Shown here one piece after another: positions 1 through 64,000 of a stretch of DNA of 64,000 bases (positions are counted from its first letter, which is position 1; each line of letters opens with the position of its first letter). Below the pieces are notes generated by a model, which saw only the letters and a list, made by a program, of their open reading frames with translations, had not been told where the DNA came from and searched no databases. The translations under genes and the position numbers were made by a program. This DNA comes from Anoplopoma fimbria (Eukaryota > Chordata > Actinopteri > Perciformes > Anoplopomatidae): the NCBI RefSeq assembly GCF_027596085.1, contig NC_072465.1, forward strand, positions 12,948,857 to 13,012,856. The letters are read 5' to 3'.

Positions 1-1691
1 CAAAAAGTCAGCAAAAGAAAATGTTATATACATTTCTATTAACTAGTATTAAATGAATATCCTTGAGCTCACAACAAGATAACCGAATGAAAAGAATGCA
101 AGAAGCTCCTGTGTATGTCTTTTAAATCATGGCATCCTTGGGCTGCTTCCTTATCATTTATATTACTAAATATACACTCCTCCCTTTTGCCTACACCCTG
201 TGTAGAGTTTTATATTCTTAACTATTTGGTCTTACTGGTGTAGTTTGAGAATAATTTGTTGACAGCATGACAATGAGCATCTACGCTAGTGGAAAATCCC
301 CCCAAAACATGCTAAACCAAGCTGTTATTTATGTTTCCATCCGTGTTTAAACAATTTTTTTTCCATGAGTCTGTTTTTGTCATTAAACAGTTACCTAATG
401 CAGAGGGAGGAAGTCACAGAACTATCTTCATAAAGCAGGCAGTTCAGTGTTTTCTTGTACCCCAAATTAACACGTGTCTTGGCATTGTGACCAGGTGGTG
501 TGCACCTTGTGCAAGCCTTAGCCTTCATTTTATTCCAGACCTAGGACAGAAAATATAGCCACAGCTGTATTTAATTAGCTATATTTTAGTTAGTAGCTAG
601 TTTTAGTTTTGCATCATCAAAAATGGCTCTTGTAGTACTGATACAACACTACACCATTCTTTATTGTGGAGCAAAGAGGCTCGTAACTACTGTAGATTCA
701 ATAGGTGCACACACTGTCAAGGGAACTTGTGTAAATAGTCAAAGAGCCATATCGCTTATGGAAGTATGGTAGGTTTCTACTCTTCTGTTATTGCTCTCTG
801 ATATTTGGTGTTAATGGAGCACAGTCCCATCTGCCGTATGTAATTCTTCCTCTAAATAGTACACTGTAAACAGTGCTCATCATCACTTCTTCCGTGCTTT
901 CTTTCCAAGCTCCTTTTCTTAGCTTGTTCAGGTGGCCCTGGTTGTTTCACTGCTCCCATGGATTCTCATCTGTCCTCACACAGAAAGACATCGCGCGATT
1001 TAGCATCACAGCTAGCTGCATGCAGGGAAGCTTGGCTTTTAAATGCATTCCCTGTAATGTTCCGTCAACAGCTTTTGTCAATGATGAAACTGTTAATTAT
1101 TTCACAGACTGTGGGATGTATTGAGCTCATTCCGCGCAGCAAATGGAAGACTATCACATTGTTGTACTATTTTTGCATCTTGTCCACATTTCACATCAGT
1201 TTGTAACTCTCAAACTCCCACTTTGTCATCTCCTCAAACACTTTATCTCACCCCTCTCAATATGCTAATTTAGTTGTACTCACCCAGGACCTGTGGTAAA
1301 TTGCCCGATGAAGAAGGAACCATCTGATGTGTTGCTGTTCACTTGAGCCGTTACAGCTTGAACTCAATTTTCGTTGTAAGCTAAGTGTGAGTTTAGTTCA
1401 GAAGATGTCAGGGAAAGTGTTGATTTACGCCTCATTTAGCATGCAAATGTATGTAGGAAACCTGAGCTGTGATTGGCATCATTTTCCAAATAACCTCTTC
1501 ATCACAGGATTTATTGTTTGTCTCTTTGAATCTCTGGTGATAAAATGGCACTGCTATCACTTATCAATGAAGAAATTAACTCAAAACATTTGTCTATAAG
1601 CAGTTCAGGGTTTTCTTTTGTGTCTGCTGTGTAATTGGGAGTTAAGACAGTCACAAATGTCACTAATATACCAACAGTTTTTAAATGTCTC
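1..1691. other. Anonymous AT-rich DNA, no gene seen
   Basis: I see only short chance reading frames (all under 91 codons), with no recognisable domain and no convincing splice-bounded exon. No tandem array or mobile-element end was recognised before the LTR-like sequence that starts at 1692. Confidence 0.5.
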
Positions 1692-2125
1692 TGTTACAAA
1701 GGCCACACCACTTTGACTATTCTGCCTCCCCTCTTAAAGTGGTATGTCTTGGTGTTCTACCTGTGGATTATGTCACTAAATGCCTTGATGGATAATGCTT
1801 ACTGTTAGCATTTAGTGTAGTTAGATGTCACCATTGTGGTCTCATAGTTCCACCTTGTGGCCGTGCTAAGCATAGCGGTACATGACATGTCGTTCATTAT
1901 AATGCTTGAGCTTAATAGTGTCTGTTTGTTTTATGGTTCCTATTTCAGAAACCATGCACACACCTACTTACAAATACTACAAAGGTATTTCTGTACACCC
2001 TGCCAAGCCAAACTCAGCAATAAAGTGTTTTATTTGGAACTACTGGACTGTGATTCGTCACTTCAGTGGTGGGTGGTGATTTCCGAACCTAAGTTTTTGA
2101 GAGAAGCCAGTGTCAGCCAACATTT
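1692..2125 (+). repeat. Solo LTR-like copy of a BEL/Pao element
   Basis: The segment starts TGTTACAAAGGCC and matches, in inverted orientation, the sequence at about 47160-47529, which directly follows a BEL/Pao-type pol end and a G-rich tract. Two blocks are shared: about 1692-1750 (the start, with a CTCCCCTCTTA motif) and about 1976-2118 (with an AATAAAGTG polyadenylation-like motif and a GGTGGGTGGTGATTTCC motif). The roughly 200 bp between them is diverged or replaced. No pol-like sequence adjoins this copy, so a solo LTR is the simplest reading. The right boundary is uncertain and I found no clean target-site duplication. Confidence 0.55.
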
Positions 2126-3689
2126 TCTTTTAGTTTTAAATAAAAGTATTCACTTACATATATTAACACTATATACACAGTGAGATAGAAATTACACTTC
2201 AACACTCATTCACTGTGGCTAGTATCGACTTTGATTTTATTTTGTCTTAAGAACAGCCTGAACTTAGCCTCAGTCTTTTAACTTTCAAGTCATGTATTTT
2301 AAATCATGTGTGGATGACATGATTTTCCTCAGTTTTTGCTAAATATTTCCCATAATATTCTTCCTACATGTAGGTTACATATCACATTTAAATAGAAACA
2401 TTCTAATCAATAGATAGAAATTAATAGAAAATCCCAGGTCCCAGGACCTGAGCGATGTCGGTATGTGGAGTGTTTTGAGGAAATGAAAGTTGGCAGCATT
2501 TTGTTGGTGTTTTTCATGGATCTCAACACAGTCGCTCCAATGGCTGGCCCGTTTGTCAGCTGAATTACCGCACTCATTCTTCCTTCTGGGTCTGTAAATA
2601 GATTATCTGACTAACTGTCACCTCTCAGATGTCATCTTGTCAGCTCCATCGACTTCTCTTCAGCTCCATTTGTCTGCCAGTTCACTTCCTCTGAGTTTGG
2701 AAACGCCATGGAGGAACTTCAGTACCAACAATGCTCATGTGGTTCAATTAGGAGAATCAGATGGAAATGGGTTACGCTGCACAATAAACACCCATAGGTT
2801 ACCAACTGTGTAGTCTATATTTATATAGCCATGGGGATGTGATGCAACAAGGAGGACTTGATGCACCTAGCTTTTAGTCCTCAAAGGATTAGTTCAACAT
2901 TTGCTGTCTGGACTAAAGGCACAGGGAAAGAGACAGCCTGCATAAATAGTTGTTCATTAGGAAATAACTCCAACACGTAGCTTGTAACCCAAAGACAACA
3001 TTTCCGTCCATACAGATTTATAAAGAGAAAAGATAAATTGTGTAAATCAGTTTGCTTTAGAAGATAAAAACAAACACATGGTTGCAAAATGATACATTTT
3101 GCTCACTTGCCATGATCTTATTGCGTTTTCATCGACCATTCAGTTTTTTTCTTGTCTTCATCTGATGGATTGATTCTTAACTGTTGGACCTTCCAAAATT
3201 CTCTTGACACACTTTGAACACACAATTAATCTGGAATAACCATGGAACCTTTATTGGCAAGTTTTAATTGACTACTTATCCAATTACTGATCACTTAAGT
3301 TTATCTGCCAGGCAGGCATTTACAATTTACTGAAGAACACAATATGTATCAGAGTGAAGTCCCCATCCATCAAACCAAGGTCTCTAAAATTTCTAAAGAT
3401 CACTCTTTGAGCTACTCATTCAAGAAGAAGCTTTCTTCTACTTATACGTACAAATTGGGAAGAAGAAGTACAAGAAGAAGTACACGAAGAAGAAAAAGAA
3501 GAAGATAAACTATCCCTCTTTAATTAAATTAATCTTTACATTTTTTGCTTTGCTATTACACACAGACACAGGCCCAAAATTTGCACATGCACACACAGGA
3601 CCTATAGAAATGCATTAGAGATGTGGAGTGTTGTCAGAGTGATGGGGCTGCCATTGTCAGGTGGGTTTGGTGGGTCCACCACTTTGCCC
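2126..3689. other. Anonymous DNA with a GAA-rich tract
   Basis: No gene was recognised. About 90 bp at 2737-2826 resemble 11466-11552 (both hold GTGGTTCAATTAGGAGAAT and CTGCACAATAAACACCCA). A low-complexity AAG/GAA-rich stretch lies at about 3423-3508. Confidence 0.5.
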
Positions 3690-4040
3690 TGGACTAAATT
3701 ATCTCAGAACTAGTTAATGGATTGCAATGAAATTTAATTCAGATGTTCATGTTTCCTGCTGGATGAAATGTAATCACTGTGGTCCATCATCATGTCATTT
3801 TTAATTTGTCCTCAGCTGTACTTTGTGTTTAGGGCAAATTAGCAAATGTAAACTAGGAAGTTGATCATAGTAATCATCATACAAAAAACATCATACTTGC
3901 AAAAGATTACCATGTTTACACTAAACATGGTAATCTTTTGCAAGTATGATGTTTTTGTCATTATCATGATCATTATCATTATCATGTTGGCATGCTAATT
4001 TTAGAATTCAGCTCAAAGCAGTGTTGTACAGCCTCACACA
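3690..4040 (+). repeat. Degenerate common teleost interspersed repeat
   Basis: The stretch has the phrasing of a very common fish repeat: a GATTGCAATGAAATTTAATTC-like segment, then TCAGCTGTACTTTGTGTTTAG, CAAATTAGCAAATG, CATGCTAATTTTAGAATTCAGCTCAAAGCA, and ACAGCCTCACA (given here as separate short motifs of one region). A related degenerate copy lies near 44930-45180. I recognise the family from memory of fish genomes but cannot name it securely. It contains the long hairpin at 3884-3956. Confidence 0.45.
3884..3956. repeat. Perfect 35-bp inverted repeat (hairpin)
   Basis: Arms 3884-3918 and 3922-3956 are exact reverse complements with a 3-base loop (CAC). The arm contains ACTTGCAAAAGATTACC. 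The match stops abruptly on both sides. Confidence 0.9.
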
Positions 4041-6302
4041 GCAAACATGAAACAAAAAACTTAATCTATTAAATTAAATTGTTTTTATTAGCATGAATGT
4101 TGGACAATATTGCTAAAGTGTCCCGTCAAAATGAGATTATAAACAAAGAAAAACTTTGTACTGTTTGATAACAGGAGACTTGTGAGGTTATCATAAGGAC
4201 ATCAACCTGTGATTTGCAACCCTAATGCTAATTAAACATTACAGCTATTGCTCAGAAAATACAAAAAGGAAGTCATATTTTTCGAGGTTGCATCATTTAG
4301 TTTACTCTTTTTGTTTATTGGGCATTTTGCTCGGAGGGCTTTTTCCCTCTTTTTCCAGCTTTGTGAACTTCTTAATATACTCCATTAAGACTTAATAATA
4401 TTTTGCATACTAGAAAAATCAATGTCTCCTGTGTGAAAATACAACACTAATACACAGAAAATGCCACAGTCTCTTTTCTGACGCTGCTTTCAGTATATAG
4501 TAACAGACACACCCACACAGCTAACTGCTAGTAAGCTCAGAGACTCTGATAAACATCAGTCAGTGTTGTTGAGTGAAAAAAAGGGGGAGAGTTGTGTCTT
4601 TATTATGTTTGGATTAGTGGAAGCTGGCTTATCAAGAGAAGCAGACGGCTACAAAGAATGAGCCTGTGGATGATGCCAGCTAACCTTCAGCAGAAATCAT
4701 TTCTAATTTACTTCCGCTTTACTTCAGCTCAGACGCTTAGAAGCCCAGGCTTTCCTCTGAACTGCTGGCAATGAGAGAAATGGCTCAAGCTTGATTCAGA
4801 GCTAAGAAATACAGTGAACGCTACTGTAGTAAACACATTTTTGTATTTCTGCTTTTCTTTTATGAGGATCAATATTTAGCTGCTTAGTCTAATAGTTCAG
4901 ATAATTAAGATACCACAAGCTGAAAATCATGGTAACCTCATCTCCTCATCATTTAGTATAAAGCCAGAATGATCAGATAATCTTTGACAATGAAATGACG
5001 ACTGACTATGCCTGCAACAAGCTGTGTAAAAAATAAAGTAAATGGCAGATATACATACAATTAAAAAAATAGCAAAAAGTTATCCAATTCACGATAAATG
5101 TTACTCTTCCTAATGCAGTTTTCATTGTTTCAATACAGTCATTGGCTGCGGTTGCATGGTCTTTTTTTCTCAGATTCACTCAGATTTTTTTCTATGATAA
5201 GAACTGTTCACATTCTCTAAATGCTAAGTAAATGTGCTACAATGCTTCCTTACTTATCTCCTTCAGGGAACACTGGACTATCCTTTACGAAAGAAAATTA
5301 GATAACGCCGTCCTACATTCCTTGCAGCAGCAACATTTAAAGCGGTGCACCATCGCTTTAAATGTGAATGACTTCTGCCGTTGCTGTTTAATTGTACATT
5401 GTGGATACATTAAAAACATCCTTCTTCGGAGGTGTGATTTTGTGTTGGACAGGAATCCTTACTTTAATTTTTAATTTTTTAAGTTTGTAACTGGAACTTT
5501 TTTGATTTATAAATGAAGTTGCCTAAAAAAAAATAAAAAAATAGGGTGGACCACAGTACTAGCGAGAGACTTTTCTCAGTAGGAAAAATGACGGCATTGG
5601 TTTGTTTAAATACTTAAATGATTTATGATTTGTTCTGACAAGCGTCCTCTTGTGGCTATGTGAATTAAGACTCTTGTATCTCAGAAGCAAAAGAAAAGGT
5701 ATAGTGACATTATAACAATAAGGAGGTTCGGGTGGACAGTTGGGTGTCTCTGACTCTGGCACCTGAGATCACGGTGTACATGTAGCTTTTCTTTTATCCA
5801 TGACCATTATATTTTTCTCGCATCCTGTTTTTAGCCCTCATATGTAACATTGCGTGCTTCCTCTATCATCCATCAAGTCATGTCTTTTTGTCATCAGAGT
5901 AGGTGTCTGTCACGTAAATGTTCAGTAATGGTTCTGTACAAAAGACGGCATTTAATATCTGTGTATTTTAACTTGTGCTTCTGTAGTCTTTATGTTAATC
6001 TGATGGTACTTAAGGCAGACTTGAGCTGTGCTGGAGGTTTTTACAAAGATGTTGATGATGATGTATTCAAAAGTAATTCGGCACTCACTCAGACATAAGG
6101 CCACCACGTAAAATTTGCCTTGACATTTTTGTAACACATTAGGCTAATTTAGCCTGGCTAAATATTTGAAAGGGGCATTAGTTATTTATACTAAAAACTT
6201 CAACCCTAGAGATGACGGATCAGAAAAAAGTCATGGCCATATGGGTCACTTTGGAAGGAAATAACAACTAACTTTTTTTTTCATTTTCTCTGTTTTGTTA
6301 TG
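4041..6302. other. Anonymous DNA, no gene seen
   Basis: Only short open frames (up to 86 codons) without a recognisable motif are present. The region is AT-rich. No mobile-element end was recognised before L2 copy A starts near 6303. Confidence 0.45.
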
Positions 6303-6670
6303 ATTCAATTCAATTAAATTCAGTTTATTTTGTATAGCCCAGAATCACAAATTACAAATTTGCCTCAGAGGGCTTTACAATCTGTGCACATGCGACATCC
6401 TCTGTCCTTCCCTCACATCGGCACAGGAAAAACTCCCCTAAAAAACCCCTTTAACAGGGAGAAAAAAGGAAGAAACCTATGGGAGAACGACAGAGGAGGG
6501 ATCCTTCTCCCAGGATGGACAGAATGCAATAGATGTCATGTGTACAGAATGAGCAGCATAACAGAGATACAACACATTCAATGTATATGACATAAATGAT
6601 TCATATAATAAGACTACTTATAATAACAGCAGCAATTATTACAGTAGAATTATAGCCATGAAAATAGGGA

Positions 6671-7195
6671 TAGTAATGTGACTAATAATAATAATCGAAG
6701 TAGCAGTGGGTGTCAGTCGGCTCACAGCAGGAGGCACGACTACGGTCCAGGTACCACAATGATTCATGGAAACCTGCAGAACGAGAAAGCAAAAGGGCTT
6801 CAGGGTGGAAGTAAAGCTAAAATGCTTAATGGTACAGGTAATAGTAATAGTAATGTGACTAGTAATAATAATGGTGGTAGCAGTCGGTGTCAGCAGGGCC
6901 GTAGCAGGATGCACGTCCACGGTCCAGGTACAGCCACGATTTATAGAAGCCTGCGAAGCGAGAAAGCACAAAGACTCCAGGGTACAAGCAAGTCAATAAG
7001 CGTAATAGTACAGGCAATAATAATAGTAATGTGACTAATAATGATAGTGGTAGTAGTAGTGGGTGTCAGCAGGGCCTCAGTAGGTGGCACGATGACAGTC
7101 CAAATATAACCCCGATTCCTGGGAACCTGCGAGGCGAGAAAGCACAAGAACTCCGGGGAAGAAGCAAAATCAGTAATGTGCATAAATAGGAGATT
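6671..7195 (-). repeat. Three tandem ~176-bp units in the LINE 3' UTR
   Basis: The motif TAGTAATGTGACT recurs at 6671, 6848 and 7024 (spacing 177 and 176). Each unit then has a trinucleotide-rich linker, a GTGTCAG segment and a CGAGAAAGCA segment. The units are diverged from one another, but each unit is conserved between copies A, B and C, so the array belongs to the element family. Open frames called across it on either strand come from this repeat and are not genes. Confidence 0.8.
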
Positions 7196-7322
7196 AATAC
7201 ATAAAGAAGGAGGGAGAGAAGAGGAGAGAGGAGCTCAGCGTATCCTAGGTAGTCCCCCGGCTGTCTAGGCATATAGCAGCATATCTAGGGGCTGGACCAA
7301 GGCGAACCTGAACCAGCCCTAA

Positions 7323-10300
7323 CTATAAGCGCTATCAAAAAGGAAGGTCTTAAGCCTGCTCTTGAAAGTGGTGAGTGTGTCTGCCCCCGGACTGAAACTG
7401 GAACCTGGTTCCACAGAAGAGGAGCCTGATAACTGAAGGCTCTGGCTCCCATCCTACTTTTATATACTCTAGGAACCACAAGTAACCCTGCATTGATTGA
7501 GCGCAGCTCTCTAGTTGGGTAATATGGAACTATAAGTTCCTTAAGATAAGATGGTGCCTGACCAGTTAGAGCTTTGTAGGTAAGTAAAATAATTTTAAAT
7601 TCTATTCTTGATTTAACAGGGAGCCAGTGCAGAGAAGCTAATACTGGAGTAATATGATCTCTTTTCTTAGTTTTTGTTAGAACACGTGCTGCAGCATTCT
7701 GGATCAACTGTAAAGATCTAAGAGACCTATTAGAGCAGCCTGATAATAAGGAGTTACAGTAATCTAGTCTAGAGGTAACAAATGCATGAACTAGTTTTTC
7801 TGCATCACTTTGAGACAGGATTTGCCTGATTTTCGCAATGTTACGTAAATGAAAAAAGGCTGTCCTTGAGATCTGTTTTATATAAGAGTTAAAAGACAGA
7901 TCCTGGTCAAAGATAACTCCAAGGTTCTTAACGGTAGTGCTGGATGCTAGAGCAATGCCATCTAGAGAAACTATATCGTTAGATAATTGAATTCGAAGGT
8001 GATCTGGGCCTAGTAGGATAACTTCTGTTTTTTCAGAGTTTAACATTAAAAAGTTACAGGTCATCCAGGTTTTTATGTCCGTAAGACATGCTTGAAGTTT
8101 AGAGAACTGGTTAGTTTCGTCTGGCTTAATTGATAGATATAACTGGGTATCATCTGCATAACAATGAAAGTTTACTGTGTGTTTTCTGATAATATTCCCC
8201 AAGGGAAGCATATATAAGGTAAATAAAATAGGTCCAAGAACAGACCCCTGTGGAACTCCGTGACTAACCCTGGTTTTCATCGAGCTTTCATTGTTTACAT
8301 ATACAAACTGAGATCGGTCTGATAAATACGACTTAAACCAGCTAAGTGCGGTTCCTTTAATGCCTATAAGATGCTCCAATCTCTGTAATAGGATTTGGTG
8401 ATCAATGGTATCAAATGCAGCACTAAGGTCTAGCAATACAAGTACAGAGACAAGTCCTTTGTCTGAAGCTATTAGAAGGTCATTGGTAATTTTCACCAGT
8501 GTCGTCTCTGTGCTATGATTCACTCTAAATCCTGACTGAAAATCCTCAAATAAACTATTGTTATGCATAAAGTCACAGAGCTGATTTGCTACTGCTTTCT
8601 CAAGGATCTTAGAGAGGAACGGAAGGTTAGATATAGGTCTATAGTTAGCCAACACCTCTGGATCAAGAGTAGGTTTCTTAAGAAGAGGTTTAATTACAGC
8701 TAGTTTGAAGGCCTGTGGTACATGGCCCGTCAGTAAAGACAGATTGATAATTTCTAATAAGGAGTTGCTAATTAAAGGTAAAACTTCCTTAAGCAGCCTA
8801 GTCGGAATCGGGTCTAAGAGACAGGTGGAAGGTTTAGACTTAGAAATAGTTAAAGTCAATTGTTGAAGGTCGATGGGAGAAAAGCCATCTAAATATATTT
8901 CAGGTTCTACAGCTATGGATCGATCGGTACTGGTTGAGGGCAGTAGATTATACATTTTTTCTCTAATAGTTAGAATCTTATCATTAAAGAAGTTCATGAA
9001 GTCACTACTACTGAGGTTTATAGGAATACACGGCTCAACAGAGCTGTGACTCTCTGTCAGCCTGGCTACAGTGCTGAATAGAACCCTAGGGTTGTTCTTA
9101 TTTTTCTCTATTAATGCTGAGTAATAGGCTGCTCTAGCATTACGGAGTGCCTTCTTATATATTTTAAGACTGTCTCGCCAGACTAACCGCGCTTCATCCA
9201 CATTGGTGGAACGCATGCCATATTCTTTCAAGTTTTCGCGATATTTGCTTTAAATCGCGGGTTTGAGGATTATACCATGCAGCAAACCTCCTTTCTTTTA
9301 TTAGCTTCTTTTTTAGAGGAGCTATAGAGTCTAGTGTCATTCGCAGTGAGCATGCAGCACTATCAACAAGATGGTCAATCTGAGACGGACTAAAGCTAGC
9401 GTAGGAGTCCTCTGTTATATTGAGCAATGGTACTGAATAAAACCCTGAAGAAATCGCTTCTTTAAATTTAGCTACAGCATTATCAGATAGACATCTAGTG
9501 TAGAAACTTTTGCCTAATGGCGTACACTCTGGTAGAACAAATTCAAAGGTTATTAGATAATGGTCCGATAAAAGAGAGTTCTGTTGAGAGACAATTACAT
9601 TTTCTATTTCAATACCATATACCAGAACAAGGTCGAGGGTATGGTTAAAACAGTGAGTCGGTTTATGTACACACTGACAGAAGCCAATAGAATCTAGTAA
9701 TGAACCAAACGCAGTACTAAGGCTATCATTATACACATCCACATGAATATTAAAATCCCCTACAATAATAACTTTATCTGTCTTAAGGACTAAGCTAGAT
9801 AAAAACTCTGAGAATTCAGATAGGAATTCAGAATACGCACCTGGTGCACGATACACTATAACAAATAAAATTGACTTTAATGCTTTCCCGCTCGGGTTTG
9901 AAAGACTAAGAACAAGGCTTTCAAATGAGTTGTAATTTAATTTAGGTTTAGGGTTTATTAATAGGCTTGAGTCAAAGATAGCTGCTACTCCACCTCCTCG
10001 GCCTGTGCCTCGAGGAATATGAGTATTAATATAACTTGGAGGAGTTGATTCATTAAGGCTAACGTACTCTTCATGACACAGCCAGGTTTCAGTAAGACAA
10101 AATAAATCAATATGATTATCTGATATTAAATCATTTACAAGTACACCCTTAGATGACAGAGATCTAATATTTAAGAGTCCACATTTAACTGTCCTGTTTT
10201 GATGCACTGTTGCATCGGTTGCCTTAACTTTTATTAAGTTATTTTGTATAACTCCTCTTCTGTTGACTTTAAATAATTGAAGTGGCCGTGGGGCAGACAC

Positions 10301-10348
10301 AGTCTCTATCGGGTTTTGGGTGGGTAACTGGGTGGGTAACTGCTCCAA
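7323..10348 (-). pseudogene. LINE ORF2 (endonuclease-reverse transcriptase), frameshifted
   Basis: ORF2 of such elements nicks target DNA and copies the element RNA onto it. The N-terminal part (from Met at 10348) is an APE-type endonuclease, with [15 protein letters not shown] and [10 protein letters not shown] motifs. The C-terminal part (up to 9231) is the reverse transcriptase, with [13 protein letters not shown] (motif A), [13 protein letters not shown] (motif B) and [10 protein letters not shown] (catalytic YADD). Relative to copy B there is a 4-base insertion near 9214-9218 (GAACGCATGCCAT against GAACGCCAT) that splits the frame between the two domains. The C run at 7382-7388 is one base shorter than in copy C, so the extreme C-terminus is out of frame. 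The family stop codon sits at 7323-7325. This copy cannot make a full ORF2 protein as read. Confidence 0.85.
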
Positions 10349-10411
10349 AGGAAGCGCAGAGAAGTGTGAAAGACTACGACTCTGCTTCTGCTTCCTGGTC
10401 TGAACTCTGGG

Positions 10412-10618
10412 TCATGGATTAGGTCCACTAATGAACTGGGTCAGATTTCTAGAGATGAGATCCGCTCCATCCAAAGTAGGATGGATGCCGTCTCTCCTAA
10501 TCAGGCCAGGTTTTCCCCATAAAGTCTGCCAATTGTCTACGAAGCCCACATTGTTTGCAGGACACCACCTCGACAGCCAGCGGCGGAATGATGACATGCG
10601 GCTATACATCTCATCATT
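10412..10618 (-). pseudogene. LINE ORF1 fragment (C-terminal esterase part)
   Basis: These 65 residues match the C-terminal third of the ORF1 protein in copy B, including [15 protein letters not shown], which holds the Asp and His of the SGNH-hydrolase block V. The first two thirds, with the catalytic Ser block, are missing because the insertion was 5'-truncated. The stop lies 64 bases upstream of the ORF2 start codon, the same spacing as in copy B. Confidence 0.8.
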
Positions 10619-10620
10619 AT

Positions 10621-10869
10621 GAGGACTTGACTTGAAGACATTTGAGTTGAAATGAATGTTGACATGTTAATTTTACCATGTTATACATCAAGATGGCGGT
10701 GCGGATGGATGCCTCAGTGCGTTTGTGCACATTGTTTTGTGTTTTTTTTTAATTGTAAATATTGCTTAATAATAATAATAATAATATGTGAATTGTTCCA
10801 ATCACCAAGCCAATTTCTTTGAAAGTGCAAACCTACTTAACAATACACCGATTCTGATTCTGTTTTTGA
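10621..10869 (+). repeat. LINE-like 3' tail fragment with AAT tract
   Basis: The stretch holds CAAGATGGCGG, an (AAT)n run near 10768-10787, then GTGCAAACCTACTTAACAATACACC followed by GATTCTGATTCTG (as separate motifs). That ending is the usual 3' terminus of a common teleost retroposon. The clade is not assignable from this piece. Confidence 0.4.
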
Positions 10870-13275
10870 TTTTCATTGGAAACAGGTTTTCCCATTCTCA
10901 TCCCAATGGCAGATTATTTCACATGTGAAAATTCAGGACATACAAATGATTGTTTAAGTGTAAAAGCAGGAGGAAATCAGCCTTCAGATTCTCTGGTGAT
11001 ACATTGCTCTCCCCTCCCATACTCTGTTCCTCCAGAGAGTGCTCACTTTACCCCTTCATTTAAAGCATTGTGAACTTAAAAAGCACCCAAGTATGTCAGC
11101 GTCCGGTGGGGACTGTCACAGTTGCGTAGGAGCATGGACGAGGACATGATAGAAGCTGCCAGTTAGGCTGTTTTTAATTTCTTAGGGGAATCTGGATGGA
11201 TCTGTGCTCAAGTGGGGGATATTTTAAAAGTGCCTTGTTCCCCATTTTCTAACATATCTCTGTGGTGGGAATGACTTTGGTTGTGTGGCGAGGGGAGCTG
11301 GAAGGAAAGGCGTTGACAATGGCTTCCATCTGCTGTCCCTGCTGGGAGTGGAAGTAGAATAGTAAGCAGTAGGACAGCGAGAGGATGGCTGGGGATGGGG
11401 ATGGTAATGGAGGACAGTGTGAATGTCCCCAGCTAATCAGTTTACTCACTGTACTCTCTACCAACAAAGCTCCTGTGGTTCAATTAGGAGAATACAATGG
11501 AAATGGCCGTGCTGCACAATAAACACCCACACATGGCAACCTAGTGTGGGCCACATACAGTGGTGTGGGTGAGAACAGTTGATGCAAAGCATTTGAGTAA
11601 GTCCTTTGATATTACATTAAAGTAATTATATTGCTTGCTACTTGATTTGCTGTCAGACTTTCTGGCGTTGATGCAGACTATTATTTGTTGCCTTTGTGTC
11701 TGTCACATCTGTACTATACTTGTTCTTCTTACTAAGCAACCCAACATCAGCTCCTTGTCATAGAGTATCATGGTGTGTTGAATTCTACTGAAGGTATGGA
11801 CAATATTCATCCAAAAGATTAACCCACATTCTGTGTTTTAAAGATGGTGGTGTTCAGATAAACATCTGGTGATTGTAAAGGCCATAGCATATGATTGACA
11901 TGACTGTCTCTGAGCTCTCATTTCCTGTATGGAAGTATCTATATTTCTAATGTTTCTCCACTCCACTCATCTCCAAATACACACTCACATTTTCCTTTAA
12001 CTTGTGACCTGCCTGTAGTTATTATGCAGCTCAATCAAAGTTGTGTAACAGGAGTAGAACATATCTAAACTGCTTTTGCTCTTCTATGTATTGGAAAAGG
12101 ATGATGGCTGTTAATTGTCTAAGCTTTCTTCAATGAGCGAGGGGGTCCATGAAAAGACACACTTTTTTCTTCCAGTGTTGGAACAGTTTTTGTTGTTTCA
12201 AATTAGTGATTTGTGTTTTTGTCTGTGCTCTTCTCAATGTTTTGAAGTGGCTGGGGCTTAGTTTGAGGAGGGTGACGAGATTAGATAAAAAATATATATT
12301 TTAATCAAAATCTGATGACAGTTTTGGTTGTTTGTTTATGTTGCCAGATCACTCGGTTCTTACTCCCAACCCGTCAGGTACTGCCGCTTTGTCTGGGCCC
12401 CTCGGCCTCTACTACCGAAGCACCTGTATGAGACGCACCAGGCTTTCACCTGACTCCAATGAAACCCATCCGTGTCAGTGTTAGACAGTCAGAGTAACTG
12501 ACATAGTATAAAAAGCGATAAAGTCAGCGTAGGATCTATGGATCAAAACAAACACAGGACTTTCACCCAGGACTGAAAGTGAAACAAACATGTTATTTAT
12601 GTTACAAACATACATACTTTAAGCTAAATCATGATATTTTCCTAAGCCTAATCAAGTGGGGGCTGTGCAACATAGAGTCCTTTAAGCTTACTTAAGTCCT
12701 GGTAGAAGCTGTGTCTATTCATAGTTTCAGTCAGGTGACATGCGCGTCGACCTGGAGGGCAAACAATGGGCCAACATGGCGGCTCGCGCTGGACTCTCCA
12801 TAGAGACACAAAAGTTATTTAAAGCTGGAAATGCAGCGACTGTATGCAGGAGACAGCTTAACAAAAGAGTGATAACAGAAAAAAACTGCACACAGCATAT
12901 GTATGAAGAGGTTTATTCAACACAGGACGCATACTTTCTGACATGTATACATGCTAGATTTTTCAGCCGATATGATAGCTGATACTTACCTGCTTCTCAT
13001 GGCAAATACTGATAAGATAAACGATAATTTTCACATTCTTGCAAAAAAAAAGTTGGGTTGCTGTGTACAACGTAAATGAAAGAAAAAAAGGCTGTATTTT
13101 TACAAAAAAACAATGTAGCTTATCAGTCTGAGCATTAGCTCAACACTGTGTCTGAACTCTATTCAGCTAAAAATAGGTGCTAAAGGATTTGCAAATCATT
13201 GTGTTGTGAGTTTAGTTACGTCTAACACAGAATCCCAACTCTCTAGCTAACGTTAGCTAACAGTTATTGTAGCTC
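10870..13275. other. Mostly anonymous DNA
   Basis: No gene was recognised. Two minor points: 11466-11552 resembles 2737-2826, and 12351-12440 begins with CTTACTCCCAACCCGTCA, similar in phrasing to 46056-46080 (CTCACTCCCAACTCGTCA), so both may be remnants of one repeat family. Open frames here stay below 81 codons. Confidence 0.4.
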
Positions 13276-13735
13276 ATCATTGTCCTGTGTCACTCCAAGG
13301 TATTTCAAACTGTAAAGTGTCTCAACTGTTAAGTTATTGATAAGGATGGGATGCTGAGGTGAGGGGTAAACCAATTATCATTTCCTTTGTCTTGCTAACA
13401 TAAAGGTCAAGACGGTTATTCTCAGACCACTTGGTGCAGTGTGCAACTGTATTATGATAGTCCAGGGCAGAGGGGTAATCTGTGACTAGTTCGAGAATTG
13501 CTGTTTCATCTGAATATTTGAGGTAAATAGTGATGGGTGACGGACTGCTGCAATCATTTGTGTAAAGTGTTTATAAGACTGGGCTCAACCCACAACCCTG
13601 TGGTGCTCCGTTGTTAGAAGTGAGTGCAGGTGAAGTTGTTGTGCTGAGATGGTGTAGCTTCTGATTCATCAGATGCCTTTGGATGGTGTTAAAAGCAGAG
13701 TTTAGGTCCAGAAAGACGATCTTAGCAAAGGAGCA
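13276..13735 (-). pseudogene. Eroded LINE reverse-transcriptase relic
   Basis: Read on the minus strand from 13735, one frame gives KIVFLDLNSAFNTIQRHLM (motif A), NNGAPQGCGLSPVL (motif B), YLKYSDETAILEL (motif C, the usual F/Y-A-D-D eroded to YSDE) and WSENNRLDLYVSKTKEMI (the region after motif C). An in-frame stop follows motif B and another lies near the end. The motif wording fits Rex1-like or other CR1-group fish LINEs, but the clade is uncertain. It differs clearly from the L2-like copies A-C. No endonuclease or 3' end was recognised beside it. Confidence 0.7.
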
Positions 13736-13744
13736 TGGCGAATC

Positions 13745-16700
13745 CATATATAAAGATAATTATATATAATTATTTAGTTTGCTCTTAATTATGAAATCCC
13801 TAAAGGTGCAGCAGATTGATGTGGCACCAGAGACAGATGTGGTTCTGTAATGTGTATGTATAACAACAAAGTTTAAGATACATTTTCCACCGAATAACCA
13901 ACAACTTGCTTTGTGCTGCCTCATTTGAATGAGCCTCCCACTTGTTTGTGCCTCTCCATCCATCTGTGCACTGAGCAGTCTGTGCTGAGCACTAAAATAC
14001 CACAGAAATGAAAAAAATACAGGAAAATACAAAACAATTAATTAATCTAACTACTCCTTGCAGTTGCGTTAGATTAACACCTGTTCTTATTAAAAATGTT
14101 ATCTCATGGAGACATTTCTTAATGTTGGTCTTAATGGTGGTTAATAATAAGTATAGTATGTATTAAGGCAAAGCTTATGTTTCAAAATACAACCTTTGCT
14201 ATTTCTAAAATAAAGATGCATTAATAAGTTTGACAGAAATAAATACCTGTATTGATAAAAAAGCTACAGAGCCAGAGCCCTGACTTCAGTTATGCAGTCC
14301 ACACACCTGCTTGGAGTGAGACAGATTCTCCTAATGGCCTGACTTTTGACTTCTGACACACTTGCAGAGCTCAGCGTTTATCCAGCTCAATAATTTGGAC
14401 ACAAGTCCAGCAGTCAGAGTCATTAGCATACTAGCCGGACAAAGAGGATGGTTCTTCTCAGCAGGGTAAAGTCGTGATGAAAAGTCTGTTTCTGAATAAA
14501 AAATAGAGGAAATTATAATTAAGGATGATTACCATAACAGTGGGAGGGAGTTGCAGGTTGTGATATTCTCCAGAAAGCAGTAATATGGAAAGAGCTGCAG
14601 ACAGAAACAAGATATTGTGTTCTATTATTTTTGAATTATTGCAACAGAAAAGGACCTCCTGTCCAATCATTTCTCAGATAAAGTATGGCCTGCGGTGTAC
14701 GTTAAATAGAGAATTTTGATCACCCTCCCAAGGTGTCTTCAACCCTTGACCCCAAAAATGACCACCAGAAATGTAGTTGAAAGTTTTTGGGAGATTTACA
14801 ACCATAACTTAACTTTGGATTTGCTGTCAAATAGCATGTGACACAAACATGATTATTGATGCCCAAACAGTTTTTTGTGGCAGCAGATTGCACTTGTACT
14901 CATCTCAAGAAAAGTGGAAGCTCAGGCTCGGATATAATGAGCATACTGAAAATACAGCCAGCAATGGAAACATGTTCCAGCTACATACCCAAAGTAAAAT
15001 TCACTCAGACCAACACCTGCAGTGTCAACAGTCCAATGCCAGCACACCACCAGTCGGTCAGCATCTGGCCTGTTTGGACCAACAAGCAGCCTGCCAGCCA
15101 AGTTTCAGCGTTGGGCCCGGGCACAAGGTGCCGCCAATAAGCTACCGCCACTGCTGGCATTTTGCTGGCATGCTACAGCGGGGTCAGATTTAGTGTATGG
15201 AGGAGGTAACATTCAGGTATCACAGCAGAGCAACTGTCTCCAATAACCCTGATCTGAAGCAACTGAAACCAGGGCCGAGGTAAATACTGGTCTGTGTCGT
15301 GTTGAACCAAGGGTTCAAAAACTCAAAGGATTTTAAAAAGACAAAACCCACCCAGCCACAGCATGTTTAGCTTGCTGCCATCTGGAAAGAGATACTAGAC
15401 AGCCATCCGACTTCAGATCAGCTTCTTTTGTCAGATGCTCCTTAATTTATCCTCCTTCCTCCACATACTATAATATGGTTTTGGTTCTGTTTCTCTCTGT
15501 GTTTTTCCGAGTTGAGCATGTTGTCCGCAACGGGCATTACGCAGTAATATTTGGACAGTTAATATTTATACAGCAGACATTTTGACTTAACATGAGTAAT
15601 ACAGTTTCCAGTAAGCAATGCAGGTTGCCAACGTACAAAATGTCAGGACCATCGAACTGGCTGGCCTGTGTGGAATGCAGCCATTGGTACTGTTATTTAT
15701 TACACCAATAACTTTCTTGCTATGTCAAAATGGCAGCTATGGATAAAGTCTATCAAAAGACCAGAGGCCAGATGCAAAAAAAAACAAAAAAACGGTTTTA
15801 TACAGGAAGAATGTGCGAGACTTCTGACCAGGTGTACACATGATTTTAGCTGATTTTAGTCGATTTCACTGAAATAACTAATTATTTCTACAAAGTGTTC
15901 TGTAAAATGGTAATCAAGAGCCCATTTATAAAATGAAAATACCTATCATGTGTGAGTTGTGAATTTCATCATTATTTTTTATTTACATTTGAGCCACAAT
16001 CTACTCGTTAATTAATGTTAAATTTTGTCCTTAATTGTGAGGCACTTTGAAAAGTCAGTTTCAAAATGAGTGCAACAAATGACTCACTGATTGTCTTTCT
16101 GCCGTTTAATAACATGCAATGAATAAGTGGTATAGATGCTATTAATAGCCATAGCAGTGCATTATGACTGTTGTGCTGTTAGAGAACCTCACCAATGCAA
16201 TACAGTTGGCTCTTGTTTAAGGGTGTTTCTATGTCGAATTATTGATATTAACTACCTCTGGGAGTGGAAATGAGGCTTGTGCAACCAGCTCAGCTAAGAT
16301 TTAGATTTATTAAACAGAATCAGGCATACATGAAGCTTTATTAATCTGAAGAAATGAATGAATAGACATATTTCTGTCTTTATGTACACAGAGGTTTAGT
16401 GGTAATCTACAGAGAGTGTTATCATCAATCACAGAAATCTCAGCAGAAGAATGGCAATAATATATAATACAAAGTGCAACAACCTACAAAGCTAGCTAGC
16501 TACCTACCAGGAAAAAACATAGCCACAAAAAAATGTATGTGGAGGAGATTGATGAGGAGATCTACATAATGCTGTGAGTTTCCTTATCAAATAAAAACTC
16601 TTAAATCAACATGTGTTTGATAGTGATAACAAATCAACAAATGCATGTTGTGAATAAAATCAGTCTGAATATTGGGCTAACTATATTTTTCTATATGTAT

Positions 16701-19700
16701 AATGATTCTTTTTCAAAATAAATCCCAATAATATTATCACCAAGGCCTTTGTGGCCTTCTGTAATCATCAGCTTCCCATCACCCTTCACCCCACACTGCC
16801 CTCAGAAATGATTATTGCAATTACAAGAAAACAAGCATTGTATGTCAAGATAGCAGTATGAAAAGAAAACTGTGAAATTTAAACACAGACTGCATTCATG
16901 AAAAATTATTTAAGTCGTTGCAAAAACATAGGGCCCCTGTGCATGTTCATGTGGTCCCTTGAACGACAGGTATTATGGAATTAGAGGGTAATAGACCTGC
17001 TGAGGATGAATCTCCCACACACTGCCTGTCCTGTCCCAGTATTGAACTAGTGACAGCAAGCGAGGCCTACCAAATCCCATTACCAATAGACTCCCCTCCA
17101 TTTACATGTTAATGAGCTTGGTATCAGAGCTTGGCATTGTTATCAGAAGATGACAGAATTGATAAGACATTAAAGGCGAGTAATTATAAACAAAAAAATG
17201 ACACCAAAAGAGTAGATATCCTTTGAAATCCACTGAAGGCTCGTTGTATGTTCTTGTGGTAGGACTTGAGCTGGGTCTCGGGGAAGGACAGCAGAGTTTG
17301 TCTAGGTTGCTACTGGTGATGAAGGAGGAGTTGTGGAAGAGTTATCGGTTGTGGAAGGTGTTGTCTTGAAACCAATTGTTATGCAGTATCAAGATATTTT
17401 GACAGAATCTCTAAAGCAATGAGTAGAGCGTTCAGAGTTGGGGTTTTGTGGTTTTTGGTGCATTTTGTTTCTCTCTTCTACTCAAGTTTATTAGTGACAA
17501 AACTAGCAAGGGACACAACATAAATAAAAGCTGTAATCTAATTTGAGAGTGTGCAGATTTGGGCTATTGACAGCATGTAAAAGTCTTTGTGTTGTCTGTT
17601 CATTCAGTTATGTTATTCAATCTATATATTCAGTGCAGTGATTCTCAGGATCATAAATAGATCATTTCCATCTTGACTCAGGCCAGTCTGAGGTTTTCCC
17701 AGTCGGAAAACCCTCTTCTATACACGTAAAGAGTTCTAACCAAAATGTGTTTCATAATTTGCATGAATAAAAAATATGTAAATACTTTGCATTACTTTCC
17801 CACACTACTTTTCGTCCAGCCTTGAGAGCTTTATCTTCTTTTATATTTAGAAATAGTGTATGGGGTCAATAAGTATTTCATGTTTATTTTCCAAGCAAAT
17901 CCCCTCCAAAATAAGGAATTGGTAGTCTTGTGAATTTTCTGTTCTTCATCTGTTATTTACAATTTGTCACGCTTCTTCCCATTTTATATATTTTTTGTTT
18001 GCAAACATTGCTTATGGAATTTTGAAATTTCTATTTGTAATAGTTCATGACTGATTTCAAAAGTTGATGAATATTCTGTAAATGTTTTATTGGTTAACTT
18101 TTAAAATAACTTCTTATTTGCAAGCTTATGAAAAAAATACATTTATTTGGAATATGACTCTTTTGAAAATAGTCATATCCAGTAAACATTTGAGGCAAAG
18201 TACTATTCATGTTTCACAGCTCTCAGACTCCTCAAGGAGCAGTCCACATCTACGTTGCCCACTTTCTGGAAAAAAGTGATTCTGTATTTTTATACATTGT
18301 CATGACAATAAGTAGTTAATAGAACAAAGTGGAATAACAAATAAGACCTCAGATCTAAAAGATCTCAAAGTAATTCTGGTATGGTCAGTGCTTTAATTTT
18401 AAATCAGGAGGTTCCAATGGACAGAGAGAAAAGAAAAGGAGTCATGCTACTCAATAAAACCAGTGCGTGGATAACATCAAAATAAGACCTACATTCTAAA
18501 ACTAAACAACACTGTCATTATAAAAGGGAATCTTGAACAATGTGCTGTGCAAGTAAAATTATATCATCTTCCCTTTTTGTTAACCTTAACCACCAGCACA
18601 GTAACCAAAGATAGATAAGAATTATTATTTTTATTGATCCATTCACATCTTATAGCTGATCAAGGTGGAGGTATCTCTGTATGCATGCATTGGGTAGTAT
18701 CTGTAAAAGCACTTGCATAAATGTATTCACTTATAGTGTTTTTCACCATTGGTTATTGTTAGTTATGCTCCTGCTCCTTGTATACCTGTGCCTCTTCTCC
18801 AGAGGGATTCCATTTATTATTAACATCTTAATTGTTGGTGCTGGTCAGCATCCAGCCCAAATAGATCTTCTGGTTGTCCATGTGGTAAAGCTGAATTAGA
18901 AGAAAGTAAAAGACAAATGTCGCTTATTAACTAAAGAACTTCCTCTAAATGCACCCTTATTTGAGACGGCTCTTTGTGTGTCCGTTGAGAGGTGCCACTG
19001 CAGCCTCAGCTCTCTGGAGCAGACATAATGGCAAATTAGTACTGTATATGCAAAATACAAGCCATACACATTCAGAGGAGGGTGATTTACTACTGAAGGA
19101 GAGTTTAAAATTCACTTGAATATGAATATGAGATTCACTGTATCTATTACCAATGGGTGTCTGTGCTGCCTGATTTTTTCCCCCAAACTTTCTGAGAGCA
19201 TTGTACAGAACAATCAGCTCACTGAAAATGTAGCTGAGTGTGGCGCTAGACGAAATAACATAGGGTCATGTAAACCCCAGAAGTCCATCTCTGGTGAGCT
19301 TGAATGTGCCAAACAGATCAAACAGAAATGTTCTCTTTATGATTCATTAAAAGAATACATTTTTGCCAGGTGGACATCCAACACATTCCTCACTAGAAAG
19401 CGCCAGCATTTGTCTTTTGTTCAAATGCACTAAAACTAGGTTCTACCTCTGAGATGGATAGAGTGTGTGACTGTGACATAGTAGACAAAAAACAGACAAT
19501 ACAATAGCGTGCCCACTTCACATCGCGACTGTCCTGCCTCTCTCTATGATGGCGAGCTTTTAGAAATATGTATTCTCAACAGGTATAAACATATAGGCCT
19601 TTAGAAGTAGACATCACTTTACACAAACTAAGAGTATGGCATTTAAATGTCCATACATAAAACAATTATGGTTATTATCTTCAGTATTTTGATAACACTG

Positions 19701-21268
19701 CATAATACGTAATGAAACACAATTTCAATTGACAAATCCCCAATTTAATTTCGTATCCTGAAAATATCATCCTAAATTACTTTATAGCAGCAATTTTGTG
19801 GTCAACATGAATAATGGAAGACATACAAAAAAGGCCTGCTTATTACACCCTTCAGTGAGAAAGGTGAATGTCAAGAGAGGAGTATGGTGCAGCATTTAAT
19901 AAGTGGGGCATTGTATTACCACCCACACAGAGACCCCATCACCTACTCAGAGGTTGAATGGGCAGACTGTAATTACTCACAATTAGCAATTTAAAGAGGC
20001 TTGGGGGATTTGGATTTGCTCCTTAATTCCATCAATTTAGCAATGAACAACAAATGTACTGAAGCACTTACAGTACTCCAAATCTATTAGGATAGCAGTA
20101 CATGCTGTAACTGCAGGGTGATTCTTTGGGATGGAGCTTTTTGAAAGTGAAATTGAGTTCTTTCCATTACAACTGGACATAATGAGAAATGAATGATCTA
20201 CTATGCGATTAATGTATTCTGTGTTCCTGCAGACTAGAATGGTCTGATGTTTGATCTCCTTAAGATATGATTCCTTGGAAGTTACACAGCATTTTCACCA
20301 GAGACTTTGGTCTTGCTCCATAGTTCATTTTTGGTTCTGGTTATATAAAAGCTCACTGTCTTAAAATTCGTTGTGCAATTTGGGGGGGTTGTCGCCAATT
20401 TTGGTGACAAAAGCGCTCATTGCTTTAGTGTGTTTGCATTTCCCACAAACACTTAGTCATGTAGATGTATTGTTTCTCCAGTTCACTGTTAGTGTTTCCC
20501 TGTAATGGGTTTGACCATTGGCTTGTATTGAACATGCTAGTCTTTATAGACAATATACATAAACAGCCTGAATACAGGACTGGATACCCAGGCCCACGGG
20601 TATGTTGTCAGGCAGCAGTTGCTCTGTCTGTCTGTCATGTGTCAGCCTGAGCAGACTCAGCTAGCACATTAACTGTACTGAGAACCAAATGAAGCATAGA
20701 TCTAGAAGTTATTCCTCTGACACACTGTATGAATGACAAAAATTACAATGGTGGAGGTGGAGAATCATAATGCAGTAAAACAGACGTCATCCATCACCTC
20801 ATGCTGCCTATTGTACCGCACTATAAAGGTGTCAAGATGGTTCACACAAAGTGCTTGTTGGATCATTTGACAGCATCTGACACCCACAACCCCTCCCAGA
20901 TCCCCTTCAATGTCAGAGTTGGTGGGGCTATGTTCAACAACTTTGGTGACTTGAAATGTTTATAGTGATGTTGCCATGGTCACAGATCTCATTACTTACT
21001 TTGGTGAGCAGTGTTAACATACAGATGGGACGGAAGGCTAAGGTACAAAAAGAATACCAAGGTTTTTCCTTATAGGTTTTAAAGTTATTTTTTTTAATTT
21101 TCTTTACACCAGTTTTTCTGACCATCTTTTCTGTAATTTCCAAATCACCTTGTATTGTCTTGAATAGGTAAACAGCTATTTAGAAGAGACGTTTGTTTGA
21201 TGGATTAAACTTCTTATATGCAAGTGTTACTGAAAACACAAATCATATACCTTATAAATGAGACCAAA
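13745..21268. other. Long anonymous stretch, no gene seen
   Basis: About 7.5 kb without a recognisable gene, RNA gene or mobile-element end. Open frames reach at most 114 codons (14849-15193) and show no motif. Local features are only short palindromes such as the repeated GCTAGCTA near 16491-16501 and AT-rich runs. An intron or intergenic spacer is plausible, and old unrecognised repeats may be hidden here. Confidence 0.4.
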
Positions 21269-21269
21269 G

Positions 21270-24200
21270 AAATTCAATTCAATTCAATTCAGTTTATTTT
21301 GTATAGCCCAGAATCACAAATTACAAATTTGCCTCAGAGGGCTTTACAATCTGTGCACATGCGGCATCCTCTGTCCTTCCCTCACATCGGCACAGGAAAA
21401 ACTCCCCTAAAAAACCCCTTTAACAGGGAGAAAAAAGGAAGAAACCTATGGGAGAACGACAGAGGAGGGATCCTTCTCCCAGGATGGACAGAATGCAATA
21501 GATGTCATGTGTACAGAATGAACAGCATAACAGAGATACAACACATTCAATGTATATGACATAAATGATTCATATAATAAGACTACTTATAATAACAGCA
21601 GCAATTATTACAGTTGAATTATAGTTATGAAAATAGGGATAGTAATGTGATTAATAATAATAATCGAAGTAGCAGTGGGTATCAGTCGGCTCACAGCAGG
21701 AGGCACGACTATGGTCCAGGTACCACAACGATTCATGGAAACCTGCAGAACGAGAAAGCAAAAGGGCTTCAGGATTGAAGTAAAGCTAAAATGCTTAATG
21801 GTACAGGTAATAGTAATAGTAATGTGACTAGTAATAATAATGGTGGTAGTAGTCGGTGTCAGCAGGGCCGTAGCAGGATGCACGACCACGGTCCAGGTAC
21901 AGCCACGATTTATAGAAGCCTGCGAAGCGAGAAAGCACAAAGACTCCAGGGTACAAGCAAGGCAATAAGCGTAATAGTACAGGCAATAATAATAGTAAAG
22001 TGACTAATAATGATAGTGGTAGTAGTAGTGGGTGTCAGCAGGGCCTCAGTAGGTGGCACGATGACAGTCCAAATATAACCCCGATTCCTGGGAACCTGCG
22101 AGGCGAGAAAGCACAAGAACTCCGGGGAAGAAGCAAAATCAGTAATGTGCATAAATAGGAGATTAATACATAAAGATGGAGGGAGAGAAGAGGAGAGAGG
22201 AGCTCAGCGTATCCTAGGTAGTCCCCCGGCTGTCTAGGCATATAGCAGCATATCTAGGGGCTGGACCAAGGCGAACCTGAACCAGCCCTAACTATAAGCG
22301 CTATCAAAAAGGAAGGTCTTAAGCCTGCTCTTGAAAGTGGTGAGTGTGTCTGCCACCCGGACTGAAACTGGAACCTGGTTCCACAGAAGAGGAGCCTGAT
22401 AACTGAAGGCTCTGGCTCCCATCCTACTTTTATATATTCTAGGAACCACAAGTAACCCTGCATTGATTGAGCGCAGCTCTCTAGTTGGGTAATATGGAAC
22501 TATAAGTTCCTTAAGATAAGATGGTGCCTGGCCAGTTAGAGCTTTGTAGGTAAGTAAAAGAATTTAAATTCTATTCTTGATTTAACAGGGAGCCAGTGCA
22601 GAGAAGCTAATACTGGAGTAATATGATCTCTTTTCTTAGTTTTTGTTAGAACACGTGCTGCAGCATTCTGGATCAACTGTAAAGATCTAAGAGACCTATT
22701 AGAGCAGCCTGATAATAAGGAGTTACAGTAATCTAGTCTAGAGGTAACAAATGCATGAACTAGTTTTTCTGCATCGCTTTGAGACAGGATTTGCCTGATT
22801 TTCGCAATGTTACGTAAATGAAAAAAGGCTGTCCTTGAGATCTGTTTTATATAAGAATTAAAAGACAGATCCTGGTCAAAGATAACTCCAAGGTTCTTAA
22901 CAGTAGTGCTGGATGCTAGAGCAATGCCATCTGGAGAAACTATATCGTTAGATAATTGAATTCGAAGGTGATCTGGGCCTAGTAGGATAACTTCTGTTTT
23001 TTCAGAGTTTAACATTAAAAAGTTACAGGTCATCCAGGTTTTTATGTCCGTAAGACATGCTTGAAGTTTAGAGAACTGGTTAGTTTCGTCTGGCTTAATT
23101 GATAGATATAACTGGGTATCATCTGCATAACAATGAAAGTTTACTGAGTGTTTTCTGATAATATTCCCCAAGGGAAGCATATATAAAGTAAATAAAATAG
23201 GTCCAAGAACAGACCCCTGTGGAACTCCGTGACTAACCCTGGTTTTCATCGAGCTTTCATTGTTTACATATACAAACTGAGATCGGTCTGATAAATATGA
23301 CTTAAACCAGCTAAATGCGGTTCCTTTAATGCCTATAAGATGCTCCAATCTCTGTAATAGGATTTGGTGATCAATGGTATCAAATGCAGCACTAAGGTCT
23401 AGCAATACAAGTACAGAGACAAGTCCTTTGTCTGAAGCTATTAGAAGGTCATTGGTAATTTTCACCAGTGCCGTCTCTGTGCTATGATTCACTCTAAATC
23501 CTGACTGAAAATCCTCAAATAAACTATTGTTATGCATAAAGTCACAGAGCTGATTTGCTACTGCTTTCTCAAGGATCTTAGAGAGGAACGGAAGGTTAGA
23601 TATAGGTCTATAGTTAGCCAACACCTCTGGATCTAGAGTAGGTTTCTTAAGAAGATGTTTAATTACAGCTAGTTTGAAGGCCTGTGGTACATGGCCCGTT
23701 AGTAAAGACAGATTGATAATTTCTAATAAAGAATTGCTAATTAAAGGTAAAACTTCCTTAAGCAGCCTAGTCGGAATCGGGTCTAAGAGACAGGTGGAAG
23801 GTTTAGACTTAGAAATAGTTAAAGTCAATTGTTGAAGGTCGATGGGAGAAAAGCCATCTAAATATATTTCAGGTTCTACAGCTGTGGATCGATCGGTACT
23901 GGTTGAGGGCAGTAGATTATACATTTTTTCTCTAATAGTTAGAATCTTATCATTAAAGAAGTTCATGAAGTCACTACTACTGAGGTTTATAGGAATACAC
24001 GGCTCAACAGAGCTGTGACTCTCTGTCAGCCTGGCTACAGTGCTGAAGAGAACCCTAGGGTTGTTCTTATTTTTCTCTATTAATGCTGAGTAATAGGCTG
24101 CTCTAGCATTACGGAGTGCCTTCTTATATATTTTAAGACTGTCTCGCCAGACTAACCGCGCTTCATCCACATTGGTGGAACGCCATATCCTTTCAAGTTT

Positions 24201-25930
24201 TCGCGATATTTGCTTTAAATCGCGGGTTTGAGGATTATACCATGGAGCAAACCTCCTTTCTTTTATTAGCTTCTTTTTTAGAGGAGCTATAGAGTCTAGT
24301 GTCATTCGCAGTGAGCATGCAGCACTATCAACAAGATGGTAAATCGGAGACGGACTAAAGCTAGCGTAGGAGTCCTGTGTTATATTGAGCAATGGTACTG
24401 AATAAAACCCTGAAGAAAGCGCTTCTTTAAATTTAGCTACAGCATTATCAGATAGACATCTAGTGTAGAAACTTTTGCCTAATGGCGTACACTCTGGTAG
24501 AAAAAATTCAAAGGTTATTAGATAATGGTCCGATAAAAGAGAGTTCTGTTGAGAGACAATTACATTTTCTATTTCAATACCATATACCAGAACAAGGTCG
24601 AGGGTATGGTTAAAACAGTGAGTCGGTTTATGTACACACTGACAGAAGCCAATAGAATCTAATAATGAACTAAACGCAGTACTAAGGCTATCATTATACA
24701 CATCCACATGAATATTAAAATCCCCTACAATAATAACTTTATCTGTCTTAAGGACTAAGCTAGATAAAAACTCTGAGAATTCAGATAGGAATTCAGAATA
24801 CGCACCTGGTGCACGATACACTATAACAAATAAAATTGACTTTAATGCTTTCCCGCTCGGGTTTGAAAGACTAAGAACAAGGCTTTCAAATGAGTTGTAA
24901 TTTAATTTAGGTTTAGGGTTTATTAATAGGCTTGAGTCAAAGATAGCTGCTACTCCACCTCCTCGGCCTGTGCCTCGAGGAATATGAGTATTAATATAAC
25001 TTGGAGGAGTTGATTCATTAAGGCTAACGTACTCTTCATGACACAGCCAGGTTTCAGTAAGACAAAATAAATCAATATGATTATCTGATATTAAATCATT
25101 TACAAGTACACCCTTAGATGACAGAGATCTAATATTTAAGAGTCCACATTTAACTGTCCTGTTTTGATGCACTGTTGCATTGGTTGCCTTAACTTTTATT
25201 AAGTTATTTTGTATAACTCCTCTTCTGTTGACTTTAAATAATTGAAGTGGCCGTGGGGCAGACACAGTCTCTATTGGGTTTTGGGTGGGTAAATGGGTGG
25301 GTAACTGCTCCAAAGGAAGCGCAGAGAAGTGTGAAAGACTGCGACTCTGCTTCTGCTTCCTGGTCTGAACTCTGGGTCATGGATTAGGTCCACTAATGAA
25401 CTGGGTCAGATTTCTAGAGATGAGATCCGCTCCATCCAAAGTAGGATGAATGCCGTCTCTCCTAATCAGACCAGGTTTTCCCCAGAAAGTATGCCAATTG
25501 TCTACGAAGCCCACATTGTTTGCAAGACACCACCTCGACAGCCAGCGGCGGAATGATGACATGCGGCTATACATCTCATCATTGACCAGATTAGGGAGAG
25601 GGCCAGAGAATACTACGGAGTCCGACATTGTCTTTGCGTACAAACACACCGATTCCACGTTCAATTTAGTGACCTCCGAGCGACGTAATCGGGTGTCATT
25701 ACCGCCGACGTGAATAACAATCGTACTGTATTTACGTTTAGCCTTAGCCAGCAGTTTTAAATGGGATTCTATGTCGCCCGCTCTGGCCCCGGGGATGCAG
25801 TTAACTATGGCCCCTGTCTTCGCTAACTTCACGTTTCTCAGAATGGAGCTGCCGATCACCAGAGTTGGTTTCTCAGCGGGTGTGTCGCTGAGCGGGGAAA
25901 ACCGCATTTCAATCAGAGGAACCCCATTTT
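21270..25930 (-). mobile_element. L2-like LINE, copy B, most complete copy
   Basis: This minus-strand LINE starts with its tail (ATTCAATTCAATTCAATTC on the + strand) at 21270. It carries the same 3' UTR, ORF2 and ORF1 as copy A, with only scattered differences. It keeps most of the ORF1 esterase domain and an unbroken 900-codon stretch of ORF2. Its flanks differ from those of copy A, so the two are separate insertions and not one duplicated block. The 5' edge near 25930 abuts a SINE-like repeat, where the similarity to that repeat's internal part begins abruptly. Confidence 0.88.
22292..25313 (-). pseudogene. LINE ORF2, nearly intact, late frameshift
   Basis: From Met at 25313 the frame is open for 925 codons. 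It has the endonuclease ([32 protein letters not shown]) in about the first 260 residues and the reverse transcriptase in about residues 510-800 ([54 protein letters not shown]). Unlike copy A it has no insertion between the domains. One base is missing from the run near 22561-22567 (AGAATTTAAATTC against AGAATTTTAAATTC in copy C). This shifts the frame about 90 codons before the family stop at 22292-22294. The catalytic motifs look intact, so a truncated but possibly partly active protein cannot be excluded from sequence alone. Confidence 0.87.
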
Positions 25931-26003
25931 GCTCCCAAAGGCTGTGTGAAAATGTTGGTGTGAATGGATTAGTTAGTCCTAAAGGGCAGGTGGCACCTGT
26001 CAT
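25377..26003 (-). CDS. LINE ORF1 with SGNH-esterase-like domain, chimeric N-terminus
   Basis: The 208-codon frame carries the blocks of an SGNH/GDSL hydrolase: VIGSSILRN (block I, candidate catalytic Ser 53), PGARAGDI (block II), HVGGNDTR (block III, Gly and Asn) and RDGIHPT (block V, Asp 183 and His 186). Esterase-like ORF1 proteins of this kind are known in CR1 and L2 LINEs, where they are thought to bind RNA or lipid. The natural ORF1 is longer at its N-terminus. Here the first roughly 25 residues (25931-26003) are read from the neighbouring SINE-like repeat and are not part of the LINE. So this is a 5'-truncated ORF1 joined by chance to upstream sequence. The stop is 64 bases before the ORF2 start codon. 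Confidence 0.75.
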   Translation of the reverse strand: MTGATCPLGLTNPFTPTFSHSLWEQNGVPLIEMRFSPLSDTPAEKPTLVIGSSILRNVKLAKTGAIVNCIPGARAGDIESHLKLLAKAKRKYSTIVIHVGGNDTRLRRSEVTKLNVESVCLYAKTMSDSVVFSGPLPNLVNDEMYSRMSSFRRWLSRWCLANNVGFVDNWHTFWGKPGLIRRDGIHPTLDGADLISRNLTQFISGPNP

Positions 26004-26127
26004 TCACGGGTTAGGGTTAGGGTTAGGGTTCAGTGTATGAATAACGTGATTGACATGTTGTGTTAAAGCACTTTGAGGGGTTGGAAGATTAGAAAGGTAC
26101 TATACAAGTAAAAGTCCATTTACAATT
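25929..26127 (+). repeat. Partial SINE-like teleost repeat
   Basis: It aligns with the 3' two thirds of the repeat at 30661-30974: GCTCCC-AAGGCTGTG, GTTAGTTAGTCCTAA, GGGCAGGTGGCACCT, AAAGCACTTTGAGGGG, and AAAAGTCCATTTAC near the end (separate motifs). The tRNA-like head is missing. It contains a short telomere-like tract at 26008-26030. Confidence 0.7.
26008..26030 (+). repeat. Short telomere-like tract
   Basis: Four consecutive GGGTT(A) units, i.e. the vertebrate TTAGGG telomere motif, sit inside the SINE-like repeat. The related copy at 30661-30974 lacks them at the matching place. Confidence 0.8.
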
Positions 26128-27995
26128 TAGGTGGCGTTAACAGGTTATCTCATTGGTTTAATTTCTCAGTTAAGCAAACAGAATATATGTTAGCCTTTCA
26201 AATAGAATGTTGTAAGTAGGCTTCAATTATCAAAACAATACAAACATTCAGGCTTCCTCAAGTGGCTGAAAGGTGTACTGCAGATATAAATATTAAATTA
26301 AAAACGATGTAAAACGTAAATGTATTTGGCCATCCAAATAAAATCTCCTACGGCCTACCTCTAAATAGACTCTGCCTTTTATGACCATAATAAGCTTGTT
26401 TTGGTTTACTAGCATAATGTGAGTAATCAGTACTGCCATAAAAGATTATAAAATCATATATGCATAATTTATGTAATTTATGTAATTTCATAAATGACAT
26501 CAACAATTACATATTCTGTGTTTGAAGGCTTTTTTCTCCCTCCCTAAACATGTACTTCCTGTTCTCTGGTTTGTCTAGCTACAACACCAAATATATGAGG
26601 TGTGGAGTTTGAAAAATCTCTAGAGATATTTGTGTTCAGCTTCTCATTGACTCTAGCCCCACAGCAGCAGCTGTTACTTGTTTACCTGGAGATATTCCGA
26701 TCTGACAGGCCAAGGTCAAATGGCATAAGATGGTCTAAGGTGAGTTTATTTTACACCAACACAGCCAAACATTACACAACTGTGTTTTCTTCATACACAC
26801 TGTCAGGAGACATTTGCATATTTTTCAATTTCTCAGGAGGAGAGGAAGAGTTTTTGGCACATCAGATGCTGTCATGGCGCTCTGATCAAAACCCCACCTG
26901 CTCAGACGTCAGTCATTTAGAAGTGGCTCTGCTCTCCTGGTGGAGATCATTAGAGATAAAGAAGGTACACAATCAGGCAACAGCAACTCAGACTCTGAAA
27001 TACATCCACACTTGTCTTGCTTGGGGAAAAAACACTTCTGTTCAGACATCTGGTGTTTATAACATGTTGCCATCATGACAGTTATTCAAGCATGTCAATG
27101 CAGAAATGAAAATCAAGCCCACATGTCAATCTTTATAGCAACTCTTTGAGCTTAATGTCTGGCAAACTTGGCTTATTTTGGTCTTTTAGAGGTCCATTTG
27201 TGTTCATTCTCATCAGTGATTGGCCTGCATGGCAAAGCAGTTAGGTTGTTAGTTTCAGATGAATAAAATACAGGAGGTGTCTCGGCTACCAGGACAACAA
27301 GCAAAGGAGCTTCAATAACATAAAAGTGGTGCCTATACTTATTCTCTGAGAAAATATGTCCAAGAAAATGCTGTGAACACACTGGTGACATACAGATATA
27401 CTTTAGTTTCTGCTATATCAGCTATCATTGAAATATGTAAAAGAGATACGCCCTCCTATTTGAAGACTTAGAAAACAGAAAGAACATGAATGTACTTCAG
27501 ATATAACCTAAGTTAGACTAAAATAAAGACAGTTATGCATCACAAAAAAGGAATAATTCAGTTCAGGCTGTTCTCACAGCGTTCACTGCTATACCTATGA
27601 AACTAAATGAGCCATAATTTGTAGGTATCCCACAAAATATTTTTCTATGTTATCCATGTCATCATGAACGAGTATAAAGTATAAAGACCCCTGACACAGG
27701 TCTAGGGAAGAATGGTGGATAGGTCCAACAAACACAGATCTGTCACCCAGGCACCGCTGTTCTTTCCCCATGTGAAGCAAGAAATCAACGTTGATTTGTC
27801 AATTTACTTGCGTACTTCAGTAACAGCCCTCATTTTAACCCAAAAGACCATCTTCCCCTAAAGTGTGTGTTGCCTAAACCTAATTAAAGGAATTTTGGTG
27901 CAGAAACTTAACTAAGTACCTTCCTGTGAAGACAGAAATTTATTTTGAAAAGACCATATAAATAAATAAATAAACACGGGTTGCTGGACTGGAGC
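26128..27995. other. Anonymous DNA with one longer open frame
   Basis: A 158-codon open frame lies at 26602-27078 on the + strand. Inside it, 26666-26740 (after CTAGCCCCACAG, before AAG/GTGAGT) and 26839-26964 (after TTTCTCAG, before AAG/GTACAC) have plausible splice borders. No known domain is visible and the frame choice for the second piece is unclear, so I do not call a gene. The rest is featureless. Confidence 0.35.
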
Positions 27996-27999
27996 AAAA

Positions 28000-28068
28000 G
28001 AGGGAGGGATCCCTTTCTCAGGGTGGCCAGAAGTGCAATAGATGTTATGTTTACGGAATGAACAACAC
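28000..28068 (-). repeat. Diverged L2 3'-end fragment
   Basis: GAGGGAGGGATCCCTTTCTC, GTGCAATAGATGTTATG and ACGGAATGAACAAC match the 3' UTR portion found at 6492-6555 of copy A, with substitutions. It has the same orientation as the larger L2 copies and is clearly older than they are. Confidence 0.65.
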
Positions 28069-30223
28069 TAAAGCAACTAGAAGCCTATAATTTACTGTAA
28101 ACTTACAGTCAAGTATTTCACAGTTGTTTACCTTATTTTCTAATTCTATAACACACAGTTTAATGATTCCTGGTTTATTCTAACATGAGCTTGATATTTC
28201 AGAAAACTCAGCCAAAGGCTAGAGCAACTGAAAGTAGCAATCTACATAAGAAATGTTACCAAAAGCTCATGAGTCTGTTGTAGATTACAATTACATGAGT
28301 GGAATAAAAATAAAACAGCAGCAGCAGTTTGTTTTAAAAGTAATCATCCCAATGTGAATAACAGTATAAAGGTTAAAGGTATACTAAACTATCATCAAAG
28401 ATCATCAAAGTGGGGATGCACTTCAGAACATACATTGCATTTTCTCAGCTCAATGTGCAAATTAAAAACACAAATAAAACGAAAATTAAAAACACATGAC
28501 TTAAACATGTATCCTGTTTCAGGATTTCTTCGATTATCTAGGCATTTAAGACACAGACCTTAATTGCAATAAAATTTGTGCAATTTAGGAACTTTGTTGA
28601 GAGTCCTCTCTTCTATCCTCAATCGTAATGAAGGATGGGATTATAGGAAGTCTGTTTTCAGCACAACTTCTAGAACTCAATTTTGACAAAAAATACTTAC
28701 TTTAAGCTTCCTTGTTTTGAATTAAACTTCCTCTTTGTATCTCTCCACCTACAGTAACTGACTGGGAAAACACAAAAGTAGCAGTTAGGGCTTTTGAGGT
28801 GAAGGAATTTCTCCTGTGGTGATAATGATAATGATGCTGGCTCAACTGTGTGAAATGCAATAATATGGCCTTTTTGGTAGGGCAAATTATCTAATTTATC
28901 CTGATTGTAGTGCTATATAATTTAGCTTTATTGTTAGGCTATTTTAAGTATATCTTTTATTTTTATTATTATTATCATCATTATTATTATAATGATGATA
29001 AATGTTGCTTTTTTAAGTGTTTCTTTTTAGGTGAGAGCTTTGGTTGTGTCTTGTTGCTATAGTACAGAATATCCACAGAAGTAAAAAAGTGTACTCAAGT
29101 GTGTCACTGAATGAAGGGAAGGCTGAAGCACAAAAGGAAAGATTACTGACCCGCTGTTGTAGTTATTTCTCTTCCATTGTTGTTATTGATCAGCACTTGT
29201 AGCCTATATTCAAGTTGTGACAGTTGGTCTTCATGGTATTTGTCCCGGCCCTCCTCCCGTGGGTTGGACGGCTGGGTAAAAAGGGACAGTGATGAGCGCA
29301 GCGTTTTACCAAAGGTTGAACATGTTTCGCCTCTTAGTGAGCAGGAAAAAGAATAAACACATGCAGGGTTCAGGAAAGATTGAACCTTCAGCGCCTCATC
29401 ACCCTGAAGGTGTTTGTAGCATTGTGTAAATACATAACGCTCCCATTCCGAAGATTGCTATCAGAAATTTTCTAGGGCACTTTGACTTTGGACGTTTCTC
29501 TTCTGATGAGACCTAGCTTTTGGAGTTGAGCATGTTAATCAGTTTTACAGGCATTTCAGAAATGTTTGTTAAAAAATACTTGTTGAGTGTAAAAAGTTAA
29601 CTTTAAAGATGTGTGCTTTAAGTTGAAAGAGCAATGTGAAACTTTAAGTCACTGTGATTACAAAGATTAATTCTCTTGTGGAGGCAATAGGCAGAGTTTT
29701 GAGAGTTATAAAAACCACAATAGTTGTTATATTCATGAAGGCTGGAACAGGCGAGCTTCTCAGAGAGAGAGGACAACATGCACGCCCACACAGCCTTAAG
29801 TAGTGCTTCAGTATGTATAAGCACTGTCTCTAAAACATTTGATGTTGTTATGCAAATTTGAAGTGCAATAGGCTAACATAGATTTCAGAAAAACATTGTG
29901 CCCTTATATTTAGCTTCCTCAGCAAAACAGTCAAGGGTGAAGTCAGAAGGGATTAGATGCAGTGATGCAAAAGGCAGCCTGTTACTGTGTGACTGTATTT
30001 ATGTGTGCATTATACATCATTTTGTTTAATTTACAGCAATGATATATTATGATTGTATCTCATGTTGCTTTTTCTTTTGCAAGAAAAAAATAAAATGAAG
30101 TAAAACATGTGGTGGAGGAGAATAATAAATGGAAATACTTGCATACTGTACTTATCCTGAGCTGTTAGCCAGTTTATTGGGAAAACCCTACTACCCTTCT
30201 GAAGGGCTTTAGACAGCTAAAAA
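28069..30223. other. Anonymous DNA, no gene seen
   Basis: Short open frames only (up to 69 codons). A small (ATT/ATC)n run occurs near 28950-29000. Nothing else was recognised. Confidence 0.4.
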
Positions 30224-30548
30224 TTAAGCCCTGGCTGGAGCCGATCCCAGCTGTCATTGGGTGAAGGCAGGGTTCACCCTGGACAGGTAACCAGACTATC
30301 ACAGGGCTGACATATATAGACACAGACAACCATTCACACTCACATCCACACCTACGGGCAATTTAAAGTCTTCAATTAACCTAAGCTGCATGTCTTTGGA
30401 CTGTGGGAAGAAGCCGGAGAACCCAGAGAGAACCCACGCTGACACGGGAGAACATGCAAACTCCACACTGAAGGCCGTCTAGCCCGGGAATTGAACCCGG
30501 GCCCCTCTTGCTTTGAGGCGACAGTGCTATCCACCACACCACCGTGAC
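30224..30548 (-). repeat. tRNA-headed SINE-like teleost repeat
   Basis: On the minus strand the element starts with a tRNA-like head: A-box TGGTGTGGTGG at 30531-30541 and B-box GGTTCAATTCC at 30487-30497, separated as in RNA polymerase III internal promoters. The body then has GTTTGCATGTTCTCCC, CAAAGACATGCAG and GGGATCGGCTCCAGC (separate motifs), which are typical of a very abundant fish repeat. A second, shorter copy lies at 44344-44525 on the + strand. It is not a functional tRNA gene because the cloverleaf does not close. Confidence 0.75.
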
Positions 30549-30660
30549 TGAAATTACTTATTCTAATTAATAATACATTTGGTGTTGTATTAGAAAAATT
30601 TGCTAATCAATCCAAAAACATACTTTTTTAATATTATTGTAAGATAAATATGATCAGTCA

Positions 30661-30974
30661 TTGTATCTGTGTTGTCCTTCAAGTAGGGGATCGGTGGTTC
30701 TATCCCTGGCTCCTCAAGTCCATATTGATGTGTCCTTAACCCTAAATTGCTCCCGAAGGCTGTGCCTAATTTTTGTAAATGTTGGTGTAAAAGGGTTAGT
30801 TAGTCCTAATGGGCAGGTGGCACCTTGCATGGTAGCCCATACCATCAATGTATGAATGGGTGTGAATGGGTGAAAGATGACATGTAGTGTTAAAGCGCTT
30901 TAAGTGGTAGGAAGACTAGAGATACACTATACTCTCTATTTATTTCTAAGTAAAAGTATATTTACCATTTACCA
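30661..30974 (+). repeat. SINE-like teleost repeat with B-box
   Basis: Near its left end it has GGTTCTATCCC (30696-30706), which fits a Pol III B-box. The body then has GTCCTTAACCCTAAATTGC, GTTAGTTAGTCCTAATGGGC, GGTGTGAATGGGTGAAAG, TTAAAGCGCTTTAAGTGG and a CCATTTACCAT end (separate motifs). Related copies are at 25929-26127 and, inverted, at 52309-52571. Confidence 0.7.
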
Positions 30975-33195
30975 TGACAAACATGAGAATTGGTTATTGT
31001 TATCAACCCTGAAATTCTATATCGGTTTACATTTAATAATTTCACACTCTAGTTTTATGGGTGCTCTCTCTCTTTCACGCTCAGTCTTTCTTTCTTTTAA
31101 ATTAAACTTTGATTTATTGCCATGACCATACAAAGTACACAATTATCGGAGCTGTCATGATCTAGGGGTTTTGTAGTCTGTCTAATGGTTTATTTTGAAA
31201 GTCCTCTCTTGTGTTATGTTTCGCATTTATTTCCTTCTTTTGTGTGTTTTGCTGCTGTTTTGAATGTGTGCCCATCCCTGATTAATATCATATGTCCCTT
31301 ATTTTCACCCTCCTTTCTTGATGTATTCAGACACAAAATGACTCTTTTACGTATGCCCATTTCTTCAGCTTATCTGATTCTGATTCTGTTTTTTTTTTTG
31401 TTTGACCTGACAGACTTGATTTATGCCTATTCCATGCCTGGTTACTTTTTGACTGCTTCTCTGGTTTGCTGACTCTGTTGCCTGGAGTTGTTGGCATTGT
31501 GTTATCCAACAGCTGCACCAGTACGAGATTCACTTTAATGGATCAGTTATTTCTTATAACCATGGCTGGCAATAAGGTCTGGATTTTTCTGCATGGATAC
31601 TCACCACCAAATTAATATTCTATAATTGTGCCGTTAACAGACAGCTGTCAGAGATAGATGTTGTATGTCTACGACAACACCTGGTCCGCCTCATCAGCGA
31701 AATTGACGGACAGAGGGAATTCAAGGTGACAGAAAGTTGGCATCCTCAAGTTAGAATGAAGTAGTAAGACTTTATCTACAGTAGATATAATTACAATTAT
31801 CACCTTTATTGGTCATGTTCATACAAAAAAATATATAAATATTTTTAATATATATACATTAAGTTTTCTTTCTGCATTTAACCCATCCCTGAGGAGCAGT
31901 GGGCTGCTAAGAAGCACCCGGGAGGACATAGGGAGAATTTCAAATTGTTTGCATTGGTGTGGACACAGCCTTGATCCTAAGCAACAACTGCTGTGGCATC
32001 TCTTCTTAGCCAGGGTGAAGGAGGGTTAAAGGATGAAAATAACAACATGACTAATGGTGTCATGCTAAGTAATTAGCTTTCCGTGTGTCAGGAATGGAAT
32101 TTGGGATATACCATATTTTCTACCGTTCCTCCAAGACTCCTTGCCCCTGTCAACTCAGGAAACAACACACCCCAGAAGTCCTTCTCTTGGACCAACATGC
32201 TGGGACAAAGTAACACTATATGATACAGATTTACGGTATACGGTATATGATACAATAATACTTTATAGACTTTGATTAGAAATCAGAAAAGTGTAAATTC
32301 TCCGGACAGTAGTCTTTCAGGACTTTAATAATTAATTTAAGAAAAAATAGTTAAGGATGCTAAATCTCGTAATACCACATGTTTTAAGGTTGTATAAGAC
32401 TCTTTAAAATCCACGGCTATTTAATGTGAAAAAATGCTTTCTAAAGTTTGTTTTAAGCTAAAATGAGGCCTTTGTATTCAGAGTTAGAAAGAAAGAAAGG
32501 GTCACTTGTTCTCTGAACAAACGTGTTTGACTGACTAAGATATCTCCATCACTTTTGATCTCCAAGTTTGCACACAATGTAAAAGTAAATTTATGGGTGA
32601 AATTTGTGGGTCAGATTCAACATAAAACAAGATAATTTTAACTAATTCTAAATAGTCTCTAAAACTAAAGCCTAGCCTTTACTAACAACAACTTATTCTG
32701 GTCAATTCACTGCAACTTTAAATTAAGCAAATGTTACTGGTTATTTCAATTTGCAGCCGCTGTCTTTGAGATTCATTAAACACCTATCAACTTTCAAAAC
32801 GTTCAGTCGGTTTATGTTAGGAAAGACGAAAATTTCACCATTAACTGGAAACATTTTTACCTTCTATAAAGTTACAAAGCTTTGCCATCAAAGAAGAGGG
32901 AGCCGCTGCCACAGATTATTTTGAAAAGCAACCATTACATCAATGCTGGCAGGAGAACTGTATGCTGCTTAATATAGATTATTAGTAGAAGGTGATCAGA
33001 TGAAAGTGGTCAGAAACAGTTAGAGAAAGATTGATTCTAGGAAAGACATATGGCATAACTGGATGCCTTACTTTGAGAATGTAGTAAATTCCAAAGAAAA
33101 GGCCTACAAAGTCCAAAATCTTCAAAACCGTATTATCATTTCCCACGAAACAGTACAACAAAAATGTGCATTGAATGTTACAGTATATGCACATG
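30975..33195. other. Anonymous DNA, no gene seen
   Basis: Open frames of up to 95 codons (31185-31472) are low-complexity and motif-free. The stretch near 31370-31390 (CTGATTCTGATTCTG) resembles a retroposon tail. No other structure was recognised. Confidence 0.4.
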
Positions 33196-34834
33196 TACAG
33201 CGGGTAAAATAAGTATTGAACACGTCATCATTTTTCTGAGTAAATATATTTCTAAAGGTGCTATTGACATGACATGTTCACCAGATGTTGGTAATCACCC
33301 AAGTAATCCATACATACAAAGAAAACCAAGAAAATTCAGAAATTAAGTTATGTGTAATAAAATGGAATGACACAGGGAAAAAGTATTGAACACATGAAGA
33401 AAGGGAGGTGCAAAAAGGCATGGAAAGCCAAGACACCAGCTGAAATCTATCAGTAATTAGAAAGCAATCCTGCCCCTTGTCAGTGCAAATTAATATCAGC
33501 TGGTTCAGTCCCAACTGATGGCCTATAAAAAGGTGTCTCATTACCAAGGTGTCACACAAGAAACATCTCATGATTGGTAAAAGCAAAGAGCTCTCTCAAG
33601 ACCTTTGCAACCTTATTGTTGCAAAACATACTGATGGCATTGGTTACAGAAGGATTTCTAAACTTCTGAATGTTCCAGTGAGCACTGTTGCGGCCATAAT
33701 CCGGAAGTGGAAAGAACATCATTTCACTATAAACCGGCCACGACCAGGTGCTCCTAGCAAGATTTCTGACAGATGAGTGAAAATCATTATCAGAAGAGTT
33801 GTCCAAGAGCCAAGGACCACTCTTGGAGAGCTTCAGAAAGACCTGGAATTAGCAGGTGCAATTGTTTCAAAGAAAACAATAAGTAATGCACTCAACTGCC
33901 GTGGCCTGTATGCACGCTCACCACGCAAGACTCCATTGCTGAAGAAAAAGCATGTTGAAGGTCATTTAAAGTTTGCTGCACAACATTTAGACAAGCCTGT
34001 GAAATACTGAGAGAATATAGTCTGGTCAGATGGGACCGAAATTGAACTCTTTGAATGCCATAATACACACCATGTTTGGAGGTCAAATGGCACTGCACAT
34101 CACCCCAAAAACACCATACCAACAGTGAAGTTTGGAGGTGGGAACATCATGGTGTGGGGCTGTTTTTCAGCATACGGCACTGGCAAACTTCATATAATTG
34201 AAGGAAAGATAAATGGAAAAATGTACCTAGACATTCTTGATAAAAATCTGCTGCCATCTACCAGGATGATGAAGATGAAACGAGGGTGGACATTTCAGCA
34301 AAACAATGATCCCAAACACACAGCCAAGGAAACTCAATTGGTTTCAGAGAAAGAAAATAAAGCTGCTAGAATGGCCCAGCCAATCACCTGACTTGAATCC
34401 AATAGAAAATCTATGGAAAGAACTTAAGATCAGAGTTCATAGAAGAGGCCCACGGAACCTTCAAGATTTGAAGACTGTTTGTGTGGAAGAATGGGCCAAA
34501 ATCACACCTGAGCAATGCATGCGACCAGTTTCTCCATACAGGAGGCATCTTGAAGCTGTCATTACCAACAAAGGCTTATGTACGAAGTATTAAATAAATT
34601 TCAGTAAGCGTGTTCAATACTTTTTCCCTGTGTCATTCCATTTTATTACAAATAACTTAATTTCTGAACTTATTTGTTTTGTTTTGTTTGTATGTATGGA
34701 TTACTTGGGTTGTTACCGACAGCTGGTGAAAAATTCATGTCAATAGCACCTTTAGAAATATATGTAATACTACCACTACTATATTTACTACGAGAAAAAT
34801 GGTGACGTGTTCAATACTTATTTTACCCGCTGTA
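33196..34834 (+). mobile_element. Tc1/mariner transposon with both ends, inactive
   Basis: The element (33198-34832, 1635 bp) starts CAGCGGGTAAAATAAGTATT and ends with its reverse complement. It is flanked on both sides by TA, the Tc1/mariner target duplication. The terminal inverted repeats are about 200 bp and each holds two copies of the AGTATTGAACAC motif (33211 and 33381 on the left; 34610-34622 and 34805-34819, inverted, on the right). This is the IR/DR arrangement known from fish Tc1 elements such as Sleeping Beauty. The right repeat is more diverged than the left. One degraded transposase gene lies between them. Confidence 0.92.
33570..34593 (+). pseudogene. Tc1-type transposase, broken
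   Basis: A functional protein would cut and paste the element at TA sites. The start is the ATG at 33570. The N-terminal helix-turn-helix region reads GIGYRRISKLLNVPVSTVA, followed by a basic NRPRPGAPSK linker. The catalytic domain has [11 protein letters not shown] (first Asp, 34029-34031) and [11 protein letters not shown] (Glu). At the second catalytic position the codon at 34302-34304 encodes Asn ([10 protein letters not shown]), where the family has Asp. There are in-frame stops at 33774-33776 and 34008-34010, and a frameshift near 34330-34345. The reading frame after the shift ends at 34593. The gene is dead as read. Confidence 0.9.
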
Positions 34835-35839
34835 TATATACGTACATATATACATGAATGATATACATGCTAACAACATATTTTGACACATGTATACAAT
34901 GTATTTATAATTATGAAAAATCTATACAAACGAGTTCTCACTATTTGTACATTCTTATGAAGAAAGATCTCTCATCCACGGCACCACCGAAATAGTAAGT
35001 GCTGCTGCAACAGAAACAGCCCCAAACGTTAGAAGATCTTAATAGAAATTGGAGGTTTACTGTGTGCTTGAAACAATTGTCTTCTCAATTAAAACTTTTA
35101 GACAAAGGGTTCAAAATCATTCTAAAATACTAGTTTTGCTTGATCTAGATAATTAAATGATGCAAGAAGTTGCCTTTTAAAGTAGATCAAGCAGGTTCTT
35201 TTTATCAGCGCAGTCTAATAAAGTAAGTGTCATTAGGAATCTCAATGACTAAACCCTTGTTAAGTTTGATGACCCCTGACCAGTTGTGTAGGGCCACTCA
35301 GAGGATGTACTTTTCAAAGAAAAATACAACCTTTACTTTACAAAGTATCATGTGTTAGGTGCAATTGAATTTGGAGCCTCTATGAGCTACTAGCAATGTT
35401 TTAGACATTTGTTCTTGATATATAATTAAGTTTTCAGAAATATTAGAAGAAAGTTAGCTACACAGCAGTTATAGACGTGTTAGAATCTGATGAATATGTG
35501 TATATTTCCATGTTTTGCTTTTTGTTGCAGTTCTTTTTTATTGTTACAAAGGGCAGTACAAAAAAACAGGGACACAATACATATTATGTGAACAATACAA
35601 GACAAAGACAAAACACTAGAGAAAAAACAGAGCATAACTCAAAATGAACAACCAAAGAAAAATATTTAACAAGTTCTTGTTATAATAAATATTCAAATTC
35701 TGAGGGTGCTTACATAGGAGACATCTGTGTATGTTTATGGGTTTGTGTATTTTTGAAACCGATAGAAAGGAGGGGGAAGTATAGAACTAATCAAAAAAAA
35801 AAATTAGAGTAACACTGGACTTAAAATGATCAAATATAA
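34835..35839. other. Anonymous DNA, no gene seen
   Basis: No gene, RNA or element end was recognised. The stretch near 35530-35720 is A-rich and may be an old repeat. Confidence 0.4.
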
Positions 35840-37066
35840 GAATAATAACTTCCGCCTCGAAGGCCCTATTGAAACTGTAGTGTTTATAATTAAGGCCCGA
35901 GCACCGACAACGTCGGGCCGCGAAGGCCCTATTGAAACTGTAATGTTTATTATTATTAGGGCCCGAGCACCGACAACGTCGGGCCACGAAGGCCCTATTG
36001 AAACTGTAGTGTTTCTTATTAGGGCCTGAGCACCGACAACGTCGGGCTGCATGAAATTTGCTAGGCGTATGTATCTCATCTGGACTTTAAAAAAAAGCCT
36101 CTTGGGACCATGCTCCAAACCAAACCGGAAGTCAGCCATTTTGATTTTTGTGTGCATTTTCATCACTTTTTCAGCCGTTTACAGGCGCTACACTTTAACG
36201 AACTCCTCCCAGGGAATTCATCAGATCCACTTCAAATTCAGTCAGTACAATCTCAAGACCTTAGCGATTAAAAGTTTTCAAAAGATTGTTGTTTCGCAGA
36301 ACGCTGTTACCGTGGCGACGCATTTTTCGCCATGAAAACAAAGGTGTTTTTAAAAGGTCTAAAAATGCTTGAAACACTACCACACTTGGCACACACATTA
36401 AAAGTCCAAAATGTAGTTGCCTGATATGATTTTAATGCGTCAGAGTTGCAAGACGACTCGATAGCGCCCCCTACAATATTTCGATTTTGAAAGGCCATGG
36501 TCATCATCCCGTAAGTCCGATTGACTTGAAATTCTACACACATATCTAGTTCCATCTGCTGTACAAACCACGTGCTCTAACTTTTAGGCTCCGCCTCCTA
36601 GATTTTCCGCCATTTCGAATTTTGTTAAAAACACATTTTTGTATACTCGTCGTAAATGCCAAGTCCTATTGCTTCCAAACTTTCTCTGTGTTATCACACA
36701 ATCAATATCACCAATAATTTAAAAAAGCTTGTTGATATCTCATTGCGTTAACAAGATATGGAGCAGTGAACATAATAGGGGCGTGGCTTTGTACAACAAC
36801 ACAATTAAATTGAAAACCGTTTGGCCTATCATCACGAAACTTGCAGAATATGTCAGCATTGCATCCTGTAACATACCCTAACATTTTCATTCCATTCATC
36901 CAATATGGGCTGCTACAGTAATTTGTTCAATTTCTGTATTTTTAGGCATCTAACTATTGGACGCGGTGTCCAATTGTCACAGGCGTTTGCGGCGTACCGC
37001 CGCCCCCCCGACGCGAGCGCACTGCGAGGGCCCGATCATCGCTGCTTGTAGCTTTAATTATTATTA
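35840..37066 (+). repeat. Teleost interspersed repeat with palindromic array
   Basis: A characteristic fish repeat runs from the CGAAGGCCCTATTGAAACTG units at the left to GAGGGCCCGATCATCGCTGC and GTAGCTTTAATTATTATTA at the right. The middle has phrases such as CATTTTTCGCCATGAAAAC and CGATAGCGCCCCCTA (each shown separately). It has no credible open frame, so it looks non-autonomous. I recognise the sequence as widespread in teleosts but cannot name its superfamily with confidence. Confidence 0.6.
35858..36048 (+). repeat. Three tandem 63-66-bp units with hairpins
   Basis: CGAAGGCCCTATTGAAACTG begins units at 35858, 35921 and 35987. Each unit ends with a stem made of GGCCCGA and TCGGGCC around GCACCGACAACG. 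In the third unit the arms are eroded (GGCCTGA and TCGGGCT). The A/T-rich joint (TTATTATTATTAG) varies in length and accounts for the different unit sizes. Confidence 0.85.
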
Positions 37067-38529
37067 TAAAAACGAGACACTGGTCCAATGCAGAGCCATG
37101 TATTGCAGGAAGCTGTTATCAACTCTGTTACAGCACTCAAGGCAACTAATCATGCACAGCTATTTCTACTGATGCCAATCCTATATCGTCATGTTAATTA
37201 GCTGCACAAAGCACAAAGCACAAGTTTCTTGCCAAAAGCTGCATTTTACAACATTACATTTGAACACGTTATAATAACGTTATAATTCACTTTTGCCCGA
37301 TAATCATTTGTACTGAGTAGAGCTTAAATGCATCATAATAAAACACAATGCAACTTCCATTCAAGTTAGCTTTTAGCTCCGCAAGACTGTTCTGCCATGA
37401 ATGTATAGAGAGAACTGGATACAGCGTCCGAGGCGAGGCCTTGTTAATTCCTATGAAAGTTGCTAAAATTTGCTTCAAAGCCTGGTGCTCCTCTGGGGGG
37501 CTTGTATGGTATGGTACTGATTTCAACATGGATTTGTTGCTCACCTTGTAGTATTAGCATTCATTGCTCTTATAGCATTATGTATAACAGCACTGAACTG
37601 AACAGGAAATAATGTTTTCCTGTGAACAGAACTTCCCTTTGCACATCATTGGAATGTCAACTTGTCCAAATTAGCGTTAAGGGTAAATGGTTGCTGAGAT
37701 GTCTCATAAATTATGGGAGTTTATAGTCATCGTATTAGTATTTCTCCATTTCTGTTCATCGAAAAGTGGAATCAAGAAACAGACATGAATAAGCCAAACA
37801 GTTCAGAGATTCTGTCTGATGGAATTGAATTGAGCCAAGGGAAAGTAGTTTGAAAATTTGTGTTTGCTTTCTTTCTTCATGATTATGGTGGATAGCATTC
37901 AATGTGAGTCAAATATGTACCAATGCAAAAACAACTGCCAGATCAATGCTTGAATCCTTAATGTGAAATACAACATTTACTGACAAGATCAAACATCAAC
38001 CTTTGTCGGCAGAAGTTTGAAAGGTACACCATACAACAAAGTTACATTCCCGCTTATACTTACACAATTTAAGAAACAATAGTTAAACATTTCCCCACAT
38101 CAATAGCACACAAATAAAAAAAATAAAAAAAATGAAATGAGGATTCTAAATGTAAATAGTGCCATCCATCCATTCTCCAGAAATCTCTCAGCTGACCCAC
38201 CCCCTTCCCTCACCTTGGCATTACACACATAAGCGTTCCACAATATTGTACTGCATACAGTCACATTATTGATTAGTGTAGCTATATATAATAGCCACAT
38301 CTACCGGCCCAGCTACCTCTTCGCCACAATTGTCTGGCACAACGCCCAAATAGCCCCACCAACCTGCCTGTTCATCTCAAGCTCAATTTTACACCACTTA
38401 GGGCAGTGACTCACACCCAACCCTGAGGGTTCAGGCAAAGGACAACGGCCTCAGACTTGGAGGTAGTGGAGGTAGTGACTCTAAATCTTCTTCAAATTTG
38501 ACTGCAAAGCGCCCCAGTGTATGCTAAAG
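37067..38529. other. Anonymous DNA, no gene seen
   Basis: Only motif-free frames of up to 85 codons are present. No element end was recognised. Confidence 0.4.
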
Positions 38530-38960
38530 GTCAAGGGATGAAAGGGGCCAACAGAACCACATCATCTACAATCCTGTCCATGAAAATCACAAACAGGATA
38601 GGTGACAAGGGACAACCCAGGACAACCCAGGACAACCCAGGAAACGTGTTTGACTTTGTGATATACAGACAAATCTCTCACTTTGGTTAAGTAGGGTGAC
38701 TTGTAGCAAAGACCCCGGTACCCCATATTTTCCCGGGGGACACGGTGGAAAGCCTTCTCAAAGACTGGGGGGGGCAAACTCCCCACTCTACATGAGAGTT
38801 TGCAGGTCCTTCTCGCAGCCAGGAAAAAGTATGCATCCCTACTTCTGGATCTGAGGTTCAACGATCGGTCAGAGCCTCTTTTCCAGCCCCAGAATCAATT
38901 TTCCCAGAGAGGCTGAGCAGTGTAGAACCCCGATAATTAGAGCACACTCGTTTGTCTCCT
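38530..38960 (-). pseudogene. Eroded LINE reverse-transcriptase relic
   Basis: On the minus strand a 99-codon frame (38562-38861) includes EKAFHRVPREN, which matches the motif A region of fish LINEs (FVDLEKAFDRVPR-type). It is followed by a Tyr-Arg-rich stretch and then VCDFHGQD, where such proteins have an I/V-F-x-D-R segment. On the + strand the wording CCTGTCCATGAAAATCACAA, GGGGGACACGGTGGAAAGCC and CCCCGATAATTAGAGCACA (separate motifs) is that of a common teleost LINE read antisense. Most catalytic motifs are lost. The 10-bp unit GGACAACCCA is repeated three times at 38610-38640. Confidence 0.6.
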
Positions 38961-41347
<2,387 letters not shown>

Positions 41348-41380
41348 AAATGTAGGCTAATAATAAATTAGCCTACATTT
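41348..41380. repeat. 13-bp perfect hairpin beside the hAT end
   Basis: AAATGTAGGCTAA (41348-41360) and its exact complement (41368-41380) surround a 7-base loop. It lies 13 bp outside the left end of the hAT element. Confidence 0.85.
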
Positions 41381-41599
41381 TGACTACTGAAACCAGGGGT
41401 GCCCACACTTTTTCGGCTTGCGAGCTACTTTTAAAATGACCAAGTCAAAATGATCTACCTACATTAAAAATGCTAAATATATATTTATATATACACTGAG
41501 TATACTATATATTTACAATATACAGTATGTTGGCATACCTTGCATAACTGCATGAACTCTTATGGCACAATACAATTCCGCACATTTTTGGTCATTACC

Positions 41600-42089
41600 T
41601 TACTCTGACGACTTGCACTGAATGGAATCAGCCAGGGTTGCATAGTCCGGACAGTAGCTGCTGGTAGCCAGCCTCAAGCAGACTTCTAAATGGTCATCAG
41701 TCATGGTAGAATGGTATTTGGACTTAATATTCTTCATGTGGGAAAAGGCTGACTCATATAAATAAGTAGAGCCGAATAATGCAGTCAAGAAGGTAGCACA
41801 TTTCTTCATGTTTGGGTACTTTTCCTCTGTGAGTAAAAAATGACTGCTGTCCGGACAACTGTGATTTTAGTTCTCTTAGCTCGCTTTTCGGAGGGAAGTC
41901 AGTGTGGTAGTTCTTATGAGCAGTCCGAAAGTGGCGCTCCACATTTCCCTTCTTCGGAATAGCGATGGTAGATTGGCAGATCAGACAAATGCACTTCGAA
42001 TATGACATTGTGAAAAAAAAGTCCTCCCCCCATTCCGCATGGAAGTGGTAAGTTTTTGGTTTCTTACTTGGTCCAGCTCCCCCACTCAT
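41600..42089 (-). pseudogene. hAT transposase, N- and C-terminal remnants
   Basis: From Met at 42089 the frame gives a BED-type zinc finger region (CLICQSTIAIPKKGNVERHF, with Cys-x2-Cys and two His), followed by FPPKSELRELKSQLSGQQSF. Near 41835 this is joined, with a shift of frame, to the C-terminal dimerisation region (FGSTYLYESAFSHMKNIKSK, then TMTDDHLEVCLRLATSSYCP), which ends at 41600. The central catalytic part is absent, so this copy can only be non-autonomous. These motifs are close to domesticated ZBED5/SCAND3-like proteins. The broken frame argues against a host gene here. Confidence 0.82.
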
Positions 42090-42303
42090 TTTTATACCCT
42101 TTCTTTAGTATAAGTAAATTGGAAGGCTAACTAATTAGCTCGCGGGAGTTTTGCATTAGCTTGCGCGGTTTACCGCGCATGCGTGTTGACCCGTGTGAGA
42201 CGTGATCTCAGACTGGCTGCCTTGTACGTCAATCAAGTGGCAAATGCCATAGGGAGGATGGATGATAGGCTAACATCTAATTTTTTTTGAATGGCAAGCG
42301 ATC

Positions 42304-42355
42304 TACCAGCACTACCTTTGCGATCGACTGGTCGATCGCAAAGGTAGTGCTGGTA
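42304..42355. repeat. Perfect 25-bp hairpin in the hAT terminal region
   Basis: Arms 42304-42328 and 42331-42355 are exact reverse complements with a 2-base loop (TG). The arm reads TACCAGCACTACC then TTTGCGATCGAC. It sits 10 bp inside the right hAT end. Confidence 0.9.
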
Positions 42356-42376
42356 TCGACGTATTGGGCACCCCTG

Positions 42377-43990
42377 CCATAGGGTGTCCTTTAGTAAAAC
42401 CGACATTTAGTTGACAAAATGTTACAAATAACTTTCATGAACTGAAAGCACACTGTGAATGTGTCAAAATGCTAAAATGTACACACAGACAACACCCAAT
42501 AAGATTTCACAGCTACATAAATGTGGCAACACAGTACCATGGAAACACATTGCTATACTGGGTTTTCTTACGCCATTCACTGACTTTTCCACAACCTGCT
42601 AGATGGGGACTGCTGTGACTGTTTTTAAGCGTCAGAAACAAGTTACCTTAGGACCACTCCAAGATCAAGCAAGAGGAAGGAACTGACGCAGAGGGATATT
42701 ACAGCGTGTTCCGTAAAGAATGGCTGCTAAGACTGGCTTAGGCTGATCCAAGAGTCATTAGCAAAATGAGAACCACAAAATCATGACTTGCAGTTCACCA
42801 GCATTCCCTATCGATCCATCCCAAGCGAGGAAGCAGCACACCAACCAGCAAGTAGGTGGTGGTCAGCTGAAGCATCTTGGGGTGCTGTGCTGAACCTGGA
42901 TAGGAACTGTAGGAGAAACTCTAACCCTTTTCCGAGTATTTGACTTTGATTGCATGTATAAATTTGATGAAATATATTTATGATACAATTTATAGAGATA
43001 CTCAGGCGGTCCCAGTGTTTACAGTTTGCAGGATGACTGTTTACTTTGAGTTTTACTTCAAAACACTATCAATTTAAATATTGACATGTTAGAAACATAT
43101 TTTCGAAAAACATTGATATTGTACATGCATATTACTGAAGAATGTCATGCTATATAGGCAGATAATTGAGATTGCAAAGGCCAACAGTGTTCTGTTGTAT
43201 CTACCGATCTGTCTCGATGTAGTGGCTGTATGAAAGTACTTAGAGCCAGTTAGCAGAAAACAAAAGTATAGTTTCAGCCAAAATGGTTTCTGGCTCCTAT
43301 GTTAAGCCAATCTGTGTGGCTTTTTGATTTATTATATCACTGTAACTAAAATCAGCTGTTTTTGGCAAAAATAATAGACCTTGGTGAAATATTCTTACAA
43401 GAAAATATATGTCCATGCGATCGTAAAATGTGTAAAAAATGTGACTGCTTTGATTCCTTAGTGACAGGCAGTGCATTACATAGCTTGGAATTTCTAGCTT
43501 TCAGTGATACCAAGTATGATATTAGACTGAAAATGATCTCTGATCTAATTACATCTGTGTTACTTTAATGTTTAAATACTTATGTAATAGGACAAAGTTT
43601 AGATAGAACATTTGCTTAGGGATTTGAAAGCTGAAGACCTGACAGTATAACATATATCATATGTTCTATAAATAGAATAGGAAGCTGCTGGGGAGGAAAG
43701 GATATTAATGGCCAAATGAAAATTACTGAAACCAATAATGTAATAAAATGATTATTTATTACAATCTCAGCTAACAAGGCATTACTAAAAACACTAAAAC
43801 CATAACACTCATTATATTAAAAAATGTCCTGTCCAACATTAACTTAGCAAAAGTGTGGAATCTAAGATGAGGCCAGTGGTGGGTGGGGAGTGTCCAGGGT
43901 GTTATTGTTTACTCACCTCAAGTGTAACACAGCAATCCCCAGCCAACATGGCTCCTATCCTAGTGCTACACTCCATGCTGCTTTATGGAA
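42377..43990. other. Anonymous DNA, no gene seen
   Basis: Motif-free frames of up to 68 codons only. Confidence 0.4.
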
Positions 43991-43996
43991 CATTAG

Positions 43997-44180
43997 GTCA
44001 CATTCCTGGGCCATGGGATTCAGCACCACGGACCAGGAGGTACAAGCCGTGAGAGCTCTGTGCAGGATTTTAAGAGCTTCCTGGGCCTGGACTCCTACTA
44101 CAGAAGGGTTTTTTTAGGGGGTTATCCTGTACAACTGCACCCTGTATCTGTTCTAAATAAGATATCTACACAGAAAATAT
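43997..44180 (+). pseudogene. Ty3/gypsy reverse-transcriptase relic
   Basis: One + strand frame reads VTFLGHGI, then QDFKSFLGLDSYYRRVF, then a Pro/His-rich stretch up to LNK. The FLG(L/H) and SFLGLxxYYRRF motifs lie between the RT palm and the RNase H in Ty3/gypsy elements. Only about 60 codons survive and no LTR was recognised. The wording differs from the gypsy element at 53521-58570 (RRFLGLAGYYRRFI), so it is a separate lineage. Confidence 0.6.
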
Positions 44181-44343
44181 GACTATATCCTGTATGGCTC
44201 ACATCATTTTGAAAGATAACCACTTTGTTTGACTAGCTCTGACTGCTGAATCCTCATTTTATTCTCAGTGAGTTTGTCCAATATCACTTACATTGGTTCA
44301 TATGTGCGTAGAGGATCTGTTCATACCAGTATAAACAGTAGGA

Positions 44344-44525
44344 ATGAGTTCATCGGGATGGCATGGTGGTGTAGTGGTCAGCACTGTTGCCTCTCAGCTA
44401 GAAGGGCCCTGGTTTTCTCCCTTGCTGGCCAGCCCTTCTGTTCGGATATCAGAAGGGCTGTTCGGAGTGTGTTGGCTGGAGTATGTTTTTTCAGGACATT
44501 CACACAGTTTTTCATGGTCAGGATT
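44344..44525 (+). repeat. tRNA-headed SINE-like repeat, degenerate
   Basis: The head GGCATGGTGGTGTAGTGGTC holds an A-box-like TGGTGTAGTGG (44367-44377), and a B-box-like but eroded GGTTTTCTCCC lies at 44411-44421. The same family occurs, inverted and longer, at 30224-30548. A 10-bp hairpin (AGCCCTTCTG, 44431-44440, against 44450-44459) follows the head. Confidence 0.6.
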
Positions 44526-44600
44526 TTAATATTGAATGGTAAACCAAAAAAATGGGCAGTTTTGTTCTGACATTATACTGTTAAACTGTTGTATTCCCAG

Positions 44601-44708
44601 TTGCAGAATCATGATCGAGTAGACGAGGACATTCCCTCCAAGTGGAGATCAGAAGAGGAGATGGCAGCAGAAGCTTCAGATTTGAGGAAACAGCTTGAGA
44701 AGCCCTAA
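44601..44708 (+). CDS. Candidate host terminal exon (35 residues)
   Basis: After a possible acceptor (GTTGTATTCCCAG, ending 44600), the frame starting at 44601 reads [15 protein letters not shown], then [20 protein letters not shown], then TAA (44706-44708). The peptide is highly charged and rich in Glu, Asp, Lys and Arg, and its second half looks helical or coiled-coil. That composition is unlike random frames in this AT-rich window. I recognise no family. If real, it would be the last coding exon of a + strand host gene whose other exons lie outside the recognisable part of this window. An old mobile-element fragment or chance are the alternatives. There is no clear branch point or strong polypyrimidine tract. 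Confidence 0.35.
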
Positions 44709-44929
44709 ATGGTAAATTGAAAAGGGGGAAAAAATGACCATACTAACACAAATAACACCAGTGAACATTGCCACAGTTTAAGTATAGGATTACAGTGATT
44801 TTGGATGGACTGACATAGTGGGGAAAAAGGAACAAAAACAACAAAAAAATTTATCCAAAAACTGCAAATAATGTATTAGGCACATTATTTGTAACCTGAC
44901 CAATTGTCTATTGATCAATATTGACTATT

Positions 44930-45180
44930 AGCCCTGGCTCTAGGAATTACAATGTTGGTCTGTCACTTGGTCAACCAATTTTGTCTGAAGTATAATATCT
45001 CACCAACTACTGGGTGGATTACCAATTTTGCACAGACATCATGTTGCCAGGGATGAATCTCATATCACCTAGGTGGTGCCCTGACTGTTTTACATGCCCT
45101 GTAAATTATCTCAAGACTCAAGAGATTGTATGGAACATTTTGGAACAGACATTAATGGTTCCCATGTTTAAAAAAAAGGC
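44930..45180 (+). repeat. Degenerate common teleost interspersed repeat
   Basis: The stretch has GTTGGTCTGTCACTTGGTC, TCACCAACTACTGGGTGGAT, CAGACATCATGTTGCCAGG and GAATCTCATATCACCT (separate motifs). It resembles the family whose other degenerate copy lies at 3690-4040. No coding capacity was recognised. Confidence 0.4.
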
Positions 45181-47159
45181 AGCATTCCCCTTTGGTAGAA
45201 GAAACATGATAAAGTTCCCTCTAGGGTAGCTATTTTCAACCAGCTGGCCTCTATCTACACTACCTTGTGGCCCACGGAGGTACTGTATCACATGTATGAA
45301 CTACATCCACCTTGCAATTGGATCACACAAGCCGCGACACCAAATTGCACCAGGAAGTGAAAAAGTATTTTTTTTGAAGGATTTTATTGTTATTTTATTA
45401 TGTTTTTTCATGACCCATATATTTGAATTTTCCAACTCAGTAATCCTTTTGTGAAAACTTTAAAAATGTATGAACTAAAACTGTGTTTTCTTTATTGTCT
45501 AGGATGGTGTTCAACAATCCATGTCAGGGTTGAAAGGTGTACTGGACTGGACTGGAGGATTACAGAAACAGACATTAATGTGGAGCTATACTGTCACTGC
45601 AACAATGGCTTTGATGTATTTATTTTCCAAAATAAAGTGCAAATAAACAGAATATCATTACTGGCTAGCATTCTTAGAAACACAAAGTGGTAGAACAATG
45701 AGACTATTGATTAGTCCATTGATAAATAAATAAACAGTGAAAATATTGATATAGAATTTAAGTAATCATTTTACTACAGACAATGGGAGACCTTGAGATT
45801 AGATCACACCAGCCAAGATGGCCCCTTATTCCTATCCCCTTACTTTCAGCGCTCCTGCTCAGACTATGCCCATCTTCGATCCTTGCCTCTTTCACGCTGT
45901 ATCTCAATTGTCCTGTTCTCTTGGTGGGGTTGAAAGGTTCAAGCTCTGTCCTAACTCCATGCAATAGAACCCAGCTGACTGCTGGGAATCTAAATCCCTC
46001 TAACCCCAAATTCACACCAGACATGAGATGTCAGTGGCCCTAGGGCCAACACATTCTCACTCCCAACTCGTCAAATACTAAGGCTTGGTCCGGGGCCTAC
46101 GCTTCAAACTTTAATGTTCCACGTACCCCTTAGGTGTCAGTTTTGGATGTGTTTGAACTTCTGAAGTTTCCTTTGGTTTTGTACCTACTGTTTTCTTTCA
46201 ATGTTCTATGGAGTCAGCTGACCTATATATCAGGTTGTTGAAAAGCGAATGTCTTCAACAGGAAAAAAAAAAGTTTAGCCAGTAGACTACATGAGATGTA
46301 CACAGGAAAACAAAAAGTTTTATCAGTTAACTACCTACCTTCTGTCCTTGTGTTAGATATAAACACCCTGCATCTCCGACTGCAGGTCAAAGGTGGCAGC
46401 AGAATCCGATCCGCTGGGACTGGTAATAAGTAATATGAATAACTATATATAAACAGCCAATCTACTCCCTGATGGTCTTATTTACTCATGTAGGTCATAT
46501 AGAGGCACCAGTGTTATATTGAGGCTATTTATTGACCAGATACAAGTTCCTTACAGTAACTTATATTTATATTTTCAACTGAAACACCCATGTCAGTCAT
46601 AACTGATTGATTGCTGACTATAACATTGTGAAAAATAGGTAATTACATTCATTTTTGTATCAATGCTGAACTGAGATGCCACTTTTTCAAGACATCAACT
46701 CTGCAGCTGAATTATAATGTGTGACTGCCAAAGGCTTACCTTGGTAATCAAGCTGTAAAAGGCACCATGAATTTTAAACAATATTACTTAGGATGATGTT
46801 TCCTGAGCAATAATGGCTGCCACGCCTAGAGAGGTGGAATTCCAGAGTTTTTCTTCAAAGTATTTGTATTTTCATGTTAGGAGATTTTATAATGTACATT
46901 ATTTGTTGGTATCGAAAAAACTGTCATATGAACTGAAAGTGCAATCATGACAAGGTTGTTTTATATGGAGAACTCTGGATGATTTCTTCCATGAACTGAT
47001 AATCTTGCTGCCTGCTGATTCTATACAGATATCTCTCACACATCAATGACAAGCAAATGTAGAATTCTTTTTGTTTTTAGACGTCATTTTTTTAGCCAAG
47101 CCTTGTTTAGAATCAATCAAAACTGAAGCCCATCTAGAGGATGCAACTTTTATAATAAC
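45181..47159. other. Anonymous DNA, no gene seen
   Basis: Frames of up to 88 codons without motifs. A short stretch at 46046-46130 (CTCACTCCCAACTCGTCA and following) resembles phrasing at 12351-12440 and may be an old repeat. Confidence 0.4.
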
Positions 47160-47529
47160 AACTTAAAAGAAAGAGGTTGACTGACATTGGCTTCTCTCAA
47201 AATTCAGGAAATCACCACCCACCACTGAAGTGACTGGTCAAATCACAAATAGTCCAGTAGTTACAGATGGAACACTTTATTGCTGCGTTTTGGCTTGACA
47301 GGGTGTACAGAAATAGTCGTTGGTAGTCGTTGTAAATATGTGAGCGTGGTTTAGTTCAATGAACGCACGCAAACAAAGGCAGTAACACCCGTTTTGGGCT
47401 TTGTTGGCCTAACTACAGTGACTCAGAACAAAAACTCTCCTGTGGCCTTCGTGAACTACACGGAGGAGACGGAATATACCACTCTAAGAGGGGAGGCGGA
47501 ATAGTCCAAGTGGTGTGGCCTTTGTAACA
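47160..47529 (-). repeat. BEL/Pao-like LTR
   Basis: On the minus strand it begins TGTTACAAAGGCC at 47529. It follows directly a G-rich tract (TCTGGGGTGGC, 47530-47540) that fits a polypurine tract, and lies about 65 bases after a BEL/Pao-type pol stop codon. It contains a polyadenylation-like AATAAAGTG. The two ends match the repeat at 1692-2125. The far boundary near 47160 is approximate. Confidence 0.6.
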
Positions 47530-47593
47530 GCCACCCCAGATTTCTGTTGGAAATCTGCACAATAACAAAGGCTGGTAGCCAATACTTGAGTCC

Positions 47594-47717
47594 TTAACCG
47601 TCTGGCAGTTTAGGAAGGCAGATGATGTGGGATACTGGCCGGGTGTAAGAGCGATCTCCTACTTTAACTTCCACAGTCCTTATTCTGCCATCAGATGCAG
47701 AAACAACTACCAACATA
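47594..47717 (-). pseudogene. BEL/Pao pol C-terminal remnant
   Basis: The minus-strand frame ends VSASDGRIRTVEVKVG, then DRSYTRPVSHIICLPKLP, then TAA at 47594-47596. An Asp-Gly-x-Val/Ile-Arg-x-V segment followed by TRPVxxI/L-x-LP is the usual C-terminal tail after the integrase of BEL/Pao retrotransposons. Only about 40 codons are recognisable. Upstream sequence, to the right on the + strand, shows no further pol. The position just before a polypurine-like tract and an LTR supports the call. Confidence 0.6.
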
Positions 47718-48111
47718 AAAATAATGGATATAACGAATAATATAATATTGAGGATAAAATGGAATTATATTTTCCTGAGAGTGGTGTAGAGGTCATGGGG
47801 TCATTGAAATCACAAAGGATTCACCCTCTGGAAAGTAATATGTTCAATTAATATATTGGTTATTGTCATAGTAGATTATAATATATCTTTTGTACAAATA
47901 TGCATTTGTCCTCATTCCTGAAATTAAGAAAAACTTACTCGTGTCAGAGTGTCCAACCAGAGAGGGTTTATCCAATGTGGAACAAGAAAATCAGGGAATG
48001 CTATGATTATGAACACAGTCAGATTGTAAATAACTCTAGTGAACAAAAGGGCTCACTGAATGGTTTGATGAGTATGAGTATAATAGTAAGCATATGAAAT
48101 GGCCTTCACAG
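47718..48111. other. Anonymous DNA, no gene seen
   Basis: AT-rich, with no further pol motif of the BEL/Pao remnant and no other feature. Confidence 0.4.
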
Positions 48112-48410
48112 TCACAAGATACCAGCCCAACTAAACACATCCATCATCAAAACACAAGAGGTTTGTACACAGGTGATCAGATCTTCCCAGGGGAGGGAGA
48201 GGTGATGAAGTGTATGCCTCCTTGGTGTTGGCATAGAACATATCCAGTGTTTTATTGTCTCTGGTGTGGCATGATACGTATTGGGTGAATGTGGGCAGAG
48301 TGGAGGACAGAGGGGCATGATTAAAGTCACCAGAGATAAGGAGGAGGGCATTGGGGTGTTGTGTCAGCAACCTGCTTGTCACCGAGTGGATGACGTTCTT
48401 GATCTACAGC
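48112..48410 (-). pseudogene. LINE endonuclease fragment
   Basis: The minus-strand frame (48131-48382) reads LLISGDFNHAPLSSTLP, TLDMFYANTKEAYTS and LPPLGRSDHL. GDFN and SDH are conserved catalytic blocks of the APE-type endonuclease of LINEs, and the intervening NKTLDxFYANTKEAY phrase is typical of a fish CR1-group/Rex1-like LINE. No reverse transcriptase follows. It is distinct from the L2-like copies, whose blocks read VGDFNIHVD and LSDHYLI. Confidence 0.7.
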
Positions 48411-48429
48411 AATTTAAGCCCATGGTAAG

Positions 48430-48800
48430 GCAAAAGCACATGGTGGTTAGGACAGACACATGTACCACAATGGCCTATATCAACAAGCAAGGCAGAGTTC
48501 GGTCCACTGCACTGTTGGGAATGGCGGAAAGCTTGTGGCTGTGGTTGAGCACATGTTGGCTCTGAAGGCTCTCCACATGCAGGGATGTAGTGCTGGACAG
48601 AGGTGACAACCACATGTCAAGAGGCAGACCCCTACAAGACAAGTTGAGGCTTTAACAAGAGGTGGTGAAGCAGATTTTCAATGCAACACTGGGTCTGTAT
48701 GTGTGTCAATTAATCAATGTGCTGTTGTCAAAGCTATTGCTATGGTGCTTCTGTCTCCTTCTCACAGAATTGGTCAGTACGCTTCTTAAGGGCTTCAGGA
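48430..48800 (+). pseudogene. DIRS-like RNase H relic
   Basis: The + strand frame at 48440-48565 reads VVRTDTCTTMAYINKQG, then RVRSTALLGMAESLWLWL. This matches the V(R/H)TDNTxxxAYINxQGGxRS and L-x-LWA-type segment of the RNase H region in DIRS1-like elements. A shifted frame later contains QEVVKQIF, which fits the downstream EVVRQIW-type segment. An old gypsy-type RNase H is a less likely alternative. It lies head to head with the LINE endonuclease fragment at 48112-48410. Confidence 0.5.
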
Positions 48801-51800
48801 TGATTACGCCTTCCTTTGTAAAGTACCTGAAAACCAAAAAGGTGTGTTCTGCATACACTGCAAAAGTAGATTTTTGGGCACGCACTGTTGAATATGTAGA
48901 TATAAAAGATCATGTGTCATGGTAACGGTGCTTGTGCACACAGACTTTCTAAATAGATATAGCTTTCTTTTGTTTAAAATGTATCTGACGATCAATCATA
49001 TATTACACCAGTTCAATCCTGTTTTTACTAGTATTGTTATACAGTTTTCAAATAAAACATGTTTTTTTGGATGTTGAGATTCAAAACATAATTTGTCATG
49101 GGCTGAGGTGCTGTCCAGGGTGTTGAAAGGTGCGCTCGGTACATGTCCTAAGAGTTGAAATTTCAATCAGGAGAGGCAAGTCAGATGAAGAAAAGATATA
49201 CAATAAAAATGATCTAGCCTGAGCAGCAGCAAGAAAAATCCCCCCGTGGAGTCCAGACACTGTTGGTGGTGGTGGCTGATGAGGCTGATAGAATGATGAG
49301 TTGATGAGGTTGATAAATCTGCTAAGAAGTAGCAGCAGCATGAACGTACTGAAGATAGAGAGACAATTTAATATTTGAAAAGAGACAGCAGCAAGATGAT
49401 AGGCTAACGATTGCTTCATTGTGCTACTGGATAGTAGAGACCAGCTGATCAGAACAGCTGATATTGTGATTGACAGCACCAAACAATGACAGCAAGGACA
49501 TTATGAGTGAGAATGCGTGAGGAGTGATTGGCAGATGTTTGAGAAATAAACTACAAGCCTAAGCCTGCAAAAGCATAGTCTTCCTGACTGAATTTACGCT
49601 AGAGCTTCATAAGTGACCCTCATCATAATGAAAATTCCTATAGTGCGTGCATAAGCGCATACATGTGCACTTGCATGAGCGTGTGGTGATCTTACTGTCT
49701 CGGTTTGGAGGGATGAAAATATAGACCCTTAATGTCTGATTTTAACTGAATTACAATTACAGTGCCAAGTTTCATATTATCTCAGACAAATTAGCATTTT
49801 TTCTGGCTTTATCAAAAGCAGAAACGAAGCAGCAAAAAAATGTAGCTATATGTTCTGTCTAATGCCTAATTTGCATATTAATATTAAACAGCTATTTATT
49901 TTCGAATCCTTGAAAAGCCCTTCCAAAAAAGGGGATTCAGCAGCAGCATAATGTATATTATAAATTATAAATAAACGTCCTATTCTACCTCTTCAGATAG
50001 ATACAATATATACAGGCTTTTTGACAATTATTATTGTTAAAAATGCGCATGAAACCCCTTTTCGATGAAGAGCTTATATGTTTTATCAGATATAACTTTT
50101 ATTTCCTTCATTTGCATGTGCCAGAAGAAGACCTTAAGCAATATGCATAGCAATATTGGTAGCAATATGCAAGTAGATTTGAACCTGACGACTTTCTATT
50201 ATCTCCTTGCCAGGTTAAGGAAGGAGCAATTTCTCATTAACTTCTTTCCTTTATGCTTTGCAAAATTAAGTAGACACTTGCAGGATTTTTCTTTCCGATA
50301 ATTAAAGCAACGTGAACTGAAACATCATCAAGAAGTTTAGTGAACTCAATCCCATCTGACACATCAAATTCTCAACCTCGCAAGAAGTGCTGAGACCGCT
50401 AAAGTGATAAGCAGATGTAGATTATAGCTCGTTTTCATCTCCATTATGAGTAGCTTGCAGTATCAAGTGGTTAGAGGTGGAAATGTCTGTTGGTTCCTTC
50501 CATCTGCGAAACAAAATCTATCACAACATTTGATGTGAATATTCATGGTCGCCAGAGTATTGTTAATATCATTTTGGTGACCCCTTACTAGGGTTGGGTA
50601 TCATTTCAGATATTAGGATGCCAGTAACAATACCAGTATCCTTCAAGTGATTGCCTATCAATACTCATCATGTGAATGGAAGCTGTGTGTCCATCCCCCT
50701 GGCCAGCTAATCCCCACCGTACATAGAGCGCTTACCATTGATAACGCAAACAGCTTCAGGCTCGAGTCGGTTTGGAAATTAATAATATAATGCCTGTCTG
50801 GGTCAGGTCGGGCTTAGTTCCTGCTCTCTTGGACTTATATGTGGCCCAAGCCGCATCCCAACGCAAATGTCCTAACATTTTCCACTGGCTTGGAGCTCTT
50901 TACAGAATAGATCTAGAGCTCTACTAAATCCTTGAAAGATGGCCCAAAGTTCCCAATTTAATCATCCTTTTTCTAATAGGAGTAAAATCATTCAGGATCT
51001 GTTTTGAGGCTATTCATACAGAGGGAGGAAGAGGAGGTCCACCCATACTTGCTGAGGATCAGTCACTCGTCTATACACAGAATCATCCACTGATCTCAAG
51101 CCTCTGAGGGCAACACAGAAGCAGTTCTAGCAGGTTTGCCTGGGGTTAGGAGTCAAAGCATACATATTTACAGTGAAATGTCATTATCTGGGACTCACCC
51201 AGGGAGTCTCCTGCTGAATGTGTGAATTCAAGGAGAGGTAATTCCAGCTGTAGACTGATATATGGCCAAGGCGACTGAGGAAAAGGGGAGGAATGTCATT
51301 TGAACCTGGATCATTTATCACTCCAGCGCCTCTGTGACTCAGGGTTCAGTGAAGAAGGTTGCACATTTCCAAGCTGTTCAACTCAATACACCTCTTGCCC
51401 ATATCCCCAGTTGACGGGCCAGTGAAAAGAGCTGTGATTTGAGTCTAGGAGTGATACATGGAATGATAAGCAAGACTTGGAAGGGGAACCTGGCAATACC
51501 TTTGATATCTGCCCTTCTGAACTCTATCCACACGGGCCTAGCCACATGTTTTTCATTACCTTCTTCCCAGCCACCATGTGTATGTGCACTGGGTAGGGAA
51601 ATTTGAGAGTTTCACCAGTGAAGTCCCTAGTGAAGCTGTGCCAGCAAATCCATTTGCTGTTGTACAAACTTTTGCTCCATGTTGCTGAAAGGCAAAAGGA
51701 AGTCGTCTGTCATACCATTCTATGACCTCGAATGGTCTTAATTATAATATCAATAGTTAAATTACTCAGTTATTTAATTAACCAATTAATAAGTGACAGC

Positions 51801-51839
51801 TAGGTGTAGATGCCAGGTGACTTTTTTGCCGGGTCATCA
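48801..51839. other. Anonymous DNA, no gene seen
   Basis: The longest frame (49096-49482, minus, 128 codons) is hydrophobic and Ser/Leu-rich, with no recognisable motif. I do not call it a gene. No element end was recognised in these 3 kb. Confidence 0.4.
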
Positions 51840-51905
51840 TGTAAATTAGAACTGGTTCTCAATTGACTTATCTGGTTAAATAAAGGTAAAATAAAAAAAA
51901 AAGAT
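51840..51905 (+). repeat. Retroposon-like 3' tail with poly-A
   Basis: TGTAAATTAGAACTGGTTCT, CAATTGACTTATCTGG and TTAAATAAAGG, followed by an A-rich run, form the typical 3' end of a common teleost retroposon. No body was recognised upstream. Confidence 0.5.
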
Positions 51906-52308
51906 GAACGTCTCATGTATATGTGCCAACATAGGCTCTCCTTTTCATTAAATGGAGACAAGCAATCAAATGTACTTTATGAAACATTATAAAGTACTCT
52001 AGAAGGGCAACTTTTTTATAAATCACACTGATGATAGAATTTTCACAAAGACAGGCATTTAATCATAATATGCATAGCATATAACATTTATTTAGATGCT
52101 GCCCTTAATTCTTTATGTGGTGCACTGTGTGGCCAACATTTATTTTTATTTTTTATATTATCTTTAATAAACTAGAACTGGGACTAATAGAGATCTGGCT
52201 AATCATCTACAATATTCAATATACTCCTGGTCCATAAAAGACCACACAAGAAGTCTCTTCAGGCAATCAAAGGCATTATTATCTAATAAGCCTATTTAAC
52301 ACAACGTA
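51906..52308. other. Anonymous DNA, no gene seen
   Basis: AT-rich and featureless. Confidence 0.4.
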
Positions 52309-52571
52309 TGGTAAGTGGTAGATGGTAAATGGAATTGTACTAAATGGCTAAATGGCTTTTCTAGTCTCTCATCCACTCAAAGTGTTTTAGGCAGGAGCTA
52401 CCATGCTAGGTGCCTTCTGCCCATCAGAAAAAAACTAATCATTCATAAAGGTTCAAACAAGTTAAGTGTCTCACCTAAGCAGCATCGAGATGGACTAGTG
52501 GAGCTGGGGATCGAACCGCAGATCCTCTGATTGAAGACAATCCGCCCCAGTACTGAGCCACAGTTGCTCAG
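52309..52571 (-). repeat. SINE-like teleost repeat, inverted copy
   Basis: The reverse complement has a tRNA-like head with CTGCGGTTCGATCCCCAGC (B-box GGTTCGATCCC), then CACTTAACTTGTTTG, GGCAGAAGGCACCTAGCATG, AAACACTTTGAGTGG and a CCATTTACCATC end (separate motifs). It belongs to the same family as 30661-30974 and 25929-26127. Confidence 0.7.
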
Positions 52572-53520
52572 CGTCTTCTTAATTATCTTCAGTGTGTGGA
52601 AACCTACAGTAGATTAACTGTAAGACATATTTGAATTGAATGTGTACATTAAGTTATATTAATGATTGTTTATTTCTTTTGTACAATCACATGTTCTGGC
52701 ACTTCTGACTAGTGATTATGATGTCACCTATATCATTTTGTCAGATATAACTTTTATTTACTTCATTTGCGTATGCCAGAAGTTATGGTAGATGTTATGG
52801 ACTTCAAAGTAAACAGATCTCAACCCAACTCAACACCTGGGGGATTTTGGCAAACGTTTCCCTCTCAATGCATTTCACCAGATAAGGCTCTACAGAACTG
52901 TTCCAACAAGTTCCATTTTGTGAAAACACAAACTGCTGACTACATCAGCAGATAACAACTTGTGTATTGTGATATCCAAATAGAATTTGACTCCAAAATC
53001 AAGGAATGGGAGAGAAGCATTTCCTGCATCACCTTTTATGTATTACCTGTAAATGAATTAGATAGTTAAATGATCAACAATTGCAGAATAGATAAAACAG
53101 GGCTGACTCTCTCCATGGCAACATTATACTTTCTGCTTGCATCCCCCAAGCTTGGTGGAAACAGTTTCACTAAAAACACAGATGTTTTTTCACTCATTTA
53201 CTCATCATGTGGTTCTTATATCCCTTGAACACTGACACTCTTCATTCATATACAGATAAAAAGATATCAAGTAATTTTGTTTGTTTTTCACATCTTTTTT
53301 TATATATGAAGTGTTCTAGAACATGAGTGATGCCGAATGATGATGATGATGAGGAGGCATATTTATATATTAGGGATGTACAAAACATTCCTTTGGCTCC
53401 TCTTCTGATATTAATCCTTTAGTCTGCCAATACTGAGTCTGTTATTGGCCATACAGGCAACACATATTATTTGATATGGGAGTATTGGGATCAAACTGTA
53501 GTCAACAACTTCTACACAAC
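52572..53520. other. Anonymous DNA, no gene seen
   Basis: Short frames only. A small (GAT)n run lies near 53336-53356. The last five bases, ACAAC, border the LTR element. Confidence 0.4.
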
Positions 53521-53912
53521 TGTAGCCGACTCTCGACTACCGTAGGTTCTCCCCAACACAGATACGGCTTCAGCGGGTAAGTTTAACAAAGGTATATTTC
53601 TTTCTTTCAAAATACAACACAACATGCGGACCGTCGTGCGCTCCGCTTCGCTGCCCGGCTTCTCGGGCGCACTCGGTCCAACGTTCCCGGAACGCCACCA
53701 CTCTGATGGCTTTACGCTCCCGTCTCAGTCCTCGTTCCGCGTGTCTGACTGTCCTTCTCTCGAACTCCCGTCTGCTACTGCTTAAGTAGATTCGGCATAA
53801 TTAGCACCACATTACAGCTGTGTTGATTGAACTCACCACGGCACTGTTCCCATGAACCACTCCCACACCTCTCTCCCCCTGCTGCTGAGCGCAGACCACG
53901 CCCACTGCCACA
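53521..53912 (-). repeat. 3' LTR of the Gmr1-like element
   Basis: On the minus strand it starts TGTGGCAGTGG and ends GTCGGCTACA, i.e. TG...CA. It is 392 bp and matches 58179-58570 except for two substitutions (at 53595 and 53780). Frames that read into it from RNase H end inside it. Confidence 0.95.
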
Positions 53913-53928
53913 CACCTCCACCGCCCGA
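53913..53928 (-). promoter_or_regulatory. Candidate polypurine tract
   Basis: Directly upstream of the 3' LTR the minus strand reads GGGCGGTGGAGGTG, purine-rich but with two T interruptions. Its place fits a plus-strand primer. A longer purine run (10 G) lies about 50 bases further upstream (near 53962-53975) and could be an alternative. Confidence 0.45.
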
Positions 53929-55527
53929 CTTAGGCCGGGGAGCCGTCCAGCCTAGCCTACTCCCCCCCCCCACCTGTGAGCGGGAAAGGAAGTCTGCCAC
54001 AGCCATCTGCACCCCCGGCCTATGGACCACTTTGAATTTAAAAGGCTGCAACGCCAGATACCACCGAGTGATCCGGGCGTTGGCATCCTTCATGCGGTGG
54101 AGCCACTGTAGAGGGGCATGGTCCGAATAGAGGGTGAATGGGCGTCCCAGGAGGTAGTAACGCAGGGCATCGACCGCCCACCGGATCTCCAGGCCTTCCT
54201 TCTCCACTGTGCTGTAGCGAGACTCCCTCTCGGACAGCTTCCGGCTGATGTAAAGCACTGGGCGGTCGATCCCCTGCACCTCCTGGGACAAAACGGCCCC
54301 CAGCCCCCTATTCGAGGCATCAGTCTGCAGGATAAAAGGGAGAGAGAAGTTAGGTGTGTGGAGAAGAGGTTCCCCACAGAGGGCCTGTTTTACCCTCTCA
54401 AGCGCCAGCTGGCACTGCTCCGTCCACTGGACCGGATCTGAGGCACCCTTTCGAGTCAGGTCAGTCAGGGGGCTGGTTAGGTCGGCGAAGTTGGGGATGA
54501 ACCGCCGGTAATACCCTGCCAGCCCCAAGAACCGCCTCACCTCTTTTTTGGTCTTGGGCCTCGGGCAGGCTGCAATCGCTGCTGTCTTGTCGACCTGGGG
54601 ACGAACCTGCCCTCCACCCAAGTGGTACCCCAGATACCGTACCTCCCTCCGTCCAACCGCACACTTCTTCGGGTTGGCGGTGAGCCCAGCCTGTCTCATA
54701 GACTCAAGCACCGCGGACACCCGCTGCATGTGCTCCGCCCAGCTGTTGCTGTGGATGATCACATCATCCAGGTAGGCGGCAGCATAAGCAGCGTGTGGAC
54801 GCAGTACCCGGTCCATGAGACGTTGGAATGTGGCTGGGGCACCGAACAGCCCGAAAGGAAGTGTGACGAAGTGGTACAATCCGTACGGAGTGGAGAAAGC
54901 CGTCTTTTCCCTGGACTCTGGAGATAAGGGAATCTGCCAGTAGCCCTTGGTCAGATCCAGTGTCGTGAAAAACCGAGCCGTGCCGAGCCGGTCCAGGAGC
55001 TCGTCGACCCGGGGCATTGGATAGGCATCAAACCGTGACTCGTCATTCACCTTGCGGTAGTCCCACAGAACCGTATAGACCCATCCTTCTTGACAACCAG
55101 AACAATGGGGCTACACCAGGCACTATTGGACTCTTCTATTACCCCCATCTCCAGCATAGCTTTCAATTCTTTCTGAACTACCTTTCTTTTGTGTTCAGGC
55201 AACCGATAAGGCCGTGATCGTACTGTCACGCCTGGGCGAGTTTCAACATGGTGTTGTATAAGGTTGGTGCGTCCTGGCAGAGGGGAGAACACATCAGCAA
55301 AGCGCTGCTGCAACGCAGCCACATCTGCTCTCTGGGACTGAGTGAGATGGTCTTCACAACGGAGCGAGGCTGGATTGGTGGAATTTGGCACCTCAGGCCC
55401 CAACTCATCCCTCTCTTTCACGGTAGTCACCAGAGAAACAGGCTCTGCCTCTCTCCATGCTTTGAGGAGGTTGAGGTGGTAAATTTGTGTTGCCCCTCCC
55501 CTGTCAGAACGCACAACCTCATAGTCT
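53913..55527 (-). pseudogene. Gmr1-like reverse transcriptase and RNase H
   Basis: The enzyme copies element RNA into DNA. Its N-terminal part lies in the integrase frame (VVQKELKAMLEMGVIEESNS, then WCSPIVLVVKKDGSIRFC, ending near 55070). The rest is in the frame from 55050: RFFTTLDLTKGYWQIPL (first catalytic Asp), LPFGLFGAPATFQRLMD, YLDDVIIHS (YLDD box) and RRFLGLAGYYRRFIPNF. RNase H follows with ILQTDASNRGLGAVLSQE, STVEKEGLEI and FTLYSDHAPLQWL. One base is missing near 55068, just after the CysGly codons, so the frame breaks between RT blocks. All catalytic residues I looked for are present on either side. RNase H runs to about 53960 with no integrase behind it, which confirms the gene order. 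Confidence 0.9.
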
Positions 55528-55529
55528 AC

Positions 55530-56750
55530 ATCGCCCACTCGCTGTGTGACCACAAAGGGCCCTTGCCACTTAGCGAGCAGTTTGGAGCTGGAAGAGGGAA
55601 GTAATACAAGTACTTTATCTCCCGGTGCAAATTGTCTCAGCCTAGCCCCTCTGTTGTACAGGCGTTGTTGACGCTCCTGGGCCCTGAGCAAATTCTCCCG
55701 TGAACATTGCCCCAGTGTGTGGAGTTTTGCTCTCAGGTCCAGGACGTATTGAATCTCGTTTTTGCTTGGGCTCGGACCCTCCTCCCAGTTTTCCTTAACT
55801 AGGTCCAGAACCCCACGTGGTTTTCTGCCAAACAGCAGCTCAAAGGGAGAAAATCCTGTGGAGGCCTGGGGCACCTCCCGCACTGCAAACAACAGAGGGT
55901 CAAGCCACTTATCCCAATTTCCGACATCATCGTGTATGAACTTACGGATCATGGACTTCAAGATTTTATTCAGGCGCTCAACAAGGCCATCGGTCTGTGG
56001 GTGGTAAACGCTAGTCCGAATTGCCTTGACGCCCAATAAACCGTATAGTTCCCTTAATGTGCGTGACATAAACGAGGTGCCCTGGTCGGTCAGAATCTCT
56101 TTCGGGATTCCAACTCGGGAGATGACCTGAAACAGTGCCTGCGCAACACTCTTTGCAGAGATAGTGCGCAGCGGCACCGCTTCAGGATATCGCGTTGCGT
56201 AGTCCACCAGAACTAACACAAAGCGATATCCTCGAGTGCTCCGGTGAAATGGCCCGATGAGGTCCATGCCAATGCGCTCAAACGGGACCTCAATTAGTGG
56301 CAATGGGCGCAATGGGGCTCTTGGGATGGCCGGTTGGTTTACCAGTTGGCATTCAGGGCAAGAGGCACACCAACGGCGCACCACTCCCCGAATCCCAGGC
56401 CAATAGAATCGGGCGATTATCCGGTCTAGTGTTTTGTCATACCCCATGTGACCAGCCATTGGGTTATAGTGAGCCGCCCGGAAAACCATTTCCCGACGGC
56501 TTTCCGGCACCAACAATTGGGTAATATCTTCACCAGTCTGAGTGTCACGACTCACTCTATACAGTCTATCCCTAACCAATGAAAAGTGTGGGTATGTCGG
56601 TGGTGTGTCAGGGTGTACCATGTGACCATCAATTTGTATCACTTGGTCGAAGGCAAAGCGTAGAGTATTGTCACGAGACTGCTCCAGTGGAAAATCTTCC
56701 ATGGAGTGTATTTCGGGAACCTGCGGGGCCCCTTGTGAGGGCACCACCGG
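55530..56750 (-). CDS. Gmr1-like integrase, located before RT
   Basis: Integrase inserts the DNA copy into the host genome. The frame from 56747 has a HHCC zinc domain (HYNPMAGHMGYDKTLDRI, with ...CASCPECQ downstream). It continues with the catalytic core: GMDLIGPF (first Asp), ILTDQGTSFMS (second Asp) and YHPQTDGLVERLNKILK (Glu). The C-terminal part has FAPGDKVLVLLP and KWQGPFVVTQRVGDVDYEV, the GPY/F module of Ty3/gypsy integrases. The core looks intact. The frame continues without a stop into the N-terminal RT region, so integrase and RT would be one polyprotein. The upstream junction with protease is out of frame (near 56740-56770). Confidence 0.9.
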
Positions 56751-56769
56751 TTCCCGGCAGCATCAGCAG

Positions 56770-57160
56770 CGTCGGACAACCTCGCATCACCACTGAGCAC
56801 AGCACACATCCCACATGTCCCTGCCGGTCGCGATCGCACACCCACACATTGCCCCACTAACGTATGGAACCCAGACCAATCCGTGCCTAAAATCAGTGGG
56901 TGTGCAAGGCGGGAGCTAACCGCAGCCCTAATTCTATGCGTTTTGCCCCTGTGTTTAATTTCAACTGACACAACAGGATATCTGTGAACATCCCCATGCA
57001 CACACCTTATCTCCACCCACTTTGCCTCTACCAACGCCCCGGGCCGAACCAAGTTCTGGTGGACCATGGACTGTGTACAGCCCGAGTCCACCATAGCCTG
57101 GTGTACACCCCCTTGAATCCTTACCGGAACGCTGTATGTCCCCCCCGGACCGGAGGAGGG
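56770..57160 (-). CDS. Gmr1-like aspartic protease region
   Basis: In the minus-strand frame that begins at 57535, PVRIQGGVHQAMVDSGCTQS contains the catalytic DSG triplet (57080-57088). The substrate-flap region and the LILGTDWSGF motif follow (the I/L-L-G-x-D near the C-terminus of retroviral-type proteases). It lies behind the CCHC knuckle in the same frame, as usual in gypsy elements. The frame is closed to the integrase frame by a shift near 56740-56770. Whether that is a mutation or a programmed shift cannot be told from one copy. Confidence 0.8.
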
Positions 57161-57199
57161 TGCTGGCGGGCCGGCAACCCGGATCACCTGGCCGACCTC

Positions 57200-58147
57200 C
57201 ATCAGTGGACATTCTCTGCGGAAGTGACCGGGCTGCCCACACCTCCAACACTCCTGCTCTGACGCCTGAGGGGCCCCCTGTGGGTTGGGAACAGCGCCTG
57301 GAGCCTGGCGATGGGAGGAAACAGAGGGAGGGTTATTGCGAGGTTGAAATGCATGAGCTTGTGGGGGGCGATGGAGGGAGGCTGAGGTGAGGAACTTCCT
57401 GCGAGGAGCAGGAGTCGGTCGGACAGGCGCTGATGTCCACCCCTCTGCTCCCTGTCCCCGGGGTGGACGGCGAGGTGATCCTCCGCGAGGATAATGGCCG
57501 CCCCCAAGTCCCCAGGTCGGTGGCACCGCACCCATTCCGACGTCCCAGTCGGGAGGCCCTCCACAAACTGTTCAATCGTGATCCTCTCCAGCATCTTCTG
57601 CTCACCATCAGACTCCCCTGGCTGTAGCCACCTGTTAGCCACGTCCCTCAGCTTCTGGGCATACACGAAAGGACGGTCGGTGGGTGTCCATTTCGTGCCC
57701 CGGAACCGGCGACGGTGGTCCTCGGGGAGAAACCCGTCCTATGAAGGACGGCTTTTTTATGTCCTGGAAATTTCCCCGCGAGGACGCTGGCAGGCCGAGC
57801 GCCGCAGTTTGGGCCCCCTGACAGCAAGGGGAGCAGGCGCACGGACCACGCCGCCGCCGGCCACCCGCACCCGCCGCCGCCCCCTCGAACATCTCCAGGA
57901 AGGTCTGTGGGTCGTCTTCCGCGGACATTTTGTGGAGCGCGATGTCCGTGAGCGGTGACGGAGGGGGTGGAGCCGCCGCCCCCGACCGGGACAGCAGGCT
58001 CTCCAGGACCCGGGTCTGCATCTCCGCCTGGCTGTGGAGTGCCTCCATCTGCCGCCGGTTCACCTCCGTCTGTTGCTGGTGCATGGCCACGATCTCCCCC
58101 AGCATCTGGGCCAACGCCGCCACCGGCTGTGTCTGCTGCTCCGTCAT
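57200..58147 (-). pseudogene. Gmr1-like gag with SCAN-like stretch, frameshifted
   Basis: Gag forms the capsid. The start is the Met at 58147, shortly after the primer site. The first frame has a Gln-rich predicted coiled coil (QQQTEVNRRQMEALHSQAEM) and then MSAEDDPQTFLEMFEG. At about 57700-57900 the frame wanders (two or more indels around a GC-rich run). The frame from 57666 reads YAQKLRDVANRWLQPG, then MLERITIEQFVEGLPTGTSE, then WVRCHRPGDLGAAIILAEDH. This strongly resembles the second half of the SCAN domain (LRxLCxxWLRPE, E-Q-F/L, LP, WV, P, A-V-x-L-x-E-D). A third frame (from 57535) has a Pro-rich linker and the zinc knuckle CWRCGQPGHFRREC (57209-57250). At least three frame changes are needed to read gag through. 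Confidence 0.82.
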
Positions 58148-58159
58148 CCCCGTGTTGAG

Positions 58160-58177
58160 GTCCCTCTTCAGGCGCCA
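58160..58177 (-). promoter_or_regulatory. tRNA-Lys-type primer binding site
   Basis: On the minus strand, one base after the 5' LTR, the sequence is TGGCGCCTGAAGAGGGAC. It matches the tRNA-Lys primer site of retroviruses (TGGCGCCCGAACAGGGAC) at 16 of 18 positions. The position right behind the 5' LTR supports the call and sets the element's orientation. Confidence 0.8.
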
Positions 58178-58178
58178 G

Positions 58179-58570
58179 TGTAGCCGACTCTCGACTACCG
58201 TAGGTTCTCCCCAACACAGATACGGCTTCAGCGGGTAAGTTTAACAAAGGTATGTTTCTTTCTTTCAAAATACAACACAACATGCGGACCGTCGTGCGCT
58301 CCGCTTCGCTGCCCGGCTTCTCGGGCGCACTCGGTCCAACGTTCCCGGAACGCCACCACTCTGATGGCTTTACGCTCCCGTCTCAGTCCTCGTTCCGCGT
58401 GTCTGACTGTCCTTCTCTCGAACTCCCGTCTGCTACTCCTTAAGTAGATTCGGCATAATTAGCACCACATTACAGCTGTGTTGATTGAACTCACCACGGC
58501 ACTGTTCCCATGAACCACTCCCACACCTCTCTCCCCCTGCTGCTGAGCGCAGACCACGCCCACTGCCACA
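58179..58570 (-). repeat. 5' LTR of the Gmr1-like element
   Basis: This is the 392-bp direct repeat of 53521-53912 with two base differences. It would carry the element's promoter. I cannot fix a transcription start by eye. It is bordered on its right by ATAAC, the near match to the ACAAC at the other end. Confidence 0.95.
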
Positions 58571-58880
58571 ATAACCTTGATAGAAAAAATCATGAGATCT
58601 AAAAAGATTGAATGTAGAACATAAAGAGTTTGGCAAAGACAACAATTTAAGTCCAAGTGACACCAAGAAACATAAACGTGTCTTCAGTAAGAAATGTTAA
58701 CGGTCATGGTTCACACTCTGTACTGAATGCAGGGTCCTGAATAGTTTGTACTACAAGGGAAAACAAGTGGTAAGATTAAATAAAATAATATAGAGAGCCA
58801 TCACTACAAGCCTGCCCTCTGTTCCTTCTGTTCTGTTACTCAATTAAATCCGTCATTCATCATTTCTTTCATCTTTTCAT
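58571..58880. other. Short anonymous stretch
   Basis: No feature was recognised between the LTR and the duplicated segments that follow. Confidence 0.4.
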
Positions 58881-58966
58881 CCGTCTTTCTGAATTATGTG
58901 TGTCACTGCGGTTTTATATATTGTATGTAAAATAACCATTGAATTGTTGCTTCATTGTAACCATAT

Positions 58967-59133
58967 GAAGCTCAGCAGAAGTTCAGTCAGGAAGACTATC
59001 ATTACACTCCTTGTCATTCATAATCTCAGTCACTCTTTCCCCGTGACTACGCTATCAGCTGATTGTGGGTTTTACTTAAAGTTAACCAACCAGAGTCTGC
59101 CACGGTTTCCTTAAGCCAATCACATCGTTCAAA
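58967..59133 (+). repeat. Duplicated segment, copy 1
   Basis: It matches 60806-60938: GTTCAGTCAGGAAGACTATC, CTCCTTGTCATTCATAATC, TTAACCAACCAGA and TTTCCTTAAGCCAAT are shared (separate motifs). Copy 1 has about 35 additional bases in the middle. Its nature is unknown; it may be the leader of an LTR element. Confidence 0.75.
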
Positions 59134-59556
59134 CACACTGTCTTTTGCTCCTTTTAAATTCATAATTAACTACCTACGTCTGAGGCCCCTACTTGCTCCA
59201 CTCCTTATTTCTTACCCCAGGTAATCTTCCTTTGTCTAAATCCTGTTTAACTTAGATGATCCTCACGAAAAGCAATTTATCACCTCAGCATTTGCCAGGG
59301 CATTCTTTAAAAATAGGGGCTGCTTCTTCGGCCACAAACCAAGGCATCTCATCTACATCCTTGAGACAAAATGAGATGTAGGTTATCCTCTGCCTTCACC
59401 TTCATTAAACATTAGTAAAACCTTAAAATACTTTTTCTCATTTCCAGGTTGGATTGTGACCCAGTCCCGAGGACCCAATTTCTCATTTCCTGGTCTAACA
59501 TGACCTGGTCAAAAACGACCGCTTTTCTCAATTACTAGTCGAACATGACCTGGTCT

Positions 59557-59847
59557 AATTCAATTCAATTCAGTTTATTTTGTATAGCCCAGAATCACAA
59601 ATTACAAATTTGCCTCAGAGGGCTTTACAATCTGTGCACATGCGACATCCTCTGTCCTTCCCTCACATCGGCACAGGAAAAACTCCCCTAAAAAAAACCT
59701 TTAACAGGGAGAAAAAAGGAAGAAACCTATGGGAGAACGACAGAGGAGGGATCCTTCTCCCAGGATGGACAGAATGCAATAGATGTCATGTGTACAGAAT
59801 GAACAGCATAACAGAGATACAACACATTCAATGTATATGACATAAAT
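59557..59847 (-). mobile_element. 5'-truncated L2 fragment (3' end only)
   Basis: It contains the L2 tail and the first roughly 290 bp of the 3' UTR seen in copies A-C and then ends. It is inserted directly in a dyad unit: GGTCTAATT at 59552 runs into the tail, and array-like sequence resumes at 59848. Very similar to the large copies, so recent. The open frame read across it on the + strand (59580-59840) recurs in every L2 copy and is antisense UTR. Confidence 0.88.
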
Positions 59848-59946
59848 ACTGAGTCTAACAGGACCATAATCTCATTCCCATGTAAAAACAAAAACAAAAC
59901 TGAAATGACTTTCCTCTCCTTTGTCCTGTCTCCGGAGACTCTTCAT

Positions 59947-60101
59947 TTCAATTCAATTAAATTCAGTTTATTTTGTATAGCCCAGAATCACAAATTACAA
60001 ATTTGCCTCAGAGGGCTTTACAATCTGTACACATGCGACATCCTCTGTCCCGGACCCCTCACATCGGCACAGTAAAAACTCCCCTAAAAAAACCCTTTAA
60101 C
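59947..60101 (-). mobile_element. Second 5'-truncated L2 fragment
   Basis: About 155 bp of the same L2 3' end, slightly more diverged (CTGTCCCGGACCCCTCACATC against CTGTCCTTCCCTCACATC, compared piecewise). It ends at CCCTTTAAC, and array sequence resumes at 60102. Confidence 0.85.
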
Positions 60102-60657
60102 TTCAGGTCTCTCTCTGGTCTTACTCTACCCCTCTATTCTGTTTTGCGGTCTAAGCTGACCAACTATCTGTGCTAAATTCTAATTATCCTGTTCTGCAGT
60201 CTAACAAGACCCCCCATCCTGTGGTCTGATATGACCAACAACTATCCTGTGTAGCGTTCTATCTTGGACCACAAATGTACTGTTCTGTGGTAAAACATTA
60301 CCCCCACCTATCCTTTCCTGCGGTCTGTCGAGACCCCTGCTATCAATTCCGTGATCTGTCGAGATCCCACCAGACTTTACTGTGGTCTATCTAGACCCGC
60401 ACTATCCTGTTCTGCGGTCTATCGAGACCCCCCCCCCATCCTTGTCTGTGGTCAATCTAGACCATACTCTATCCTTTGCTATGGTTTACTTGACCCCTCT
60501 TAACTCTGGCTTAACTTCAATTCATGCAAGCTCATTCTAACAAGTTTTACCCATAACCTTTATCTCATGACTAATCTTGTGTTTCTAATAAGGCGTTATC
60601 TGCAGCAGTAGGTAAGTTATTTTTTTATATATTTATATAAAATAATTCTTACTTTTG

Positions 60658-60805
60658 AGGGATTGTGCCTGTCTGACCTCAGCATCACTGCCCCTCTGTT
60701 ACAGTTACGCTATGGAGTCCAATCGCCAAAGACTTTGCATTATTCATTCCTATGTGTAATAAATTATTGTTACATTTTATTGAAGTCTCTCATGAATGAA
60801 ATTAA
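60658..60805 (+). repeat. Duplicated segment with LTR-like features, copy 1
   Basis: It shares GGATTGTGCCTGTCTGA, CTCAGCATCACTGCCC, GCTATGGAGTCCAATC, CCAAAGACTTTGC and TTTTATTGAAGTCTCTC (separate motifs) with 61119-61270. It is preceded by a short purine run (GAGGGA) and contains an AATAAA-like motif. This is compatible with an LTR of an unidentified element, but the borders are unclear. It is followed directly by the segment 60806-60938. Confidence 0.6.
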
Positions 60806-60938
60806 GCTTAGCGGAGGTTCAGTCAGGAAGACTATCTTTACGCTCCTTGTCATTCATAATCTCAGTCACTCCCCCCCCGTTTACTGTAAATTAACCAACC
60901 AGATTCTGCCACAGTTTCCTTAAGCCAATAACATCTTT
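60806..60938 (+). repeat. Duplicated segment, copy 2
   Basis: It matches 58967-59133 but lacks about 35 bases of it. It begins right after the LTR-like segment 60658-60805. Confidence 0.75.
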
Positions 60939-61118
60939 GCCGTCAAACTTTAAAAATGTTCTCCTCTCTGCTGCTTTCAGTTGTCATTTCAGCATGGTCA
61001 GATGGACCCACCTCCACCCCAGTCACCTCTAGTTGGCATCACAGTACTGCTCATCATTCATCATTGGATGCAACGACTCATTATATCACCACCACCACCA
61101 GTGTCTTGACTTTAGGGG

Positions 61119-61270
61119 GGATTGTGCCTGTCTGAACTCAGCATCACTGCCCATCTGTAAGATGGTTTCGCTATGGAGTCCAATCTCCAAAGACTTTGCT
61201 TTGTTCATTTTTTTATGTGTAATTAATTATTGTTAAATTTTATTGAAGTCTCTCCTGATTGAAATTATTA
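61119..61270 (+). repeat. Duplicated segment with LTR-like features, copy 2
   Basis: This is the second copy of 60658-60805, preceded by TTTAGGGGGGA, which resembles a polypurine tract. If both are LTRs, the roughly 310 bp between them would be a very short internal region, so a partly deleted element or tandem duplication is more likely. Confidence 0.6.
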
Positions 61271-61779
61271 TCTTGTAGCATGAGCATGAGTTACTGAGTT
61301 TACGCCTTGGAAGTACATGGTTGGAATGGACCCATAGATGGACATCTCAGGTTTAATTCACTCAGTTTGGAGCCCTGAATTCTGGATTCTAACATATCTA
61401 ACAAGAGCTTGGGCTTGTTTTCTGGTTTAAGCTCCAATAACCATCTTTGGCTGTTCGATCAAAGGCAAAATTGTGGTTGTGTTTTCAAAATAAGAAAACA
61501 TGGTCTTTTACAAAGGAAGATATCAATGGTCTGAGCCCAAACAAGCTGAATGCTGTGATGGAACTCTTAGAGCTAGTTCCTTCGAGACAGAAGAAGTTTC
61601 GGCAGACCCAGATGTCTTAAGCAGTAACATTTATTGTTTCTCGATCGAGGAGAACAGGGAAACGCCACGTGTGAATCACAGCATACTGCTACCCAATTCT
61701 GAAGATGGTGTCGTTGAGCACAGTATTTAACCTTCCCCAGGCCAGCTAAGTTCCACTATATCCAAATAGGGTTAGTTCA
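61271..61779. other. Anonymous DNA, no gene seen
   Basis: A 76-codon + strand frame at 61500-61730 has no recognisable motif, and I do not call it a gene. Confidence 0.4.
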
Positions 61780-62819
61780 TCAATTCAATTCAATTCAATT
61801 CAGTTTATTTTGTATAGCCCAGAATCACAAATTACAAATTTGCCTCAGAGGGCTTTACAATCTGTGCACATGCGACATCCTCTGTCCTTCCCTCACATCG
61901 GCACAGGAAAAACTCCCCTAAAAAACCCCTTTAACAGGGAGAAAAAAGGAAGAAACCTATGGGAGAACGACAGAGGAGGGATCCTTCTCCCAGGATGGAC
62001 AGAATGCAATAGATGTCATGTGTACAGAATGAGCAGCATAACAGTTCTTAGATACAACACATTCAATGTATATGACATAAATTATTCATATAATAAGACT
62101 ACTTATAATAACAGCAGCAATTATTACAGTAGAATTATAGCCATGAAAATAGGGATAGTAATGTGACTAATAATAATAATCGTAGTAGCAGTGGGTGTCA
62201 GTCGGCTCACAGCAGGAGGCACGACTACGGTCCAGGTACCACAACGATTCATGGAAACCTGCAGAACGAGAAAGCAAAAGGGCTTCAGGGTGGAAGTAAA
62301 GCTAAAATGCTTAATGGTACAGGAAATAGTAATAGTAATGTGACTAGTAATAATAATAATGGTGGTAGCAGTCGGTGTCAGCAGGGCCGTAGCAGGATGC
62401 ACATCCACGGTCCAGGTACAGCCACGATTTATAGAAGCCTGCGAAGCGAGAAAGCACAAAGACTCCAGGGTACAAGCAAGGCAATAAGCGTAATAGTACA
62501 GGCAATAATAATAGTAATGTGACTAATAATGATAGTGGTAGTAGTAGTGGGTGTCAGCAGGGCCTCAGTAGGTGGCACGATGACAGTCCAAATATAACCC
62601 CGATTCCTGGGAACCTGCGAGGCGAGAAAGCACAAGAACTCCGGGGAAGAAGCAAAATCAGTAATGTGCATAAATAGGAGATTAATACATAAAGAAGGAG
62701 GGAGAGAAGAGGAGAGAGGAGCTCAGCGTATCCTAGGTAGTCCCCGACTGTCTAGGCATATAGCAGCATATTTAGGGGCTGGACCAAGGCGAACCTGAAC
62801 CAGCCCTAACTATAAGCGC

Positions 62820-63146
62820 TGTAAGAGCCATATTAGACTTCATAAGATGTGTTCAGTTATATAGTAACGAAAAATGTTGAAATGCTCCTTTAGTTACGCT
62901 ACTGACGACGTCATAGCCAATAGCCCTCAGTTGAGGTTAATCAGTCTGCGGAGCAAGACAGTTTTTTGACCGTAGTGCCAAGTTGAGCACAGAATGAATC
63001 TTGTAACTTTGTTTTTTGTCGAGTAAACTTTTAAAATGGAGTTACTGCCTCTGAAGAATCATTTCGCGTCAAGCTCATTGCAAATACGCAGACTGTTACA
63101 GTAGTGGTAATGTGGATCACCAGACAGAGAGAAGAATGCCGCTACA
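62820..63146. mobile_element. Solo LTR inserted in L2 copy C
   Basis: The insert begins TGTAAGAGCC and ends GCCGCTACA (TG...CA, with TGTA/TACA ends). It is flanked by AGCGC on both sides (62815-62819 and 63147-63151). Copies A and B have the uninterrupted target (ATAAGCGCTATC) at this place, so the insertion and its 5-bp target duplication are directly visible. There is no internal retrotransposon sequence. A GAGTAAAC motif near 63020 could be a variant polyadenylation signal for + orientation. It is unlike the LTRs at 53521 and 47160. Its parent family (gypsy, BEL or ERV) is not known. Confidence 0.85.
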
Positions 63147-63151
63147 AGCGC

Positions 63152-64000
63152 TATCAAAAAGGAAGGTCTTAAGCCTGCTCTTGAAAGTGGTGAGTGTGTC
63201 TGCCCCCCGGACTGAAACTGGAACCTGGTTCCACAGAAGAGGAGCCTGATAACTGAAGGCTCTGGCTCCCATCCTACTTTTATATACTCTAGGAACCACA
63301 AGTAACCCTGCATTGATTGAGCGCAGCTCTCTAGTTGGGTAATATGGAACTATAAGTTCCTTAAGATAAGACGGTGCCTGACCAGTTAGAGCTTTGTAGG
63401 TAAGTAAAAGAATTTTAAATTCTATTCTTGATTTAACAGGGAGCCAGTGCAGAGAAGCTAATACTGGAGTAATATGATCTCTTTTCTTAGTTTTTGTTAG
63501 AACACGTGCTGCAGCATTCTGGATCAACTGTAAAGATCTAAGAGACCTATTAGAGCAGCCTGATAATAAGGAGTTACAGTAATCTAGTCTAGAGGTTTTT
63601 TCTGCATCACTTTGAGACAGGATTTGCCTGATTTTCGCAATGTTACGTAAATGAAAAAAGGCTGTCCTTGAGATCTGTTTTATATAAGAGTTAAACGACA
63701 GATCCTGGTCAAAGATAACTCCAAGGTTCTTAACGGTAGTGCTGGATGCTAGAGCAATGCCATCTAGAGAAACTATATCGTTAGATAATTGAATTCGAAG
63801 GTGATCTGGACCTAGTAGGATAACTTCTGTTTTTTCAGAGTTTAACATTAAAAAGTTACAGGTCATCCAGGTTTTTATGTCCGTAAGTCATGCTTGAAGT
63901 CTAGAGAACTGGTTAGTTTCGTCTGGCTTAATTGATAGATACAACTGGGTATCATCTGCATAACAATGAAAGTTTACTGAGTGTTTTCTGATAATATTCC
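63152..64000 (-). pseudogene. LINE ORF2 fragment of copy C
   Basis: This is the C-terminal region of the reverse transcriptase, matching copies A and B ([54 protein letters not shown]). A Cys codon of the other copies is TGA here (63888-63890). An 18-bp in-frame deletion near 63596 removes six residues before TSRLDY. Its C-terminal end ([19 protein letters not shown]) is in frame, unlike copy A, but is then broken by the solo LTR. Confidence 0.85.

What the first reader, a model, noticed from the sequence alone, without database searches (positions are those of the whole stretch)
53521..58570. Ty3/gypsy-type retrotransposon with Copia-like gene order (Gmr1 group)
Seen: integrase (zinc domain, GMDLIGPF, LTDQGTSF, Glu in LVERLNK, GPY/F module) lies upstream of the reverse transcriptase (YLDD) and RNase H, within one continuous frame from integrase into RT. 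Known: Ty3/gypsy elements normally have integrase last; the exception is the Gmr1 group first described in cod. Inferred: this is a nearly complete fish member of that rare group.
Basis: partly seen in the sequence, partly recalled or inferred. Interest (0 to 1): 0.8.

Follow-up and report, generated by a model that had tools for sequence, protein, structure and literature searches.

The report
Fish jumping gene with swapped order
This is a recently inserted, damaged copy of a fish retrotransposon whose integrase lies before its reverse transcriptase, a gene order already known as the Gmr1 group and shared by dozens of other copies in the same genome.

Summary
On the minus strand, 53521-58570 is one LTR retrotransposon: two 392-bp LTRs with 2 differences, a tRNA-Lys-type primer site, then Gag (SCAN domain, zinc knuckle), protease, integrase, RT, RNase H. 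Integrase and RT both match yeast Ty3 best among solved proteins, in swapped order.

The order is not a local rearrangement. Of 50 merged genome places matching this RT at 75% identity or more (window included), 43 pair with an integrase, all integrase-first; 7 are unpaired. At 50-74%, 20 of 45 pair, all integrase-first. Eleven checked places of other gypsy-type elements (four of one family) have the usual order. Integrase-first rows form one group in the RT tree (99/99) and the integrase tree (97/95).

So "Ty3/gypsy, Gmr1 group" is well supported, but the group is in print since 2001-2002 and common in fish and frogs. This copy is broken: the integrase frame enters RT and stops before YLDD; gag and protease are frame-shifted too. 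No named Gmr1 sequence could be put in the trees. New member of a known kind; low-to-moderate interest.

The parts
58179..58570 (-). 5' LTR, 392 bp (TGT...ACA)
   Evidence: 2 differences in 392 to the other LTR; 38 further LTR-like places among the 40 matches scored, of 259 candidates (lower bound)
58160..58177 (-). primer binding site, 17 of 18 bases complementary to the 3' end of tRNA-Lys(TTT) with its CCA
   Evidence: sequence next to the LTR; 4 of 4 genome places matching my tRNA-end pattern are tRNA-Lys TTT genes
57635..58147 (-). Gag N-terminal part (no Pfam family)
57472..57726 (-). Gag capsid part, SCAN domain
   Evidence: PF02023, E 4e-10 on ORF 57202-57666; profile 1-84 at this place; best solved relative: zinc finger protein 24, E 2.8e-6
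57209..57250 (-). zinc knuckle CCHC
56876..57130 (-). aspartic protease (DSG), weak Pfam match
   Evidence: (PF13975 E 2.8e-5 and PF13650 E 3.7e-4, both below their curated cut-offs)
55461..56510 (-). integrase: H2C2 zinc domain, DDE core with D-35-E, p58/GPF C-terminus
55065..55313 (-). N-terminal part of reverse transcriptase, in the integrase frame
   Evidence: residues 478-561 align to Ty3 559-649
54619..55008 (-). reverse transcriptase core with YLDD, in a different frame
54040..54426 (-). RNase H
   Evidence: PF17917, PF17919
53913..53926 (-). putative polypurine tract next to the 3' LTR (11 of 14 purines)
   Evidence: read from sequence; inferred
53521..53912 (-). 3' LTR, 392 bp
53516..53520 (.). 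putative target site duplication, ACAAC (partner at 58571-58575 is ATAAC, 4 of 5 match)

Best explanation
It is a recently inserted copy, no longer able to code for its proteins, of a teleost Ty3/gypsy retrotransposon of the Gmr1 type, with order Gag(SCAN)-PR-INT-RT-RH. Shown: LTRs, primer site, domain order, recurrence of the order, and both enzymes falling in the same integrase-first group. Inferred from general knowledge of LTR elements: the RNA is primed by tRNA-Lys, copied by RT/RNase H inside Gag particles, and integrated by the integrase through the LTR ends, leaving a short (here 5-bp) duplication. The enzymes are cut from one Gag-Pol polyprotein, so integrase ahead of RT changes where the protease must cut but not the cycle. 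The likeliest history is one switch of order in the ancestor of the group.
For: LTR pair, duplication, primer site. Domains; in Ty3 (7q5b_A) RT matches within 559-1009 and integrase at 1088-1443, the reverse of the window. Order: merged RT places, at 75% or more 43 of 50 paired, all INT-first, on 23 contigs (window included); 50-74%, 20 of 45 paired, all INT-first; under 50%, of 6, 3 INT-first, 1 RT-first, 1 on opposite strands, 1 unpaired (unmerged matches: 49 of 56, 20 of 46, same 6). Trees: RT 17 INT-first against 9 RT-first rows, 99/99; INT 21 against 9, 97/95; without rows k61, P0006, P0104 and Ty3, 100/99 and 97/94. SCAN upstream of 38 of 70 INT-first and 0 of 11 RT-first places. One-polyprotein layout: in 15 of the 30 close copies examined (L009-L038) integrase and RT are in one frame with no stop between; of the 120 database proteins listed, 11 carry SCAN and/or protease, then INT, then RT.
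Against: No sequence labelled Gmr1 was in the trees. The duplication has one mismatch. Ten frame differences against at least half of the sister copies sit oddly with only 2 LTR differences. Protease is below Pfam's cut-off. RT-first rows were few (8 from this genome plus Ty3), and I chose the twelve extra places by score spread, not at random. The nearest RT-first set differs, weakly supported, between the two trees.
Confidence: 0.93

Rival explanations
1. Local rearrangement: an ordinary RT-INT element was shuffled by deletion, inversion or nesting so that integrase only appears upstream here.
For: The genome is rich in gypsy-type elements, some lying next to each other.
Against: The same order recurs at 43 of 43 paired close places on 23 contigs and at 50-62% identity (L049, L050); in 15 of 30 close copies one open frame runs from INT into RT.
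Confidence: 0.01
2. Recombinant with Ty1/copia: integrase or RT came from a copia element, which explains the copia-like order.
For: The order is copia-like.
Against: Both parts hit gypsy-type Pfam models (RVT_1, RT_RNaseH, Integrase_H2C2, p58_C; no RVT_2 at E 0.01) and Ty3 best among solved proteins; both trees give one group. No copia sequences were in the trees.
Confidence: 0.02
3. It belongs to an integrase-first lineage separate from the named Gmr1 clade; the order arose more than once, or the group is wider than Gmr1.
For: Two integrase-first sets separate in the RT tree (100/100 for g47/g48/g52/g55/g60/g62; 98/97 for the rest), and no Gmr1 reference was available.
Against: Both sets together are one side of a branch in both trees, and SCAN-type Gag occurs in both.
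Confidence: 0.04

Closest known systems
Gmr1 group of Ty3/gypsy (Butler et al. 2001, cod; Goodwin and Poulter 2002; both seen only as entries in the reference list of PMC8220671)
   Same: Integrase upstream of RT in a gypsy-type pol (stated in PMC8220671, passages); fish host; SCAN-type Gag as in over 50% of frog Gmr elements (PMC4131045, passages)
   Different: Own LTRs and sequence; this copy is frame-broken; no direct sequence comparison with cod Gmr1 was possible
Gmr1-Gmr4 of Tetraodontiformes (PMC11117352, passages)
   Same: Fish; Gag and Pol tabulated as one protein; young insertions; no env
   Different: Consensus 6.1-6.5 kb with LTRs 337-518 bp; here 5.05 kb with LTRs 392 bp
Ty3 of yeast (7q5b_A, 4ol8_A)
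   Same: Best solved match for RT (both chains) and integrase (7q5b_A)
   Different: Ty3 has RT before integrase
Ty1/copia elements
   Same: Integrase before RT (recalled; the likeness of Gmr1 is stated in PMC2774666, passages)
   Different: The window's enzymes are gypsy-type by Pfam

Membership tests
Gmr1 group | Integrase between protease and RT | tested here: met
   recurs at 43 of 43 paired close places, 7 more unpaired
Gmr1 group | RT and integrase both of Ty3/gypsy type | tested here: met
Gmr1 group | RT and integrase trees both place it with other integrase-first elements | tested here: met
   (99/99 and 97/95)
Gmr1 group | SCAN-type Gag (reported for Gmr1-like elements) | tested here: met
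Gmr1 group | Clusters with the cod Gmr1 sequence itself | not testable with these tools
   no sequence so named was among the 120 rows listed, and the papers read give no letters
Ty1/copia | Copia-type RT (RVT_2) | tested here: not met
   one search lists RVT_1, no RVT_2 up to E 0.01
Intact, autonomous element | Unbroken Gag-Pol frame | tested here: not met

The most novel reading that the evidence does not exclude
The integrase-first order and the SCAN-type Gag are one inherited package: they were joined once, before two deep integrase-first lineages that still coexist in this fish genome split, and no RT-first gypsy lineage carries SCAN.
Probability: 0.4. Interest if true: 0.35.

Novelty: new member of a known kind. 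Interest (0 to 1): 0.22.

Why it matters
It confirms from raw sequence that a group of gypsy elements carries its integrase in the copia position, and it gives a fish genome where two such lineages and several ordinary ones can be compared side by side. SCAN domains of vertebrate transcription factors are held to derive from this kind of Gag (PMC3424704; homology and hypothesis in PMC4592553; passages seen), so young SCAN-bearing elements are useful for that history.

Tried and rejected
Local rearrangement: rejected, the order recurs. Copia recombinant: not supported, though no copia rows were in the trees. Spread of a defective subfamily in trans, to explain many frame breaks beside near-identical LTRs: three copies from among those with the most similar LTRs (L073-L075) were compared at the ten places where the window differs in frame from at least half of the other copies. 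Of 21 comparisons that could be made, 17 differ from the window and 4 share its frame (L073 3 of 7, L074 0 of 7, L075 1 of 7). The idea is thus mostly not borne out, though partly shared breaks exist; decay after insertion, error at copying, and assembly error remain open. Two places, L001/L068 and L051/L063, gave integrase but no RT in the stretches read and count as order unknown. Of the 95 integrase places of unknown order, 30 have SCAN upstream and 65 do not. Trees with named Gmr1, barthez, Osvaldo, sushi or copia rows could not be built. The Troyka paper (PMC12440569, passages) gave nothing on this order.

Full report
What is there. The region 53521-58570 is one LTR retrotransposon on the minus strand. 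Its two LTRs are 392 bp (53521-53912 and 58179-58570) and differ at 2 places. On the coding strand they begin TGT and end ACA. The flanking five bases are ACAAC and ATAAC, a putative target site duplication with one mismatch. One base past the 5' LTR lies an 18-base stretch that pairs with the 3' end of tRNA-Lys(TTT) at 17 of 18 bases; four genome places matched the tRNA-end pattern that I wrote, and all four are tRNA-Lys(TTT) genes. A purine-rich stretch (11 of 14) precedes the 3' LTR.

Coding anatomy. In transcription order there are a Gag N-terminal part, a SCAN domain, a CCHC knuckle, an aspartic protease (weak match, below Pfam's cut-off), integrase, RT and RNase H. The integrase motif residues are present: zinc H-H-C-C, D, D-35-E. 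Against solved structures the RT frame matches Ty3 best (E 2.9e-75), and so does the integrase frame (E 3.4e-40). In the Ty3 chain the RT stretches lie at 559-649 and 659-1009 and integrase at 1088-1443, so the swap is direct.

The frame. The integrase frame (55047-56747) enters RT and stops before the catalytic motif; the rest of RT with RNase H is in another frame, the protease in a third, and Gag switches frame as well. Against 35 other copies (not each covering every place), the window differs in frame from at least half of those covering it at ten places: two in RT/RNase H (27 of 28 and 32 of 33 copies differ), two around CCHC/protease (25 of 27, 15 of 29), one in the SCAN part (17 of 26) and five in the Gag N part (18 of 26, 23 of 28, 26 of 26, 25 of 27, 13 of 24), where low-complexity sequence may add alignment noise (first run with 32 copies). 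In 15 of the 30 copies L009-L038, integrase and RT are in one frame with no stop between; in 13, the window among them, the frame differs; 1 has a stop between and 1 lacks RT. With only 2 LTR differences in 392, so many breaks are unexpected and unexplained.

Is the order local? No. The tables, with the zinc-domain places, were paired by position. Of 108 RT matches, 56 are at 75% identity or more: 49 pair with an integrase, all integrase-first, and 7 are unpaired. Forty-six are at 50-74%: 20 pair, all integrase-first, and 26 are unpaired. Six are below 50%: 3 integrase-first, 1 RT-first, 1 on opposite strands, 1 unpaired. Some matches are pieces of one element; merging pieces gives 101 places, with 43 of 50 and 20 of 45 paired in the first two bands, again all integrase-first, and the same six below 50%. 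The window itself is one of these places. Seen from the 82 integrase matches, one paired as RT-first; it lies 4 kb from an RT that has a nearer integrase of its own. score only the best candidates, so counts are lower bounds.

Control with usual order. L005-L008 (one family) and L053, L054, L056, L057, L058, L059 and L061 have RT before integrase: 11 places. Of the 12 extra places that I chose by score spread, 7 were RT-first, 4 integrase-first once extended (L064-L067) and 1 undetermined. The stretches were cut with the usual order in mind, and only those without RT were extended downstream.

Trees. RT and integrase pieces were aligned separately. Integrase-first rows form one side of a branch in both: RT 17 against 9, 99/99; integrase 21 against 9, 97/95. 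The program warned of long branches (Ty3, k61, k08). Without Ty3, k61 and the rows P0006 and P0104, support is 100/99 and 97/94. The nearest RT-first set differs between the trees (k08/k57 in RT, 88/92; k53-k59 in integrase, 81/72), neither strongly, so the sister group is open. In the RT tree the integrase-first rows split into two sets, one with the window and proteins from a cichlid, carp, sturgeon, trout and Xenopus (98/97), the other (g47, g48, g52, g55, g60, g62) with rows of this genome only (100/100). In the integrase tree the second set is again found (100/99), but the place of g50 is open. I did not search other species for the second set.

Gag. SCAN-profile matches number 131 in the genome (150 of 192 candidates scored). 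A SCAN match lies within 2.5 kb upstream of 38 of 70 integrase-first places and 0 of 11 RT-first places. Since Gag may lie further off in RT-first elements, the distance to the nearest SCAN match on the contig was also taken: over 30 kb at 7 of the 11, and no match on the contig at 4. Of 95 places of unknown order, 30 have SCAN. Sixty-three of 131 SCAN matches have no scored integrase within 2.5 kb downstream; 7 of these have a scored RT within 5 kb. The rest may be decayed or unscored copies.

Other species. Of the 120 database relatives listed (of 1,960 that passed the threshold), 56 hold both integrase and RT, all integrase-first, and 64 integrase alone. Eleven carry SCAN and/or protease before both; 15 have SCAN before integrase. 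The rows that bear names are mostly teleosts, with a sturgeon, coelacanth, frogs and a turtle; many rows bear none. They were found by similarity to this element, so they are not an independent test of order.

What is known. The cod element and the group are dated 2001 and 2002 (reference entries seen in PMC8220671; the papers themselves were not read). PMC8220671 (passages) states that Gmr1 integrase usually lies upstream of RT and reports an annelid member; PMC8556966 (passages) lists Gmr1 among clades present in several phyla. PMC11117352 (passages) tabulates 47 Gmr copies from tetraodontiform genomes with young insertions. PMC4131045 (passages) reports about 200 Gmr1-like copies in a frog and SCAN in over half of Gmr elements and in no other elements there. 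PMC3424704 (passages) says that vertebrate SCAN domains derive from Gmr1-like Gag; PMC4592553 (passages) gives it as homology and hypothesis. The finding is therefore a good but ordinary member of a known kind. The literature searches were (listings only, apart from the papers named).

Noticed in passing
window 22536-26003 (-): Non-LTR retrotransposon: an ORF with endonuclease and RT (925 aa) preceded by a separate ORF with a GDSL-lipase-like domain.
   Followed up: partly
window 7285-10348 (-) and 63117-63866 (-): Further copies, by likeness of the translations, of the same non-LTR element: the first split into two frames, the last a fragment without a Pfam match.
   Followed up: partly
window 59557-62656: Cluster of direct repeats: a 258-bp unit twice at 99% with 2.2 kb spacing, related 111-bp units, and a 153-bp unit three times at 72-76%.
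   Followed up: no
LTRs of the window against the genome: Most of the 40 scored LTR matches are 94-96% identical to the window LTR, while the internal part of 35 other copies is 98-99% identical, as if LTR subfamilies were exchanged between copies.
   Followed up: no
L047, L048, L052/L064, L055/L065, L060/L066, L062/L067: A second, distant integrase-first lineage with SCAN-type Gag in the same genome.
   Followed up: partly
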